DNA from: Arcobacter sp.
GTDB taxonomy: Bacteria; Campylobacterota; Campylobacteria; Campylobacterales; Arcobacteraceae
Assembly: GCA_020048055.1 (NCBI GenBank)
Contig: JAIFNA010000011.1
Coordinates: forward strand, 1-64,000
DNA: 64,000 bases
Direction of reading: 5' to 3'
Shown: piece after piece, positions 1-64,000 of the stretch
Layout of the letters: every line of letters begins with the position of its first letter
Position numbering within the stretch: the first letter of the stretch is position 1
Position numbers and translations under genes: made by a program
The notes under the pieces: model-generated
The model's database searches: none
Seen by the model: only the letters and a program-made list of their open reading frames with translations
Told to the model about the DNA's origin: nothing

Positions 1-101
1 TATTTTATGGTTTATTTTAAGTAGCTATTATTGGATTGTATGATTGTTTTTGAAAAGGTAAAATTGATTTATTTTTTTATAAATGATTTATGGAGTTACC
101 T

Positions 102-506
102 ATGTTTAAAACTATAATATTTACATTTTTGTTTTCGTTGTCCCTTTTTGGTGAAGTTATACCTGTTGATAATATTCAATTAAAACAAATGATTGATAAT
201 GGCATTGTTGTAATAGATATAAGAAGATATGATGAGTGGAAAAAATATGGAATTATTGATGGAAGCAAGACACTTACTTTTTTTGATATAAATGGTAATT
301 ATGATGCAGTATCTTGGTTGAATTCATTTACAAGTTACATTGGTGATAAAAATACACCAGTTGTTATTTATTGTGCTCATGCGAATCGAACTAAAGTTGT
401 AGGGAATTTTTTAAATAAGCAATTGGGTTATAACTATGTTTATGAACTAAAAGGTGGTATAAATTATGGATGGATTGATAAAGGGATGTCAATTGTTAAA
501 TATTAG
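102..506 (+). CDS. Exported rhodanese-domain protein
   Basis: Small single-domain rhodanese (134 aa) with an N-terminal signal peptide (MFKTIIFTFLFSLSLFGE). The active-site loop CAHANRT near the C-terminal half has the catalytic Cys followed five residues later by Arg-Thr, as in sulfurtransferases. An in-frame ATG lies 12 nt upstream at 90, but GGAG at 92-95 sits 6 nt before the ATG at 102, so I take 102. The gene overlaps or abuts the next gene, a TtcA-like sulfur-insertion enzyme. This suggests a sulfur link, although the rhodanese appears to act outside the cytoplasm. Its sulfur donor and acceptor are unknown. Confidence 0.85.
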   Translation: MFKTIIFTFLFSLSLFGEVIPVDNIQLKQMIDNGIVVIDIRRYDEWKKYGIIDGSKTLTFFDINGNYDAVSWLNSFTSYIGDKNTPVVIYCAHANRTKVVGNFLNKQLGYNYVYELKGGINYGWIDKGMSIVKY

Positions 507-1248
507 TAAAAAAATTACAAAAATTGTTGGCAATACTAATGCTACTTATGACTTAATCAAAGATGGCGATAAAGTATTAGTTGGATTCAGTGGTGGAAAG
601 GATTCACTTACATTGATTCATACACTTAAAAGAATGCAAGGCAAAGTACCGTTTAAATTCGAATTTAAGGCTGTTACGATCACTTATGGTATGGGTGAAC
701 AAGTAGAATTTTTGGCTAATCATTGTAAAGAATTTGGTATTGAACATGAGATAATTAATACTGAAATTTTTGATATATCAAAAGAAAAAATCAGGGAAAA
801 TAGTTCATTTTGTAGTTTCGTAAGTAGGATGAGAAGAGGGTATCTTTATACTTATGCTTTAGAAAATGGATTTAACAAGGTTGCTTTGGGACATCATCTT
901 GATGATGCTATCGAGAGTTTTTTTATGAATTTCTTTTATAATGGAAGCATGCGAAGTATGCCACCGCTTTACAAAGCAACAAATGGATTGGTTGTTATTA
1001 GACCACTTATTTTTTGCAGAGAGAGACAACTAAGGGCATTTGCCACTTCAAACGAAATTAGAGTAGTTGGTGATGAGGGTTGTCCTGCTATGCGAATGGA
1101 TATTAAAATGCCACACGCACGAGAATCTACTAAGGAGATGTTGGCAAAATTAGAATTGGAAAATCCAGATATTTTTGTATCTATGAAATCCGCGTTTTCA
1201 CATTTGCATACACACACTTTTTTTGATAAAGATAAGCTCAACTATTAA
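466..1248 (+). CDS. TtcA-family PP-loop ATPase (tRNA 2-thiolation type)
   Basis: The adenylation P-loop motif SGGKDS sits near residue 43, followed by blocks typical of TtcA: MRRG, ALGHHLDDAIESFFMN and MPP. TtcA makes 2-thiocytidine at tRNA position 32 using an [4Fe-4S] cluster. The CxxC expected before the RRG block reads CSFV here, and the second cysteine block reads GCPAMR, so only one Cys remains in each place; the exact substrate is therefore uncertain. The ATG at 466 has AAGGTGG 8 nt upstream and overlaps the rhodanese gene by 41 nt. A TTG at 493 with AAGGGA upstream is a reasonable alternative start. Confidence 0.8.
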   Translation: MDGLIKGCQLLNISKKITKIVGNTNATYDLIKDGDKVLVGFSGGKDSLTLIHTLKRMQGKVPFKFEFKAVTITYGMGEQVEFLANHCKEFGIEHEIINTEIFDISKEKIRENSSFCSFVSRMRRGYLYTYALENGFNKVALGHHLDDAIESFFMNFFYNGSMRSMPPLYKATNGLVVIRPLIFCRERQLRAFATSNEIRVVGDEGCPAMRMDIKMPHARESTKEMLAKLELENPDIFVSMKSAFSHLHTHTFFDKDKLNY

Positions 1249-1355
1249 TTGATTACTAAAATAGATTAATTGTAGTTAGTGGCTGCTAAATTAATCGATA
1301 CCAAACGATTATTTATCTAAAATATTTGTAGTAAAAAATAAAAGGACCGATACAT

Positions 1356-1934
1356 ATGACATTCTTATTTGACAAAAACAACCACTTTAATCTAGCTAAT
1401 CTTGCAACTTTTTTAAATATTGCCTCTGGAATTTTGGCTATATATTTTCTTACCCATGGTGAATTTTTTGGAGCTGCATTATTTGCTTGGCTTGGTGGAG
1501 CATTTGATATAATTGATGGAAAAATTGCTAGAAAATACCAACTATCAACAGAATTTGGTGTTCAATTAGATTCTTTTGCTGATTTTCTATCATTTGTTAT
1601 TGTTCCTGCTATGTTTATCTACTTTGGTGTGATTGATGGCAAAGAGACATTTTTAAATACAACTTTTATCGCTTTAGCATTTATTTATTACATTATAAGT
1701 GGACTTAGACGACTTATAACATTTAATATCAATACAGAAGCTGGAACTGTCGGTAAATATTTTGTAGGTGTACCAACTCCGCTTGGAGCTATACTTTTAT
1801 GGCTTGTATATTTAGGATGGGAATTTAATCTTATTCCAACAATATTTCAAATTACACCTGAGTACCTTGTCCTAACTTTAATGATATTTGTTGGTTATCT
1901 TTTGAACTCTAAAGTCAAAATACCACATCTTTAA
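1356..1934 (+). CDS. pssA: CDP-diacylglycerol--serine O-phosphatidyltransferase
   Basis: Integral membrane enzyme that condenses CDP-diacylglycerol with serine to give phosphatidylserine, the precursor of phosphatidylethanolamine. The CDP-alcohol phosphatidyltransferase signature DG-x2-AR-x8-G-x3-D-x3-D is complete (DGKIAR, then G, D, D) around residues 54-76. Several hydrophobic segments surround it. At 192 aa it is in the short range of the family. AAAGGA lies about 9 nt before the ATG. The next gene begins 3 nt after the stop, so the two are probably cotranscribed. Confidence 0.9.
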   Translation: MTFLFDKNNHFNLANLATFLNIASGILAIYFLTHGEFFGAALFAWLGGAFDIIDGKIARKYQLSTEFGVQLDSFADFLSFVIVPAMFIYFGVIDGKETFLNTTFIALAFIYYIISGLRRLITFNINTEAGTVGKYFVGVPTPLGAILLWLVYLGWEFNLIPTIFQITPEYLVLTLMIFVGYLLNSKVKIPHL

Positions 1935-1937
1935 AAA

Positions 1938-2567
1938 GTGAATAATCGCGATATTTGTCCGCTTTGCCGAAACAAAGGGGAATTGTTTTATAAAGATGAA
2001 TTTTATAAATGTTCACATTGTTTAGGAATTTTTAAAAATAGAGACAAACTACTTGGTGTAGATGATGAAAAAAATAGGTATCAACTTCACAGCGATGATA
2101 TTTCAAGTATTGGGTATCAAAAATTCGTTTCGCCAATTATCAATGGTGTATTAGCAAATTTTGATTCTAAATCAAGCGGGCTTGATTTTGGTTCTGGAAG
2201 TAGCTCTATTGTTGCCACTCTCCTTGTAAGACATGGATATGATATGAAAAAGTACGATCCTTATTTTTATCCAGAGATAAATAATTTAGAAACTCAGTAT
2301 TCTTTTATAACGGCTTGTGAGGTTATTGAGCACTTTTATAATCCAAAAAAAGAGTTTTTACTTCTTAAATCTATCCTTCAAACTGGTGGTAGATTGTATT
2401 GTATGACACATCTTTATGATTCAAATATTGACTTTGGAAGTTGGTATTATAAAAATGATCCAACTCATGTTTTTATCTACCAAGAGGAAACTGTTAGGTA
2501 CATAGCAAACTATTTTTCTTTTAGTGGTTTTAAGATTGATGGTAGACTTATAGAGTTTTATAACTAA
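1938..2567 (+). CDS. Zinc-ribbon class I SAM methyltransferase
   Basis: The N-terminus carries a Cys4 zinc ribbon (CPLCRNKG, then CSHC about 17 residues later). The Rossmann methyltransferase fold follows: a glycine-rich motif I (LDFGSGSSS) near residue 80 and CEVIEHF as the acidic and motif IV region. The substrate cannot be read from the sequence. The start is GTG, 3 nt after pssA stops, with the ribosome site inside the end of pssA. It may act on a lipid, nucleotide or metabolite; the operon with pssA is only weak evidence for a membrane-related role. Confidence 0.75.
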   Translation: MNNRDICPLCRNKGELFYKDEFYKCSHCLGIFKNRDKLLGVDDEKNRYQLHSDDISSIGYQKFVSPIINGVLANFDSKSSGLDFGSGSSSIVATLLVRHGYDMKKYDPYFYPEINNLETQYSFITACEVIEHFYNPKKEFLLLKSILQTGGRLYCMTHLYDSNIDFGSWYYKNDPTHVFIYQEETVRYIANYFSFSGFKIDGRLIEFYN

Positions 2568-2676
2568 ATTACTTTTATGTAGTGAAGCAGATATTAATCA
2601 AAATAGAAATAAACTATTTTTTTAATTAAAATTTGGCATCCGTCAAATAAATATCGATAAAATCAAAGGAGTAGTT

Positions 2677-3126
2677 ATGAAAATTTTTAAATTAGCCAGT
2701 TTAGTTGTATTGCCATTTGTGGCGATTGTGGCAAAAGATGTAAGAAAACCTGAGGTTCTTTTTCAACAAAAATGTCAAATGTGCCATATGGACGGTCTGC
2801 CTAAAAATAAAAAAATTGCCAATAAAATGGTTTCCCCAACGATGAATTACACTATAAAAAATCTTGTTTGGGGTATGGATTCGGAGCATGATGGGATTAG
2901 TGAAAATGAACTCAAAAAAATTTCAGTCGAGTTTATGAAAGATTATTTGTATTATCCTGATAGAAAAAAAACAAATTGTGAGGATATTTCGTTTGATAAA
3001 TTTGGTGTAATGCCATCCTTGAAAGGGTTTATTGCTGAAGAGGAGATGGATGTTTTACTCCCTTGGGTTTATGATAAGTTTAAGCCAACAAAACAAAAAG
3101 ATGGTAGCTGGGCTCTAAAAGAGTAG
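2677..3126 (+). CDS. Periplasmic monoheme cytochrome c
   Basis: Signal peptide (MKIFKLASLVVLPFVAIVA) followed by one covalent heme site CQMCH at residues 33-37. A downstream MPSLKG supplies a plausible axial Met. A KTNCED segment adds an extra Cys. The 149 aa length fits a small class I electron-transfer cytochrome in the periplasm. A strong AAAGGAG site precedes the ATG. The next gene, an outer membrane barrel protein, starts 18 nt downstream on the same strand, so they may share a transcript. The redox partner is unknown. Confidence 0.85.
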   Translation: MKIFKLASLVVLPFVAIVAKDVRKPEVLFQQKCQMCHMDGLPKNKKIANKMVSPTMNYTIKNLVWGMDSEHDGISENELKKISVEFMKDYLYYPDRKKTNCEDISFDKFGVMPSLKGFIAEEEMDVLLPWVYDKFKPTKQKDGSWALKE

Positions 3127-3144
3127 ATTTTAAAGGATTTGTTT

Positions 3145-4647
3145 ATGAAAAATAAAATAGTTTTAAGTTTTGGAGTAGTTGTTGCACTTGGTGTTGTAAG
3201 TAGTTTGAATGGAGTTGAATTTAAGCCAGTTGGATTTAAAGCTGTTGGGATGGGCGGTGCTGGAGTTGCTAGTACTCGAGGGAGTTTGGCTGGATATTAT
3301 AATCCTGCGCTATTGAGATTTAGTGATAGCACAACAGAAGTTAGTGCAAATGTTGGGGTTAGACTTAGAGAAGCAAATTTGGTTGATAATGCTGATAGAT
3401 TGTCAAAACTTGATATTAGCCAAACACTTACAAACATTGGTAATCAGGCTTCAATTGGTGGAGGTGCAGATGCTGGTAGTCAAGCTAAATTAATTGAAGC
3501 TCAAAATATTTTAAAAAATATCGGCTCAAATAATGCACTTTTAATTTCCGCTACACCATCAATTACATCTCAAATGGGCGATGGATTTGCAATTGGTATT
3601 TATGGAAATGGTGATGTTAGTATGGAATTAAAACTTGATACAAAATATCTTGACATAATCGTAAAAAAAGATGTTGTTGGCTATTTTAAGTATGAACCAA
3701 CATCTAATGCTTATAGTGAATCAAACGAAACTGTATATAATTCATCTTCCCTTGAATACGGTATAAACAATAAAAAACATGAACTAACAGTAAATGCTTT
3801 TGCTTTAGGTGAAGTTCCTATATCTTATGCTAAAGCTTTTGATACAAGTGGTGGAACTTGGAGTATTGGTGGAAGTATTAAGCCAATGTCGCTTTTAAGT
3901 TACAGCAAAACTGAAAAACTAGGAGTTTCTACGGACAAGGCTGATGATAATAGTGATGATGCAAAATATGAGACAAAATACAAATCAACTTTCGGTTTAG
4001 ATTTAGGGGTTGCTTACAGACCGAATGATTCTCAAGTTACACTAGGACTCGTTGGAAAAAACTTAAATAGTCCAAAATTTAAAGTTGATACAACACCATC
4101 AGATAGTCCACAAAAAGATTACAAGATTGAGCCACTTGTAAGAGCTGGTTTTAGTCTCCCTGCGTGGAATAATAATCTTGAATTTGCTTTTGATGCGGAT
4201 TTGACAGAAAATGAAACATTAATCACTGGTGAAAAGTCTCAACTTGTTGGTGGTGGTGTTGAATACCACCCAAGTAGTTGGTTTTCTCTAAGACTGGGAG
4301 CTATGAAAGATTTAGCAAGTAAAAAATTTGATGATGGATTTATAACAACTGCAGGATTGGGATTTGGTTTAAAATGGCTTCAGTTTGATGTTTCTGCTGC
4401 AATGTCATCTAAAAATGGACAGTATGATGGTGAAGATATTCCTAGATATGCTGCTGTTAATTTCTCTTTAATTTCAAAATGGGGAGATGGATACAATCAA
4501 AAACAAGCACCCGTAAAAGATGTAGATATAGCTTCAACAGCTAAAGAGCCTTTGAAAGATGAAATTAAAACATTATCGCCAGATGAACAAAATAGGATAA
4601 AAAAAGATAGTGATAAGGGTTTTGAAGAGCTAAATAAGTTGATTTAA
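3145..4647 (+). CDS. TraF-like (TraF_2) outer membrane barrel protein
   Basis: Signal peptide, then KPVGFKAVGMGGAGVAST and GYYNPALL near the N-terminus. This opening is typical of the proteins labelled conjugal transfer protein TraF (TraF_2) and related PorV/FadL-like barrels. Alternating beta strands fill the rest, ending in a charged Lys/Asp/Glu-rich tail. Despite the family label there are no conjugation genes beside it, so a general outer membrane role is likelier. The ATG at 3145 is preferred over a TTG at 3139 because AAAGGA at 3132-3137 then has normal spacing. A strong hairpin terminator follows. Confidence 0.7.
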   Translation: MKNKIVLSFGVVVALGVVSSLNGVEFKPVGFKAVGMGGAGVASTRGSLAGYYNPALLRFSDSTTEVSANVGVRLREANLVDNADRLSKLDISQTLTNIGNQASIGGGADAGSQAKLIEAQNILKNIGSNNALLISATPSITSQMGDGFAIGIYGNGDVSMELKLDTKYLDIIVKKDVVGYFKYEPTSNAYSESNETVYNSSSLEYGINNKKHELTVNAFALGEVPISYAKAFDTSGGTWSIGGSIKPMSLLSYSKTEKLGVSTDKADDNSDDAKYETKYKSTFGLDLGVAYRPNDSQVTLGLVGKNLNSPKFKVDTTPSDSPQKDYKIEPLVRAGFSLPAWNNNLEFAFDADLTENETLITGEKSQLVGGGVEYHPSSWFSLRLGAMKDLASKKFDDGFITTAGLGFGLKWLQFDVSAAMSSKNGQYDGEDIPRYAAVNFSLISKWGDGYNQKQAPVKDVDIASTAKEPLKDEIKTLSPDEQNRIKKDSDKGFEELNKLI

Positions 4648-4663
4648 ATATTTAATATAAATC

Positions 4664-4693
4664 AAAAAGCCCCAAATTATTTTGGGGCTTTTT
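4664..4693. terminator. Bidirectional intrinsic terminator
   Basis: A perfect 13-bp stem (AAAAAGCCCCAAA at 4664-4676 with its complement at 4681-4693) encloses a TTAT loop and is flanked by A and T runs on both sides. It lies between two convergent genes and can serve both. Confidence 0.95.
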
Positions 4694-4713
4694 TGTTTTT
4701 TATCAAAGTATAG

Positions 4714-5439
4714 TTATTTTTTTAACTCATCTTTTAAGACTTCAGTAGAATTATTTTTTTGCTCTATTTGATTTTGTAGTATAGGCTCGATTGTCTCTTT
4801 TGATGGCAAGATTGTTTCTGTCTGCTTATTTTCACTTAAAGCTACTATTTTTTCAACATTTTCTATATTTGGTTCCTCTTTTTTTACTTCTTCTTTTTTT
4901 GCTTTAGCTTCAGGTTTTTTGTTTGTATCGTATTTGATACGATTTTCAAAAAGAATTTTGTCTAAGCTATTAAAAAATCCTCTATACCAATTACTATCAT
5001 CGATATTTCCTTGACCAACCAATGTGTACTTGCCAGTAAATGGTACAGGAATAGGAAGTGAAATGCCACCTCCACCAATTTGCCCAGTATCATTTTTTTT
5101 ATCAATAGTTTCATAAGAAGCGATAACTTTTACAGTTGTTAATTCACTACTTCTCTCTTTAAAATCTATCGTTACGGTTACACCAATAATAGTTTCTTCA
5201 TCATTGTTGTATTGGTTTCCTTTGGCTGTTAATACACCATCAGCTTTTGTAACAGTCACAATATTTAGATTTGATTGCATTAGTGTTTGCTTAAGTCCAT
5301 CAAAAGTCTCTTCGAGTGTAAAAAGAAGGTCTCTGCTCTTAAAGCAACTATTTCCAGTAGATTGCTTATACGAAGGTGTCGATGCAAAAAGCGAAGCTGT
5401 CAAAATTAAAAATAAAGGGGCAAATATTTGCATTTTCAT
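4714..5439 (-). CDS. Exported protein of unknown function with charged tail
   Basis: Signal peptide (MKMQIFAPLFLILTASLFAS) then a domain of about 150 residues with predicted beta strands and a loop GQIGGGGISLPIPVPFTGKY. The remaining 70 residues are a low-complexity Lys/Glu-rich tail. I do not recognise the family. It ends a run of three small exported proteins (with the genes at 5443 and 5809) read toward the shared terminator; only 3 nt separate it from the lipoprotein gene, so they are very likely cotranscribed. Cell-envelope location is inferred. Confidence 0.65.
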   Translation of the reverse strand: MKMQIFAPLFLILTASLFASTPSYKQSTGNSCFKSRDLLFTLEETFDGLKQTLMQSNLNIVTVTKADGVLTAKGNQYNNDEETIIGVTVTIDFKERSSELTTVKVIASYETIDKKNDTGQIGGGGISLPIPVPFTGKYTLVGQGNIDDSNWYRGFFNSLDKILFENRIKYDTNKKPEAKAKKEEVKKEEPNIENVEKIVALSENKQTETILPSKETIEPILQNQIEQKNNSTEVLKDELKK

Positions 5440-5442
5440 ATT

Positions 5443-5787
5443 TTAATCCTTATTTATTTGTGGTACCTCGCAAGAAAATGTACCGCTATTTATAACTTTT
5501 CCATCTTGAAACTTAACCATCACATTATTGTATGCAATTTTTAAATTTTCTTTCTCCCCCGTTCGCGTTTCACCTTCGTATCTATAAATAACAATGTCAC
5601 CAAGTTTCTCTTGAGCTGTTGGTGCTACTTGCATTAGTTTTTCTACTTCTTCTATCTTCATTCCATTTGATATCTTAAAACTGCTTTTTACAGCATCTGC
5701 CAAAGATGGCTGTTTTGAATCCCCGCAACCACTAAAAAGAGTGATTGCTGTTATTAATAAACTTGTAGTTAAAAATTTAGTTTTCAT
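5443..5787 (-). CDS. Small lipoprotein
   Basis: Type II signal peptide with lipobox LFSGC, giving a lipid-anchored mature protein of about 94 residues. The mature part (MKIEEVEKLMQVAP, then IVIYRYEG, then VMVKFQDGKVINSG) resembles the small SmpA/DUF3862-type fold in which a conserved helix precedes antiparallel strands. I infer this from pattern only. It sits between a TIGR04219-like barrel protein and an exported protein of unknown function in one transcription unit. Confidence 0.7.
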   Translation of the reverse strand: MKTKFLTTSLLITAITLFSGCGDSKQPSLADAVKSSFKISNGMKIEEVEKLMQVAPTAQEKLGDIVIYRYEGETRTGEKENLKIAYNNVMVKFQDGKVINSGTFSCEVPQINKD

Positions 5788-5808
5788 TATTATCCTTTTT
5801 AGAAAATA

Positions 5809-6540
5809 TTAAAATTTAGCACTTAAGCCAAAAAATGTACCTTTTGTATCAACTTTTGCCTTTAATCCGTCAACTAAACTATTTGGAATAGTTATATTTT
5901 GTACTCGATATCCAAGGTCAACTTTAAAGTCAACAAGTGGCATAGGAATTGGAAGTTTAACACTTAATTTCGCTTCATTATCAGAGATACTAGCTCCATC
6001 GTAAGAGATGTTTTTTGTAGTTGCTTCAAAATCAACTGGTGCAAATGGAATATCAACTCTAGCATTTAGATAAAGCAGTGGTAGAGTTTCATCAAAGTCT
6101 TTTGGAGTTGTGCTCGTGTTTGTAGTTATAGTGCCTTTTAGATTTTTTGCATCAATCCCAAAATTAACATTTAAAACACCAGCAGTTGCTAATCCAACAA
6201 AAGGAACTCCCCAGTAAGCAATTAAGTCTGTTTGTTTCATATCAACTTTTGTATCTTTTGCACTATTTTCAATATTGTAAGTCAATTTTTCTGCTCTAAC
6301 ATTTGGGACAATTGGTACAAAATGACTAAAATCAGCATAAAGATAGTTATTTCCGCTAGCTGATTTATCATCCATATTGCTATTTTCAAAGTTTATTTCA
6401 CCATTTGAGCCAATTTGAGCACTTCCAGATAATGCAGGTAGCCAAACACCACCACCAATTTCAGCATTTATCCCCATAAAAGCATTCGCTGATGTAGCCA
6501 TCATTAGAGCTACTGTTGAGCTTAGTATTATTTTTTTCAT
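5809..6540 (-). CDS. TIGR04219-type outer membrane beta-barrel protein
   Basis: Signal peptide (cleavage after SANA) followed by NAEIGGGVWLPALSGS and FSHFVPIVPNVRAE, the opening typical of TIGR04219 outer membrane proteins. Amphipathic strands alternate to the C-terminus, which ends FFGLSAKF with the terminal Phe expected of a Bam substrate. A shorter relative lies at 13240. It heads the three-gene exported cluster, 45 nt downstream of the M16 peptidase gene. Function unknown; possibly structural or transport. Confidence 0.8.
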   Translation of the reverse strand: MKKIILSSTVALMMATSANAFMGINAEIGGGVWLPALSGSAQIGSNGEINFENSNMDDKSASGNNYLYADFSHFVPIVPNVRAEKLTYNIENSAKDTKVDMKQTDLIAYWGVPFVGLATAGVLNVNFGIDAKNLKGTITTNTSTTPKDFDETLPLLYLNARVDIPFAPVDFEATTKNISYDGASISDNEAKLSVKLPIPMPLVDFKVDLGYRVQNITIPNSLVDGLKAKVDTKGTFFGLSAKF

Positions 6541-6585
6541 TAATTTCTTTCCTTTTGTTTAAATTTGAAAAATAGTATCTTAGTG

Positions 6586-7884
6586 TTACTTAGTTACGAT
6601 TGAAAATGATAAGTTTAAAATCTCTTTGTGTGAGGATATAAAATTGTTTAATTCCTCTAAACTTAAGTTGCTTATCATCTCTAACTCTTTTTTTGGATAA
6701 TCTTGTGGTAATCCTTTGTAGAAAAGATTTAGTGCGAGCGATAATTTTTGGCTAAAGGTTTCAGTTCGGAGTGGTTCACTTCCGCTCAAAAACTTTTTAG
6801 CACCTTCTAATTCCTCTTTTGTTGCACCATTTATTACAAAGTTTTGGATTGTTTTTATGACTAAATCTTTTGCTTTGGCTTCATTTTCAAGTTTTGTTTG
6901 TAGATAACCATTAAAAGATGAGTGGGTAACATTTAAACTTGTGTACCCATAAGCAGAATATGCGAGTCCATTTTTAACCCGTATTTCCTCCATTAATCTA
7001 CTTCCAAAGCCACTTCCACCAAGGATAAATGATGCTACTTTTGCTTTGTAAGTATCATTTGCATTGTGTGTAAGATTAAAATCACTGCCAAAATATATAT
7101 AAGCTTGTTCTGTTTTTTTCTGTAATCTTTTTTCACCTATTTTTTTTGAAACATTAAATCTGTCTGTTTTTGTTTCACCAATTGATTTGAAATTTTTAAC
7201 AATCTGTGTTATGTCATTTTTAAATTTTTCAATTTCAATTTTTCCACCAACTGCAATAAGGAGATTGTCAAGATTTAGTGTTTTAGCTAGATGGTTCTCT
7301 ACATCTTTAAGTTTTATATTTTCAACTGATTTAACATCACCATTTGTTCCATTTTCAAGTGGCGTATTTTTCCACATAATTTTACTTAGATTTTTCCCTG
7401 CAACACTATCAAAATCATCCTCTTTTTGTTTGATTTTACTTATTTGCATCGTTTTGATTTTTAAAAGTGTATCTTCACTTAAATTTGGGTTTTTTAAGAG
7501 TTCGGCCAAAAATTTTAAAGCACTTTCATATTCACTTTCTAAACAGCTAACTTCAATAACAAATGTTTCAAAACCATTTGAAGCGTGGATTGAGATTGCT
7601 TTATTTTCTAGTTTTTGTGCAAATTTTGTTGCACCATCTTTTTTTGTCCCTTCATTTAATATTTTTGAGGCTATCGATGTTATTCCACTATTATTACCAT
7701 CTGTTAGATAACCGCTATTTTTAAAAACGAGTTGGAGATTGAAAATAGGGAGTTTTTCACTTTTTTCAAAAATGATTGGTATCTCGTTATTCTTGAGTTT
7801 TATATTTGTTATTGTTGCTGACATTAGCATTCCTTGAAGTAAAATTATAAATATTAAAAATGTAGCCAAGTGATTATTTTTCAT
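6586..7884 (-). CDS. M16-family peptidase-like protein lacking the zinc motif
   Basis: Exported M16 (pitrilysin/PqqL-like) protein of 432 aa with two M16 half-domains. The first half aligns in pattern with active members (GYLTDGNNSGIT...ILNEGTKKDG), but the HxxEH motif is absent: the corresponding segment reads TSIASK. The C-terminal half contains GGSGFGSRLMEEIRVKNGLAYSAYG, the conserved R/Y region. It is therefore probably a non-catalytic partner. The start overlaps the end of mqnC by 11 nt, placing it in the bamA-mqnC transcript; surface or periplasmic location is inferred from the leader. Confidence 0.8.
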   Translation of the reverse strand: MKNNHLATFLIFIILLQGMLMSATITNIKLKNNEIPIIFEKSEKLPIFNLQLVFKNSGYLTDGNNSGITSIASKILNEGTKKDGATKFAQKLENKAISIHASNGFETFVIEVSCLESEYESALKFLAELLKNPNLSEDTLLKIKTMQISKIKQKEDDFDSVAGKNLSKIMWKNTPLENGTNGDVKSVENIKLKDVENHLAKTLNLDNLLIAVGGKIEIEKFKNDITQIVKNFKSIGETKTDRFNVSKKIGEKRLQKKTEQAYIYFGSDFNLTHNANDTYKAKVASFILGGSGFGSRLMEEIRVKNGLAYSAYGYTSLNVTHSSFNGYLQTKLENEAKAKDLVIKTIQNFVINGATKEELEGAKKFLSGSEPLRTETFSQKLSLALNLFYKGLPQDYPKKELEMISNLSLEELNNFISSHKEILNLSFSIVTK

Positions 7885-8944
7885 CGTAATATTTTTCTAA
7901 AATATTGTAAGCAGTATCTCTTTTGGCTGGCTTTTCACCTAGATCTTTGATGAGATTAATCATTTCATTTTGATTCATTCTGTTTGTCGCACCTGCTGCG
8001 CTTACTACATTTTCCTCCATCATGGTGCTTCCTAAATCGTTTGCACCAAATAAAAGAGCCATTTGCCCTATGTAGCTTCCTTGTGTTACCCAACTACTTT
8101 GGATATTTTGAAAATTATCAAGATAAAGTCTAGCAACAGCTAGGAGTCTTAAATATCGATTTGAGCTTTGTGGAGGAATATATAATTCTTCAGCTAATTT
8201 TGTGTGAGCTGATTGAAAACTCCACATAATAAACGCTCTAAAGCCACCTGTAATATCTTGGAGGTCTCTAATTTTTTCCCAATGTTCAATAATTTGCTCA
8301 TCAGTTTCAACAGTACCAAACATCATGGTAGCTGTTGATTTTATACCATTTTCATGGGCAATTTTATGAACCTCAAGCCAATCTTTTGTATCAAGTTTTT
8401 TTGGAGCTATAATATCCCTAACATCATCATTTAAAATTTCAGCGCCAGCTCCTGGAATTGAAGCTAAACCTTTATTTTTAAGTCTTACTAGAACCTCTTT
8501 TACACTAATTTTTGATATTTTTGCTATAAAATCTATCTCGATTGAACTAAAACCGTGAATTGTTATTTGTGGATATTTTGTATGGATATGGGAAACTAAA
8601 TCTTCATACCACTCAATTTTTAGCTTAGGATGAACGCCACCTTGAAAAAGTATTTGCGTTCCACCTATTAGAAGAAGCTCCTCAATTTTTGCATCAATTT
8701 CATCAAATGACAATACATAAGCATCGTCATCTTTTGCATGTCTGTAAAATGCACAAAATTTACAATCAACCCAACAAATATTTGTATAATTTATATTTCT
8801 ATCAACTACAAATGTTGTTATTTTTTCTGGATGAAGCTCATTTTTTCTTTCGCTTGCTAATTTACTAAGTGTAAGAAGTGGAGCATTTTTGATTAATTCT
8901 AGTGCCTCTTGATTTGTTAGTCTTTTAAACTCTTTTTGTTTCAT
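7874..8944 (-). CDS. mqnC: Cyclic dehypoxanthinyl futalosine synthase
   Basis: Radical-SAM enzyme that cyclises dehypoxanthinyl futalosine in the futalosine route to menaquinone, the usual route in Campylobacterota. The cluster motif CWVDCKFC (C57, C61, C64) and the following FYRHA are typical. FQGGVHP, IPGAGAEIL and GGFRAFIMWSFQ are further MqnC blocks. The frame stays open 47 codons upstream into bamA, but AGGA lies just before the ATG at 8944 and the family starts here (356 aa). Located 13 nt after bamA. The next gene overlaps its end by 11 nt. Confidence 0.93.
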   Translation of the reverse strand: MKQKEFKRLTNQEALELIKNAPLLTLSKLASERKNELHPEKITTFVVDRNINYTNICWVDCKFCAFYRHAKDDDAYVLSFDEIDAKIEELLLIGGTQILFQGGVHPKLKIEWYEDLVSHIHTKYPQITIHGFSSIEIDFIAKISKISVKEVLVRLKNKGLASIPGAGAEILNDDVRDIIAPKKLDTKDWLEVHKIAHENGIKSTATMMFGTVETDEQIIEHWEKIRDLQDITGGFRAFIMWSFQSAHTKLAEELYIPPQSSNRYLRLLAVARLYLDNFQNIQSSWVTQGSYIGQMALLFGANDLGSTMMEENVVSAAGATNRMNQNEMINLIKDLGEKPAKRDTAYNILEKYYDEK

Positions 8945-8957
8945 AGTTGTTCCTATT

Positions 8958-11183
8958 TTAAAATGAAGTACCAAGACTAAATTCAAAGTTGGAAGTTTTA
9001 TCGGTTCCACCTGTTTCAGCCACATTTGGACTAACTGCTCTGCTAAATATAAACTGTAAAGGTCCAACTGGAGATTGCCACTCAATTAATGCACCATATC
9101 CAGAAGCATCGATTTGATTTAGTTTATTTTCACCAATCATCCCATAATCATAAAACAATCCCCATCTCATATTTGCTTTAGGGATAAGTGGAAAGCTTAG
9201 TTCAGCTGTGTTTGTAAGTGACTGCGTAAATGGGTTATTTACTTCATCAATTGGCTTAAATGCGTAAGATTCATAACCTCTTACACTTGTGGGACCACCT
9301 AGATAAAATGTAGTAAGATATTTTACATCACCATAGTTTTTTAATATTTTTAGATTTGTTTTAAATCTAAAAATCATATCATAATCTATTAAATCATCAA
9401 ATCCATAAAAGTATTTTAAAGTTGTAGAGCTTAGAAGGTAATTTGCATCTCCCCCGATTCCTGCATATTTAAGACTCGTTGATGCAGATATTCCACGTCT
9501 TGGATTGTAAAAATTATCTGTATTGTTAAAAGTTATATAAGGAGTAAGTGAACTTATTTTATATTGGTCATTTTGCGTTGCATTTAAATCGTATGATTTT
9601 GAAATATCTTCAATAGCATATACTATTCCAGCTCTTGTGTGTCTATTAAAACTTCTTCCAATTCCGATACTTCCACCTACCGTATCTGTTATCTCATCGC
9701 CATAAGTTGTATTTGTAATTGTAGATGAGTCTTTGTAAATACTAAAGCTTCCATTGTAGATTCCATCATTTAAAGATGGATTATTTAGCGAAATTTTTGC
9801 AGTATCTTTTTTGTTTGAGTGATCAAGTGAAAACCCAAGATCAAGTCCACTTCCAAAGATATTTTTATCATTTACGCTAGCATTTATCATCCAACCATCA
9901 TAACTTCCATATCCTCCGCCAAGAACTAGATTTCCTGTTGGTGCTTCGGTTACTTCAACAACCAAATCCATCAAATTTGCACTTACTCGTTTTTGTTTAA
10001 GTTCAACTGTTTGGAAAAACCCTGTTCGATTTAGGGCACTTCTGGAGTCTTCAAAATCTGTAAGGTTAAATAGATCTTTTGGAGCTAAGTAAACATTTCT
10101 TCTAATTACGCGATCAAGTGTTCTACTATTTCCTGAAATTATCACATCGTTGATATAAACTTTTTCACCAGCTGTGATATTAAAAATAACTTCAGCCGTG
10201 TTGTTTTCTTTATTTTTTCTAATATCATAATTCACATCTGCAAATGCGTACCCTTTGTTTGCAATTTTAGTTCGTAAAATCTCAACATCTTTTCGTAAAA
10301 GTGAAACATTAAAAGTTTTCCCTTTTTGCTCTTTTAGTGCATCTTGAAGCTCATTAATTGGAACAATTGATTCATCTGAGTAGATTAGAATATTATGTAG
10401 TTTATATTTTCCACCCTCATCAATTTTAAAATCAACTTCCGCTGTGTTTGTATTAAAGTCAATTTTTGAAAATCCAGCATCAACCCTTGCGTCTAAAAAT
10501 CCATTTTGCAAATAGGTGTCTTTGATTCTGTGACTGTCGTATTCTAATTGGCTAAATTGCATAATTCCATTGTTATGTCCAAACCACCACGAAATTGTAT
10601 CTTCCTCTTTGTTTGCAGTATTTTCACTAAATTGATCTTTATTTAGCTCTTTTGCACCTATGTAATTTACTTTTTTAATAACAACTTCTGCACCTTTGTT
10701 TACTGTAAATTTAAGTGAGATGTTTTGTGGAGTTAAGATTTTCTCTTCAATTTCAACAACAGAATTGATAAAACCCTCTTTTTTAAGTTCCCCAAGGAGA
10801 ATTGCTTTTGCTTCTTCTATTTTTTGTGGAGTGTACATCGAGCCTTTTTTTATTTTCATTGTTCGATATAGATCAGCCAAATCCTCCTCTCTTGTCTTGT
10901 ATCCTTCCATCTCTATATTTACTATAAAAGGTTTTTCAACAAAATTTATAAGTATAAAGTTATTCTCCTCCGTAACATCGATATGTGTAAAATAGCCAAG
11001 TTTGTAAAATGCTTTTATAGCCCCATTGAGGTCATTTTTGTTTTGATTGATTTGTTCAAATGCAATTTTTTCAGATAATTGCGTTAGCCCGATTAGTTTT
11101 ATCTCTTTGGTTGAGGTCTCATCATTTGGTGTTGTAGCGTTTGAAATAGTAGATAGTAATATTATAGAAAATAATCTTTTCAA
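8958..11183 (-). CDS. bamA: Outer membrane protein assembly factor BamA
   Basis: Signal peptide, a run of POTRA-type repeats to about residue 410 (for example GEKVYINDVIISGNSRTLDRVIRRNV), then a 16-strand barrel with VRGYE (the VRGF/Y substrate-folding motif) near residue 640 and a C-terminal aromatic (GTSF). It inserts barrel proteins into the outer membrane. It is the first gene of a minus-strand unit with mqnC and the M16-like protein. It diverges from tyrA across 106 nt. Confidence 0.95.
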   Translation of the reverse strand: MKRLFSIILLSTISNATTPNDETSTKEIKLIGLTQLSEKIAFEQINQNKNDLNGAIKAFYKLGYFTHIDVTEENNFILINFVEKPFIVNIEMEGYKTREEDLADLYRTMKIKKGSMYTPQKIEEAKAILLGELKKEGFINSVVEIEEKILTPQNISLKFTVNKGAEVVIKKVNYIGAKELNKDQFSENTANKEEDTISWWFGHNNGIMQFSQLEYDSHRIKDTYLQNGFLDARVDAGFSKIDFNTNTAEVDFKIDEGGKYKLHNILIYSDESIVPINELQDALKEQKGKTFNVSLLRKDVEILRTKIANKGYAFADVNYDIRKNKENNTAEVIFNITAGEKVYINDVIISGNSRTLDRVIRRNVYLAPKDLFNLTDFEDSRSALNRTGFFQTVELKQKRVSANLMDLVVEVTEAPTGNLVLGGGYGSYDGWMINASVNDKNIFGSGLDLGFSLDHSNKKDTAKISLNNPSLNDGIYNGSFSIYKDSSTITNTTYGDEITDTVGGSIGIGRSFNRHTRAGIVYAIEDISKSYDLNATQNDQYKISSLTPYITFNNTDNFYNPRRGISASTSLKYAGIGGDANYLLSSTTLKYFYGFDDLIDYDMIFRFKTNLKILKNYGDVKYLTTFYLGGPTSVRGYESYAFKPIDEVNNPFTQSLTNTAELSFPLIPKANMRWGLFYDYGMIGENKLNQIDASGYGALIEWQSPVGPLQFIFSRAVSPNVAETGGTDKTSNFEFSLGTSF

Positions 11184-11289
11184 GTCTTTTCCTCTTTTGT
11201 AAAATAGGTTGGATTGTAGCTAAAGAATTCTAAAAGATTATAATTTGGTAAATTAATGTAAAATCCAAAAAAATAATTAGGATAAGCGT

Positions 11290-12120
11290 GTGAAAGTAGG
11301 AATAGTAGGACTTGGATTGATGGGCGGTTCTTTTGGAATGGCGCTTAGAAAATACAAAATAGCATCTAAAATAGTAGGGTATGATCACAATCCGTGGCAT
11401 CAAAAAGAGGCTATTGAACTTAAGCTTGTTGATGAGATTGTGACTCTTGAAGAGTTACTTAAGGTAGATATTATTATTTTAAGTATCCCAGTTGACGCCA
11501 TTATTGCTTTTTTGCCAAAACTTATCCCTTCTGCTATTAATAACACAACAATTATCGATTTTGGAAGCACCAAAGAGATGATTGTAAAAAGTATCCCAAA
11601 TGAGCTTAAAAAAAATTATATACCTGCTCACCCAATGACAGGTACTGAAAAATTTGGACCAAGCGCTGCTATTAAAGGTTTGTATGAACATAAAACTATG
11701 GTTTTGTGTGATATTGAAAACAGTGGAGAGGTACATAAAAATAGAGCTATTGATATTTTTTCAAAACTTCAAATGAAGCTAGTTTTTATGAATGCGTATG
11801 AACACGATATTCATGCTTGTTATATGTCTCATTTACCTCATGCTATATCATTTGCTTTGGCTAATATGGTTATGAACCACGAATCCCCAAAAGATATTAT
11901 TAGTTTAGCCGCTGGTGGATTTAAGGATATGAGCCGAATTGCTAAGAGTTCTCCAAATATGTGGTGTGATATTTTTAGACAAAATAGGGTAAATCTTTTG
12001 GAGGGGCTTACTCTTTATGAAAATCAAATAGGTAAAATCAAAAAAATGTTAGAAGATGAAGATTATGAAAACATCGAAGAGTGGATGAAAAAATCAAACA
12101 CTCTTCATGATATTTTGTAG
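11290..12120 (+). CDS. tyrA: Prephenate dehydrogenase
   Basis: NAD(P)-dependent decarboxylating dehydrogenase of tyrosine biosynthesis. The N-terminal Rossmann motif GLGLMGGSFG is at residues 6-15. HPMTGTEKFGP and SHLPHAISFALA are TyrA catalytic and dimer-helix blocks. The 276 aa length matches the monofunctional form with no ACT or chorismate mutase domain. The start is GTG preceded by AGGA-like sequence. It meets a diguanylate cyclase gene tail to tail with a 10-nt gap. Confidence 0.92.
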   Translation: MKVGIVGLGLMGGSFGMALRKYKIASKIVGYDHNPWHQKEAIELKLVDEIVTLEELLKVDIIILSIPVDAIIAFLPKLIPSAINNTTIIDFGSTKEMIVKSIPNELKKNYIPAHPMTGTEKFGPSAAIKGLYEHKTMVLCDIENSGEVHKNRAIDIFSKLQMKLVFMNAYEHDIHACYMSHLPHAISFALANMVMNHESPKDIISLAAGGFKDMSRIAKSSPNMWCDIFRQNRVNLLEGLTLYENQIGKIKKMLEDEDYENIEEWMKKSNTLHDIL

Positions 12121-12130
12121 TTATTTAATT

Positions 12131-13129
12131 TCAAGCTACGCAGACTTGGTTTCTTCCGTTTCCTTTAGCTTTGTAAAGAGCTTCATCTGCTCTTACGAGC
12201 ATATCTTCCAAATTCTCATCGTTTTGTGTCATTGAAGTTATTCCAATGCTAATTGTAATTTTAATGTGAGAACTGTCGTTTGATTTGAAGTTTAAGTTTT
12301 CAATTGCTTCCCTCATTTTTTCTGCAACAAAAGTAGCACCATCAAGTGAAGTGTTGGGAAGTGTGACTGCAAATTCTTCACCACCAAGTCTTCCAAAAAT
12401 GTCACTTTTTCGTAAAGTTTGTGATATAGTTTTTGTAACTAAAATAAGAGCTTCATCGCCTTTAATGTGACCGTAAGTGTCGTTTATTGCTTTGAATTTA
12501 TCAATATCTATTGCTAAAATTGCTAATTGTTGACCTTCTCTTTTAATGTATGGCATCATAGGCTCACTGCTTTCAAAAAAACTTCTTCTGTTTTTAATTC
12601 CAGTTAGGCTGTCTGTTGTTGCTAAAATATGTAATTTGACATTTGTATCTTTTAGGTCTTTGGTGCGTTTTTCAACAGCGTCTTCTAAAATCGCTTGATA
12701 GTCTCTAACTCTTCTTTCACTATCGTAGATTTTAATAGCATCAAGAACCATTAATTCTAAGTTGTAGTGTTTTAGATTTTTCTCTACCAGTTTGTATATA
12801 GTAGCGTTATTAATAATGTTTTTGATGCTTTTAAGTGTTAAATCATTTTCAAAAACGATATTTTTTGTATATGGAGAGTATTTAAAAAGGCTAGTTAAAA
12901 ACTCTTCACCATTCATATTTGAAAGGTTATAACTAGAGATGCTCATAAGTATCTCTTGTCCATTTGCAATATGAATTAGTGATTGGCTCAAAGCTTCTTC
13001 AGCACTTGTATATGTATAGACTATGTAGTTTGAATCGATAATTTTTGTAATTTTTCTTTCTAGTTCATTTAGAATTTCAGTTTCATTGTCAATGCAAACT
13101 ATTATATATTTTGATTTCATTGGTGTCAC
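12131..13129 (-). CDS. Diguanylate cyclase with degenerate receiver domain
   Basis: The C-terminal GGDEF domain has GRLGGEEF, and RKSD lies five residues before the GG, so both the active site and the inhibitory I-site for c-di-GMP are intact. The first 120 residues look like a response-regulator receiver (CIDNE at the acidic pocket, IYKLVEK for the conserved Lys), but the phospho-acceptor Asp position reads MSISSYNL with no Asp. A coiled coil (residues 140-165) links the two. It makes c-di-GMP; its input is probably not phosphorylation. Confidence 0.88.
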   Translation of the reverse strand: MTPMKSKYIIVCIDNETEILNELERKITKIIDSNYIVYTYTSAEEALSQSLIHIANGQEILMSISSYNLSNMNGEEFLTSLFKYSPYTKNIVFENDLTLKSIKNIINNATIYKLVEKNLKHYNLELMVLDAIKIYDSERRVRDYQAILEDAVEKRTKDLKDTNVKLHILATTDSLTGIKNRRSFFESSEPMMPYIKREGQQLAILAIDIDKFKAINDTYGHIKGDEALILVTKTISQTLRKSDIFGRLGGEEFAVTLPNTSLDGATFVAEKMREAIENLNFKSNDSSHIKITISIGITSMTQNDENLEDMLVRADEALYKAKGNGRNQVCVA

Positions 13130-13228
13130 TCACTTTAATGTAATTTGTTTTTAATAATACACCATTTATGTGGTTATTAACTTAAATTAGTTAAAATGTA
13201 AAACTTAAATCTGAAAAAATCTTCAAGG

Positions 13229-13256
13229 AAAATCACAAAATGAAAATCACAAAATT
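13229..13256. repeat. 14-bp tandem duplication across a start codon
   Basis: AAAATCACAAAATG followed directly by AAAATCACAAAATT. The first copy ends in the start codon of the barrel gene. The length is not a multiple of three. Confidence 0.9.
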
Positions 13257-14013
13257 TACATTTATCTTATCAATATGTTTTGCATCATTGCTTCATGGGT
13301 ACGAAGTGGAAGACCCAACTCTTGGAAATATCGCTCTTGAGGCCGGTGTTTGGAAAACAACTTTAGGTGGACAAATAAACAATACCACTTCAAGTACAGA
13401 TTTTAAAGATGATTTGGGATTTGATAAAGATAAAGCAATTACAACTGTTGGGATCGATTTGAAAAATGATTACTCTTGGCTTCCAAATATTTATGTTAAT
13501 TATTTTGTACTAAATAGTTCAGTTGATAGTAGAAGTGACATAAATAAAACAATTTCAACTCAATTATTTGAAAGGAAAAAATCTTCAGCACTTGAATATA
13601 GCGAATTGAATTCTATTTTATATGGATATTTTGCGCAAAGTATTTTTGAGTTTGATGTTGGATTAAATTTCAAAAAAATTGACTACAAACAAAGTATAAA
13701 ACAGATCGATAATCCTTCAAGAAATATAACCATAACTGGACCAAAAAACATTATACCATTGCCATATTTTGCTATTAAAATTGATTTATATCCCATAAAT
13801 ACAGTTTTAAAGGCTGAAACTTCCATGTTATCTATTGGTGATGATGAAGCTAAAGATTATAGTTATTCTATAAATTATAGAGCCATGAAGAATATGTATA
13901 TTAGCTATGGATACAAGTACAATAGTTGGAAAACAACAAATAAAGATAATATCCACGAAAAATATGACATGCACCTAAAAGGTAATTATATCAACGCAAA
14001 AATATTATTTTAA
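13240..14013 (+). CDS. TIGR04219-like outer membrane protein
   Basis: Signal peptide (MKITKFTFILSICFASLLHG) then EAGVWKTTLGG and GIDLKNDYSWLPNIYVNY, matching the pattern of TIGR04219 barrels such as the gene at 5809. It ends KILF with a terminal Phe. A 14-bp tandem duplication (13229-13242 and 13243-13256) straddles the ATG and lengthens the gap to the AAGGA site at 13225. It lies just upstream of der on the same strand with a 21-nt gap. Function unknown. Confidence 0.75.
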   Translation: MKITKFTFILSICFASLLHGYEVEDPTLGNIALEAGVWKTTLGGQINNTTSSTDFKDDLGFDKDKAITTVGIDLKNDYSWLPNIYVNYFVLNSSVDSRSDINKTISTQLFERKKSSALEYSELNSILYGYFAQSIFEFDVGLNFKKIDYKQSIKQIDNPSRNITITGPKNIIPLPYFAIKIDLYPINTVLKAETSMLSIGDDEAKDYSYSINYRAMKNMYISYGYKYNSWKTTNKDNIHEKYDMHLKGNYINAKILF

Positions 14014-14034
14014 ATAATAAACCTAAGGAAAGAG

Positions 14035-15597
14035 ATGATAAAAATAGCATTAATTGGGCAACCCAATGTAGGTAAAAGCTCACTATTCAACAGAATAGCA
14101 AAAAAAAGAATAGCAATAGTAAGTGATATAGCAGGAACAACAAGAGACATAAGAAGAAGAGAGGTTAAAATCCTAAATAGAGAGGCAATGATGCTTGATA
14201 CTGGAGGAATTGATGATACTAATGATGCAATATTTTCAAATGTAAAAAGAAAAGCTATCGAAACCGCAAAAGAGGCAGATATCGTCCTTTTTATGGTTGA
14301 TGGAAAAAGAATTCCTGATGAAAAAGATAGTGAGCTTTTTTATGCACTTCAAAGACTCGGTAAGAAATTAGCGCTCGTAGTGAATAAGATTGATAATGAC
14401 AAAGAGAAAGAAAATCTTTGGGAGTTTTATAGTTTTGGGATAGATGAGGAGCTTATGTTTCCAATTTCGGTATCTCACAATAGGGGAACTGTAAGATTAT
14501 TTGAGTGGCTTCACGAGCAACTTCCTATGAGTCCTGAGGAGATTTTAGCAAATGAAATAGCTCAAAATAAAGAAGATGATGAGGATGAAGATTTTAGTGA
14601 ATCAGAAAAAGAGCCACGAAGACACCATAAAGAGGTGGAGATTAAAAGAGAAATTGACCCAAATCATATAAAAATAGCAATTATAGGGAAACCAAATGTA
14701 GGTAAAAGCTCTATTTTAAATGCAATTATCGGTGAAGAGAGAAGCGTAGTTAGCCCAATAGCCGGAACTACAATTGACCCAGTTGATGAAACTTTTATCT
14801 ATAATGATAAGAAAATTACATTTGTTGATACTGCTGGACTTAGAAGAAGAGGGAAGATTTTAGGGATTGAAAAATATGCCCTAATGAGAACTGAAGATAT
14901 GCTTCAGCAGTCAAATATTGCTCTTGTGGTTCTTGATGCGAGTGTTCCAATTGCTGACCAAGATGAGAAAGTTTCTGGGCTTGTTGATAAATTTGGCTTA
15001 GGTGTGATTATTGTCCTTAATAAATGGGATGAAAATATGGACACTTATGAGAAGGTTACAAAAGAGGTAAGGGATAGATTTAGATTTTTATATTACGCTC
15101 CAATTATGGCTATTTCTGCAAAAACTGGAAGAAATATCGATAAACTTAAAGATAAAATCCTTACTATTTTTGAAAACTACAATAAAAGAATTTCAACTTC
15201 AGTCCTTAATGCAACTATTAAAAAAGCAATTCAAAGACATGCACTTCCAAGTCCAAATGGAAACAGACTTAGAATTTATTTTGCAACACAATTTAACACA
15301 AACCCACCAACAGTGGCACTTGTAATGAATAAACCAAATATGCTTCATTTTAGTTATAAGAGATATTTAATAAATATCTTAAGGGAGTATCTTGATTTTG
15401 ATGGTGTTCCTATCCGTATAGTTGCTAGAAAAAAAGGTGAAAGAATGGATGATGATGAGCTCAATGTTGTTTATCAAGAGCTTATGGTTCCGAAAGAGAT
15501 GTATATCCAAAACGATGAAAACGATGAACTTAACGATATTTATGATGACTTTGATGATGAAGAGTATGAAGATGATTATGAGGATGATATAAAATAA
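14035..15597 (+). CDS. der: Ribosome-assembly GTPase Der (EngA)
   Basis: Tandem GTPase acting in 50S subunit maturation. The first G domain has GQPNVGKSS near residue 7 and the second GKPNVGKSS near residue 218, each with its DTGG/DTAG and NKxD motifs (NKID, NKWD). A KH-like domain follows from about residue 390. The linker (around residues 180-205) is highly acidic then basic, and the tail is a run of Asp/Glu/Tyr, both common in this phylum. A helicase gene begins 9 nt downstream. Confidence 0.95.
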   Translation: MIKIALIGQPNVGKSSLFNRIAKKRIAIVSDIAGTTRDIRRREVKILNREAMMLDTGGIDDTNDAIFSNVKRKAIETAKEADIVLFMVDGKRIPDEKDSELFYALQRLGKKLALVVNKIDNDKEKENLWEFYSFGIDEELMFPISVSHNRGTVRLFEWLHEQLPMSPEEILANEIAQNKEDDEDEDFSESEKEPRRHHKEVEIKREIDPNHIKIAIIGKPNVGKSSILNAIIGEERSVVSPIAGTTIDPVDETFIYNDKKITFVDTAGLRRRGKILGIEKYALMRTEDMLQQSNIALVVLDASVPIADQDEKVSGLVDKFGLGVIIVLNKWDENMDTYEKVTKEVRDRFRFLYYAPIMAISAKTGRNIDKLKDKILTIFENYNKRISTSVLNATIKKAIQRHALPSPNGNRLRIYFATQFNTNPPTVALVMNKPNMLHFSYKRYLINILREYLDFDGVPIRIVARKKGERMDDDELNVVYQELMVPKEMYIQNDENDELNDIYDDFDDEEYEDDYEDDIK

Positions 15598-15606
15598 TCA
15601 TTTTGT

Positions 15607-17040
15607 ATGGAAACAATCAAAAACGAGTTAACAAAACTTTATAAAGAGAAACAAGAGATTGAATTAAAAATTAAACTTTTGGAGAATAATCTTGAGAAGC
15701 TTTCCATCTTCTCTTTCGTTTTAAAAGATAGTATTTATATACCAATTCAAAATCTCTCTACCACTATTTTAAATGAACTAAAAAATTTAGCAATTTTCCC
15801 AAATCCACAAATTAAAATACTTCAGGCTTTGCGAAAACCAATCTATAATACCCCAAAAAATATCTACAATTTTGAGTTAGCAAACAATATTTTAAAGTTA
15901 CCTCGCGGACTCATGAGGGATGTTATTTTACTTTTAAATAAAGGGCAAATCAAATATGAGATAAAAGATGAGAGGTTTTTTAAATCTGAAATTTTTAAAC
16001 CTGTTAAATACACTTTACGAGATGAACAAGATATCTCAATTGAGGCGATACAAAAAAAAGATTTTTCAATCTTTGTGGCTCCCCCGGGATTTGGAAAAAC
16101 ATTAATAGCTTCAAAAATGATTGAATTAAGGGGTGTTAATACCCTTGTTTTGGTTAACAAAAATATGTTGCTTGATCAGTGGATTGAGAGGTTTGTTCAA
16201 TATTTTGGGATGGATAAAAAAGAGATCGGGATACTTGGAAAAGGTATAAATACACTAAATAACCGTCTTGATCTAGCAACTATTCAGAGTCTAAAAAATA
16301 ATCCAGATATTATCAAAAACTACTCATTTGTGATAGTTGATGAGTGCCATCATATCCCAGCACTTACTTTTGAAAGCATTATAAAATCATTTTATGGAAA
16401 ATATATTTTAGGGCTAAGTGCTACACCAAAAAGAAAAGATGAGATGGAGCCTATACTTTTTGCACAGCTTGGCAATATTTCTTATGAAGTGAAATCAAAA
16501 AAGACGAGTATTAAAATAGCTAAAATTGTAAATAGTGACTTTGAAAGTGAATGTGATAATTTTGGTGAACTTATTGGGGAGATAATCAACAATAAAAAAC
16601 GAAACGAGTTGATTATAGATCAGCTAAAACTCCATCAAAATAGGAAGATTTTGGTTTTAAGTGATAGGATTGAACATATTGAAAACTTATCTATTTTGCT
16701 TGATAAATTAAAATTTCAATATACAGCAATTCATGGAAGTATGGCTAAAAAAACAAAAGAGATTAATTTAAAAGAGATTGAAAGTGCAAATATAGTTTTG
16801 GCAACGGCATCATATTTTGGTGAAGGGGTTGATTTTCCACATCTTGATACTATTATTTTTGCAACACCAATCTCTTTTAGTGGAAGACTTGTTCAGTATC
16901 TTGGACGAATTGGACGACAAGGTGATGATTGTTTGGCTATTGATATTTTGGATATTAAAAACAATTTCACAAAGAGCGCATTTAAAAAAAGAAAAGAAGG
17001 GTACGAACAGCTTTTTTATAAGATAAAATATACTCAGTAA
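15607..17040 (+). CDS. TOTE-type superfamily II helicase
   Basis: SF2 helicase of 477 aa: Walker A APPGFGKT near residue 162, DECHH near 245, GLSATPKRKD, and the C-terminal YLGRIGRQ. An N-terminal coiled coil precedes a block reading IYIPIQNL, LAIFPNP and LPRG. That block, with GVNTLVLV and LLDQWIERF, matches by eye the helicase part of TOTE conflict proteins, which normally sits behind an archaeo-eukaryotic primase domain; no primase is present here. It follows der by 9 nt, so it is likely cotranscribed. The role is uncertain: DNA repair, recombination or defence. Confidence 0.8.
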   Translation: METIKNELTKLYKEKQEIELKIKLLENNLEKLSIFSFVLKDSIYIPIQNLSTTILNELKNLAIFPNPQIKILQALRKPIYNTPKNIYNFELANNILKLPRGLMRDVILLLNKGQIKYEIKDERFFKSEIFKPVKYTLRDEQDISIEAIQKKDFSIFVAPPGFGKTLIASKMIELRGVNTLVLVNKNMLLDQWIERFVQYFGMDKKEIGILGKGINTLNNRLDLATIQSLKNNPDIIKNYSFVIVDECHHIPALTFESIIKSFYGKYILGLSATPKRKDEMEPILFAQLGNISYEVKSKKTSIKIAKIVNSDFESECDNFGELIGEIINNKKRNELIIDQLKLHQNRKILVLSDRIEHIENLSILLDKLKFQYTAIHGSMAKKTKEINLKEIESANIVLATASYFGEGVDFPHLDTIIFATPISFSGRLVQYLGRIGRQGDDCLAIDILDIKNNFTKSAFKKRKEGYEQLFYKIKYTQ

Positions 17041-17120
17041 ATTTGAATTTTAGAGATTTCCTTAAGATACTATCTGTATAATCGCGAAATATTATGAAAA
17101 CCCAAAACTAAGGAGAGAAT

Positions 17121-17930
17121 ATGTGTAAAAAATTGATATTAACGCTAGGATTTTGTACTTTAATAGGTAGTCAAGTTTTTGCTTCTGCAAAAGTTCAAGA
17201 ACAATGTGAAGCAAAAGGTGGTAGTTTTATCTATGCAGGTGGAGAATGTATCGAATTTTATAAAGCAGATGGCGACACCGAAGGTGCTTTAAATATTTTA
17301 ATTCATGGAAGTTGGCCAGAGGGGACAAATACCCTTGCAAGGTATACCCCATTTGCTGATAATATTGCTATGGCTACTGATGTTATAACTGTTGCAGTAG
17401 CACTTCCAGGATATAGTAAATCTTCATCAAATAAATTAAAACCACTTATCAAAGGTGGGAAAACTCCATTGGCTTCAACTAAAGAGTATGTGAAGTTTAT
17501 TGAAGAGCTTGTAACTGCACTTAAAAATAAATATGACGCAAGTGTTGTAACTTATGTTGGACATAGTGCTGGGGCTATGATGGGTGCTACAATGAGTGGA
17601 ATGAATCCAGATTTAATTCAAAATATAGCTTTGGTTGGTGGAAGATATGATGTCCATGCAATTACAAAAGAGAAAAATCTTATCTCAGCAGTTGATGTTC
17701 TAAATAATATTAGCAAAGATATGAAAATAACGCTTGTTTATGGGACAAAAGATAGTATATCTCAACCAAAAGTTACAACAGACTTTAATGCTTTGCTTAT
17801 AAAAAAAGGTTTTTCACCAAAACTTGTTGAAGTCAAAGGCGGAGAGCATGTTGACCTTGATATGAGTGATGAATCTGTAAAAGCAATCACTGAGATGGTT
17901 GAAAATAGTAAACAAAAGCTAAAAAAATAA
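17121..17930 (+). CDS. Exported alpha/beta hydrolase
   Basis: Signal peptide (cleaved near VFASA). The fold has an oxyanion HG (LIHGSWPEG), the nucleophile elbow GHSAG near residue 148, an acidic GTKDS and a C-terminal His in GGEHVDLDM, giving a complete Ser-Asp-His triad. Two extra cysteines lie just after the leader (EQCEAKGG, GECIEF) and may form a disulfide. The substrate cannot be read; esterase or serine-peptidase activity is possible. A good GGAGAG site precedes the ATG. It is separated from its neighbours by 80 and 67 nt. Confidence 0.8.
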   Translation: MCKKLILTLGFCTLIGSQVFASAKVQEQCEAKGGSFIYAGGECIEFYKADGDTEGALNILIHGSWPEGTNTLARYTPFADNIAMATDVITVAVALPGYSKSSSNKLKPLIKGGKTPLASTKEYVKFIEELVTALKNKYDASVVTYVGHSAGAMMGATMSGMNPDLIQNIALVGGRYDVHAITKEKNLISAVDVLNNISKDMKITLVYGTKDSISQPKVTTDFNALLIKKGFSPKLVEVKGGEHVDLDMSDESVKAITEMVENSKQKLKK

Positions 17931-17950
17931 TCTCAAATTCCTAACAAAAT

Positions 17951-17968
17951 CCCCATCATCTGATGGGG
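17951..17968. other. Short GC-rich hairpin after the hydrolase gene
   Basis: CCCCATC and GATGGGG pair around ATCT. No T run follows, so termination is possible but unproven. Confidence 0.5.
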
Positions 17969-17997
17969 TAAATATAAAATACACATAAAGATAAATA

Positions 17998-19365
17998 ATG
18001 ATAGATTTTAAAAAATTTGAAAAATATAGCAAGGCTGGTCCAAGATACACAAGTTATCCAACAGCGCCCGAGTTTAGTGAAAGCTTTACAAAAAATGATT
18101 TAATCACTAGGTATAAAAATCAACCAAAAGATAGAGCAGTATCCCTTTATATCCATATTCCATTTTGTAGAAGCGCTTGTTATTTTTGTGGCTGTAATGT
18201 TATTTTTACAAGCAAAGAGGATAAGAAAGCTAGATATATAGATTATCTTAAAAAAGAATTGGCAATTTTGGCAACACATCTTGATACAAATAGGGTTGTG
18301 ACACAAATGCATTTTGGTGGTGGAACGCCAACTTTTTTAGAGCCTTCTCAACTTGATGATGTGATACAAACAATCAAAAAAACTTTTCCAAACTTTGCAA
18401 ATGATGCTGAAATTTCATGTGAAGTGGACCCTAGATATTTCACAGTAGAACATATGGAAGTTCTTAAAAATGCCGGAACCAATAGACTTAGCTTTGGTGT
18501 TCAAGATATTGATTTGAAAGTTCAAGAGACAATCCATAGAATCCAGCCATTTGAAACAACTCAAAATGTGGTGAAGATTGCACGAGATGCTGGAATACAA
18601 TCTATAAATGTAGATCTTATTTATGGACTACCATATCAAACAAAAGAGAGCTTTAGGAGAACAATTGAAAAAATTATAGAGCTAAATCCAGATAGACTGG
18701 CGGTCTTTAACTATGCGCATGTGCCGTGGATGATGAAAACTCAAAGAAAATTTGATGAAACAACATTTGCTCCACCAGCTACAAAATTGGAGATTTTAAA
18801 AGATACAATTGGATTTTTTACAGAAAATGGCTACAAAATGGTTGGTATGGATCATTTTGCAAAACCTGATGATGAACTTTTTATGGCAATTGAAAAAGGT
18901 GAACTTCATAGAAATTTTCAAGGATACACTACAAAAGGTGGAGCTGATTTGATTGGTATTGGTCTTACATCTATTGGTGATGGGGTTGATTATTATGTGC
19001 AAAACTTTAAAGATATGGCAATGTATGAAAATGCAATTGATAACAACGAATTACCAGTTTTTAAAGGATATAGCTTAAATGATGATGATATCTTGCGTCA
19101 ATTTGTAATTATGGAGCTTATGAGCAATTTTGCCCTTGATATTAAAAAAGTTGAAGCTAGATTTGGGATAGATTTCAAAAACTATTTTAGCGATGCTTTA
19201 GCAATGCTTGGTGAATTTGTTGAGGCTGAGCTTATATCTATTAGTGATGAGAAAATTGAAGTTAGTCCAACTGGAACGATGCTTATTAGAAATATCGCGA
19301 TGCCATTTGATGCTTATTTGCATAAAATTCCAGAAGATAAACGAAGATTTAGTAAAACAATATGA
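17998..19365 (+). CDS. hemN: Oxygen-independent coproporphyrinogen III oxidase
   Basis: Radical-SAM enzyme that decarboxylates coproporphyrinogen III to protoporphyrinogen IX in anaerobic heme synthesis. The motif CRSACYFCGC places cluster ligands at C57, C61 and C64, with C66 typical of true HemN. YTSYPTAPEF near the start and LIGIGLTSIGDG are HemN-specific blocks that separate it from HemW. At 455 aa it is full length. It overlaps the next gene by 4 nt (ATGA), forming an operon with an Fe-S oxidoreductase and lgt. Confidence 0.95.
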   Translation: MIDFKKFEKYSKAGPRYTSYPTAPEFSESFTKNDLITRYKNQPKDRAVSLYIHIPFCRSACYFCGCNVIFTSKEDKKARYIDYLKKELAILATHLDTNRVVTQMHFGGGTPTFLEPSQLDDVIQTIKKTFPNFANDAEISCEVDPRYFTVEHMEVLKNAGTNRLSFGVQDIDLKVQETIHRIQPFETTQNVVKIARDAGIQSINVDLIYGLPYQTKESFRRTIEKIIELNPDRLAVFNYAHVPWMMKTQRKFDETTFAPPATKLEILKDTIGFFTENGYKMVGMDHFAKPDDELFMAIEKGELHRNFQGYTTKGGADLIGIGLTSIGDGVDYYVQNFKDMAMYENAIDNNELPVFKGYSLNDDDILRQFVIMELMSNFALDIKKVEARFGIDFKNYFSDALAMLGEFVEAELISISDEKIEVSPTGTMLIRNIAMPFDAYLHKIPEDKRRFSKTI

Positions 19366-20696
19366 GTAATAATAAATTTAATTATGAAGCGATAAGTGAT
19401 GACTGTATCAAGTGTGGAAAGTGCAAACCTGTTTGTACAATATTTAATGTAAATCAAGATGAAACCACAAGTCCAAGGGGATTTATTGATTTACTTGGTG
19501 CTTATAAGCGAGATGAACTTGAACTTGATTTAGTTGCAAAAGATATATTTGAGAGTTGTTTTTTGTGTACAAATTGCGTTGATGTTTGTCCAAATGATTT
19601 GCCAACTGATATGATAATCGAGCAAGTAAGATATGATATAGCAAAAAAATTTGGTATCGCTTGGTACAAAAGAGCTTTCTTCTTCCTCTTGAGACATCGA
19701 AAAATAATGGATTTTATGGCGAAACTTGGTTGGGTTTTCCAAACTTGTGGGATAAAAATAGATGAGCAAAAAGAGAAAGCAACTTTTAGGATAAATCTTC
19801 CAATTCAAATGATTCAAGATAGGGCTTTGCCTTTTGCAAAGAGGGTTAGTTTTTTAAATTCACACAAAGAAAATATCAAAGCAACTTTACCAATTAGCCA
19901 AACATATCAACTTCCTAAAAAAAGAGTTGCTTTATTTATTGGTTGTATGGGAAATTATTCATATACAAACATCGGAGACAGTTTGCTTGTAATTTTGGAT
20001 AAATTAGGGCTAGATGCTTTTATCCCTAAAGATCAACTTTGTTGTTCTGCACCTGCTTATTTTACTGGTGATTTTGATACAGTTGATTATTTAGTTAAGA
20101 AGAATATCGAGTATTTTGAGACTTTTATCGATGATGTTGATGCGATTATTATCCCTGAAGCTACTTGTAGTGCGATGATAAATATCGACTGGGAGCATTA
20201 TCTTTATGATCAGCCAATCTGGAAAGAGAGAGCAAAAAAAATAGCTCCAAAAGTTCATATGGCTACAAAATGGCTTGAAAATAATACAAACTTAAATGAA
20301 CTACTAGAAAAAAGTGGGAAAAAATTTAGCGAGCTTGTAACATATCATGACCCTTGTCATGCTAAAAAAATGCAAGGGGTATTTAAAGAACCACGAACTT
20401 TATTGTCAAATAATTATGTTTTAACTGAGATGAGTGATAGCAATCGTTGTTGTGGATTTGGTGGAGTTACTATGCAAAGTGAAAAATACCACTTTGCTAA
20501 GGCAGCAGGTATTCCAAAGGCAGCTATGATAAAAGATACAAAAGCTCAAATTGTAAGTGCTGAATGTAGTGCTTGTAGAATGCAGATTACAAACTCTTTA
20601 CACAATGCAAAAGTTGAAGATGTGGTATTTAAAAACCCGATTGAATTAATTGCTGCTAGTTTAATTGAAAAAAGAGTAAATGAGGGCAACTTATAA
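19362..20696 (+). CDS. Fe-S oxidoreductase (GlcF/HdrD-like)
   Basis: Two [4Fe-4S] ferredoxin motifs at the N-terminus ([22 protein letters not shown]) and two cysteine-rich CCG-type domains (GCMGNY...CCSAPA; DPCHAKK...CCGFGG...CSACR), the layout of GlcF and heterodisulfide-reductase-like subunits. It likely passes electrons in the cytoplasm or at the inner membrane face; no flavoprotein partner is adjacent. The fusion of hemN and this gene by a 4-nt overlap is, from memory, common in Campylobacterota, so a link to heme synthesis is possible. Confidence 0.88.
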
Positions 20697-21514
20697 TGGT
20701 TGATTTTTGGCAAAATATCTATTTTCAGTTCGATCCTGTTGCTTTTGATTTAGCTGGTATAAAAGTTCATTGGTATGGGATTATGTACGCAGTCGCACTT
20801 ATTGTTGCTATTTTGATGGCACACTATATTGTGAAAAAAGATAAAATAGCAATTAAAACTGATGTATTGGATAACTATATTTGGTGGGCTGAAATCGGTG
20901 TGATATTGGGTGCTAGACTCGGGTATATAATATTTTATGATCCACATACGAGTTATTATTTAACTCACCCTTGGCAGATTTTTAATCCATTTATGGATGG
21001 GACTTTTGTTGGAATTTCTGGAATGAGTTATCATGGAGCATTGGCTGGATTTATCATTGCAACATTTTTATTTTGTAAAAAATACAAAGTTTCATTTTGG
21101 TTAATTGGTGATATTGCAGCTATTGCTGTTCCGCTAGGTTATGTTTTTGGAAGAATTGGAAACTTTATAAATCAAGAATTAGTTGGTCGCTCAACCGATG
21201 TTCCTTGGGGGATTATTGTAAATGGTGGACTAAAACACCCATCTCAACTTTATGAAGCTGTACTTGAAGGGCTTGTTGTTTTTGTGATTATCTTTTTGTA
21301 TCGAAAATACAAAAGGTTTGATGGGGAATTGGCACTTTTATATATAGTTCTTTATTCGGTTATGAGGATAATTGCTGAAAATTACAGAGAACCAGATAGA
21401 CAGCTTGGCTTTTTACTTGGAACATCTTGGCTTACAATGGGAATTTTAATCTCATTTTCATTTATACTTTTTAGTTTAGTACTCTATTTTTATAGACTAC
21501 GAAATAAACAATAA
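20696..21514 (+). CDS. lgt: Prolipoprotein diacylglyceryl transferase
   Basis: Multi-pass inner membrane enzyme that transfers diacylglycerol to the lipobox Cys of prolipoproteins. Signature segments are [29 protein letters not shown], and [14 protein letters not shown] (the Lgt signature around residue 155). It would act on the lipoprotein at 5443. The start codon shares one base with the stop of the preceding gene. Confidence 0.95.
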
Positions 21515-21543
21515 TATTACTTTGCCTATAAACTTATAATTTT

Positions 21544-21570
21544 TTAGCACTCAACTAAAAAGAGTGCTAA
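21544..21570. promoter_or_regulatory. Perfect CIRCE operator (HrcA site)
   Basis: TTAGCACTC, nine bases, GAGTGCTAA: an exact match to the CIRCE consensus. It lies upstream of the -35 of the hrcA promoter, so HrcA represses its own operon. Confidence 0.97.
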
Positions 21571-21587
21571 AAATTCTCAAAAAACTC

Positions 21588-21615
21588 TTGACAAAAAAAA
21601 ATCTTTTGGTATAAT
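21588..21615 (+). promoter_or_regulatory. Sigma-70 promoter of the heat-shock operon
   Basis: TTGACA at 21588-21593 and TATAAT at 21610-21615 with a 16-bp spacer, both exact consensus. Flanked by the CIRCE upstream and a degenerate CIRCE downstream. Confidence 0.9.
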
Positions 21616-21618
21616 TTC

Positions 21619-21645
21619 CTAGCACTTTACTTAGTGGAGTGCCAA
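21619..21645. promoter_or_regulatory. Second, degenerate CIRCE element
   Basis: CTAGCACTT, nine bases, GAGTGCCAA: 15 of 18 consensus positions with the correct 9-bp spacer. It begins 3 bp after the -10, so it covers the transcription start. Confidence 0.8.
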
Positions 21646-21667
21646 TTAATTTGAAACGGTAGCCAAA

Positions 21668-22453
21668 ATGATAGATAAAAAAGAGTTTCTACTCCATTCG
21701 ATAATCAGAGCCTACATAGAAAATCTTGAGCCAATAGGTTCAAACCAACTAAAATCTATGTATGATTTATCATTTTCACCTGCAACAATTAGGGGTTATT
21801 TTAAAAAACTAGGTGATGAGGGATATTTAGAGCAAGAGCATATAAGTAGTGGCAGAACTCCAACTATTGAGGCTTTGAAATCATATTGGGGTGATAAGCT
21901 TAAATTTGAACTTCCAAGTGTTGAGTATGAAAATCTCAAATTATTAGCTCATAATATGGGTTTTAGTGTTTTTATACTTCAGCTCCAATCAAAAAAACTC
22001 AAAAGAGTTTTGAATATTGAGAGTGCCTATATGATTTTGGAGTTTGAATCTTTTGTTATAACTGTAAGATTTACCTCGGCACTTTATAGATTTTTAAACG
22101 ACATGATAGGGCTTGAGGCGGATGATATTTTAGATGTGGCAAGACAAGTTGGCGCAACTCAGCTATATGAGGAGTTAAATCGTTATCTGCAAAAAAGTGA
22201 ATTTGGAATGATAAATATTAAATATTTTTTAAAATTCGCAGTTCGATACGATTTAAGTGAAGAGATTATTAGTAAATTTATGCACGGAAGTGTGATGCAA
22301 AATCTAAAAGAGGGGGTTTATTTTGAAAATCTACTCCCTACTGGGTTTATGGGGGTTTGTCATAAAACAAAAATTGGACAAGATAATGTCAAACTTTTGG
22401 TGGTTGGTGAATTAAGTAAGGATTATGATTATTTTTATAGGGGGATAATTTGA
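21668..22453 (+). CDS. hrcA: Heat-shock repressor HrcA
   Basis: Winged-helix N-terminus with the HrcA opening (LHSIIRAYIENLEPIGSNQL) and the recognition-helix region SPATIRGYFKKLGDEGYLEQEHISSGRTPT. At 261 aa it is shorter than the roughly 340 aa of Firmicute HrcA, as seen in other Campylobacterota. It binds the two CIRCE sites upstream. Its TGA overlaps the TTG start of grpE, so translation is coupled. Confidence 0.95.
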   Translation: MIDKKEFLLHSIIRAYIENLEPIGSNQLKSMYDLSFSPATIRGYFKKLGDEGYLEQEHISSGRTPTIEALKSYWGDKLKFELPSVEYENLKLLAHNMGFSVFILQLQSKKLKRVLNIESAYMILEFESFVITVRFTSALYRFLNDMIGLEADDILDVARQVGATQLYEELNRYLQKSEFGMINIKYFLKFAVRYDLSEEIISKFMHGSVMQNLKEGVYFENLLPTGFMGVCHKTKIGQDNVKLLVVGELSKDYDYFYRGII

Positions 22454-23025
22454 AAGATGAAATTAAAGATGAAAATGTAGAGATTTTGGAGCCTTGTATT
22501 GCTTCTTGTGAAGCAGAAGAGACGGAGAAATTTGCTTCAATCGAAGAGGAGTTTAAACTTAAGATGGAAGCTAAAGTGGCTGAAGCAGAAGATAAAGCAA
22601 GAGAGGCTGAGGATAAATTTTTAAGAACACATGCTGATTTTGAAAATATTAAAAAAAGACTTGAAAGGGAAAAATATCAAGCCATAGATTATGCAAGTGA
22701 AAAGTTTGCAAAAGATTTATTAAGTACAATAGATACTTTAGAGATGGCTTTACAATCAGCAACTTGTGATGCTCCTGCTGAAGAGTTACTTCCAAAGCTA
22801 AAAGAGGGGATCGAGCTTACTCTTAAAAACCTAGTGAGTTCTTTTGAGAAAAATCATATTTTAGCTGTTGAGGCTGATGAATTTGATCCAGAACACCACA
22901 ATGCAGTTATGCAAATAAATAGTGATGAACATGAGCACGGTGCAATAGTTCAGGTGCTACAAAAAGGGTATAAGCTTAAAGATAGGTTGTTAAGACCAGC
23001 GATGGTTTCAATCTGTCAAAAATAG
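22450..23025 (+). CDS. grpE: Nucleotide exchange factor GrpE
   Basis: Long N-terminal acidic coiled coil, then HADFENIKKRLEREK and the C-terminal beta domain with FDPEHHNAVM and LQKGYKLKDRLLRPAMVSI, the classic GrpE signature. It releases ADP from DnaK. The TTG start lies within the end of hrcA. The stop is immediately followed by the first of four hairpins that separate it from dnaK. Confidence 0.95.
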   Translation: MKDEIKDENVEILEPCIASCEAEETEKFASIEEEFKLKMEAKVAEAEDKAREAEDKFLRTHADFENIKKRLEREKYQAIDYASEKFAKDLLSTIDTLEMALQSATCDAPAEELLPKLKEGIELTLKNLVSSFEKNHILAVEADEFDPEHHNAVMQINSDEHEHGAIVQVLQKGYKLKDRLLRPAMVSICQK

Positions 23026-23045
23026 ATTTCTTTGTTGAAAGAAAT
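23026..23045. other. Hairpin 1 of the grpE-dnaK spacer
   Basis: ATTTCTTT and AAAGAAAT form a perfect 8-bp stem around GTTG, starting directly after the grpE stop codon. Confidence 0.85.
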
Positions 23046-23048
23046 ACC

Positions 23049-23076
23049 TTGAGCGAAATCTCAATAAACTATTGAG
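23049..23076. promoter_or_regulatory. Two mutually exclusive hairpins (switch-like)
   Basis: TTGAG (23049-23053) can pair with CTCAA (23060-23064), or CTCAATA (23060-23066) can pair perfectly with TATTGAG (23070-23076). The middle arm is shared, so only one can form at a time. CTTGA and TCAAG (23048-23052, 23077-23081) could also close the whole element. A regulatory switch is inferred, not shown. Confidence 0.55.
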
Positions 23077-23121
23077 TCAAGTAAAAAATTAAGAATAAAA
23101 AAATAAAAAATAAACAAAGCA

Positions 23122-23139
23122 AGAGAAACTCGTTTCTCT
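23122..23139. other. Hairpin 3 of the grpE-dnaK spacer
   Basis: AGAGAAAC, TC, GTTTCTCT: perfect 8-bp inverted repeat. Its core GAAAC-2 nt-GTTTC is shared with hairpin 4. Confidence 0.85.
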
Positions 23140-23150
23140 CTTTAGGAGTG

Positions 23151-23180
23151 AAATATGAAGAAACTTGTTTCTTCATATTT
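23151..23180. other. Hairpin 4: perfect 14-bp inverted repeat
   Basis: AAATATGAAGAAAC, TT, then its exact complement. It lies 57 nt before the dnaK ATG and overlaps a micro-ORF with a good ribosome site. Confidence 0.9.
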
Positions 23181-23193
23181 GAATCAAAAATAA
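23155..23193 (+). CDS. Possible 12-codon leader peptide before dnaK
   Basis: ATG at 23155 is preceded by AGGAG at 23144-23148 with 6-nt spacing and reads MKKLVSSYLNQK then TAA. Nearly all of it lies inside hairpin 4, so translation would disrupt the hairpin. No conservation data are available, so this remains a candidate. Confidence 0.3.
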   Translation: MKKLVSSYLNQK

Positions 23194-23237
23194 ATGAGGG
23201 TTGTCTTCATTTTATGAAATAAAATTAAGGATATAAA

Positions 23238-25118
23238 ATGTCAAAAGTTATAGGAATAGATTTAGGAACAACAAATAGTTGTGTGGCAGTGTATGAAGGT
23301 GGTGAAGCAAAAATCATCGTAAATAAAGAGGGTAAAAATACAACCCCTTCAGTTGTAGCATTTACAGATAAAGGTGAAGTTTTAGTAGGTGATCCTGCAA
23401 AAAGACAAGCGATAACAAATCCAGAAAAAACCATATATTCAATCAAAAGAATTATGGGTCTTATGATGGATGAAAAACATGCAAAAGATGCTATGAGTAA
23501 AGTTGGATATAAAATAGTAAATAGAAACGGTGCAGCAGCGGTTGAAATTGCTGGAAAAGTTTATACTCCTCAAGAGATTTCGGCAAAAATTTTAACAAAA
23601 TTAAAAACAGATGCAGAGGCTTATCTTGGTCAGAGCGTAACTGACGCAGTTATTACAGTTCCTGCATACTTCAATGATGCACAAAGAAAAGCAACTCAAG
23701 AAGCTGGAACAATCGCTGGACTTAATGTTTTAAGAATTATAAATGAGCCAACAGCAGCATCACTAGCGTATGGTTTAGATAAAAAAGGGGAAGAGAAAGT
23801 AATCGTTTATGATTTAGGTGGAGGGACATTTGACGTTACAGTTCTTGAAATCGGAGATGGAACTTTTGAAGTTCTCTCAACTGATGGAAATGCATTTTTA
23901 GGTGGAGATGACTTTGATAACAGAATCATCGATATGCTTGTAAGTGATTTTAAATCAGATACAGGGATAGATTTAAAAAATGACAAAATGGCAATGCAAA
24001 GACTGAAAGATGAAGCTGAAAAAGCAAAAAAAGAGTTAAGTAGTACAAATGAAACTGAGATAAATCTTCCATTTATTACAGCTGATGCAAGTGGACCAAA
24101 ACACTTAGTGAAATCACTTAGCCGTGCTAAATTTGAATCTATGACTGATGATTTGATTGCTGAAACTTTATCTCACATCAAAACAGCCTTAAAAGATTCT
24201 GGACTTGATAAAAGTGAAATTAAAGAAGTTATTATGGTTGGCGGAAGTACAAGAATCCCTAAAGCTCAACAAGTAGTAAAAGAATATTTTGGAAAAGAGC
24301 TTAATAATTCAGTAAACCCTGATGAAGTTGTTGCTGCTGGAGCTGCTATTCAAGGTGGAGTTTTAAGAGGTGATGTTAAAGATGTACTTTTACTTGATGT
24401 TACACCACTTTCACTTGGATTAGAAACTTTAGGTGGAGTTATGACTAAATTAATCGAAAAAGGGACAACAATCCCAGTTAAAAAATCGCAAGTATTTAGT
24501 ACAGCAGCCGATAATCAACCAGCGGTTTCAATTGTTGTAGCTCAAGGTGAAAGGGAGTTTGCTAAGGATAATAAATCTTTAGGACAATTTGAACTAAGTG
24601 ATATTCCAGCAGCTCCAAGAGGTGTTCCTCAAATCGAAGTTACATTTGATATTGATGCAAATGGTGTTTTAAATGTATCTGCTAAAGATAAAGGTACTGG
24701 AAAAGAAAATAAAATCACAATCTCTGGAAGTTCAGGACTTAGTGATGATGAGATTGCAAAAATGGTAGCAGAAGCTGAAGCAAACAAAGAAGCCGACTCA
24801 AAAAGAAAAGAGTTGATTGAGGTTAAAAATCAAGCTGAAACTATGTTGCACCAAACTAAAAAATCTTTAGAGGAAAATAAAGGTGTGGTTAGTGAAGCTG
24901 AGGAAACTGCTATTGTTGATGCTGCTGCTAAATTAGAAGAGCTTATGAAAAATGAAAATGCTTCAAAAGAAGAATTGGAAGCTGCACTTAAAGATTTAAC
25001 AGAAAAAAGTCATAAATTAGCTGAAGCAATGTATAAAAAAGAGCAAGGTGGAGCACCAGGTGAGCAACCAGCGGCTAAGAAAAAAGATGATGATATTATT
25101 GATGCTGATGTTGAATAA
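23238..25118 (+). CDS. dnaK: Hsp70 chaperone DnaK
   Basis: Full-length Hsp70 (626 aa). The ATPase domain has [27 protein letters not shown] and MVGGSTRIP. The substrate-binding domain starts after [14 protein letters not shown], the lid is Lys/Glu-rich, and the tail ends in the usual acidic [15 protein letters not shown] precedes the ATG. It is the last heat-shock gene before a terminator. The 212-nt spacer after grpE is unusually structured and may allow dnaK to be expressed at a level different from hrcA-grpE. Confidence 0.97.
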
Positions 25119-25151
25119 TAGATAATTAAAGAGAATTTTTAAGACTAAAAA

Positions 25152-25177
25152 GTAAGCTTTATGGCTTACCTTTTTTT
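25152..25177 (+). terminator. Intrinsic terminator after dnaK
   Basis: GTAAGC (25152-25157) pairs with GCTTAC (25164-25169), followed by C and seven T. Confidence 0.88.
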
Positions 25178-25213
25178 ATTTGTAGGCAAATTTGAAAAAC
25201 AAAAAGGGAAACG

Positions 25214-25603
25214 ATGGAAAGAAAATATTTTAAAAATATGTTGCTTGTTGCTTCATTTATGATGGTTTTAAATATAGCAATTGGTGCTTTTGGAGCACAT
25301 GGTCTTAAGCCTTATCTTGATGAATATGGCGCAACTATCTACACCAAAGGTGTTGATTATTCATTTTATAACACCCTTGGACTGTTTGCAATCGCATTTA
25401 TCTATCATAGTTTTTCATCAAACAGTAAGATTGCAAAAGGATACTTATTTGTTTTAATTGGAACTTTGATATTTTCATTTTCCTTGTATACACTTGCTTT
25501 GATGAAAATTATGTGGCTTGGAGCTATTACACCAATCGGTGGTATTTTGATGATTATTGGATGGATTTTGGTGGTTGTTGCTATTTTTAAAGAGGGTAGA
25601 TAA
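25214..25603 (+). CDS. DUF423 (YgdD-like) membrane protein
   Basis: Four hydrophobic segments. The DUF423 marks are AIGAFGAHGL near residue 22, a YH near 38-65 and the C-terminal LGAITPIGGILMIIGWI. It is 129 aa, typical for the family, whose function is unknown. AAGGGA lies about 8 nt upstream of the ATG. It marks the core-genome edge of the accessory stretch that follows. Confidence 0.88.
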   Translation: MERKYFKNMLLVASFMMVLNIAIGAFGAHGLKPYLDEYGATIYTKGVDYSFYNTLGLFAIAFIYHSFSSNSKIAKGYLFVLIGTLIFSFSLYTLALMKIMWLGAITPIGGILMIIGWILVVVAIFKEGR

Positions 25604-25623
25604 CTACCTCTCTGATTGGTAAA

Positions 25624-28311
25624 CTAACTATTTGAATTAGCCCTCATATGCCCAACTTGTTTTTTTAGTTTAGCTACATCTTCATTTGTAACATTGGGTG
25701 CTGTTTTAATCATCTTCTCCATCATATTTTTCACAATATCAACTTGCCCGTTTACATTATAAACCTCACCTTGTATTTGTTGAGTTGCTAATTGTTGAGT
25801 TTGAGTGTTAGCCATATTCATCATTCCACTTAATGTTGTAGTTGAATCAAATATTCCACCTTTTCCTGGATCACTTACTTGTGGCTGAACCATTTGAGGC
25901 ATCAAGGACTGACTCATAAGTTCTGGTTGTTGCAAAGCGCTTGCAGCAGCATGAGAAATCGAACTATTACCGAAATTGAAACTTGGTAGAGCATTCATAA
26001 ATGATTGTTGCATTTTGTCAAATCCACCAGAAGACAAATAGCCTCCAATGTCCGATTTTAGAAACTGTCCATCAAGTGCATTGAAGTTTTGTTCGTAAGT
26101 TTTATTTACGCCAATGCCCAAATTCTGGTCTCCTGTTTGAATCGCAGCAGTTGATGCTTGAGCGAGAAACGATACGCTATTTAATGTGTTGTCCAAGAAT
26201 CCACCAGTAAGTGTAGCTATTCCGCCTAAAGTATTGCCATTTGCTTCTTGTTGTCGTGCAGCAACCCTGTTTTTTTCACCACTTAATGCATCCATAACTT
26301 GATTCATACCAGCGCTGAACCCACCAATTTGAGACGATTCTTGCTTGAATTGACTAACAGATTGAACAGCTTCATCCTTAATATAATCCACTACTGCTTG
26401 AAACCCTTGAGTTTCCATAACATGACCTATTCCAAATGCTAATCCAACTGCTCCACCACCTTTGGCAATTGCTACTTTATTTGCGCTTGTATAGTTGGCA
26501 ATTTTTCCAGCATTTGAAACTGCATTTTCCAGCATTGTAGGTTTAACTTTTGGGGTTTCAGCATTAAGGAACGCTTTCTCAGCTTCTATTTTGCTTCCAT
26601 TGAGGTTATCAAATTCATCAGCCAAGCCACTTAGCTTTTCTCTTGCATCAGAAAGATTTGAGCCAACTCCTCTTTGTTTATCAGCCATAGACGAAAGTTC
26701 ATCTTCTGCTTTGCTAATATCTTTATAACTAGCACCTTCTTTTTCCATTGCATTAATCTGTTTTCTTTTTTTAGCCATTGACTCACTAAGACCACTATAT
26801 GTTTTTTCTAAATCTTTTACTTTTTTGCCTGTTTCTTGGAAATTAGCTTGATTTGTGTCTATTTTTGTGTTAATATCATCAATATCATTTAAGGAGTTAT
26901 TATGCTTGTTTTCTACTTTCTCGTCGGTGCTGTTGGTGCTTTGATTGTTGCTGCCCTTGCTGGATTCTTCTTCCCTAACTTTTTTATTAAGGAACGGTGA
27001 TTTAGAAGCTGCTTTTTTAGCTAGTTTCCCAGTCAATCCAGCAATACCTATGACTGCAGCACCAGTTGCTATCATCATTCCATTTTCAACTGTTTCAGCG
27101 TCTGCACCGGTTGCTTCAGCAATAGATGCTTCCACTCCACCAAACCATCCTTGTTTTATCGCATTACCTTTTTGGTAATTCTTTTTAAATTTGGCAAACT
27201 CTTTTGCCATTGTTTCAGATGAACCTTCTCCGTTGACCGCTTCAAACTCTGCAACCATTGCTGCATTTTCTCCGCCCGTATCTACATTTGTTCCGCTTGA
27301 TATCTTCGAAACTCTTACTTTTCCATCATTACCTTGCGTAATACCCAATGAAACCTGCTCTCCATTAATCCCCTCAAAAGTTCCACCTTTGATTCCAAAC
27401 AAATCCCCACCTTGTGCTCTACCAAGTGCGGCGGCTCTTTTTGCTCCAAGAACAGGGCTTCCATCTTTATTTTCAAGCCCTGATTTTTCCATTTTGATTT
27501 TTGGTCTCAATGCATCGTTTAATTCTTTTGCTTTGTCCTTGTCATTCATATTGCCACCAAAGACCATTGCTGCGCCAGTTGACATCGCTTCTTGACTTGT
27601 ATATGCTTCAATACCTTCAGCAGTATAGCTTCCGTTCTCGTTTATTGCTCCTCCTGCTAATTTCCCGGCATACGAAGTGAAACTTTGTCCAACACTCATT
27701 CTTGCTTGTTTTTCTTTCATTGCAGCATAACCACCAAAAATACTAGATGAACCAATTTCAGCAGATTTACCTCTAGTATCCCCTTGAGATACTGTTTTTG
27801 ATTGTCTTGCTAAAGCATGGATTGCTTTTTGACCTTTTCCAAAGGCACTAATTGCTCCAAAGCTACCTTCCATCTGACTTTCAACTCCACTTTGAGCTAA
27901 ATCCATAGCTATATTTGATTTAACACCACCATGAATGCTTTTCTCATACGCAATACCTTTAGCATTACCAAATTGTCCTTTTTGTTGGTTTTCTGATATT
28001 TCTTTACTTGCGTTTTTAAGTGCCTCTACAAACTCTTTTGTGCCAGCTTCTGCATTTTTGAATACATCTTTAACTGCTTTTTCAATACCTTCAATATTTC
28101 CCATTTGTCCTGATGCTTTAATTCTCGAATCTCTTACATCAAAATCAACTGCTTTATTAATCCCACCTTGAGTATTAATCTTCTCGTTTGTAGTTTGCTG
28201 TTGACTCATTTCACTGTATTGAGCATTTTGCTGATACATATTGTCATTCTTTTTGTAGTTGGCTTGTATACCGAGTGCTTTACCCGCTAAACCGTCTTGT
28301 TTATGAGCCAA
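25624..28311 (-). pseudogene. TraG-like C-terminal fragment (orphan, 5'-truncated)
   Basis: 895 aa, rich in Gly, Ser, Ala, Gln and Met, with IKASGQMGNIEGIEKAV early, a hydrophobic pair near residue 430, a long coiled coil (about 490-640), and a Gln-rich C-terminus. This resembles the cytoplasmic or periplasmic C-terminal half of F-type TraG mating-pair proteins; I infer this by composition and pattern only. The open frame begins right after a TGA at 28354-28356 and contains no ATG: only a TTG at 28311 with a poor ribosome site. No other conjugation genes are near. GC content looks higher than its neighbours. Likely a relic of an integrated conjugative element; a novel surface protein is the alternative. 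Confidence 0.5.
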
Positions 28312-28368
28312 ATCATTGCTTTCTAATTTTTTAATATTTTTCGATATAATTTTTCAAAGGGCAAGTAA

Positions 28369-28603
28369 ATTGCAAAAATAGATGAAGCAAAAGAGATATT
28401 AAACACATTAAGATTATTTTTTAGTATTGCAGTTGGTATCATAGTTATCTTAACTGGTTCTTTGATAAATAAAGAAAAAAATCGGTGATATTGATATATA
28501 TTTTTGGATTGGCTCTATTATAGATTTTATGTTAATTATAGGTTTAGTTTTGATTGTAAAATCTATTAAAAGAAATACACAAGAGATAAGGAAATTAAAA
28601 TGA
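28369..28603 (+). pseudogene. Frameshifted small membrane protein gene
   Basis: One frame reads KIDEAKEILNTLRLFF... through a membrane segment to LTGSLINKEK, then hits TGA at 28486. The +1 frame continues GDIDIYFWIGSIIDFML... through a second membrane segment to a TGA at 28601-28603. Joining them at the A7 run (28475-28481) gives one two-helix protein of about 77 aa. The start is also damaged: the frame offers only ATT at 28369 after AAAGGG, or a TTG at 28370 that needs one more A. Looks like two single-A losses in homopolymers. From memory, intact relatives occur in Campylobacterota, but this needs a search. Confidence 0.55.
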
Positions 28604-28689
28604 GCACAATAGTAATTATAGGGTTGTCTATCACTTTTATATCAGTTTTATATTATGCATATAAAGAGATATCTGATATGAAGATTTGA
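28600..28689 (+). CDS. 29-aa single-helix membrane peptide
   Basis: ATG at 28600 overlaps the stop of the preceding broken gene (ATGA), with AAGGA 8 nt upstream. The peptide is a single membrane helix (STIVIIGLSITFISVLYYAY) and a charged end. The overlap suggests a two-gene module of tiny membrane proteins. Function unknown; it ends 14 nt before the tail of the EamA gene. Confidence 0.5.
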   Translation: MSTIVIIGLSITFISVLYYAYKEISDMKI

Positions 28690-28703
28690 TTAGATTTGGA
28701 CGA

Positions 28704-29588
28704 TTACCTCTTATTTATAAGCCAAACTGATAAAATAAGTATTGCCCCACCAACTAAACTTGAGCTTTGTGGGGCTTCATTTAAAAATAATGAAGATGAC
28801 AAAACAGCAACGACAGGAACAAGAAATATAAAAGATGATGCATAACTTGCACCTAAAATATTTGATGCTTGAAAATAGATTGTAGTTGCTACACCAGTTG
28901 TAATAACAGTTACAAAAAAAAGATTTGCCCAAAAAACAATATCAAATGTAAAAATTTCAAATAATTTATCATTTTCTACAAATAAAATGTAGCTCACAAA
29001 TGATGAAATAAAGTATAAAATTATCGAAAAATAAAATGAATTTAGAGTGTTTTTCGCCCTATTTGAAACTATTGTTAAAAATGACCACGCTAAAGATGAG
29101 AGTAAAAAGAAGATATTTCCACCATCAACTATTTCACTAAATTTGAAATTCGTGATATTTAAAGTTAAAGCAATCCCAGCTACACCAAGTACCAAAGCTA
29201 TCTTTTTAAGTGGTGGAATGTTTATTTTATCGATAAGCGCCACGAGTAAAAATGTAAAAATCGGATTAGAACCAGTTACCACAATCCCACCAAGCCCAGC
29301 AAAACCGACACTTAGCCCATAAAATAAAAAAAGATTGTAAAGGATTATGAAGATTGTTGCAATAGTAAGTTGTTTTAGTAGTTGTTTTGTTATTACTATT
29401 TTATCTTTTATGATAAATAGCATAGGAAAAAGTGCAAATGAACTTATAAAAAATTTCAAAAACATCAAGGTGTATGGATCGCTGTAATTTGTCAAAACTT
29501 TAGAAGCAGGCCATGAGATACCCCAGCAAATCATTGCAAGCAAAAGATAAATATAGATATGTTTTTCAATATGGTTAGTGAGTGCCAA
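28704..29588 (-). CDS. EamA-family (DMT) transporter
   Basis: About ten hydrophobic helices in two EamA repeats: the first opens LLAMICWGISWPASKVL, the second has LLSSLAWSFLTIVSNRAKNT. Family members export amino acids or other metabolites; the substrate is unknown. The start is TTG with AAGGGA about 6 nt upstream; no in-frame ATG lies near it. It borders the accessory remnant. Confidence 0.85.
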   Translation of the reverse strand: MALTNHIEKHIYIYLLLAMICWGISWPASKVLTNYSDPYTLMFLKFFISSFALFPMLFIIKDKIVITKQLLKQLTIATIFIILYNLFLFYGLSVGFAGLGGIVVTGSNPIFTFLLVALIDKINIPPLKKIALVLGVAGIALTLNITNFKFSEIVDGGNIFFLLSSLAWSFLTIVSNRAKNTLNSFYFSIILYFISSFVSYILFVENDKLFEIFTFDIVFWANLFFVTVITTGVATTIYFQASNILGASYASSFIFLVPVVAVLSSSLFLNEAPQSSSLVGGAILILSVWLINKR

Positions 29589-29623
29589 AAATATCCCTTA
29601 AAAGTAAGACTGTGAGGATTTAG

Positions 29624-29657
29624 AAGATGGTTTTGATTGTATAATCAAAACCATCTT
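29624..29657. terminator. Long hairpin downstream of the phosphate transporter
   Basis: A perfect 15-bp stem (29624-29638 with 29643-29657) and GTAT loop, two bases beyond the pit stop on the minus strand. The trailing T run is short in both directions, so strength is uncertain. Confidence 0.75.
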
Positions 29658-29659
29658 TA

Positions 29660-31138
29660 TTAGAATAGATAATCTAAAAAAATGTACATAAAATAACCCA
29701 TACAAGAAGTTACTGGTAATGTAAAAATCCACGCCAAAAGGATTGTTTTTACTGTTTTCTTTTGCACTCCACCCTCAGGTTCAGCAACCATAGTTCCAGC
29801 AACGGCACTTGATACGATGTGTGTAGTACTAACAGGAGCGTGAGCAAAGTTTGCTAGTAAGATTGTAATCATTGCCATACCTTGTGCAACTGCACCTTGC
29901 ATATGGTTAATTGGTTGCGAACCAATTTTTTCACCAATAGTAAGAACAACTCTTTTGTATCCTATCATGGTTCCGGTTCCAATCATAAAAGCAACCGCAA
30001 AAATAACCCAAAATGGTACATATTCAGTTGAAGTTATCATCTGTTTTCTTTGATCAGTTATGTAGTCAGCTTTATCTTTATCTATTTTTTTATAAGCTTT
30101 TTCAGCTTGACCAAAAAAGTTGTCACTACATAAAACAGCAGTGTGTACATTCCATCTAGCTTCAGCAGAAAGTTCTGAATATGATTTTAGACCATTTAGT
30201 TTTTGAGCCACCTCTGTTGTTGTTTGATGGACATTTTTTACATCACATTCAACAATAGTATTCTCAATTTTCAAAGCACTGATTAGTTGTTTTTGATTTA
30301 CAAGGTTTGTAAGTGTTTCGTTATTGTCTGAATAAAATTTTGCTAAATTTGTAGCGCTATCTCTTGTTTGCATAATTTTGTATTGATGCTCTTCCATATT
30401 TAGTGAGTAGTAAGTTGGTAAAATAGCTATCAAGATAATCATAATAAGCCCAATACCTTTTTGTCCATCATTTGAACCATGAGCAAAACTAACACCAGCA
30501 CCAGTTACGATAATTCCTGTTCTCATCCAAAAATTTGGTTTCTTTTTTCCTTCAAAATTTGAGTCTTTGAAGTATTTTGGATTTTTTATTAGTTTTCTTG
30601 ATAGTTTCATGATTAGATATGCAAATCCAAATCCAACAAAAGGTGATACCGCAAGTGCTAATAAAATTTTATAAACAATATCCCAGTTTACACTTTGAGT
30701 AAATGAAAAACCATGCATCATCCCAAATGCTACACCAACGCCAATAATTGAGCCTATAAGTGAGTGTGAACTTGAAACAGGCAATCCAAAATACCATGTT
30801 CCAAAATTCCAAACAAGAGCAGAAATGAGAAGTGAAAACACCATTGTAATGGTTGCGCTTTGATCAGATGAAACTAAAATATCAAGCGGTAAAAGATGCA
30901 CTATTACATAAGCAACACCTATTCCACCAAGAATTACACCGAAAAAATTCATAACACCAGCCATAATAACTGAATAACCTGGCTTCATTGAGTTTGTGTA
31001 GATAATCATCGAAACAGCATTTGCTGTATCGTGAAAACCATTAACCATTTCATAAAATAATGCAATAGCAAGTGCTAGAAAAAGTAACACCATAGCGATT
31101 GTGGTGATGTTGTTCATGGCATCTAGTAAAACAGACAT
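29660..31138 (-). CDS. PiT-family inorganic phosphate transporter
   Basis: PHO4/PiT symporter, 492 aa. It has both repeated signatures: NGFHDTANAV near residue 33 and FAHGSNDGQKG near residue 218, and the second-half GTMIGYKRVV and APVSTTHI. A soluble segment of about 125 residues (about 250-375) splits the membrane core. It takes up phosphate with a cation. A single-gene unit; an imperfect repeat (GTTAC, six bases, GTAAC) near 31206-31221 upstream could be an operator but does not match a known Pho box. Confidence 0.93.
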   Translation of the reverse strand: MSVLLDAMNNITTIAMVLLFLALAIALFYEMVNGFHDTANAVSMIIYTNSMKPGYSVIMAGVMNFFGVILGGIGVAYVIVHLLPLDILVSSDQSATITMVFSLLISALVWNFGTWYFGLPVSSSHSLIGSIIGVGVAFGMMHGFSFTQSVNWDIVYKILLALAVSPFVGFGFAYLIMKLSRKLIKNPKYFKDSNFEGKKKPNFWMRTGIIVTGAGVSFAHGSNDGQKGIGLIMIILIAILPTYYSLNMEEHQYKIMQTRDSATNLAKFYSDNNETLTNLVNQKQLISALKIENTIVECDVKNVHQTTTEVAQKLNGLKSYSELSAEARWNVHTAVLCSDNFFGQAEKAYKKIDKDKADYITDQRKQMITSTEYVPFWVIFAVAFMIGTGTMIGYKRVVLTIGEKIGSQPINHMQGAVAQGMAMITILLANFAHAPVSTTHIVSSAVAGTMVAEPEGGVQKKTVKTILLAWIFTLPVTSCMGYFMYIFLDYLF

Positions 31139-31264
31139 AATATCTCCTAGGGGATAGATTTATAGCTTTTCTTTGTAAGGTTTAGCAAAGTTAAGGTAAG
31201 CCGAATGTTACCAAACTGTAACTTTTATCTTAGTGAAGCGCTTATGTGTTTGACGCGGAGTTGT

Positions 31265-32860
31265 TTATGATTGTTTTAGCTCTGCTATTATTGCATCAGC
31301 AACCCTAAAACTGTTTGCATAAATTGTGTATGTATAAGGTACGCTTCCACCAGTTGGCATAAAACTTCCATCACTGACATACAAGTTTTTTGTATCCCAA
31401 ACTTTGCAGTTTTTATTTAACACTGATGTTTCGGGGTCGCTTCCAAATCTACAACCACCAGCTTGAAGATTTTGTGGTGGATATGGGGTAATATTTGTTT
31501 CTATATCTTTTGCCCCCAAATATTTTAGAAAAGAAACTGTTTTTTGTGCTATTTTGTTTCCAATAAGTTCATTTTGTGGGTGTGAGCCTATCCTTATTTT
31601 TGCTACATTTACCCCATATTTATCTTGATTGTTTTGATCAATCGATACAAAACAATCATCATGAGGTAGCCAATCGTTAAAAATCTCACAATCTAGCCTT
31701 TTTGTTGTGGTAAATTTTGTATTTAGTTTTTTATAAAACTCTTCTCCCCAAACAAGTTTTCCATTTTTGTCAAATTTTTGTGAAATTGCTTTTTTGATTG
31801 GGTTCGCATGTTCAAATAAAAATTCAACAATTCCACCTTTTTGTTTGTCGATTTTGTACCAATCTTTAATCGCTCGATTTACAAAATATCCCTCAGCAAA
31901 AAGTTTATTTTTTTCTAAAATATTACTATTAAGTTCGCCACTAACAATACCACCACCACTAAAAAGTAAATTTTTCCCAAGTTGGTTTGTGCTATTTCCT
32001 ATCCCATTTGGGTATTCATTAGATGTTGAATTAAAAAGTAATCTACAACTCTCAATGCTCCCACAGGCTACAACAAATATTTTTGCTTCTATTGTTTTTG
32101 TTGTTTTATTATCTTTATCGTATGCTACTAAACTTGTTACCTCACCTTTATTTGTGTTTAGCCTTTTTACATAAGTGTTTGGTAAAATTGTTAAGTTTCC
32201 TGTTTTTAGAGCTGGATTTAGAAGTGCTTCTCTACTACTACCTTTTGCTCCACTGCTACAACCATAACTTCCACAAAAATTTGAATAATAACATCCATCT
32301 CTATCACCTTTTTTATCTTTTAAGATAGCTCGTGGAGTTATTTGTGAATTTAGATTTAATTCTTTTGCTTTTTCATCTAAAAAAGCATTGATTGGGTGTT
32401 CAGTTGTATTTTTGGTAACCCCAACAATATCATCAACTTTTTGGTAATAGGGTAAAAATTCCTCATAACTAATGCACCAATCTTCTATGTTTGCACCATT
32501 TATTTCACCATAGATTGATTTTAACTTGAAGTCATTTTTCTCTAATTTATGAAAAAATCCACTCATAAAATTTGATGCTCCACCAACAATATTACCATTC
32601 CAAAAGTCCCATTTTGCATCTTTTGTTGTGTAGCTTTCCCATTTACCAGCCTTAAATTCTTCAATTGTGTGAAATTCATCGTCAAGTGATGGCGTAACAA
32701 CACTTCTTCTGCAATAAGCCAACTCATCTTTTGAAAAATCCTCTTTTTGCAAAAAGTTTCCTTTTTCGAGTACAGCAACTTTAAAACCATTTTTGCTTAG
32801 TTCATACGCAATAGGTCCAGCTCCAGCACCACTTCCAATAATACATAAATCAAACTGCAT
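31265..32860 (-). CDS. GMC-family FAD oxidoreductase
   Basis: FAD-binding Rossmann motif IIGSGAGAGPIAYELSKNG directly after the start, YSNFCGSYGCSSGAKGS in the middle, and the GMC C-terminal GGSVPYTYTIYANSFRVAD near the end. Related to the large subunit of gluconate 2-dehydrogenase and similar sugar or alcohol dehydrogenases. The frame extends 36 codons upstream into the small-subunit gene; the ATG at 32860 has AAAGGGG just before it. It overlaps the small subunit by 11 nt. The native substrate is unknown. Confidence 0.88.
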   Translation of the reverse strand: MQFDLCIIGSGAGAGPIAYELSKNGFKVAVLEKGNFLQKEDFSKDELAYCRRSVVTPSLDDEFHTIEEFKAGKWESYTTKDAKWDFWNGNIVGGASNFMSGFFHKLEKNDFKLKSIYGEINGANIEDWCISYEEFLPYYQKVDDIVGVTKNTTEHPINAFLDEKAKELNLNSQITPRAILKDKKGDRDGCYYSNFCGSYGCSSGAKGSSREALLNPALKTGNLTILPNTYVKRLNTNKGEVTSLVAYDKDNKTTKTIEAKIFVVACGSIESCRLLFNSTSNEYPNGIGNSTNQLGKNLLFSGGGIVSGELNSNILEKNKLFAEGYFVNRAIKDWYKIDKQKGGIVEFLFEHANPIKKAISQKFDKNGKLVWGEEFYKKLNTKFTTTKRLDCEIFNDWLPHDDCFVSIDQNNQDKYGVNVAKIRIGSHPQNELIGNKIAQKTVSFLKYLGAKDIETNITPYPPQNLQAGGCRFGSDPETSVLNKNCKVWDTKNLYVSDGSFMPTGGSVPYTYTIYANSFRVADAIIAELKQS

Positions 32861-33317
32861 ATTTCCCCTTTGGTCTAGGCTCACCCGCTTTATGTTTAAT
32901 AGATTTCCACCCCAAAGCATCTTTATTTCCACCATAAAGTGGATCACTAAGCATCGCTTCAAGTCCATAGTTCATAACTAAAGCTAACCATTCTTGTCCT
33001 ATTTGAGTATTTTCAAATATCCTTAACGTTTCTTCTGTCTCATTTTCGTTTTGATTCATAAAATTTTTATTTTCACCCAATAGTGCTTTGCTTCCATTTA
33101 TTAAAAAATCCAAATCTTTTTTATCAAAATATTTATCTTTTGTGACTTGAATTAAGAAATTTGATGCTTCAAGTATTGAAGAGCCACTGAAGTTTTTTGA
33201 TGCAGGGAACATATGATTTAGAGTAATTTTTATAATATCCCAACTATTTGGCGAGCTTTTGTATAAAGGTGTCGCTAAAAGCAATAAACCAAGGGCTATA
33301 AAATCTCTCCGTTTCAA
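32850..33317 (-). CDS. Gluconate 2-dehydrogenase subunit 3-like protein
   Basis: N-terminus MKRRDFIALGLLLLAT looks like a Tat-type leader with RR before a hydrophobic stretch. The C-terminus DPLYGGNKDALGWKSIKHKAGEPRPKG matches the conserved end of gluconate 2-dehydrogenase small subunits. It escorts the GMC flavoprotein (which has no leader of its own) out of the cytoplasm; this is the usual arrangement and is inferred here. First gene of a two-gene unit, divergent from the Cys-rich peptide gene. Confidence 0.82.
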   Translation of the reverse strand: MKRRDFIALGLLLLATPLYKSSPNSWDIIKITLNHMFPASKNFSGSSILEASNFLIQVTKDKYFDKKDLDFLINGSKALLGENKNFMNQNENETEETLRIFENTQIGQEWLALVMNYGLEAMLSDPLYGGNKDALGWKSIKHKAGEPRPKGKYAV

Positions 33318-33412
33318 TTTTTTTCCTTTAAGTTTTGATATAGAATATTATAATACCATTGTATTTAGTCAATCTTAAAATTCAGATTGCAAAATAAATT
33401 TAGGGGAAAAAT

Positions 33413-33640
33413 ATGAAAAATACAATGTTAAAAATTGCTGTAGCTTCAATGTTTGTTGCTTTTGCATCTTTTGGTGTAGCTAATGCTTCTGAAAATGGAA
33501 AACCAACAATGAAATGTCAGGCTGGAAAATGTGGCGGAGCTTCTAAGTGTGGAAATGGAAAAGCAGAACCAGCTGACACTAATGCAACAAAAGGCAAAGG
33601 TAAATGTGGCGGAGCTTCAAAATGTGGTGGACAAAAATAA
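33413..33640 (+). CDS. Secreted KCG-repeat peptide (HvfA-like candidate)
   Basis: 75 aa: a signal peptide cleaved near VANAS, then a mature part dominated by Lys, Cys and Gly with four KCG units (QAGKCGG, ASKCGN, KGKCGG, ASKCGG). This resembles HvfA-type precursor peptides, whose EGKCG-like repeats are modified by DUF692 (MNIO) enzymes to metal-binding oxazolone/thioamide products. No DUF692 or DUF2063 gene is visible in this window, so modification is unproven. TMKCQAGKCG at 33506-33535 recurs exactly at the end of the DUF4395 protein. AGGGG precedes the ATG; a strong terminator follows. Confidence 0.75.
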   Translation: MKNTMLKIAVASMFVAFASFGVANASENGKPTMKCQAGKCGGASKCGNGKAEPADTNATKGKGKCGGASKCGGQK

Positions 33641-33668
33641 TCTTTTAGATTTTAATGTCTATTTTGTA

Positions 33669-33696
33669 AGTGGAGTTTAAACACTCCACTTTTTTT
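33669..33696 (+). terminator. Intrinsic terminator
   Basis: AGTGGAGT (33669-33676) pairs with ACTCCACT (33683-33690), followed by six more T. It ends the KCG-peptide gene. Confidence 0.92.
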
Positions 33697-33707
33697 ATGT
33701 CCATTTT

Positions 33708-34400
33708 TTATTTCATACCTGCACCACATTTTCCTGCTTGACATTTCATTGTTTGTTGTTTTGTTGTTTCTATTTTTGTTTGTTCATTTTTGATTTTTAT
33801 CGATTTGTAAACAAATGTAAATACGCTTGAAATAAATACAATTAAGATGATTTTTTGAAGTATTGAAAATGTTTGTATTTCATCTTTTTGTCTTATTTCG
33901 CATACTCCACCTGGGCAAAGTGTTGGATTTTCCTTGTATATAAGATTAAAAATTTTACATCCGATACAAATTCCAAAAGCAGATTCACTAAACAAAAGCA
34001 CAAGACACAAAATACAAATAAAAAGTTTGATTGGAGTCATAATCTCAAATACAACAATCAAAAAAAACATAATGATTGAAAGATAAAGCCCAATATACCA
34101 AGCCCATTTTTTTTGTGGGGCAGCTACATATTCTGGAATTTGATTTTGTATCATAACTCTACCGAGTAGTAAGCTCGGAGAATATTTTGGATTTATAAAA
34201 ATTCTAATAATAAAATCGATCATAAAAACAGTCACAAAGATTTTTGTAAAAGTAAAATCGTGAAAAATAAATGAGTTATTAAATGAGATAAATCCAAATA
34301 AAAAAAGTATCCCAGCACCAGCTCTTGCTTCCCTTTCATTTAAGACTTTGATATCGTAACCTTTTACAGTTTCTCCAAAATATATATATTTATTTTCCAA
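33708..34400 (-). CDS. DUF4395 membrane protein with KCG C-terminal tail
   Basis: Opening GYDIKVLNEREARAGAG, NPKYSPSLLLGR and the paired cysteines CIGCKIF and CPGGVC are the DUF4395 pattern, with four or more membrane segments. After a last membrane helix, a short linker (KIKNEQTKIETTKQQ) leads to a C-terminal TMKCQAGKCGAGMK, the same ten residues as in the adjacent secreted peptide. The CPGGVC pair suggests a redox or metal role. The start is TTG with AAGGA 8 nt upstream. Convergent with the peptide gene. The tail appears to be an added module rather than part of the domain. Confidence 0.78.
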   Translation of the reverse strand: MENKYIYFGETVKGYDIKVLNEREARAGAGILFLFGFISFNNSFIFHDFTFTKIFVTVFMIDFIIRIFINPKYSPSLLLGRVMIQNQIPEYVAAPQKKWAWYIGLYLSIIMFFLIVVFEIMTPIKLFICILCLVLLFSESAFGICIGCKIFNLIYKENPTLCPGGVCEIRQKDEIQTFSILQKIILIVFISSVFTFVYKSIKIKNEQTKIETTKQQTMKCQAGKCGAGMK

Positions 34401-34617
34401 TTTTTATCCTTTTAAATTTTTGTATCTTAGCAAACTAAAATTAAGATGTTTGATTTTAGGAATTTAATATTTTTTGTTCAACCTAGATCTAATATGATTT
34501 AAAGGAAGAATGGATTTATAGCAATAAAATCGCTTTTACTACCCCTTAACAATATCTACGATAAAATCGCGACTTTAAAACATAACAAGAAACAAAAGAA
34601 AAATTTGAAGTTTTTAT

Positions 34618-34735
34618 GAAAGAAAATTAAGAGGCAGGAGGACTCGCCCTGCATCTCTCTTATACCAATACTGCCCTGCATAAATGCCAAAGGGTATAAG
34701 GCTTGTGGATGTCCATATTTCCACCTCTCTTAATT
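34618..34735 (-). ncRNA. Candidate structured RNA, multibranch, unknown family
   Basis: Closing stem of 9 bp (34625-34633 with 34727-34735) encloses three stems: 34634-34638/34648-34652, 34659-34666/34693-34700 (8 bp, long loop) and 34705-34709/34720-34724. On the minus strand a TATAAT (34747-34742) sits 7 nt before the first base of the closing stem, and the closing stem is followed by a T-rich end (TTTTCTTT), as for a transcript with its own terminator. I do not recognise it as SRP RNA, 6S RNA, tmRNA or RNase P RNA. Confidence 0.6.
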
Positions 34736-34741
34736 GGTCGC

Positions 34742-34747
34742 ATTATA
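34742..34747 (-). promoter_or_regulatory. -10 box of the RNA candidate
   Basis: TATAAT on the minus strand, placed to start transcription at about 34735, where the RNA closing stem begins. No good -35, which is usual in this phylum. Confidence 0.55.
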
Positions 34748-35092
34748 CAGCAAAAAATATTTAAAAAAATCAATGTTTGATTATTTGACAATGGGAACGG
34801 CAAAAAAAGACGAACTAACAAAAGAGATAGTCAAAAGTTAAAAAGGAAAAATTGGAGTAAGTTTGGCTTCTGTTGCAGAGTAGGAATTTAAAACAAAAAA
34901 GAAGTGATTTTATTTCACCTTTTAGATGATTACTATGATTTTATATCGTGCTTTGCACTTTTCAATAGCCTTGATAGAAGTGTAATTATTTGTTGAAATG
35001 ATTTTAAATGGATAGCGAGATAAAGGCTAAAATATAATAAATAAATCTTCATTTAGATAAAATCAACACTATTTAAAAAATAAGTGATATAA

Positions 35093-38000
35093 ATGATAAC
35101 AAAAGAGAATTTCAAAAAAGTATTAGAATTTTTAGGATTTAGCGAAGCAAACAACATCTTCACTAAAAAATTTGATGAATTTGATTGTGAACTTAAAGCA
35201 GATTTTCAAAACGAACAATTGATTTATCCTGAATCTAAAGGCTTAAAAGTTAATTCAAGAGAAGTTTGTGGATTTTCAAAACCAGAATATTTTGTTCAGT
35301 TTGAATGTGTCTATAAACTTTTATCTCAAGGATACAATCCAGCTCATATAGAACTAGAACCAAGATGGCAAGTAGGACATGGAAATAGTGGCGGGGAAGC
35401 TGATATTTTAGTCAAAGATAACGATGAAAAGTCACTTCTTATCATAGAGTGTAAAACAGCAGGGGCTGAATTTTCAAAAGCTTGGAACACTACACAAAGT
35501 AAACCAACACAAGTGTTTACATATGCACAACAAACGAGAACTACAAAGTTTATTTCACTTTATGCAAGTGATTTTGTTGATAATCAAGTCGTATCAAATT
35601 ATTTTCTTATAAGTGTTAGCGATAACGATGAATTACTTAAAAACAATCCAAAACTTCAAAGTTATAAAAATGCTTCAACAGTAGAAGAAATTTATAAAGT
35701 TTGGGTGGAAACTTACGGAAAAGATTTTGCAACACTTGGACTATTTGAAGATAACAAAGCTTATGATATAGGAAAAACAAAATTTACTTCAAAAGACTTA
35801 AAAAATATCAACTCAAAAGATATTCAAGGTAAATATCATGAATTTGCCACGATTTTGAGACAACACAATGTAAGTGGCAGGGAGAATGCCTTTGATAAAC
35901 TTGTCAATCTTTTTTTATGTAAAGTGGTCGATGAAAAAGAAAATCCAAAAGAGCTGAAATTTTACTGGAAAGGAAAGGCTTACGATAATCCATTTGATTT
36001 TCAAGATAGGCTTCAACAACTCTATAAAAATGGAATGGAAAAGTTTTTAGGCGAAACTATCACATATATTGACAATAACCAAATAGATGAAGCTTTTGAA
36101 GTTTTCAAAAATAAACCAAATGCTACAAAAGATAAAATCAAAGAGTTTCTAAAAGCTCAAAAGTTTTTTACAAACAACGATTTTGCTTTTATTGATGTAC
36201 ACAATGAAAAACTTTTTTATCAAAATTTTGATGTTCTTCTTAAGATTTCAAGACTTATTCAAGATATTAGTTTAACTGGAAGTGATGAAAATCAATTTTT
36301 GGGAGATATGTTTGAAGGATTTCTTGACCAAGGTGTGAAACAATCAGAGGGGCAATTTTTTACCCCAATGCCAATAGTAAAATTTATCATTAATTCACTT
36401 CCAACAAAAGAAAATCCAAAAGTTATAGACTATGCTTGTGGTGCTGGACACTTCTTAAATGAGTATGCTTCCACTTCAAAAGATGCTTCAATCGTAGGTA
36501 TTGAAAAAGAGTACCGACTGAGTAAAGTTGCCAAAGTTAGCTCATTTATGTATGGAAGTGAAATAAATATTATCTACAGTGATGCACTCTCAAAAAGTGA
36601 AAAAGTAAAAGAAAATAGTTTTGATGTCTTAATCGCAAATCCTCCGTATAGTGTCAAAGGCTTTTTGGAGACTTTGAGTGAAGATGATAGAAAGCTTTAT
36701 GAACTTCTTGAGACTATCGAAGAGAAAAGCTACACAGCAAACAATGCCATAGAGTGCTTTTTTATCGAACGAGCAAAACATCTTTTATGTAAAGATGCAG
36801 TCGCTGGGATAGTAGTACCAAGTAGTATTCTAAATAAAGGAAGTCAATCTATCTCTACAAATAAAGGAAATGTCTATGTCGGAACAAGAGAAATCATCCT
36901 TAAATATTTTGACATCGTAGCGATAGCAGAATTTGGAAGTGGAACTTTTGGAAAAACTGGAACAAATACCGTAACACTCTTTTTGAAAAGAAGAGGAGAA
37001 AATCCAAAGATAAGTGAACATCTTAAAAATATGGTTGATAGTTGGTTTGAGTGTGATTTTGAGACAAACAAAGCCTTTGATGACGATGAACTTCTTTTAA
37101 AATATTGTAGTCATATTGAGGTGGATTTTGAGATTTATAAAACTCTTTTATGTCAAGATTTAGACGAAAGAATTTTTGAAAAAGATACTTTCAAAGAGTA
37201 TAAAAACGAGTTTGAAAAACTAAGTGAAACAAAAAATAGAAGAAAATCAAGAATGTACATGGCATTAGCCAAAGAAAAAAAAGAGGCAAAAGAAACATTT
37301 GAACTTGTAAAATATATCAGACTTATAGAAAAAGATAAATTTTACTATTTTTGCCTTGCTTCTAAAAACTCTTGTGATGTGGTTATAGTTAAATCGCCAT
37401 CAAAGAAAAAAGAAGAAAAAGGTAGCAATGAAATTAAAAAATTTCTTGGCTATTCGTGGAGTGGTGCAAAAGGAAAAGAAGGAATACAGTACATAGGCAA
37501 AACAATTTTCAAAAGTGATGATGATTCAGAATTTGATAAGGACGATGCAAGAATCTTAAATAATCTTGTAAATTTAAACAATATTCACACACCACTTTAT
37601 AATCCACAAAATAGTGATGATAGTACAAAAATAAATAAAATCATCAAAGATAATTTCTCTGGCATTTCGAGTGAAACGAAGCAATCCATAGCCATTCCAG
37701 CAGAGTTAGAAAACTTTGTCAGTCGTGCAAGGCTTATTGATATGCTTGATTTTAGTCGAGTTGATTTTAATAAGGCAATAGGATTAAATCCAAACAAAAA
37801 AATTGAAATTATTGGAAAACCTGAATGGCAAAGAAAATTGGGTGATGTTGTTGAAGTTTTGATAGGCGGAACACCATCAAGAGCCAAAAGTGAATATTTT
37901 GAAGGGCAAAATTTATGGGTTTCTATTTCTGAAATGAATGGACAAATCATTAATGATACAAAAGAAAAAATTTCTACTGAGGGAATAAAAAAATCAAATG

Positions 38001-38875
38001 TAAAACTTATACCAAAAGGAACAACATTACTAAGTTTTAAACTTTCTATTGGCAAAACTGCTATTGCAGGACAAGATTTATATACAAATGAAGCTATTGC
38101 AGGACTTATTCCAAAAACAAAAGAATTGAGAGATGATTATTTATTTCACTTATTTAATGGAAAAATAATTGATTTAGAAAAAGATAGCTTTAATACTTTT
38201 GGTAAAAGTTTAAATAGTGCATTTTTGAAAAATGAAGTTAAAATTCCCCTCCCACCTCTTGATATTCAAGAACAAATTGTAAAAGAGTGCCAAAAAGTAG
38301 ATGATGAAGTTTTAGAAGCAAATAAGACGATAGAACAAACTAAAAGAGATATTGAAAATGAAATAAATTCTGTAAATGGAGATATGGTTAAGCTTGTTGA
38401 TATTTTCGTTTTACAAAATGGTAAAGCAATGCCAAAAAATAAAATGACAGATGGAAATATCCCTGTTTATGGCGGAAATGGAATTATGGGTTATCATAAT
38501 GAAAGTTTGATTGATTATCCAACTATATCAGTAGGTAGAGTTGGAGAATATTGTGGTGCTATACATATTACAGACGCTAAATCTTGGATTTCTGATAATT
38601 CAATGTTTATTACTAAATTTACAAAGGATGTTGATATAAAATTTATATACTTTAGTTTAGTTAAATTAAATTTGAATCAATATGCAAATAAAACAAGTCA
38701 GCCAAATATTTCGCAACCTATTATTTTATCAAAAAGCATCCCTCTCCCACCTCTTGAAACCCAAAAACAAATCGTTTCAAAAATAGAAATTTCAGAAAGT
38801 AAAATAAGTGATGCTAAAAAAGTTATTGATGGTGCGAAAGAGAAAAAAGAAGATATTTTGCGAAAGTTTTTATAA
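35093..38875 (+). CDS. Single-chain restriction-modification-specificity enzyme (type IIG / type I-like)
   Basis: 1260 aa with three parts. An N-terminal PD-(D/E)xK-type nuclease: GGEADILV and IIECKTAG around residues 100-124. A central N6-adenine methylase of the HsdM class: QSEGQFFTP, DYACGAGHF (about 445) and catalytic NPPYSV (about 517). A C-terminal HsdS-like part from about residue 915 with two target-recognition domains, each ending in a PLPPL motif before a coiled coil. One polypeptide can thus both methylate and cut; the recognition site cannot be predicted. Followed 49 nt later by a zinc-ribbon gene. Sits in an accessory island. Confidence 0.9.
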   Translation: MITKENFKKVLEFLGFSEANNIFTKKFDEFDCELKADFQNEQLIYPESKGLKVNSREVCGFSKPEYFVQFECVYKLLSQGYNPAHIELEPRWQVGHGNSGGEADILVKDNDEKSLLIIECKTAGAEFSKAWNTTQSKPTQVFTYAQQTRTTKFISLYASDFVDNQVVSNYFLISVSDNDELLKNNPKLQSYKNASTVEEIYKVWVETYGKDFATLGLFEDNKAYDIGKTKFTSKDLKNINSKDIQGKYHEFATILRQHNVSGRENAFDKLVNLFLCKVVDEKENPKELKFYWKGKAYDNPFDFQDRLQQLYKNGMEKFLGETITYIDNNQIDEAFEVFKNKPNATKDKIKEFLKAQKFFTNNDFAFIDVHNEKLFYQNFDVLLKISRLIQDISLTGSDENQFLGDMFEGFLDQGVKQSEGQFFTPMPIVKFIINSLPTKENPKVIDYACGAGHFLNEYASTSKDASIVGIEKEYRLSKVAKVSSFMYGSEINIIYSDALSKSEKVKENSFDVLIANPPYSVKGFLETLSEDDRKLYELLETIEEKSYTANNAIECFFIERAKHLLCKDAVAGIVVPSSILNKGSQSISTNKGNVYVGTREIILKYFDIVAIAEFGSGTFGKTGTNTVTLFLKRRGENPKISEHLKNMVDSWFECDFETNKAFDDDELLLKYCSHIEVDFEIYKTLLCQDLDERIFEKDTFKEYKNEFEKLSETKNRRKSRMYMALAKEKKEAKETFELVKYIRLIEKDKFYYFCLASKNSCDVVIVKSPSKKKEEKGSNEIKKFLGYSWSGAKGKEGIQYIGKTIFKSDDDSEFDKDDARILNNLVNLNNIHTPLYNPQNSDDSTKINKIIKDNFSGISSETKQSIAIPAELENFVSRARLIDMLDFSRVDFNKAIGLNPNKKIEIIGKPEWQRKLGDVVEVLIGGTPSRAKSEYFEGQNLWVSISEMNGQIINDTKEKISTEGIKKSNVKLIPKGTTLLSFKLSIGKTAIAGQDLYTNEAIAGLIPKTKELRDDYLFHLFNGKIIDLEKDSFNTFGKSLNSAFLKNEVKIPLPPLDIQEQIVKECQKVDDEVLEANKTIEQTKRDIENEINSVNGDMVKLVDIFVLQNGKAMPKNKMTDGNIPVYGGNGIMGYHNESLIDYPTISVGRVGEYCGAIHITDAKSWISDNSMFITKFTKDVDIKFIYFSLVKLNLNQYANKTSQPNISQPIILSKSIPLPPLETQKQIVSKIEISESKISDAKKVIDGAKEKKEDILRKFL

Positions 38876-38924
38876 AACAATAAAAAACAATTTTCTACTC
38901 AAATAAATTATAAGGATTACTTTT

Positions 38925-39185
38925 ATGAATGATACAAAATGCCCATTATGTGGAAATACAGGAGAGCTGTTTGATAGAACTAAAGACGGCGAAGACTGGA
39001 ATTGTCCAAAATGTGGAGAATATTTTATAAGTGTAACTTCTTTGGCAATTATTAAATATGATGATGTAAAACCATTTATTCCAGACATAATTATATGGAT
39101 AGATGAGCAACATATTAATGGAATAAAAAGTCCTGAAGTTACAAGTGATGTGCTCTATGAAATAGCTGAACCAAAAAGCGTATAA
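38925..39185 (+). CDS. Small zinc-ribbon protein beside the restriction enzyme
   Basis: 86 aa. An N-terminal zinc ribbon (CPLCGNTG, then CPKCGEYF 17 residues on) precedes an acidic alpha-helical tail. AAGGA about 9 nt upstream of the ATG supports translation. I do not recognise a named family. The position suggests cotranscription with the restriction gene and a possible accessory role, but it could be an unrelated island passenger. Confidence 0.7.
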   Translation: MNDTKCPLCGNTGELFDRTKDGEDWNCPKCGEYFISVTSLAIIKYDDVKPFIPDIIIWIDEQHINGIKSPEVTSDVLYEIAEPKSV

Positions 39186-39286
39186 CAATTGATAGGGTTT
39201 GAGATTATTCAGCGGCTTTAAATTAGAAAAAGAATCTCTAAATAAAAATAAAAATTATAATGTAGAAGTTAATTATTCTCTGGTGT

Positions 39287-39355
39287 ACCCCTCCGAAAAG
39301 AGGGGTCAAAGAAGATGAGAGAAATAATCCAAAAGGATTATTTTCGATTTCTTTG
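39287..39355. other. Nested hairpin element
   Basis: ACCCCTC/GAGGGGT (39287-39293, 39300-39306) forms a 7-bp hairpin. Directly after it CAAAGAA (39307-39313) pairs with TTCTTTG (39349-39355), enclosing AAATAATCC/GGATTATTT (39322-39330, 39335-39343). Could be a terminator, small RNA or mobile-element end. Confidence 0.55.
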
Positions 39356-39581
39356 GGGGAGTTGGGCAGTGTCTTGATGCCAATGAATAGAAATCTTTTT
39401 TAATTAAAATGCAACCTAATGATGAAATGGATTCACCGTTTTTATTTTGTTTTTTCATTCTCTAAAATATTCGGAAAAGTTAAATTAAATAAAAAGTGGG
39501 TTGTAAGTTTTAGAGTTTCAATTTTCCATATAAACCCTTTTTATATCTTCCTATGCGTTCATTGGATACAATCCGCGATAT

Positions 39582-39587
39582 TATAAT
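39582..39587 (+). promoter_or_regulatory. Likely -10 box of ychF
   Basis: TATAAT 20 nt upstream of the ychF start codon region, with a ribosome site AAAGGA between them. No clear -35. Confidence 0.5.
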
Positions 39588-39606
39588 AAAATCAAAAGGA
39601 AAAATT

Positions 39607-40707
39607 ATGGGATTAGGTGTAGGAATAGTAGGTCTTCCAAATGTTGGTAAAAGTACAACTTTTAATGCTTTAACAAAAGCACAAAATGCGGAGGCTGCAA
39701 ATTATCCATTTTGTACAATCGAGCCAAATAAAGCGATTGTTCCAGTTCCTGATAAGAGACTAGGGGAGTTAGCAAAAATAGTAAATCCAGATAAAATCCA
39801 ATACTCAACAATCGATTTTGTAGATATCGCTGGACTTGTAAGGGGAGCTAGTAAAGGGGAAGGTTTAGGAAATCAATTCTTATCAAATATCAGAGAAGTA
39901 GAAGTGATACTTCATATGGTGAGATGTTTTGATGATGGAAATGTTGTCCATGTCGAGGGGGATGTAAATCCTTTAAGGGATATTGAAATCATCGAAACCG
40001 AGCTTATTTATGCTGATATTGCTCAACTTGAAAAGAAGATTGACAGACTTAAAAAAGGTGCAAAACTTGATAAAAAAGCAGCTGCATCTCTTGAAGTTGC
40101 TCAAGAATTAGCTACACACCTTGATGAACTAAAACCTGTAAAAACATTTACTAAAAAAGATGATGAGAATTTTATAGCACTTGATAAAGAGATGAGATTT
40201 CTTTCAAACAAAGAGGTAATTTATGGGACAAATGTTGATGAAAATAGCTTAAGCGATGGAAATAAATATGTAGATATCGTTAAAGATTATGCTTCAACAG
40301 TTGGTGCTGATGTTGTTATTTTGTGTGCAAAAATTGAAGAGGAGCTTATCGGAATGGATGACGATGATGCAAAAGAGATGCTTAGTGACCTTGGAGCTGA
40401 TGAATCTGGATTAGAAAAAATCATCCATATCGCATTTGATAAACTTGGGCTTCAAAGTTATTTTACAGCTGGAAAAGTAGAGGTAAGGGCTTGGACTATA
40501 CGAAAAAATACAAAAGCACCACAAGCAGCGGCAGTTATCCACAATGACTTTGAAAAAGGATTTATTAAAGCTGAGGTTATAAGTTATGAAGACTTTGTTG
40601 CTTTAGGTGGAGAAGCTAAATGTAAAGAGGCTGGAAAACTTAGACTTGAAGGGAAAGAATATGTTGTTCAAGATGGCGACATTATGCATTTTAGATTTAA
40701 TATATAA
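39607..40707 (+). CDS. ychF: Redox-regulated ATPase YchF
   Basis: Obg-family P-loop NTPase: GLPNVGKST near residue 10, DIAGLVRGASKGEGLGNQFLSNIREV, the NxxE-type ATP-preferring motif replaced by CAKIEEEL, and the C-terminal TGS-like domain ending GKEYVVQDGDIMHFRFN. The frame is open 18 codons upstream, but AAAGGA just before the ATG at 39607 and the family start (MGLGVGIVGLP) fix the start. It binds ribosomes and is implicated in stress translation. mutS2 follows after 2 nt. Confidence 0.95.
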   Translation: MGLGVGIVGLPNVGKSTTFNALTKAQNAEAANYPFCTIEPNKAIVPVPDKRLGELAKIVNPDKIQYSTIDFVDIAGLVRGASKGEGLGNQFLSNIREVEVILHMVRCFDDGNVVHVEGDVNPLRDIEIIETELIYADIAQLEKKIDRLKKGAKLDKKAAASLEVAQELATHLDELKPVKTFTKKDDENFIALDKEMRFLSNKEVIYGTNVDENSLSDGNKYVDIVKDYASTVGADVVILCAKIEEELIGMDDDDAKEMLSDLGADESGLEKIIHIAFDKLGLQSYFTAGKVEVRAWTIRKNTKAPQAAAVIHNDFEKGFIKAEVISYEDFVALGGEAKCKEAGKLRLEGKEYVVQDGDIMHFRFNI

Positions 40708-40709
40708 GA

Positions 40710-42908
40710 ATGAACACAATTATAAAAAAACTCGACCTTGAAGATTTTATTTCCAATCTTCAAGGACACTTTGCAAGGGAAAAATCGATAGTTTTGCAAG
40801 GTGATATAAATATCCATGCAAAACTAATAGATGAGATTTCAACTTACGATTTTAAACCACCAAAAAAAACAACAAACCTTGATAATCAAATAAATCATCT
40901 TAAAAAACAAGGGACACTTAAACTTTATGAACTTTATGAGTTTGTAAAAATTGTTGAATATTTCAAATATATCAAAAGATTTAACCTTGAAAATCGCCTA
41001 AATGAGTGGATTGAGAAGATTATTATCCCAAAACAAATTGATGATGTATCTTTTAAATTCGATGATGATGGAAACCTTAAAAGCGGTGAAAATAATGACT
41101 TTGATAGGGTAAATGAAAATATTTATAAAAGTAAAACTCAAATAAAAGAGGCACTTCAGCGTGTTATGAATACCCAAAAACTTCAACCCTACTTAGTTGA
41201 TCATCAAATCCATTTAGTTCATGGTCAACAAACACTTATGGTTCGAGGTGGTTTTAATCATATTTTAAAAGCTAAAATAATTGAAAGAAGTCATAGTGGA
41301 TTTTTTTATGTTGTTCCTGAAAATGTGCGTGAATTAAAGCAACATTTAGATGATTTAGAGGATTTAAAAGAGGAGATTGTGTTAAAGATTTGTAAAGATT
41401 TTTCACAAATTTTGGGAAATCATATCTTATTTTTGGTTTTTCTAAATAAAGAATTTGATAGGTTTGATCACTATCTTGCAAGGGTAAATTTTGCAAAAGC
41501 AGGGGACAGAAATTTTATCCTACCAAACAACAATAAAAAAGTTCAAAAACTAGTTGAGTTCACACACCCAGCACTTAAAAACGGAAAATCAGTAACAGTT
41601 GATTTTAGTAAGTCTGTTATTATGATTACTGGGGTTAATGCAGGTGGAAAAACTATGCTTTTAAAATCTATCCTTAGTGCTGTTTTCCTCTCAAAATACT
41701 TGATTCCTTACAGCGCTCACAAAAGTACTAAAGTTGGACACTATAAAGATATTTTAGCTGTTCTTGATGACCCACAAAGTGTTAAAAATGACATCTCAAC
41801 TTTTGCAGGTCGGATGGTTGAATTTAGTCATCTTTTTACAAAAGATAATGCAATTGTTGGAGTTGATGAGATTGAGCTTGGAACTGATAGTGACGAAGCC
41901 GCTAGCCTTTTTAAAGTAATAATTGAAAAGTTGATGAAAAAAGATATGAAGATAATTATCACAACCCACCATAAAAGATTGGCATCACTTTTGTCTGTTT
42001 ATGAAGATGTTGAGCTTATAGCTGCACTTTATGATGAAACAAATAGACGCCCAACTTTTGATTTTTTAAATGGTACGATTGGTATGAGTTATGCTTTTGA
42101 AACAGCTCTTAGGTATGGTATCCCAAATGATGTTGTAAATACAGCCAAAGAGGTTTATGGTGATGATAAAGATAAATTAAGTAATTTGATTGCAAAAAGT
42201 AGTTCACTTGAGCTTGAATACAAAAGAAAAATCAAAGAACTTGATGAAAAAATAGAAAACAATGAAAGATTAAAAAGAAATCTAAATGAGCAAAAAGAGG
42301 CACTTGATAGTCTTATTTTTGAAGAAAAATCAAAACTTCACAGAGAATACAAAGATGTAAAAGAGGAAGCAAAACAAGCTATAAAAGCAAAAATGTATCA
42401 AGAATCACATCGCCACTTAAATATTGCTCACCAAAAAGTGACAAAAATTGAGGTTGAAAAAGTTGAAGAGAAAAAAACTTTTAAAGTTGGCGATAGAGTA
42501 AAATACAATAACACAAAAGGTGTTGTCCTATCTTTTAGGGGTGAAAAAGCTTATATACAAACTGATGATGGGATAAAACTTCAAGTAAGTATGGGGAGTC
42601 TAAAATCTAGTGGAAATATCGTAAAGCCAAAACAACAAATAAAATTAGATATTGAAAAACCAAAACATGGTGATATTAAACTTGATTTACATGGGCAAAG
42701 AGCTGATGAGGCTATTGATAATCTTGAAAGATTTATAAGCGATTGTCTCATTAACGGCTTCCAAGAAGTTATAGTCTTTCATGGAATTGGAAGTGGAAAA
42801 CTTTCCTATGAAGTGAAGAAATTTTTAGATGCACATCCACGAGTTTTAAGCTATGCAGATGGTTTACCAAATCAAGGTGGTTTTGGGGCAAAAGTGATTA
42901 AACTTTAA
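40710..42908 (+). CDS. mutS2: MutS2-type ATPase
   Basis: Core and lever helices of MutS (about residues 130-290), then the ABC ATPase: Walker A GVNAGGKT near residue 308, a Q-loop/signature SGSRMVEFSH-like FAGRMVEFSHL, and DEIELGTDSDEA. A long coiled coil and a KOW-like segment precede the C-terminal Smr nuclease domain: LDLHGQRADEA near residue 655 and HGIGSGKLS. MutS2 acts on stalled ribosomes or recombination intermediates rather than mismatch repair. It starts 2 nt after ychF stops. Confidence 0.93.
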   Translation: MNTIIKKLDLEDFISNLQGHFAREKSIVLQGDINIHAKLIDEISTYDFKPPKKTTNLDNQINHLKKQGTLKLYELYEFVKIVEYFKYIKRFNLENRLNEWIEKIIIPKQIDDVSFKFDDDGNLKSGENNDFDRVNENIYKSKTQIKEALQRVMNTQKLQPYLVDHQIHLVHGQQTLMVRGGFNHILKAKIIERSHSGFFYVVPENVRELKQHLDDLEDLKEEIVLKICKDFSQILGNHILFLVFLNKEFDRFDHYLARVNFAKAGDRNFILPNNNKKVQKLVEFTHPALKNGKSVTVDFSKSVIMITGVNAGGKTMLLKSILSAVFLSKYLIPYSAHKSTKVGHYKDILAVLDDPQSVKNDISTFAGRMVEFSHLFTKDNAIVGVDEIELGTDSDEAASLFKVIIEKLMKKDMKIIITTHHKRLASLLSVYEDVELIAALYDETNRRPTFDFLNGTIGMSYAFETALRYGIPNDVVNTAKEVYGDDKDKLSNLIAKSSSLELEYKRKIKELDEKIENNERLKRNLNEQKEALDSLIFEEKSKLHREYKDVKEEAKQAIKAKMYQESHRHLNIAHQKVTKIEVEKVEEKKTFKVGDRVKYNNTKGVVLSFRGEKAYIQTDDGIKLQVSMGSLKSSGNIVKPKQQIKLDIEKPKHGDIKLDLHGQRADEAIDNLERFISDCLINGFQEVIVFHGIGSGKLSYEVKKFLDAHPRVLSYADGLPNQGGFGAKVIKL

Positions 42909-42950
42909 TTGTCGCATAAAAGAATCATGAAACTATAAATAGGAATTTAT

Positions 42951-44663
42951 ATGAGATTAAATGGCAAATTTTTTGTCCTTATGTTTGTTTTGTTTTTTGT
43001 GTTTGCAATAAGCTATGGCTACACGTATAAAATGGAAAAACAAAATTTAACAAATTTAAATAATTCATACAAAGAGGATTTTGACAAAAGTTTTCAAAAG
43101 ATTCTAGAGTTAACAAGCTCAAAATTTAGTAGTTTCGTTTATGATTATAGCTATTGGGATGAGATGGCAGAGTTTGCTAATAAACCTGATATAGAGTGGG
43201 CAGAAATAAATATTGATGAGCCTATGTTGAATTTTAATATCGATTATGTTTGGGTTGTAAATGATGAATCAAAATTTGTCTATACACATTCAGAATCTTT
43301 AGAAGATGTATCGCATTTAATCAATCCAAAAGATTTTAATCAAACAAAACCAATCTTTAATTCATATTTTATAAAATCAAAAAATAATCTAATTAAAATA
43401 TATATAGCACCAATCCAAGCTAGTGAAGATATGAAAAGAGTTGGAAAGCCACAGGGCTACTTGATAGTTGGTAAAATTTGGTCTGAGAAATTTATAAAAG
43501 ATTTGGAAAAGATAACAAGGCAAGAGATAAGTTTAGATGAAAAAGAAAATTTCGATAGTGATATTATCTCCCATCCTCTGCTTGGATATGATAAAAAAAT
43601 ACTAAGCTATATTAATCTAAAACTCGATAAAAGTTTTTTTAAAACCCTAAGTTACTCTGTTGAGACAATGAGTTTGTTTGTACTATTTATTGGAATAGTA
43701 ACTTTAAGCTTTATGGTTTTATTCCTTTATTTTGTTGTTTTGAGACCTATGAATACACTTACTTTGAGTCTTCGGGTTAAAAATCCGAACCTACTAGAGC
43801 ATTTAAATAGTAAAGACGATGAATTTGGAGTAATTTCACGGTTAATAAAAGATTTTTTTGCTCAACAAGATGAATTGATTGCACAATTAAAGCGTATTAA
43901 AGATGAGGTTGAAGCTAGAGAAGCTCAGGAGAGGATTTTGATTCAACAATCAAAATTGGCTTCAATGGGGGAAATGATAGCAAATATTGCACATCAATGG
44001 AGACAACCTCTTAGTGTTGTGAGTACAATAGCAAGTGGAATACAAGTGAAGCAAGAGTGCGGAATACTAAAAACTGAAACTATCAATGAAAGTATGGAAA
44101 ACATATTGGCACAATCAACTTATCTTTCAAAAACAATAGATGACTTTAGAAATTTTTTAAACAATACAAGTGATGGTAACATTATCAATATGCAAAGTGC
44201 TATTAAAAAAACCATCTCTCTTCTTGAGTCGGTTTTAGTAAGCAATCAAATTCAGTTAATAATTTCAATAGAAGATGATTTTATTTTGGAAGGTCATGAG
44301 AATGAGCTTATCCAAGCTTTTATCAATATTATTAATAATGCAAAAGATTCTATGAGGGAAAATAAAAATGAAAAATTGATTTTTATTACAACTTCCAAAA
44401 ATGACGATATGTTTGAAATAAAGATAAAAGACAGCGGAGGAGGAATATCTAGCGAGATTATTTCTAGAATATTTGAACCATATTTTACAACAAAACATCA
44501 ATTAGTTGGAACTGGTATAGGGCTTTTTATGAGTAACAAGATTATAGTCGAGCGATACAATGGATTAGTGTCTGTTGAGAATGTAGAATACGAGTATGAA
44601 AATAAAATTTACAGTGGTGCAATGTTTACGGTAAGGTTTCCAATTTCCCATCTAGAAAAATAA
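42951..44663 (+). CDS. CHASE4 sensor histidine kinase
   Basis: Two membrane helices (residues 8-24 and about 243-265) bracket a periplasmic CHASE4 domain (FVYDYSYWDEMAEF). A HAMP segment (VLRPMNTLTLSL) and coiled coil lead to HisKA with the phospho-His in ANIAHQWRQPLS near 350. HATPase_c follows: NIINNAKDS, DSGGGIS and GTGIGLFMS. No response regulator is adjacent. The ligand is unknown. The same HQWRQPL subfamily appears again at 60820. Confidence 0.92.
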   Translation: MRLNGKFFVLMFVLFFVFAISYGYTYKMEKQNLTNLNNSYKEDFDKSFQKILELTSSKFSSFVYDYSYWDEMAEFANKPDIEWAEINIDEPMLNFNIDYVWVVNDESKFVYTHSESLEDVSHLINPKDFNQTKPIFNSYFIKSKNNLIKIYIAPIQASEDMKRVGKPQGYLIVGKIWSEKFIKDLEKITRQEISLDEKENFDSDIISHPLLGYDKKILSYINLKLDKSFFKTLSYSVETMSLFVLFIGIVTLSFMVLFLYFVVLRPMNTLTLSLRVKNPNLLEHLNSKDDEFGVISRLIKDFFAQQDELIAQLKRIKDEVEAREAQERILIQQSKLASMGEMIANIAHQWRQPLSVVSTIASGIQVKQECGILKTETINESMENILAQSTYLSKTIDDFRNFLNNTSDGNIINMQSAIKKTISLLESVLVSNQIQLIISIEDDFILEGHENELIQAFINIINNAKDSMRENKNEKLIFITTSKNDDMFEIKIKDSGGGISSEIISRIFEPYFTTKHQLVGTGIGLFMSNKIIVERYNGLVSVENVEYEYENKIYSGAMFTVRFPISHLEK

Positions 44664-44814
44664 AATAAAATAAATTTTTAGTTGTTTATTGATAAAAATA
44701 ATCCCATAAGGTCTTCTGTAAAACATTGTTATTTATGAGTACAAGTCAATTTTAAGGCTTAGGTAAATTTATATATTTTAGCTATTCAATTAACTGATTG
44801 TTGAAGCAAAAATA

Positions 44815-46863
44815 TTATTTTTCATTAAATTTTTCTATAAATTCCAAAAATTCTTTATATGGAAGTGGTTTTGAATAGTGGTAGCCTTGAAAAAAGTCAC
44901 AATCTAAATATGTCAATAAATCTACTATTTCAATATTTTCAACACCTTCAGCTTGAACTTCTAGGTTGAAAAATTTGCTTAAGTTGATGATTGATTTTAC
45001 AATAGCCTCATCTTTGTAATCTTGATTTAGACTAAGTACAAATGACTTATCTATTTTCAGTTTATCAATAGGAAATAATTTTAGATAATTAAGCGAGGAA
45101 TAACCAGTTCCAAAATCATCAATTGCAAGACGAAAGCCAAATTTTTTAAGTTCCTTCATCTTTTCTATGGCAACTTGGTGATTTTTCATAGCATAGGTTT
45201 CTGTTATTTCTAGTTCTATATTGTTTGGATTTATTTTGAAATGATTAACTAAAGCGCATATTTTTGGGACATAATGGTCGCTAAAAAACTCTTTCGAGGA
45301 TACATTAACTGCAACAACAAAATCACTATTTCCAGAGGCAGAAATAATATCGCTTACAAGAAAAAATATTTTTTTCATAATACTTTCATCAAGAATTCCA
45401 ATCGTGCCATTATGTTCTGCAATTGCAATAAATTCATCTGGTGAGATCCAACCTTTTGTTGGATGTGTCCATCTTGAAAGCACTTCACAGCCTGTTATTT
45501 TATTTGTTTTTGCATCAACTACTGGTTGAAAATATGCCTCTATTTCGTTATTTACTATGGCGTTTCTTAAATCTGTTTGCAACGAAACTCTTCTTGCCAA
45601 TTCTTGACTCATATTTTTAGTATAAAGTAAAGCCCCATCGCGACCATTTTTTTTCACCTCATACATTGCTGAATCTGAATTTTTTGTTAAAGTTGTTTTG
45701 TCTGTTCCATGTATTGGATAGATGGCAATCCCGATAGAAAATGAAACTTCACACGAGTGTCCATCGATTATTATTGGCTCTCGTATCGCTTCATTTAGAT
45801 TTCTCGCCACAAGTAAAACATCATTATCATCTTTAAAGTTTTCAACAATAAGATTAAATTCGTCGCCACCAATTCTAGATATGATATCTTCTTTTCTTAA
45901 GACTTTTTTGAATAAGTTTGAGATATGTTTCAGTAATAAATCCCCAACACTATGCCCAAAAGTATCATTTATATCTTTAAATCTATCAACGTCAACAAAA
46001 AATAGAGCAAATTTTTTGTTATTTCTTATTGAGCTTTCAATCGTGTGATTTAACATATTTTCAAATTGAATTTTGTTTAAAAGCCCAGTTAAAGCATCGT
46101 GGTTTGCGTAAAATTTTATTTTTTTATCAGCATCTTTTAGTGATGAGATATCTGTAAATAGTGCTAAATAATGTTTTTTTAATGTAATGGGGTCAATTGA
46201 AGCATTTATTGAGAGCCATTCTGGATAAACTTCCCCATTTTTTCTTCTATTCCAAATTTCACCTTGCCATTTTCCTTGAAATTTGAGCATATCCCAAAGG
46301 TGTGTATAAAAATCTTTTGTATGCAGTCCAGAATTTAAAATTTTTATCGGTTTATGTATCGCTTCACTAGTAGTGTAACCACTGATTTTAGAAAATGCCT
46401 CATTGATTGATTGAATTATCCCTTCCTCATCAATGATAGCTAATCCTTCATTTGTAGTACTAAAAAATACCGCTTCCCTTTGAGCCATTATAAGTTGATT
46501 TTTTTCTTCTGTGATCTCAAGACAAATGTGGACAATTAAAGTTTTATTCTCAATAAAATAAAAATGTGACTTAAACCAATTATCATCCATTTTGCTTTCA
46601 ATAATAAAAGCGTTCTGTGTTTTTAATCTTAAAGCTATCTCTTCAAAATTTAAAATACATTTTGTCATATCGTTAAAATACAAAGATTTATCGATTTCAA
46701 ATATTTTGTTTTCTAACAAATATTTTATATTCGCATATTCTAATAAACCATTCAAACTATAAACAGCCATTCCAAATGGGCTATTTTCAATTGTATTTGC
46801 CAAAATATCTTTTTTCGATTTTATGTAATTAGATTGTTTTGCATCCATTGGGTTATCCATCAT
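44815..46863 (-). CDS. PAS-PAS-GGDEF-EAL c-di-GMP enzyme
   Basis: 682 aa: two PAS domains (about 20-125 and 130-245), GGDEF with RIGGDEF at about 340 and a preceding RKED I-site, and EAL starting YFQPVV with EVLSRW in place of EAL. The EAL catalytic set looks intact: ELEITE, DDFGTGYSS, KIDKSF, AEGVEN. Both synthesis and hydrolysis of c-di-GMP are therefore possible; the balance is unknown. Cytoplasmic, no membrane helix. Start codons at 46863 and 46860 are equally possible; a small ORF overlaps the start. Confidence 0.92.
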   Translation of the reverse strand: MMDNPMDAKQSNYIKSKKDILANTIENSPFGMAVYSLNGLLEYANIKYLLENKIFEIDKSLYFNDMTKCILNFEEIALRLKTQNAFIIESKMDDNWFKSHFYFIENKTLIVHICLEITEEKNQLIMAQREAVFFSTTNEGLAIIDEEGIIQSINEAFSKISGYTTSEAIHKPIKILNSGLHTKDFYTHLWDMLKFQGKWQGEIWNRRKNGEVYPEWLSINASIDPITLKKHYLALFTDISSLKDADKKIKFYANHDALTGLLNKIQFENMLNHTIESSIRNNKKFALFFVDVDRFKDINDTFGHSVGDLLLKHISNLFKKVLRKEDIISRIGGDEFNLIVENFKDDNDVLLVARNLNEAIREPIIIDGHSCEVSFSIGIAIYPIHGTDKTTLTKNSDSAMYEVKKNGRDGALLYTKNMSQELARRVSLQTDLRNAIVNNEIEAYFQPVVDAKTNKITGCEVLSRWTHPTKGWISPDEFIAIAEHNGTIGILDESIMKKIFFLVSDIISASGNSDFVVAVNVSSKEFFSDHYVPKICALVNHFKINPNNIELEITETYAMKNHQVAIEKMKELKKFGFRLAIDDFGTGYSSLNYLKLFPIDKLKIDKSFVLSLNQDYKDEAIVKSIINLSKFFNLEVQAEGVENIEIVDLLTYLDCDFFQGYHYSKPLPYKEFLEFIEKFNEK

Positions 46864-46960
46864 TTTTTACTTGCTTTTCAAGCTCAATTGAGAGATTTTT
46901 GCTTTCAAGGATGGATAAAATTTTATATCTAATCGATTCGTATTGATGTTGCAATTTCAT
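46856..46960 (-). CDS. 34-aa ORF overlapping the c-di-GMP enzyme start
   Basis: ATG at 46960 opens a charged helical peptide (MKLQHQYESIRYKILSILES...) ending 8 nt inside the PAS-GGDEF-EAL gene. GGA lies about 9 nt upstream. Overlap suggests translational coupling, since the larger gene lacks a clear ribosome site of its own. Could be a short regulatory or leader peptide. Confidence 0.4.
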
Positions 46961-47129
46961 AGTGTTTTTCCAAAAAGTTGTTTTATTTTTAAATCTCGTT
47001 TTATATTACCCAAAAGTTAGTTAATTTTGAAGTTGAATTGTATATAAAATAATCATACCGAGTACCATTAACTATTGCTTTATTACTATTTGGTTAATAT
47101 CAATTTTTAAAATAAAACGAAAGAACACA

Positions 47130-48104
47130 ATGGAAAACACACAAAATATACCAGAGATAAAACGAACATTTATAAATGATCACAAAAAAATTGACTTCAC
47201 TTTTGTCCAAAACAAATATGACTTTATAGTTGAAGAGATACCAAATAGAGAATTTTGCGGAAGTGGGAATTTTCTCATTTTAAAAATTAAAAAAGAGTGG
47301 CTTTCTACTTGGGATTTACTTAGAGAAATATCTGAGGCTTTTGAAATTGATGAACATAAAATTGGTTACGCTGGACTTAAAGATAAAAATGCAACAACTA
47401 CACAATATATAAGTATTCCATTAATCAAAGAGAAATATCTAAAACACCTAAATAAACCAAACATTAAACTTTTGGCTGTTTATAAAGATAAAAGTGGGTT
47501 AAACATCGGGGATTTAGCTAGAAATAAATTTATAATAAACCTTAAAGATGTAAAAGAGGAGAGTTTGCCTGCTATATATTCTGTTTTAGCAAAGATACAA
47601 AAACATGGACTTCCAAACTATTTTGGTTATCAAAGGTTTGGGTCTGATTACAATTTCCAAAAGGCACAAGATGTAACTTATGGCGAGGAGATTGTAAAAA
47701 ATAAAAAACTTGAGCACCTACTGATTTCAGCGTATCAAAGCTATTTTTTCAACGCTTGGCTAAGTAAAAGGGTTGAACTCGCTAAAGATGAAAACCTAAA
47801 CAAACTAAAACCTCTTAGTGGTGATGTTTTTCTAAACAACGATAAAACAACCATAACAGGACTTTTACCTGGGCGAAAAGTCTTAAGAGCCAGTGGAGAA
47901 GCAAGAGAAATAGAGAAACTTTTTGATGATGAGTTTGTCCATGCTAAAGGCTTTAGAAGAGAAGCTTGGATAAAAGTGGATGATTTAAAAAACAAATACA
48001 ATAAAGAAGAGGAAAAATTAACTTTATCTTTTACTTTGCCAAAAGGAAGTTATGCAACTGTTTTAATCGAAAATATCGCAAATATGAATTTTAAATCAAA
48101 CTAA
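47130..48104 (+). CDS. truD: tRNA pseudouridine(13) synthase
   Basis: Modifies U13 of tRNA-Glu. The TruD signature GYAGLKDKNATTTQ, with its catalytic Asp, lies near residue 84; NYFGYQRFGSDY and the C-terminal LSFTLPKGSYATVLIENI are further family blocks. 324 aa is slightly short of E. coli TruD (about 349), mainly in the insertion region. A single gene closed by a strong hairpin. Confidence 0.94.
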   Translation: MENTQNIPEIKRTFINDHKKIDFTFVQNKYDFIVEEIPNREFCGSGNFLILKIKKEWLSTWDLLREISEAFEIDEHKIGYAGLKDKNATTTQYISIPLIKEKYLKHLNKPNIKLLAVYKDKSGLNIGDLARNKFIINLKDVKEESLPAIYSVLAKIQKHGLPNYFGYQRFGSDYNFQKAQDVTYGEEIVKNKKLEHLLISAYQSYFFNAWLSKRVELAKDENLNKLKPLSGDVFLNNDKTTITGLLPGRKVLRASGEAREIEKLFDDEFVHAKGFRREAWIKVDDLKNKYNKEEEKLTLSFTLPKGSYATVLIENIANMNFKSN

Positions 48105-48176
48105 ATCATATCAAGAAAACTTAAAATAAAATTAAATAAGTAAAAATCGGAATTTGTAAAGAGCAAACAAGAAAAT

Positions 48177-48202
48177 AAAAAATTTCATATGTGAAATTTT
48201 TT
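48177..48202. terminator. Bidirectional intrinsic terminator
   Basis: AAAAAATTTCA (48177-48187), TATG loop, TGAAATTTTTT (48192-48202): a perfect 11-bp stem with A and T runs, between convergent genes. Confidence 0.92.
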
Positions 48203-48258
48203 ATTCTAAGAATTTTAAAATCATAGGTATGAATTATTTTAAGCCGATTACTTATTGT

Positions 48259-48837
48259 CTAAATTAAATTATTAATTACAAATTGTTTTTGTAATCTTAC
48301 ATCTACACCTTTAGAAGCTAGGGTACTTTTAAATCCTTCCCCGATTTGTGAAACTAAATATTGATTAACGTTATACTTCAAAAAAATCTTTGTTAGTTCA
48401 ATAGTTGGTTTTAAATCTGTGTTGAAAATTGGATTATCCAAAAAAAGTTTATTGTTAAGTTCCAAGTTGGCATCAAAAGTAAAAATACAAATATACCTAT
48501 TTTTTGAATTTAGATTTTCATAAAAATCCTTATTGTCTGAGCAAAAGGCAATTACAAGCTCTTTTTTTAGAACTTCTAGGGATAACTTATTTCCCATAAG
48601 TAGTCCTAAAGCTACTTTTTTCCTTGCACTTTTTATTATCCTTGCAAAAGTTGGTCTTGAAATCTCCATTTTTTGAGCAGCATCCTCTTGATATAGTTCT
48701 AATAAATCCATAAGATAAAGAGCTTCTACCTCTTCACTGATGAGTTTTATAGTTTCATTGGTCCCATTTTCATTTGGAAAAAAAAGTGTACATTTTGGTC
48801 TAAAACTAAGTTTTCTTTCATTTTTTGTTCGTGGCAT
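48259..48837 (-). CDS. DUF134 helix-turn-helix protein with NifX-type domain
   Basis: DUF134 (UPF0251) DNA-binding part: EALYLMDLLELYQEDAAQKMEISRPTFARIIKSARKKVA, with a helix-turn-helix near residues 50-75. The C-terminal half (about 100-185) resembles dinitrogenase iron-molybdenum cofactor-binding NifX/NafY domains (KPTIELTKIFLKYNVNQYLVSQIGEG). It is divergent from the cyd genes, whose promoter carries two identical 10-bp sites, so it is a good candidate regulator. The ligand is unknown. Confidence 0.82.
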   Translation of the reverse strand: MPRTKNERKLSFRPKCTLFFPNENGTNETIKLISEEVEALYLMDLLELYQEDAAQKMEISRPTFARIIKSARKKVALGLLMGNKLSLEVLKKELVIAFCSDNKDFYENLNSKNRYICIFTFDANLELNNKLFLDNPIFNTDLKPTIELTKIFLKYNVNQYLVSQIGEGFKSTLASKGVDVRLQKQFVINNLI

Positions 48838-48860
48838 ATTTTTTTGCTTTATAAAATTAT

Positions 48861-48880
48861 TTATCTAATTTTATCTAATT
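48861..48880. repeat. Tandem 10-bp repeat in the cyd upstream region
   Basis: TTATCTAATT occurs twice in a row. It lies between the divergent genes and could be a binding site or a simple repeat. Confidence 0.6.
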
Positions 48881-48895
48881 TTTATTAAATAATAC

Positions 48896-48924
48896 TTGAC
48901 ATATGTTCATAATAGTTTTACAAT
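48896..48924 (+). promoter_or_regulatory. Promoter of the cyd operon
   Basis: TTGACA at 48896-48901 and TACAAT at 48919-48924 with a 17-bp spacer. Strong by sequence. Confidence 0.85.
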
Positions 48925-48939
48925 TCGGTCATATGTTCA
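48900..48939. promoter_or_regulatory. Two CATATGTTCA operator-like repeats
   Basis: CATATGTTCA at 48900-48909 and again at 48930-48939, exactly 30 bp apart (about three helical turns). The first overlaps the -35, the second covers the expected start site. Each is near-palindromic around CATATG. This is a typical repressor layout; the protein is unknown. Confidence 0.65.
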
Positions 48940-48952
48940 AAAAGGAAAAGTT

Positions 48953-49174
48953 ATGAGTATCATAAAAAAGACTTATTTATTCTATTTTGAAGGTTTTAAA
49001 AATATGACTATTGGAAAAACACTTTGGAAGATAATAGCACTTAAACTTCTAGTGATTTTGGTGTTTTGAAAACTTTTTGTCCATGATAAAACTTTCAAAA
49101 GTGAATATGTATCAAGTGAAGCAAAATCAGATTTTGTTTCAGCAAATCTTATCAAAGGAAAAACAAATGATTGA
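48953..49174 (+). pseudogene. DUF4492-type gene interrupted by an in-frame TGA
   Basis: ATG at 48953 after AAGGA reads MSIIKKTYLFYFEGFKNMTI... to a hydrophobic end, then TGA at 49067-49069. The same frame continues KLFVHDKTFKSEYV... for 34 more codons to a TGA at 49172-49174 that overlaps cydA. Together this is the size and pattern of the DUF4492 proteins that precede cydA in Campylobacterota (hydrophobic segment followed by KLF and a charged tail), so one Leu codon (probably TTA) has become TGA. Truncation, readthrough or error are all possible. Confidence 0.7.
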
Positions 49175-50696
49175 AGAAACACTTGTCGATTGGAGTAGAG
49201 CTCAATTTGCCCTTACTGCAATCTACCACTTTTTATTTGTCCCACTCACTTTGGGGCTTGGCTTTATTGTTGCTATTATGGAGAGTATCTATGTTAAAAC
49301 TGGCGATGTGATGTGGAAAAAAATCACAAAGTTTTGGATGACCCTTTTTGCTATCAATTTTGCGATTGGTGTAGCTACTGGGATTATTATGGAATTTGAA
49401 TTTGGTACAAACTGGGCAAATTATAGTTGGTTTGTTGGGGATATTTTTGGTGCTCCTCTTGCAATCGAAGGAATTTTGGCATTTTTCTTAGAGAGTACTT
49501 TTTTTGCTGTGATGTTTTTTGGTTGGGATAAAGTAACAAAAGGGTTTCATCTCCTCTCCACTTGGTTAGTAGCTATTGGGTCAAACCTTTCAGCTCTTTG
49601 GATTTTGGTCGCAAATGGTTGGATGCAATACCCTGTTGGTATGGAGTTTAATCCTGATACTGTACGAAATGAGATGGCAAATTTTTGGGAAGTTATCCTT
49701 TCCCCTGTAGCAATAGCCAAATTTTTACACACTATTGGGAGTGGTTATGTTATAGCATCGCTTTTTGTAATAGGGGTGAGTAGTTGGTTTTTGCTCAAAA
49801 AGAAAGATGTTGTTTTTGCTCAAAAATCGATTATTATCGGGGCTACTTTTGGACTTATCACTTCCCTTTTTCTCATCCTCAGTGGTGATGAATCAGCTCA
49901 TCAAGTTGCCCTCAAACAACCTGTAAAATTAGCTGCTATGGAGGGGTTGTATGAGGGTAAAACTGAAGCTGGAATTGTAGGGATTGGTATCTTAAATCCA
50001 ACGAAAACTTTGGATAACAATGAAGAGTCTTATCTTTTTGAACTTGAAGCTCCTTATGCCCTTTCACTCCTTGGATACCACGATATCCACGCTTTTGTCC
50101 CTGGACTTCAAGATTTAGCATATGGAAATAAAGAACACAATATTATGGGTGCAGATGAAAAAATAGTAAAAGGGAAAATCGCCCTAGAAGCCTTTAGTGC
50201 TTATAAAGAAGCTAAAAAAGTTGGTGAAACAGAGGCTGCAGAGCTAGCAAAAACAACTCTCCAAGCAAATATGGCTTATTTTGGGTATGGTTATTTAGAA
50301 AAACCACAAGATATCATTCCACCAATTGGTTTAACATTTTATAGTTTCCATATTATGGTACTTTTAGGGAGTTGGTTTACATTTCTTTTTGCTGTTGTAC
50401 TTTATCTTGCGACAAAAAAAGATATCACAAACTATCCACTTATTCTCAAAGCTTCCCTCTGGTCAATTCCACTTGGCTATATCGCAGCTGAGGCTGGCTG
50501 GATTGTAGCTGAAGTTGGGAGACAACCTTGGGCTATACAAGATTTGATGCCTGTGGGAGTAGCAGTGACTCATATCTCAAGTACCAATGTGATGATAAGT
50601 TTTATCTTGTTTGCAGTTCTTTTTACTGCACTTTTAATTGCCGAGATAAAAATTATGACTAAACAAATAAGCCTTGGCTTTAACGGAGGTCACTAA
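49167..50696 (+). CDS. cydA: Cytochrome bd quinol oxidase subunit I
   Basis: Integral membrane subunit that binds hemes b558, b595 and d and oxidises quinol, giving high-affinity oxygen respiration. The heme-ligand His is at residue 21 (AIYHFLFVPLTLG); LHTIGSGYVIASL holds the second His; AGWIVAEVGRQPW is the conserved GRQPW block. At 509 aa it is full length. The frame opens 30 codons upstream inside the DUF4492 gene; AAAGGA before the ATG at 49167 and the family start MIEETLVDWSRAQF fix the start. It shares one base with cydB. Confidence 0.95.
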   Translation: MIEETLVDWSRAQFALTAIYHFLFVPLTLGLGFIVAIMESIYVKTGDVMWKKITKFWMTLFAINFAIGVATGIIMEFEFGTNWANYSWFVGDIFGAPLAIEGILAFFLESTFFAVMFFGWDKVTKGFHLLSTWLVAIGSNLSALWILVANGWMQYPVGMEFNPDTVRNEMANFWEVILSPVAIAKFLHTIGSGYVIASLFVIGVSSWFLLKKKDVVFAQKSIIIGATFGLITSLFLILSGDESAHQVALKQPVKLAAMEGLYEGKTEAGIVGIGILNPTKTLDNNEESYLFELEAPYALSLLGYHDIHAFVPGLQDLAYGNKEHNIMGADEKIVKGKIALEAFSAYKEAKKVGETEAAELAKTTLQANMAYFGYGYLEKPQDIIPPIGLTFYSFHIMVLLGSWFTFLFAVVLYLATKKDITNYPLILKASLWSIPLGYIAAEAGWIVAEVGRQPWAIQDLMPVGVAVTHISSTNVMISFILFAVLFTALLIAEIKIMTKQISLGFNGGH

Positions 50697-51826
50697 TGTT
50701 TGAAAATTTAACACTTTTACAATTGCAACAATACTGGTGGATTATTATCTCCTTGCTAGGCGGACTTTTTGTATTTATGATGTTTGTACAAGGGGGACAA
50801 ACTTTGTTTCGCTCTCTAGCAAGAGATGAGATTGAAAAAACGATGCTAGTTAATAGTATAGGGAGAAAATGGGAGCTAGGATTTACTACATTAGTGCTTT
50901 TTGGTGGAGCTTTATTTGCAGCTTTTCCACTTTTTTATAGCACAAGTTTTGGTGGAGCTTATTGGGTTTGGATGGCTATTTTGTTTTGTTTTATTATCCA
51001 AGCGGTGAGTTATGAGTATAGAACCAAACCAAATAATTTTTTAGGGCAAAAGACCTATGAGCTTTTTTTAGAAATCAATGGAAATGTAGGGGTCTTTTTA
51101 CTAGGGGTTGCGATAAGCACTTTTTTTAGTGGAAGTGAGTTTTTTGTGGATGAGAGAAATTTCTCTTATTGGAAAAATGAGCTTCGAGGTTTAGAAGCAC
51201 TTATGAATCCCTACAATCTTTTTCTAGGGTTTTCATTAGTATTTTTATCAAAAATCTTAGGGGCAATGTATTTTATTAACAATATCGACCATAAAGAGAT
51301 ACAAAAAAGAGCGGTGAGTTCTATCAAAATCAATATGATTTTCTTTTTAGTTTTCTTTTTTGGATTTTTGGGTTGGATTTTCACAAAAGAGGGATTTGAG
51401 GTTGATGCGATGGGTGTTGTTTCGATTGTCCCTTTAAAATATATTCAAAATTTTATTCAAATGCCAATTGTTCTTTCGATGTTTGTTTTTGGTATTGTGA
51501 TGGTTGTGGTGGCAGTCTATAGAACAATTGAACAAGAAAAAACTTGTTGTATCAAAACAGGTGGTGTTGGTGTTGTTATCACTGTAATGGCACTTCTTTT
51601 ATCAGTTGGATTAAATAATACACCATTTTATCCCTCTACTTATGATTTACAAAGTAGTTTAACGATTATGAATAGTTCAGGAAGTCGCTATACCTTAGTC
51701 ACTATGGGTTATGCATCACTCCTTGTACCTTTTGTATTAGGGTATATTTTTTATGCTTGGAGAGTGATGGATATGGTGAAAATTACAAAAGAGGAGATGA
51801 GTGACACTGATGCTCATCATTACTAA
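50696..51826 (+). CDS. cydB: Cytochrome bd quinol oxidase subunit II
   Basis: Nine hydrophobic helices; opening LQLQQYWWIIISLLGGLFVFMMFVQGGQT and the internal VLSMFVFGIVMVVVAVYRTI are CydB-like. It forms the heterodimer with CydA. Starts at the last base of cydA. A CydX-sized peptide gene lies 13 nt downstream. Confidence 0.93.
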   Translation: MFENLTLLQLQQYWWIIISLLGGLFVFMMFVQGGQTLFRSLARDEIEKTMLVNSIGRKWELGFTTLVLFGGALFAAFPLFYSTSFGGAYWVWMAILFCFIIQAVSYEYRTKPNNFLGQKTYELFLEINGNVGVFLLGVAISTFFSGSEFFVDERNFSYWKNELRGLEALMNPYNLFLGFSLVFLSKILGAMYFINNIDHKEIQKRAVSSIKINMIFFLVFFFGFLGWIFTKEGFEVDAMGVVSIVPLKYIQNFIQMPIVLSMFVFGIVMVVVAVYRTIEQEKTCCIKTGGVGVVITVMALLLSVGLNNTPFYPSTYDLQSSLTIMNSSGSRYTLVTMGYASLLVPFVLGYIFYAWRVMDMVKITKEEMSDTDAHHY

Positions 51827-51839
51827 ATAAGGGGAGTGT

Positions 51840-51944
51840 ATGGAATATCTTGAATCATTAGCTTGGCTTTCATTGTGGCCAATAGTTTTATATCTGGGAT
51901 ATAGATTGTCTATAAAAAATAGTATGATTTTAAAAGAAAAATAA
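51840..51944 (+). CDS. CydX-like small membrane peptide
   Basis: ATG at 51840 with AAGGGGAG 6 nt upstream encodes 34 aa (MEYLESLAWLSLWPIVLYLGYR...): a single membrane helix and a basic C-terminus. Position right after cydB matches CydX/CydH-type small subunits that stabilise cytochrome bd, though the sequence is not obviously homologous to E. coli CydX. It is too short for default gene finders. Confidence 0.6.
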   Translation: MEYLESLAWLSLWPIVLYLGYRLSIKNSMILKEK

Positions 51945-52037
51945 AATTATCGAAGAGACAAGAGATTATTTCAAGAATTTTGGCTAATATTTTAACCTTC
52001 ATGGATAGAGTTTATTAATATAAATAAGGGGATTGAA

Positions 52038-52802
52038 ATGTCTATAAATTGGGAAAATATCAAACAACAAATGAAATCATTTTTAAAAGATGAGGTTTCT
52101 AAAACTGGGTTAAATAAAGTTACCGTTGGGATAAGTGGTGGACTTGATAGTGCCGTTGTTGCGGTGCTTTGCAAAGAGGTTTTTGGAGATAACTTAAATG
52201 GCGTTTTGATGCCGTCACAATTTTCAAGTGCAAGTAGTATCGATGATGCAAAAGAACTTTGCGAAAAGTTTGATATTAGATATGAAACTGTAAGTATAGC
52301 TCCAATGATTGATGGATATTTTCAAAATATCACAGATGCCTCACCACTTAGAATTGGAAACTTTAGCGCACGGATGAGGATGAGTGTCCTTTATGATATA
52401 AGTGCTAGGGAAAACTCTTTGGTTGTTGGAACATCAAATAAAAGTGAAATTTTGCTAGGTTATGGGACTATTTTTGGAGATACGGCATGTGCCTTAAATC
52501 CTATTGGGGAGCTTTATAAATCTGATGAGTTTCTTTTTGCGGAGTTTTTAGACATACCATCTTCGATTATAAATAAAAAGCCAAGTGCTGATTTATGGGA
52601 AGGGCAAAGTGATGAAGAGGAGATTGGATATAGCTATAAGATTATGGATGATATGTTAAAAAGATTAATCGATGATGGTGTCTCTAAGGAAGATTTGATA
52701 AAATCAAATGGTGACAAAGAATTAATTGATATGCTTGAGAAACGGATTAGAAACAACGCATTTAAAGGGCGATTGCCTTTGATAGCCAAGATAAAATTTT
52801 AA
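52038..52802 (+). CDS. nadE: NAD+ synthase
   Basis: Adenylating amidase that completes NAD. The ATP pyrophosphatase motif SGGLDSAV lies near residue 35; GTSNKSEILLGYGT and GELYKSDEF are NadE blocks, and KPSADLWEGQSDEEEIG marks the ammonia-using form without a glutaminase domain (254 aa). AGGGGA precedes the ATG. First of a nadE-degT-lpxK-amidase run. Confidence 0.94.
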   Translation: MSINWENIKQQMKSFLKDEVSKTGLNKVTVGISGGLDSAVVAVLCKEVFGDNLNGVLMPSQFSSASSIDDAKELCEKFDIRYETVSIAPMIDGYFQNITDASPLRIGNFSARMRMSVLYDISARENSLVVGTSNKSEILLGYGTIFGDTACALNPIGELYKSDEFLFAEFLDIPSSIINKKPSADLWEGQSDEEEIGYSYKIMDDMLKRLIDDGVSKEDLIKSNGDKELIDMLEKRIRNNAFKGRLPLIAKIKF

Positions 52803-52857
52803 ACAGATTTTTAAAAATATATATTAACAGATAAATAAATGAGTTTAAGGAGAAAAT

Positions 52858-53994
52858 ATGAAAAGAGAGATACCTTTTTATAAACCGATGATTAATGATG
52901 AGGAGTTAAAACAAATAACTTCAGTTTTGGAGATGGGCTCAAAATCAAAAGTTGAAGAGCTTGAAAATGAGATAAAAGAGTTTATAGGTGCTGAGTATGT
53001 TGTGTCAACATATAACTCAACGGCTGGGCTTCATCTAGCACTTAGTGCTATGGATTTAAAAAGAGCCGATAAGGTTTTGATGAGTGTAAATTCATTTCCA
53101 AACCTTCCAGAAGTTGTAAGACATTTTGACGCTGAACCTATATTTATAGATATAGAACAAAATGGGTTAAATATTGACCTTGATAAACTTGAAGAGTATT
53201 TAAGTAAAAATAATTCAAAAAAATTAAGAGCAGTTATTGTTACTTTTGTAGGAGGAGAGATACCTGATCTTGATAGACTTTATGCAATAAGAAAAAAATA
53301 CAACATTATGATAATTGAAGATGCTTCAAATACTTTGGGTGCTATGTACAAAGATGAGCTTGTTGGAAATTTAAAAGCAGATATGACTGTATTTTCTATG
53401 AATCCAGCAAATGGTAAAACTTCAGTTGCAAATGCTGGATTTATTGTTACAAACAATGAAGCCTTAGCAGTTCGAGCTAAGCTTTTAAGAACACACGCAA
53501 TTAATAGTACTTTTGATGCTTTTGGAAATCTTGATTATATCTATGATGTTGTTGATATTGGACACAAATATGATATGACCGATCTTGATGCGGCATTTAA
53601 TTTGGCTCAATTTTATAAATCTAACCTATTTATTGAAAGAAGACAAGAGATAGCAAAACTATATATAGAAAATCTTGAAGGTGTAAAGCATGTAACTGTG
53701 CCAACTTTTAACGAAGATCATCTCTTTACTCAGTTTATAGTGAAAATCTCAAAAAATAGAGATGGATTTGCGCGGGAGCTTAAAAAAGATGGTATTGCAA
53801 CAGGGCTTACATATATTCCGCTTCATCTTTTAACTTACTATAAACAAAAGTATCAGCTAAAAATAACAGCTTATGGAAATGCCTTAACAGCTTACGGGCA
53901 AATCTTGTCTTTGCCGATGTATCCATCTTTGAGTGATGAAGATGTACTATATGTTTGTGAAAAAATTAAGCAAATTTCTAAAAATTGGATATAA
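52858..53994 (+). CDS. DegT/DnrJ/EryC1/StrS aminotransferase
   Basis: Fold type I PLP enzyme acting on nucleotide sugars. PFYKPMINDEELKQI and the PLP-binding STAGLHLAL are typical of the start. The Schiff-base Lys is in FSMNPANGKTSVANAGFIVT near residue 190, with EDASNTLGAMY before it. The substrate is unknown; position next to lpxK suggests a lipopolysaccharide or surface sugar role (inference). AAGGAG precedes the ATG; lpxK overlaps its end by 10 nt. Confidence 0.85.
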   Translation: MKREIPFYKPMINDEELKQITSVLEMGSKSKVEELENEIKEFIGAEYVVSTYNSTAGLHLALSAMDLKRADKVLMSVNSFPNLPEVVRHFDAEPIFIDIEQNGLNIDLDKLEEYLSKNNSKKLRAVIVTFVGGEIPDLDRLYAIRKKYNIMIIEDASNTLGAMYKDELVGNLKADMTVFSMNPANGKTSVANAGFIVTNNEALAVRAKLLRTHAINSTFDAFGNLDYIYDVVDIGHKYDMTDLDAAFNLAQFYKSNLFIERRQEIAKLYIENLEGVKHVTVPTFNEDHLFTQFIVKISKNRDGFARELKKDGIATGLTYIPLHLLTYYKQKYQLKITAYGNALTAYGQILSLPMYPSLSDEDVLYVCEKIKQISKNWI

Positions 53995-54926
53995 ACATCA
54001 AAAGTTTAATTTCAAGATATGCAACAACTTGGATTGAGCAATATTTGTTCTTTCCAAATATCTTCCAAAGACTCATTTCAGTAGCACTTTTTCCATTAAC
54101 TATTATTTACTGTATCGTTGTTGGTTATAGACGAATTTCATCAAAGCCTATTGATTTTGGACTACCTATTGTTAGTATCGGAAACCTAGTGGTTGGCGGA
54201 AGTGGAAAAACTCCCATTACAATTGAATTGGCAAAAGATAAAGATGATGCTTTTGTGATTTTACGAGGCTATGGGAGAGTTTCAAAAGGTTTGATTGTTG
54301 TATCATCTAAAGGTAATATTTTTTGTGGCGTATCACAAAGTGGTGATGAAGCTATGGTTTTGGCTGAAAGTTTACCAAATGGTTCGGTGATAGTGTGTGA
54401 AAATAGGATTGATGGGATTTTAAAAGCAAAAGAGATGGGGGCGAAAATCATCTTTTTAGATGATGGTTATCGCCACCACAGTATCAAAAAATTTGATATT
54501 TTAATCCGCCCAAAAGATGAGCCAACAAATCTATTTTGCTTACCTAGTGGAGGATATAGGGAAACAAAAATGATGTACGCTTTTGTACCTTTGGTGCTTA
54601 GGGATGGAACCGATTTTTCTAGGGTTGTGAAGTTTAAAAAAGATGGTGTTTTGCTTGAAACTTTGCCTGTAAATATGATACTTTTAACAGCTATATCAAA
54701 GCCTCAAAGATTATTAGAATATCTTCCAAAAGATACAATTATTGAATCATTTGGTGACCACCATAAGTTCACAAAAGATGAGATTGATAAGTTGCTTTTA
54801 AAATATCCAAACCACCAATTCGTTGTAACAAAAAAAGATATTGTAAAGCTTAGAGAATTTGGGCTAAATAATCTTATTTTGATCGATTTGGAAGTAGTTA
54901 TAACTAAAAAATTTGAACTTCCTTAA
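53985..54926 (+). CDS. lpxK: Tetraacyldisaccharide 4'-kinase
   Basis: Phosphorylates the lipid A precursor at the 4' position. A membrane-proximal helix at the N-terminus precedes the Walker A-like GGSGKTP near residue 69, then VILRGYGR, SGDEA and LDDGYRHHSI, all LpxK blocks. The start is TTG at 53985 inside the end of the aminotransferase gene; no ATG is closer. Supports a Gram-negative lipid A envelope. Confidence 0.93.
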   Translation: MDINIKSLISRYATTWIEQYLFFPNIFQRLISVALFPLTIIYCIVVGYRRISSKPIDFGLPIVSIGNLVVGGSGKTPITIELAKDKDDAFVILRGYGRVSKGLIVVSSKGNIFCGVSQSGDEAMVLAESLPNGSVIVCENRIDGILKAKEMGAKIIFLDDGYRHHSIKKFDILIRPKDEPTNLFCLPSGGYRETKMMYAFVPLVLRDGTDFSRVVKFKKDGVLLETLPVNMILLTAISKPQRLLEYLPKDTIIESFGDHHKFTKDEIDKLLLKYPNHQFVVTKKDIVKLREFGLNNLILIDLEVVITKKFELP

Positions 54927-54937
54927 GAGGTAAGTTG

Positions 54938-55681
54938 ATGTTTACAAAAGCTTTATTTTTGTTGATTAGATTTTTATATTTTTTTATTATTTTTGGTTTT
55001 ATTTCTCCTGTATTTCTCTTTTCAAATGGGGAGATTATAGTTTTGGACTCAGGGCATAGCCCATCAAATTTTGGCGCTTTAAGTGTTAGTGGCAAAACAG
55101 AGGTTGAGTACAACGATAATTTTACAAACGAGCTTAAACAACAACTTCAAAGCAGTGGTTTTAAGGTTTTTCTTACAAGGGAGATTGAGGAAGAAGCCAC
55201 TTTGAAAGATAGGGTACGATACAGCAACGATATAAAACCAGTACTTTTTATCTCTATCCATCACGACTCGGCACAACTCCAACACCTAAAACAAATTACA
55301 CTTACAAATGGGATAAAAACTTACAAAACAAAAACTCCAATCTCTGGATTTTCCATCTTTGTATCAAAAAATAATAAAAAGTTTGGAGATTCTTTTTTAT
55401 TTGCAAAAAATGTTGGTAAAAACTTAATCTCACTTGGTAGAAAACCATCTTTGTATCACGCTCAAAAAATCAAAGGTGAAAATAAACCACTTCTTGACTT
55501 TAAGCTTGGAATCTATCAGTATGACAATCTTTATGTTTTACGAAAAAGTAATGCACCGTCTATTTTGATTGAGCTTGGGGTGATTGTTGATAGTGAAGAT
55601 GAATTTATTTGTTCACATAAAACATATATTGTAGAGGTATCAAAAGCTATTGCCTATTCTGTGAGGAGTTTTTTAAAATAG
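54938..55681 (+). CDS. N-acetylmuramoyl-L-alanine amidase (Amidase_3)
   Basis: Zinc amidase that cuts the stem peptide from peptidoglycan. Leader helix (LFLLIRFLYFFIIFGFISPVF), then zinc ligands: DSGHSP, TEVEYN (Glu), ISIHHDS, and the catalytic ILIELGV. At 247 aa it lacks an extra AMIN domain. The ATG at 54938 with AAGAGG upstream is preferred over the TTG three bases earlier. Likely exported and active in cell separation. Confidence 0.9.
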   Translation: MFTKALFLLIRFLYFFIIFGFISPVFLFSNGEIIVLDSGHSPSNFGALSVSGKTEVEYNDNFTNELKQQLQSSGFKVFLTREIEEEATLKDRVRYSNDIKPVLFISIHHDSAQLQHLKQITLTNGIKTYKTKTPISGFSIFVSKNNKKFGDSFLFAKNVGKNLISLGRKPSLYHAQKIKGENKPLLDFKLGIYQYDNLYVLRKSNAPSILIELGVIVDSEDEFICSHKTYIVEVSKAIAYSVRSFLK

Positions 55682-55706
55682 ATTGATAGTAAATATTTTT
55701 AGTTTA

Positions 55707-56360
55707 TTAGAGTTTTAAGAATTCAAAATAAACCAAAAAAGCCACCAAAACAAGTAAGGATGCTGAAAAGATTTCAATTTGTTTTTTATAGTTTGAGATT
55801 TCACTAAAAATAGTTGAAGTGATATGGAAAATAAAAAAATAAAAAAATAAAAATGGAATTATTGTTACACCAATACCAAATATAAAACCATAAGATAGTG
55901 AGAGAGGAAAGTTAGATGCCAAAGAACTAAGTGTAATTAATGAAATCACGGGTAGACAAAATGAAAATGAACTAAAAAATCCGATTGAGAAATAGCTATA
56001 TTTTAAAGAGGTTGGACAACTTGTTTTACACCCTTTGTTATTTTTGATTGTTTTGTGAAGCAAAAATACTCCAATAAATAAGATTACTAGTGCACCAAGT
56101 TTATCAAATGAGATAACAGTTGAGATTTGTTTTTTTAAAATAGTTCCTCCAAAAAATGATACAGATGCAATACAACTATACGCCAAAATTTTCCCACTAA
56201 AATATTGAAATAGGACTTTTTTTGCAGTATTTTTATTATTTTGTTGCGATAATAAAATAGGTGTCATAACAGGCAGGCAACTAATGGCACATGAAGTTGC
56301 TCCTAATTGGAAGCCTGTTAAGAAAATAGTCACAAAAAGCATTATTGTTTGTAACTCCAT
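55707..56360 (-). CDS. TauE/SafE- or CcdA-like membrane protein
   Basis: Six hydrophobic helices with cysteine pairs CAISCLP near the start, CKTSC in the middle loop and CLPV in the second half, the pattern of the sulfite exporter TauE/SafE and DsbD/CcdA-like families. The Cys-Pro pairs suggest thiol or metal chemistry. Last gene of the TonB operon and overlapping the NapH-like gene by 19 nt; an ATG at 56342 (TAATG overlap) is an alternative start. Probably maturation or export of a metal or redox factor. Confidence 0.7.
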   Translation of the reverse strand: MELQTIMLFVTIFLTGFQLGATSCAISCLPVMTPILLSQQNNKNTAKKVLFQYFSGKILAYSCIASVSFFGGTILKKQISTVISFDKLGALVILFIGVFLLHKTIKNNKGCKTSCPTSLKYSYFSIGFFSSFSFCLPVISLITLSSLASNFPLSLSYGFIFGIGVTIIPFLFFYFFIFHITSTIFSEISNYKKQIEIFSASLLVLVAFLVYFEFLKL

Positions 56361-57343
56361 TTTTCGATTTTATTTCGTTTTTTAAAGTATTCATTTGATG
56401 AACTAAATAGGTTAATTGGTCCATATTTAAGTTTTAAGACATTGTCGTCTGGGCAAAACTCAACACATCTTCCACATAGGGTACAGTCATTAAAAGTGAT
56501 ATTTTTATTTTCCGCTTTTTCGCTTATCTCATAAATATCCATAGGACAGGCTTTCGCACAATTGTTGCAGCCATCACATTTATTTCCCCCATCTTTTACA
56601 AGCTTTAGGAGACCAACTTTTTTAAATACACTTTGTAGAGGAAGCATTGGACAAATTCTACAAAATGGTTGCCTTACAAAAAGTGCCAAAGCAATCATAA
56701 GTCCAAAAAGTAAATCAGCCAATAGTGATAAAATCATATATGTTGTGTTGCTGTTGTCAACATATATTTGGGTCATATCACCTACTGCTAAAGTTGTTAA
56801 AATTCGACTAGGACAAATGCTACAAAATGGATTTCCAAGTTCATGTCCTACAAATCCCAAGCCCGCTAAAAGTGGAAATATTAAAACTAAAAATGCAAAA
56901 ATAAACCACTTTATAGGGCGAACTTTTTTCAATGTTTCTTTTGTCAGCGAGTCAATTTGCTTTATTTTTAGTTTTTTACCCACCATAGTAATCACTTCTT
57001 GAAAAAATCCTAAAGGGCAAGTCCAGCCACAAAAGGCTTTGCTTAAAATCACTATTAATATAAAAAATCCACCTAGCGTTATTGCAGTTGGAAGTAGTGC
57101 GGAAATTAAATCAAGCTCACTAAATGCGCCACTTATTCTATGGTGTGCTTGATGTTGAAGTGGTATTAATGCACAATAATCACCACTTTGTTTGTCGTAA
57201 GCACAACTGAGAGATGGGAGGTTTGTTGTTAATTTATCTGCACTGTAAAATGTAGTAAAAAATAGAGCACCATACACTAAAAATACAAATGAAAACAATT
57301 GAACCACTCTTCTAAATGCTGTTAAGGTTAAAAACTTATCCAT
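56342..57343 (-). CDS. NapH/NosR-like 4Fe-4S membrane protein
   Basis: Four or more membrane helices with cytoplasmic-side cysteine motifs: CGWTCPLGF, CSICPS and CRICPM, then two ferredoxin clusters CDGCNNCAKACP and CTLCGRCVEFCP near the C-terminus. It moves electrons across the inner membrane from quinol, as NapH and NosR do. The ATG at 57343 has AGGAGAG upstream; the longer open frame into the previous gene is rejected. In this operon it may drive metal reduction at uptake. Confidence 0.87.
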   Translation of the reverse strand: MDKFLTLTAFRRVVQLFSFVFLVYGALFFTTFYSADKLTTNLPSLSCAYDKQSGDYCALIPLQHQAHHRISGAFSELDLISALLPTAITLGGFFILIVILSKAFCGWTCPLGFFQEVITMVGKKLKIKQIDSLTKETLKKVRPIKWFIFAFLVLIFPLLAGLGFVGHELGNPFCSICPSRILTTLAVGDMTQIYVDNSNTTYMILSLLADLLFGLMIALALFVRQPFCRICPMLPLQSVFKKVGLLKLVKDGGNKCDGCNNCAKACPMDIYEISEKAENKNITFNDCTLCGRCVEFCPDDNVLKLKYGPINLFSSSNEYFKKRNKIEKWSYKQ

Positions 57344-58145
57344 TTTTTGCTCTCCTATATAATAATAATCCAAGTAAAAATCCAAGTGAAGCAACACCAA
57401 AACCAGCAGGTACACTTTGCCAATGTGCAGTAGGATTTACATAATATTCACCTCTTAAGCTTGTATTGTAAATAGCATCGTTTTTGTTAAATTTTGCAAA
57501 CAATACAAACTCTTTCGGTTTATTTCCTCGTTTATTGTTTTGAACATCTTGAAATGTATCTTTGAGCGTGACACTTATTTTTCCATCATTATCTGTTTTT
57601 CCAACGAGTTCATCTTTCTCATCTAATTTGATAAATATCTCTTGATTAGGTAGTGGTTTGTTGCTAAATTTTAAAGTAAATAAATAAGTTCTCAATGCCA
57701 TAAATCTATCATGTTCTCTAGGTAAAAGAATTGGTTCAAGTTCCAAAATACCTTTTTGTAAACTTGTTATTTTTGTGGGACTTTTTTTTGATGGTTTCCC
57801 ATTTTTGGAGATATATGTTATTGCTGTAAAAAACTCGTTACCCTTGTTCCCATTTACAACCAAGCAATGGTAGTTGTCATACTTACTTTTTGTGATACTA
57901 ATCAAATTTGCATTTAATTTCAAAGAAGTTTGCTCAAGGTTTGACAATATATATGTGCCATTTGCCTCATAACTTCCATCAAGTCCAACAACTTGATACA
58001 TAGTTGTGGCCCCACTGCTTGAATGTGAATGCCCACTTTGTTTGGCATCTTTCATATCAGTTTCACAATTTTGTGGTGTTAAATAAAGTGGTGCAGCTTG
58101 TAAAATAGAAAAGGTGAAAATCCCACTAAGTATTAGATGTTTCAT
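57336..58145 (-). CDS. Exported DUF4198-like protein with C-terminal anchor
   Basis: Signal peptide, a His/Ser-rich patch (SGHSHSSSG) near residue 38, an immunoglobulin-like domain near residues 160-225 (PNQEIFIKLDEKDELVGKTDNDGKISVTLKD, typical of DUF4198/NikM-like folds) and a C-terminal helix GFLLGLLLYRRAK. The histidines could bind metal. Second gene of the minus-strand TonB operon, overlapping the NapH-like gene by 8 nt. Function inferred only from context. Confidence 0.65.
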   Translation of the reverse strand: MKHLILSGIFTFSILQAAPLYLTPQNCETDMKDAKQSGHSHSSSGATTMYQVVGLDGSYEANGTYILSNLEQTSLKLNANLISITKSKYDNYHCLVVNGNKGNEFFTAITYISKNGKPSKKSPTKITSLQKGILELEPILLPREHDRFMALRTYLFTLKFSNKPLPNQEIFIKLDEKDELVGKTDNDGKISVTLKDTFQDVQNNKRGNKPKEFVLFAKFNKNDAIYNTSLRGEYYVNPTAHWQSVPAGFGVASLGFLLGLLLYRRAKNG

Positions 58146-58153
58146 ACCATATC

Positions 58154-60403
58154 CTAAAACTTAACAGACAAACCAGCTGTGTATGTTCGCCCTTGATTTA
58201 CTGTAATTGATAAATCTTCCGCATCAAATTTCCCATCACTATTTGCATCACCACTTGATCTTGCTGTGTTGTAGTAAAATTTATCTAAAGCATTATCAAC
58301 TTTTGCAAATATATCAAACTTGTATCCACCAATTTTTGTAACATAACTGGCCATAATATTTAGTACAGCTTGCCCACCTATTTCAATTTTGTTCATCTCA
58401 TCGGCAAAATATTTTGATTTTGCATTAACTTCAGCAGTCAATAGTAAATCATTATTGAAATTGTAATTTGTTCTAAGATTTAGATTGTGTTTCGGGACCC
58501 TTGGTACAAGTTTGCCAGTTAAATTATAATGCTCAATAGTATATTGAGTAGCAGGATTTGTAAAGGTTGATGCTGTTTTGTATGTACCATAAGAATTTCC
58601 TAAAGTAAGGTTAAAATTATCATATTGTGTAAATTTGGCTTCAGTGTAAGAGTATGCCACATCAAAATATATAGGTTTATTTTTGTTTGTATTTAGTGCC
58701 AATTCCAATCCTTTGTTTCTTATTCCACCTATGTTTTCATATTTTGTTTTTGCAAAAAGTGGATTTGATGGATCAGTTGATGCATATTGTCCAACATTTG
58801 CCATAATATAATCATCTCTGTCGATTAAAAATAGAGCTGTGTCATATTCAAATAAACTATTACTACCTCTTATACCAACTTCGTAGTTGTAAGAAGTTTC
58901 TGGTTTTAAATCATGATTACTTTCAACTTTTGTACTTGTTGGATCAATATCGCCTGCAAACATTTGACTTACTGTTGGAGTTCTAAAACCTGTTGAGATG
59001 TTCGTGTAAAATGATCTAGTATCGCTTAGTGAGTATGCACCGCCAATTCGATATGAGCCCACATCAAAGCTTTTGTCTATTTTCATATTTTTTAAAATAT
59101 CGTTGTAATCATAAGATATATGGTCATATCTTCCATTTGTGGTGATGCTTAATTCGTTTGAAAGTACATATTTGAGTTCACCATATAGTGCGATTACATT
59201 TTCATCTGTTTCATCATCACCTGTAATTGTCCCTGCATAAACTTTTGTAGAATCCCCAAAACAAGCAGTCCCAGCACTATTTAGCCTTGTACAATAATCT
59301 TGTAAAATATTCGTTTTGTTTTCATAGTAATTAGCCCTATAATCAATCCCAAGAAGTGTTGCTATTTTATTGCTTGTTGTTCTGTATTCGCTTTTTGCAC
59401 CCCTTTGGATTTGAAACTGGTCATTGTATGTTCCATAAGCATCTTCTGAAGTTATTTTTGCTCCTGCTAAGCTATATTTGATTGGACTACTTACATAATT
59501 TGTATCATCTTTGTATTGATAAACATTAAAAAGAAAATTTCCATTATCATTAAAATCTTTCGCATAAGTTATAAAATATTTACCCAAATCTACATCATAT
59601 TTACGACTATAATCTCTATCGCCAGTTCCGTTGTAGATACTTTTTGGATTGTTTTGTGCTTCTGTTTCACCTTTTACAGTTCCGTGAGAATCTTTATCTC
59701 TTTTTGATAATTCAATTCCGCCAGTAATATCACTATTATCATCTATGTAGTACTGGAGTTTTGAATTTAAATATTTTGTATTGTAGTCACTTTTTTCATG
59801 GTAGCCATCACTTTTTCTCTCACTTACTTGTAAATATGTGTTTATTGAGTCATTTGCAAAACCTGCTCGAGCTAAAAGCTTTTGATAACCAAAACTTCCA
59901 GTTTCAATTCCAAAAGAGTTATAGCTGTTGTTTGCACCTTTTTTTGTTGTTATGATAACAGCTCCACTAAGTGCATCTTCACCAAAAAGATAACTTGCCC
60001 CACCTTTCACAACTTTGATACTTTCAATATTGTCAAGGTCAATATTTACTTTCCCTGTTCGTTCAAAAACAGGAACACCATCGATAACAACTGCAACACC
60101 AGGTTTTTCACCCATATATCTTTGATTTTCAACGCCACGAATATGCAGCTTTAAACTGTCACCAGTTTGCACTTCTGTTGTAAGTCCTGGGATACTGTTT
60201 AAAATTTGTTGGATATTTTCGATATGAGCTTTATCTATCTTTTCGCCATTTAGTGTCGCAGTTGTTGATATTTCATTTTGTTTTGCTTTAAATCTATCGT
60301 CGATTGTTGTTGATGATACTGTTATTTTACCTAGATCGTCTCCATAAAGACTAATATTTAAAGCAATAGCACAAGCAATAGACATACATATTTTTTGATT
60401 CAT
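58154..60403 (-). CDS. TonB-dependent outer membrane receptor
   Basis: 749 aa. Signal peptide, then the plug domain (ISTTATLNGEKIDKAHIENIQQILNSIPG; IHIRGVENQRYMG-like RGVENQR; VVIDGVPVF; VKGGASYLFGEDALSGAV) and a 22-strand barrel ending in Phe (TAGLSVKF). AAGGAG precedes the ATG at 60403. Imports a metal chelate or similar; the neighbours point to copper, iron or nickel, not decidable here. First gene of the operon; a long structured leader lies upstream. Confidence 0.92.
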   Translation of the reverse strand: MNQKICMSIACAIALNISLYGDDLGKITVSSTTIDDRFKAKQNEISTTATLNGEKIDKAHIENIQQILNSIPGLTTEVQTGDSLKLHIRGVENQRYMGEKPGVAVVIDGVPVFERTGKVNIDLDNIESIKVVKGGASYLFGEDALSGAVIITTKKGANNSYNSFGIETGSFGYQKLLARAGFANDSINTYLQVSERKSDGYHEKSDYNTKYLNSKLQYYIDDNSDITGGIELSKRDKDSHGTVKGETEAQNNPKSIYNGTGDRDYSRKYDVDLGKYFITYAKDFNDNGNFLFNVYQYKDDTNYVSSPIKYSLAGAKITSEDAYGTYNDQFQIQRGAKSEYRTTSNKIATLLGIDYRANYYENKTNILQDYCTRLNSAGTACFGDSTKVYAGTITGDDETDENVIALYGELKYVLSNELSITTNGRYDHISYDYNDILKNMKIDKSFDVGSYRIGGAYSLSDTRSFYTNISTGFRTPTVSQMFAGDIDPTSTKVESNHDLKPETSYNYEVGIRGSNSLFEYDTALFLIDRDDYIMANVGQYASTDPSNPLFAKTKYENIGGIRNKGLELALNTNKNKPIYFDVAYSYTEAKFTQYDNFNLTLGNSYGTYKTASTFTNPATQYTIEHYNLTGKLVPRVPKHNLNLRTNYNFNNDLLLTAEVNAKSKYFADEMNKIEIGGQAVLNIMASYVTKIGGYKFDIFAKVDNALDKFYYNTARSSGDANSDGKFDAEDLSITVNQGRTYTAGLSVKF

Positions 60404-60819
60404 TTTTTGTTTCTCCTTAAAATTAAGAAGACACACATTATTTACCACTTAAGGAACTTTAACTATAATAAACAATGGTGTCCTTGCATACCTAATCCCT
60501 TGCTTCTTACCTTTCAAAACGAGTTGCAAGGGTTCGTAAATTCTTACGAATAAAATCAGATTTCTAATATTAGTATTTAAGTGTTAACTAAGTGTTAATT
60601 TAACTCTTTATTGAAAGCTGCAAATCAAGAAAAATAGATCTTTTTATAAATCAACGAACTTAATCCTCACTGTAAAATTGATTAATATCAAATATTTCAT
60701 ATAAAAAAGAGTTATCCTGGTTTAAAAAGTAATTTGAGATTTAATTATGTATTGACATTTTCAAATTAAGGCTATTTGGTTAAAATAATTCCAAAATTTG
60801 CTAGAATTGAGACATATTG
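60404..60819. other. Divergent control region with two inverted repeats
   Basis: About 416 bases without a gene between the TonB receptor and a histidine kinase. It holds TTCGTAA-ATTC-TTACGAA (60533-60550), an operator-like palindrome, and CCCTTGC/GCAAGGG (60497-60503, 60526-60532), which forms a stem in the receptor leader. The rest is plain AT-rich sequence. Confidence 0.6.
60533..60550. promoter_or_regulatory. 18-bp palindrome upstream of the TonB receptor
   Basis: TTCGTAA, ATTC, TTACGAA: perfect 7-bp arms. About 130 nt before the receptor start; suits a dimeric metal-responsive repressor or an RNA hairpin. Confidence 0.6.
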
Positions 60820-61734
60820 ATGAGTGATACTGAAAAATTAAGAAATAGATTTGAGATTGAAAAGTGGAAAACTAAATTTCATAGTGAGCATAAGCTTAGG
60901 GAGTATGCTGAGGAGCTACTTGAGACAAGAAGTGCTGAACTTTGTGAACTCAATGAAACTTTGGCTAGGAGAGTTGAGGAGGAGGTTGAGAAGAATAGAG
61001 AAAAAGAGCTTATTTTGTTTCAACAATCAAAAATGGCATCTATGGGGGAGATGATAGGAAATATCGCTCATCAGTGGAGACAGCCACTTTCGGCTATCTC
61101 ATCAATTGCAAGTTCTCATATAGTTCAGAATGAAGTTGGAATGCTTAGTTTGGAAGCTTCTAGAGAATCCCTAACTGATATCATGAAACATACAGAATTT
61201 TTATCAAATACAATCGATGATTTTAGAAACTTTTTTAGAAATGACAAAGAATATACAGTATTTTTGATTGAAGAATCGGTTGCTACTTGTTTGCATATTT
61301 TAGCTGGCATAATATCTACCAATTGCATTACAGTTGTTAGGGATATTCAACATATTCAGTTATTTAGTCTTAAAAATGAGTTTGTGCAAGTAATTTTAAA
61401 TCTTGTAAAAAATGCTGTTGATGCCTTGGTTGATGTCTTTGACGATGATGAAAAATTTATTTTTATAAAAGCTTATGTTGAAAATGAAGAGGCTCATGTT
61501 GAGATAACAGACACAGCTGGAGGGATTCCCAAAAGTATTATGAACCGAATTTTTGAACCATATTTTACAACAAAACATAAATCACAGGGGACAGGAATTG
61601 GTCTTTTTATGTCATCTGAAATAATAGGTAAACATATGAAAGGGACAATTATTGCAGACAATGTTGATACAGAAGTAGGGGGGCAAATTTTAAGGGGCGC
61701 TTCTTTTAAAATATCTATCCCATTGGAGTATTAA
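60820..61734 (+). CDS. Soluble histidine kinase
   Basis: 304 aa with no membrane helix. An N-terminal coiled coil (residues 1-65), then HisKA with NIAHQWRQPLS near 88 and HATPase_c: LVKNAVDAL, DTAGGIPKS and GTGIGLFMSS. The kinase core resembles that of the gene at 42951. No sensor domain or response regulator adjoins it, so it may be fed by a partner protein. It meets dnaX tail to tail with only 2 nt between stops. ATG at 60820 follows a TTG at 60817. Confidence 0.88.
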   Translation: MSDTEKLRNRFEIEKWKTKFHSEHKLREYAEELLETRSAELCELNETLARRVEEEVEKNREKELILFQQSKMASMGEMIGNIAHQWRQPLSAISSIASSHIVQNEVGMLSLEASRESLTDIMKHTEFLSNTIDDFRNFFRNDKEYTVFLIEESVATCLHILAGIISTNCITVVRDIQHIQLFSLKNEFVQVILNLVKNAVDALVDVFDDDEKFIFIKAYVENEEAHVEITDTAGGIPKSIMNRIFEPYFTTKHKSQGTGIGLFMSSEIIGKHMKGTIIADNVDTEVGGQILRGASFKISIPLEY

Positions 61735-61736
61735 AG

Positions 61737-63497
61737 TTATAGTTTACTTTTTACTCTAAGTTGAGATTCTGGTTGAAATAATTCTATTGCTTTATTTACA
61801 AATTTAGAGTTTAAAATATCATCCATTTTCAACTCTTTTTGAGAAAATGATGGAGCTACTATCATCCCCATATTGGCAACACAACCACTTCCGAGTTCAA
61901 TATCTTCAATCATAGAACCACTATCGCTTTCATGGTCATATAAATTTACTTCGATTTGTTCATCTTTAGGTGTTATGTTTTGGGGTAACTCCTTTTGTTT
62001 AGAAGTATCGATTTTATTAAATTTAATCTCAGTTTCATTTCCAAAAATATCTTCTATAAATCCTCTTATGTAGGCAAAATTTTTATTCAATAATTTTCTG
62101 CTTTCATCATCAGCATAGCTATCTATGGTTAGAATATTTTCTTCAAATGAATTAAATATAAAGCTTTTAGTAAAACAAACACCCAAATCATAATTTCTGT
62201 CAAATATTAAATCTGTTACTTTTTGGTAGTTAGTTAGGTTTAGATTTTCCTCATTGTTTGTATTGTCTTTTTCTTCTATAAACACATTTGGTGGGATATC
62301 AAAATTTGTTGATTTTTGAGTTTCATTTGTTTTTTCTAGTTCAATCGAGATATTTTCATTTTTTGTTGCTATTGGAATTGTATTGGTTTGAGCATTTTGA
62401 TTATTTTGGCGTTCATTTTGTTTTGGAATTATCCCTTTTGTCTCTTCAATTATCTCTTCGATTGTTTTTAACCAAGAAGCCTCTTCTAGTTTCATCAGTG
62501 TTAAGATAATAACAAATCCACCATCACTATTTTGTTTTAGTAGCTCTTTGGCATCACCTAAAATTCTAAAAAATCTATCAAAAAGATAAGTTGCAAATCT
62601 TACATCGCGAGTCAACATTTTGTGTTTTAGATAGATTGAAATCTCATCTATAACTTGCCCAGCTTCATAAGATTCTAATATTTCCAAATATTCTCTTGTG
62701 TCCCTTCCTTTTAATATAGAATCAAATAAAGTATCCATAAAAGATGGATCAATCATCCCCATCATATCAGTTACTGCGGAGGTTGAAACCCCACTTTTAG
62801 AATAAATAATAGCTTGGTCAAGGAGCGTTAGAGTGTCTCTTAAGCTACCTTGCCCGCTTCTTATTAAGATATTTAAAGCTTCATTTTCATAAGCAATATT
62901 TTCTAAATTTAAAATGTGAACTAGATGATGAAATACATTTTGTTCACTTATTTTTTTAAATCTAAAATGTTGAGTTCGACTTAAAATGGTAGCAGGAACT
63001 TTAAGTGGATCGGTCGTAGCTAGGATAAATTTTACAAAAGCAGGAGGCTCTTCAAGTGTTTTTAGTAAAGCATTAAATGCTTGAGTTGTAAGCATATGAA
63101 CTTCATCAATTATGAAAATTTTGTATTTTGCACTTGTTGGACGATATTTTGTATGCTCGATTAAGTCTTTGATATCATCAATCCCACGATTTGATGCTGC
63201 GTCCATCTCCACAATATCAAGATGTCTCCCTTCATTTGCACTCAAACATCCACTACAAACTTCACAAGGTTTAGATGTTGGAGCATTTTTACATACAAGT
63301 GCTTTTGCCATAATTCTAGCTGTACTGGTTTTTCCACTTCCTCTAAGTCCGCTAAAAAGGTAAGCGTGAGATAATCTATCTTTGTCAAGTGCAAGTGATA
63401 ATGTGCTAGAGATACTATCTTGTCCTATTAAATCTTCAAATTTTGACGGCCTATATTTAAGTGCTAAAACCTTATTTTCTAAATTTTCTTGGCTCAT
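61737..63497 (-). CDS. dnaX: DNA polymerase III subunit gamma/tau
   Basis: Clamp-loader ATPase: SGLRGSGKTS near residue 48, the zinc-binding C-x-PCEVCSGC cluster, DEVHMLTTQAFNALLKTLEEPP, and TTDPLKVPATILSRTQHF. The C-terminal 250 residues are low-complexity and hold the polymerase-contact region. At 586 aa it is a tau-length product. The ATG at 63497 overlaps the murI stop (ATGA), so I prefer it over the ATG at 63506. Confidence 0.94.
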   Translation of the reverse strand: MSQENLENKVLALKYRPSKFEDLIGQDSISSTLSLALDKDRLSHAYLFSGLRGSGKTSTARIMAKALVCKNAPTSKPCEVCSGCLSANEGRHLDIVEMDAASNRGIDDIKDLIEHTKYRPTSAKYKIFIIDEVHMLTTQAFNALLKTLEEPPAFVKFILATTDPLKVPATILSRTQHFRFKKISEQNVFHHLVHILNLENIAYENEALNILIRSGQGSLRDTLTLLDQAIIYSKSGVSTSAVTDMMGMIDPSFMDTLFDSILKGRDTREYLEILESYEAGQVIDEISIYLKHKMLTRDVRFATYLFDRFFRILGDAKELLKQNSDGGFVIILTLMKLEEASWLKTIEEIIEETKGIIPKQNERQNNQNAQTNTIPIATKNENISIELEKTNETQKSTNFDIPPNVFIEEKDNTNNEENLNLTNYQKVTDLIFDRNYDLGVCFTKSFIFNSFEENILTIDSYADDESRKLLNKNFAYIRGFIEDIFGNETEIKFNKIDTSKQKELPQNITPKDEQIEVNLYDHESDSGSMIEDIELGSGCVANMGMIVAPSFSQKELKMDDILNSKFVNKAIELFQPESQLRVKSKL

Positions 63498-64000
63498 ATT
63501 GTACATTTCCTGATTTTTATATTTTTGTTTTTTACTATTTTTTTTATCATCTGGTGGTTAATGTTTCCAGTATGACAAATATCTATTTTTAAAGAACCTT
63601 CGTTAATATGCCCTTTTTCTTGACTTAAAAGTTTTAGTCTATTTGCTATTGCATCACCAGTACTTATAATGGTGGTCTCGTTGCCCATAATCTTTTTGAT
63701 TGTGTCTTCAACTAATGGGTAGTGCGTACAACCAAGAACAATCGTATCTACATTATTATTTTTCATCGGGAGTAGCCAATTTTCGAGCATTTGAAAGGTT
63801 TTTGGACTGTTCGTTTCACCATTTTCAATTTGTTCAACCAAACCAATACAAGCTTGTTCATAAAGGGTAACTTTTTTAATGTTTGATAATTCATTTACTA
63901 AAAGTTGATATTTATCGCCCTTTAGTGTTGCTGGAGTTGCCAAAACACCAACATTTGAAGTTTGTGTTTTTAAAATTGCTGGTTTAACTCCAGGCTCTGT
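63494..64000 (-). CDS. murI: Glutamate racemase (5' end outside window)
   Basis: The visible 168 residues are the C-terminal part: EPGVKPA, VGVLATPATL and the second catalytic cysteine in LGCTHYPLV. MurI supplies D-glutamate for peptidoglycan. The frame is open through the window edge at 64000, so the N-terminal half and start are missing. It ends with an ATGA overlap into dnaX. Confidence 0.92.
   Translation of the reverse strand, partial: TEPGVKPAILKTQTSNVGVLATPATLKGDKYQLLVNELSNIKKVTLYEQACIGLVEQIENGETNSPKTFQMLENWLLPMKNNNVDTIVLGCTHYPLVEDTIKKIMGNETTIISTGDAIANRLKLLSQEKGHINEGSLKIDICHTGNINHQMIKKIVKNKNIKIRKCTI

What the first reader, a model, noticed from the sequence alone, without database searches (positions are those of the whole stretch)
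33413..34400. Secreted KCG-repeat peptide and membrane protein share an identical TMKCQAGKCG motif
The signal-peptide-bearing Cys/Gly/Lys peptide (33413-33640) and the C-terminal tail of the convergent DUF4395 protein (33708-34400) share TMKCQAGKCG exactly (33506-33535 and 33723-33752). At the DNA level the ten codons differ at three third positions (CAG/CAA, GCT/GCA, GGC/GGT), all silent, so the peptide is under selection rather than freshly copied. The peptide looks like HvfA-type precursors, whose KCG repeats are modified by DUF692 enzymes, but no DUF692 gene is in view. A membrane protein carrying the same motif as a tail could be a receptor, a metal hand-over site or a second substrate of one modifying enzyme.
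Basis: partly seen in the sequence, partly recalled or inferred. Interest (0 to 1): 0.8.

Follow-up and report, generated by a model that had tools for sequence, protein, structure and literature searches.

The report
Shared metal-binding tag, secreted and membrane-tethered
A small secreted bacterial peptide and the loose tail of a neighbouring membrane protein carry the same two-cysteine tag, one that related bacteria also attach to the ends of many copper- and mercury-handling proteins, so the tag is probably a portable binding site for metals outside the cell membrane.

Summary
In detail: TMKCQAGKCG occurs exactly in the secreted peptide (33413-33640) and in the DUF4395 tail (33708-34400), with three silent differences, and KCxxGKCG occurs nowhere else in the near-complete genome. 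The HvfA/MNIO reading is only partly right. The genome has no DUF692/MNIO and no DUF2063, and 89 of 106 motif-bearing genomes of the order lack MNIO. Next to an MNIO gene the first Cys is always followed by Gly (20/20); in MNIO-less genomes often not (37/98; here Gln). The pairing is real: related DUF4395 proteins keep the tail although the linker diverges, and two Campylobacterales genomes have peptide-DUF4395-Gluconate_2-dh3-GMC in a row, the same four genes as in the window. Order-wide the motif is a portable, mostly terminal tag on exported proteins, including metal-handling ones (CusB-type adaptor, NosL, MerT-HMA) and DsbD_2, YtkA and cytochromes. DUF4395 tails change type, and in SUP05-type bacteria another tail type is a separate secreted peptide. 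Best reading: an MNIO-independent periplasmic C-x4-C soft-metal site in a mobile and a membrane-tethered form, for buffering and hand-over. Metal binding and hand-over are inferred, not shown.

The parts
33413..33640 (+). 75-aa secreted Cys/Gly/Lys peptide, mobile carrier of the motif (5 Cys: MKCQAGKCG GASKCG ... KGKCGGASKCGG)
   Evidence: ORF with signal-peptide-like N-terminus; no Pfam match, no NCBIfam match above cut-off; same kind of gene directly before DUF4395 in L089 and L090
33506..33535 (+). motif copy 1, TMKCQAGKCG, in the peptide
   Evidence: sequence; one of only two KCxxGKCG matches in the genome
33708..34400 (-). long-form DUF4395 membrane protein (230 aa), five predicted TM helices
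   Evidence: PF14340 1.8e-23; AlphaFold2 helices 22-46, 50-69, 94-117, 123-142, 180-217
33723..33752 (-). motif copy 2, TMKCQAGKCG, in the C-terminal tail
   Evidence: sequence; tail predicted disordered, pLDDT below 50 in residues 211-219 and 226-230; inferred periplasmic
33894..33968 (-). Cys pairs CIGC and CPGGVC after TM4, inferred to face the cytosol
   Evidence: the two Cys of CIGC and the two of CPGGVC are invariant in 14 long-form DUF4395 proteins (C145, C148, C162, C167)
33668..33691 (.). terminator-like hairpin between the two convergent genes
   Evidence: 9-bp stem followed by T run
32850..33317 (-). Gluconate_2-dh3-like protein (GMC partner subunit), part of the four-gene cassette
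   Evidence: PF13618 E=4.9e-4, below the curated cut-off here; orthologous position in L089, where the match passes the cut-off (3.7e-7), and in L090, L073, L076
31265..32968 (-). GMC-family FAD oxidoreductase, part of the four-gene cassette (the listed ORF start overlaps the previous gene; the true start is probably downstream)
   Evidence: PF00732 2e-19, PF05199 6.4e-16; same neighbour in L073, L076, L089, L090

Best explanation
The two genes make a mobile and a membrane-tethered form of one periplasmic dithiol site, M-K-C-x-[AP]-G-K-C-G. The peptide is exported by Sec and its Cys pairs bind a soft metal, most likely Cu(I). The DUF4395 protein spans the membrane five times with the tail outside and two further Cys pairs (CIGC, CPGGVC) near the inner face, so the tail can take metal from, or give it to, the peptide next to a MerC/MerT-like conduit. 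No MNIO modification is needed. Shown: the shared motif, its conservation and rarity, the absence of MNIO, the association of the four genes, the use of the motif as a mostly terminal tag on exported proteins including metal-handling ones, and exchange between fused tail and separate peptide for another DUF4395 tail type. Inferred: tail outside, metal binding, identity of the metal, direction of hand-over.
For: Motif confined to these two genes. Tail kept in relatives (MKCAAGKCG, MKCSPGKCG, MKCETGKCG, MKCQSGKCG) while the linker diverges. Peptide directly before tailed DUF4395, then Gluconate_2-dh3 and GMC, in L089 and L090. Of 168 distinct carrier ORFs, 159 have an N-terminal hydrophobic export-type segment and 5 of the other 9 are DUF4395; 45 of 55 carriers longer than 150 aa hold the motif at the C-terminus or the mature N-terminus. 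Carriers include CusB/HlyD adaptor 8.7e-51, NosL 4.1e-16, MerT 4.8e-14 plus HMA 6.6e-13, DsbD_2 1.8e-51, YtkA 7.8e-25, cytochrome P460, cytochrome c. Same-strand neighbours of long-form DUF4395: LMWPc 5, HMA 4, ArsP 3, ArsR 3, MsrA 2, MsrB 2 of 106; a signal-peptide HMA protein 6 bp upstream in L293. Fused versus separate form of another tail type: L115, L129, L158, nested among fused ones in the tree. No MNIO or DUF2063.
Against: No metal was measured. The topology rests on helix count and charge (one search gives only a modest bias, and the tail itself is basic). In the window the genes are convergent with a terminator between them, in G003 and G007 the peptide is on another contig, and no second carrier was found in G006 (92% complete). 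GMC and Gluconate_2-dh3 are not metal proteins, and MsrA/B neighbours fit a thiol-redox role too. Cytochrome c and YtkA carriers are not diagnostic of metal handling. No solved fold resembles the model.
Confidence: 0.55

Rival explanations
1. Thiol-disulfide relay: DUF4395 carries electrons across the membrane through its Cys pairs and the tail passes them to the peptide or to periplasmic reductases, as DsbD-type proteins do.
For: Invariant Cys pairs; DsbD_2 proteins carry the same C-terminal tag; DUF4395 next to MsrA and MsrB in L074 and L071.
Against: C-x4-C is an unusual redox motif; CusB, NosL and MerT-HMA carriers and HMA and ars neighbours point to metal(loid)s.
Confidence: 0.2
2. MNIO-type RiPP: both motifs are thiooxazole-modified precursors, as proposed by the first reader.
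For: HvfA repeats AEGKCGEGKCG and FonA AKCGEGKCG have the same C-x4-C spacing (PMC13419390, PMC13097082); in G002 (same genus) an MNIO cluster with a KCG peptide lies close to a DUF4395 gene with a GKCG tail (L071).
Against: No MNIO or DUF2063 in this genome; 89 of 106 motif-bearing genomes lack MNIO; Cys+1 is Gly in 20/20 motifs beside MNIO but Gln here.
Confidence: 0.05
3. The motifs are modified by an unknown, non-MNIO enzyme that reads MKCxxGKCG as a recognition tag.
For: The tag is short, mostly terminal and attached to unrelated proteins, like known C-terminal processing tags (from general knowledge).
Against: No co-inherited enzyme was looked for systematically; Cys and Lys spacing alone explains metal binding; the cassette holds only a GMC/Gluconate_2-dh3 oxidase as a candidate enzyme.
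Confidence: 0.12
4. The identity is a local sequence copy: part of the tail was duplicated into the neighbouring peptide gene without functional meaning.
For: T and Q are shared only by this adjacent pair among the same-genus genomes; the peptides of G003 and G007 read EMKCAPGKCG.
Against: Only silent changes since; TMKCQAGKCG also ends the DUF4395 of a Sulfurovum MAG (L092); peptide and tailed DUF4395 adjoin in L089 and L090. Copying may explain the exact identity, not the association.
Confidence: 0.08

Closest known systems
Oxazolin / captophorin / Buf_EGKCG precursors (HvfA, FonA)
   Same: Sec-exported small peptide, Lys-Cys-Gly repeats, same C-x4-C spacing in the doublet (KCGEGKCG); tied to copper in the literature (PMC13097082, PMC12452194)
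   Different: No EGKCG unit, no MNIO, no DUF2063 in the genome; Gln after the first Cys
MerC|bufferin and Buf1|cytochrome c fusion proteins
   Same: A Cys-rich peptide domain fused to a membrane metal transporter with five TM segments and periplasmic C-terminus, or to a cytochrome (PMC12452194)
   Different: Here the membrane part is DUF4395, the tail is a 9-residue motif without any bufferin domain, and no MNIO is present
MerT/MerP mercuric uptake
   Same: Periplasmic dithiol carrier plus membrane protein with Cys pairs; a MerT-HMA protein of a related genome carries the same tag (L287), and one DUF4395 has a periplasmic HMA protein directly upstream (L293)
   Different: DUF4395 is a different Pfam family; transport not shown
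DUF4395 (PF14340)
   Same: Window protein matches well above cut-off
   Different: Long form with a fifth TM helix and a Cys tail; the family has no known function and only two papers in the library mention it

Membership tests
Oxazolin/captophorin precursor (HvfA type) | Sec signal peptide | tested here: met
   Hydrophobic N-terminus ending ...GVANA in the 75-aa ORF; judged from sequence, no signal-peptide program
Oxazolin/captophorin precursor (HvfA type) | Repeated EGKCG motif | tested here: not met
   Motifs are MKCQAGKCG, ASKCG, KGKCG, ASKCG
Oxazolin/captophorin precursor (HvfA type) | MNIO (PF05114) modifying enzyme | tested here: not met
   No match in the 99.99% complete genome; control genomes ring
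Oxazolin/captophorin precursor (HvfA type) | DUF2063 (PF09836) partner protein | tested here: not met
   No match in the genome; control rings
Oxazolin/captophorin precursor (HvfA type) | Thiooxazole on Cys | not testable with these tools
   Needs mass spectrometry
DUF4395 | PF14340 domain | tested here: met
   1.8e-23, 83.7 bits, cut-off 24.5
MerT/MerC-like metal transporter (works like) | Same protein family as MerT or MerC | tested here: not met
   Only PF14340 matches; no PDB fold match
MerT/MerC-like metal transporter (works like) | Metal transport | not testable with these tools
   Only indirect support: HMA and ars neighbours
Portable KCxxGKCG tag of Campylobacterales exported proteins (defined here) | Motif at the C-terminus or mature N-terminus of an exported or membrane protein | tested here: met
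   Tail motif ends 4 residues from the C-terminus; peptide motif about 8 residues after the presumed cleavage site; order-wide pattern

The most novel reading that the evidence does not exclude
Campylobacterales use a short, interchangeable C-x4-C tag, independent of MNIO enzymes, as a common docking code that links periplasmic carrier peptides with efflux adaptors, chaperones, cytochromes and membrane transporters; DUF4395 is the membrane port of this network, and other lineages use a second code (C..P..A...GHEEKWKLHN.C) that exists both as a DUF4395 tail and as a free peptide.
Probability: 0.3. Interest if true: 0.82.

Novelty: new variant of a known kind. Interest (0 to 1): 0.64.

Why it matters
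KCG-repeat peptides are known as substrates of MNIO enzymes. Here most genomes of the order that carry the motif have no such enzyme, and the motif is a mostly terminal tag on unrelated exported proteins, several with known metal roles. If the tag is a shared hand-over site, it would explain how metals are passed between soluble and membrane proteins in these bacteria, give a first role to DUF4395, and offer a simple sequence handle for finding further members of periplasmic metal systems. It also suggests how RiPP precursor repeats may arise from, or decay into, plain metal-binding tags.

Tried and rejected
MNIO modification in this organism: rejected, no PF05114 or PF09836 in the genome. Chance or low-complexity identity: rejected by pattern searches with reversed control. 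DUF4395 tail unique to this genome: rejected. Fold search of the DUF4395 model against the PDB: no usable match, best E 2.7, so no structural family is claimed. NCBIfam for peptide and DUF4395: nothing above cut-off. Literature: only two papers mention DUF4395, neither about function by title; no paper found on the tag in Campylobacterota; a Campylobacter jejuni copper paper does not mention TauE/SafE or DsbD proteins. The association of motif and DUF4395 across genomes (72 of 106 motif genomes against 47 of 293 others) is inflated by shared ancestry and by DUF4395 tails being carriers themselves; it is not used as main evidence. The Cys+1 test counts motifs, not independent events, and was made on a hand-copied list of most, not all, matches.

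Full report
Observation. The peptide (33413-33640, +) and the DUF4395 protein (33708-34400, -) exist as described, and TMKCQAGKCG is present in both at 33506-33535 and 33723-33752 with three silent codon differences. The DUF4395 assignment is firm (PF14340, 1.8e-23). The genome (G000, 1.997 Mb, 99.99% complete) has exactly two matches to a KCxxGKCG DNA pattern, these two, and none to the reversed pattern. Of seven shorter GKCG-type matches, three lie in these genes; the others are not in believable Cys-rich ORFs. The genes converge on a terminator-like hairpin.

No MNIO here. PF05114 (DUF692) and PF09836 (DUF2063) have no match in the genome, while control genomes ring. In 399 genomes of the order, 106 carry the KCxxGKCG pattern and 39 an MNIO; only 17 carry both, so 89 of 106 motif genomes have no detectable MNIO. 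The reversed pattern hits about ten genomes. Where the peptide gene lies next to an MNIO gene, the residue after the first Cys is Gly in 20 of 20 motifs (12 genomes); in MNIO-less genomes it is Gly in 37 of 98, else mostly Ala or Gln (Fisher 6e-8; motifs are not independent). Published work reports a preference of a related MNIO for the Cys-Gly dyad (PMC13097082). The window motif has Gln. The doublet spacing is nevertheless that of HvfA (AEGKCGEGKCG, PMC13419390), so common ancestry or convergence on the same metal geometry remains open.

The tail is real and conserved. In the same genus, G006, G003 and G007 end in MKCAAGKCGASMR, MKCSPGKCGGSSK and MKCAAGKCGNGK although the preceding linker is unalike. 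Sulfuricurvum, Sulfurovum and other Campylobacterales MAGs end in KCGSGKCESGKCGGAK, MKCETGKCGSGM, TMKCQAGKCGSSM, MKCQSGKCGGGQ. The last but one, in L092, holds the identical ten residues.

The two carriers belong together. In L089 and L090 a secreted MKCGDGKCG peptide gene lies directly before the tailed DUF4395 gene, followed by Gluconate_2-dh3 and GMC oxidoreductase genes. The window holds the same four genes in another order; G003 and G007 keep DUF4395 divergent from Gluconate_2-dh3-GMC and have the peptide on another contig. Of the genomes with a KCG-tailed DUF4395 that were searched whole, all except G006 (92% complete) hold at least one further carrier (in G448 the tail itself departs from the pattern). 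In G002 of the same genus, a DUF4395 with a GKCG tail lies about 2 kb from an MNIO gene with its KCG peptide.

The motif is a portable tag. Carriers collected across the order gave 168 distinct ORFs: 159 have an N-terminal hydrophobic segment, and the nine others are five DUF4395 membrane proteins and four ORFs with truncated or unclear starts. Of 55 carriers longer than 150 aa, 34 have the motif within 12 residues of the C-terminus, 7 at the mature N-terminus and 4 at both. Pfam names them: CusB-type RND adaptor (8.7e-51), NosL (4.1e-16), MerT with HMA (4.8e-14, 6.6e-13), DsbD_2 (1.8e-51), YtkA (7.8e-25), cytochrome P460 (3.5e-28), cytochromes c. NosL, CusB and MerT belong to families known for copper or mercury handling (general knowledge).

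DUF4395 tails are exchangeable. In a tree of 72 long-form DUF4395 cores, four tail states (KCG, a C..P..A...GHEEKWKLHN.C type, none, and split) need ten changes, the KCG state at least two (quick tree, some branches weak). In SUP05-type bacteria (L115, L129, L158) the DUF4395 has no tail, and a small secreted peptide with the second motif is encoded just downstream; these sit inside the fused-tail clade. So a DUF4395 tail and a free secreted peptide are interchangeable in at least this second case, which is the pattern suggested for the window.

DUF4395 and metals. Same-strand neighbours of long-form DUF4395 genes (106 proteins) match LMWPc (5), HMA (4), ArsP_1 (3), ArsR-type regulator (3), metallo-beta-lactamase (3), MsrA and MsrB (2 each); ArsR and LMWPc lie together beside DUF4395 in L107 and L118, and in L293 a signal-peptide HMA protein ends 6 bp before it. 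No background rate was computed for these counts. AlphaFold2 gives five long helices and a disordered tail (mean pLDDT 76). Loop charges fit N-in, C-out only modestly; the export of free peptides with the tail motifs supports a periplasmic tail. Two Cys pairs (CIGC, CPGGVC) are invariant and would lie at the inner face.

Mechanism. Most likely the peptide is a mobile periplasmic soft-metal carrier and the DUF4395 tail its tethered counterpart beside a membrane conduit. Thiol-redox relay is the main rival, an unknown modifying enzyme the next. Binding, metal identity and direction are not shown.

Noticed in passing
L115:2442-2651, L129:6587-6823, L158:2246-2494: Small secreted peptides with C..P..A..(I)GHEE.W..HNGC just downstream of tail-less DUF4395 genes; the same motif is the fused DUF4395 tail in many Pseudomonadota and Campylobacterota. 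The two peptides scanned (L115, L158) match no Pfam family.
   Followed up: partly
L096:13801-14595, L198, L202, L245, L257, L267, L272, L274, L277, L281: DsbD_2 (TauE/SafE-like) membrane proteins, most of them ending in MKCAPGKCG, a nearly fixed C-terminus in Sulfurovum-like genomes.
   Followed up: partly
L258:5066-6178: CusB-type efflux adaptor with MKCEAGKCG at its mature N-terminus.
   Followed up: partly
L074:9268-10226, L071:17272-18465: msrA and msrB (separate and signal-peptide-bearing in L074, one fused gene in L071) beside long-form DUF4395.
   Followed up: partly
L293:3647-3967: Signal-peptide HMA (MerP-like) protein gene 6 bp upstream of a DUF4395 gene.
   Followed up: partly
window 34626-34734 (-): Rfam match to skipping-rope RNA (RF02924, 42.4 bits, E 3.4e-8).
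   Followed up: no
window 35093-38875 (+): 1260-aa protein with HSDR_N_2-like start, N6_Mtase and Methylase_S domains: a type I/IIG-like restriction-modification fusion.
   Followed up: no
L098, L121: Long-form DUF4395 contigs labelled Woesearchaeota and Paceibacterota; probably wrongly binned bacterial contigs.
   Followed up: no
L275:1480-1662, L310:1351-1533, L318:293-577: Very small single-TM proteins ending in KCESGKCESGKCG-type tails, another membrane-tethered form of the tag.
   Followed up: no
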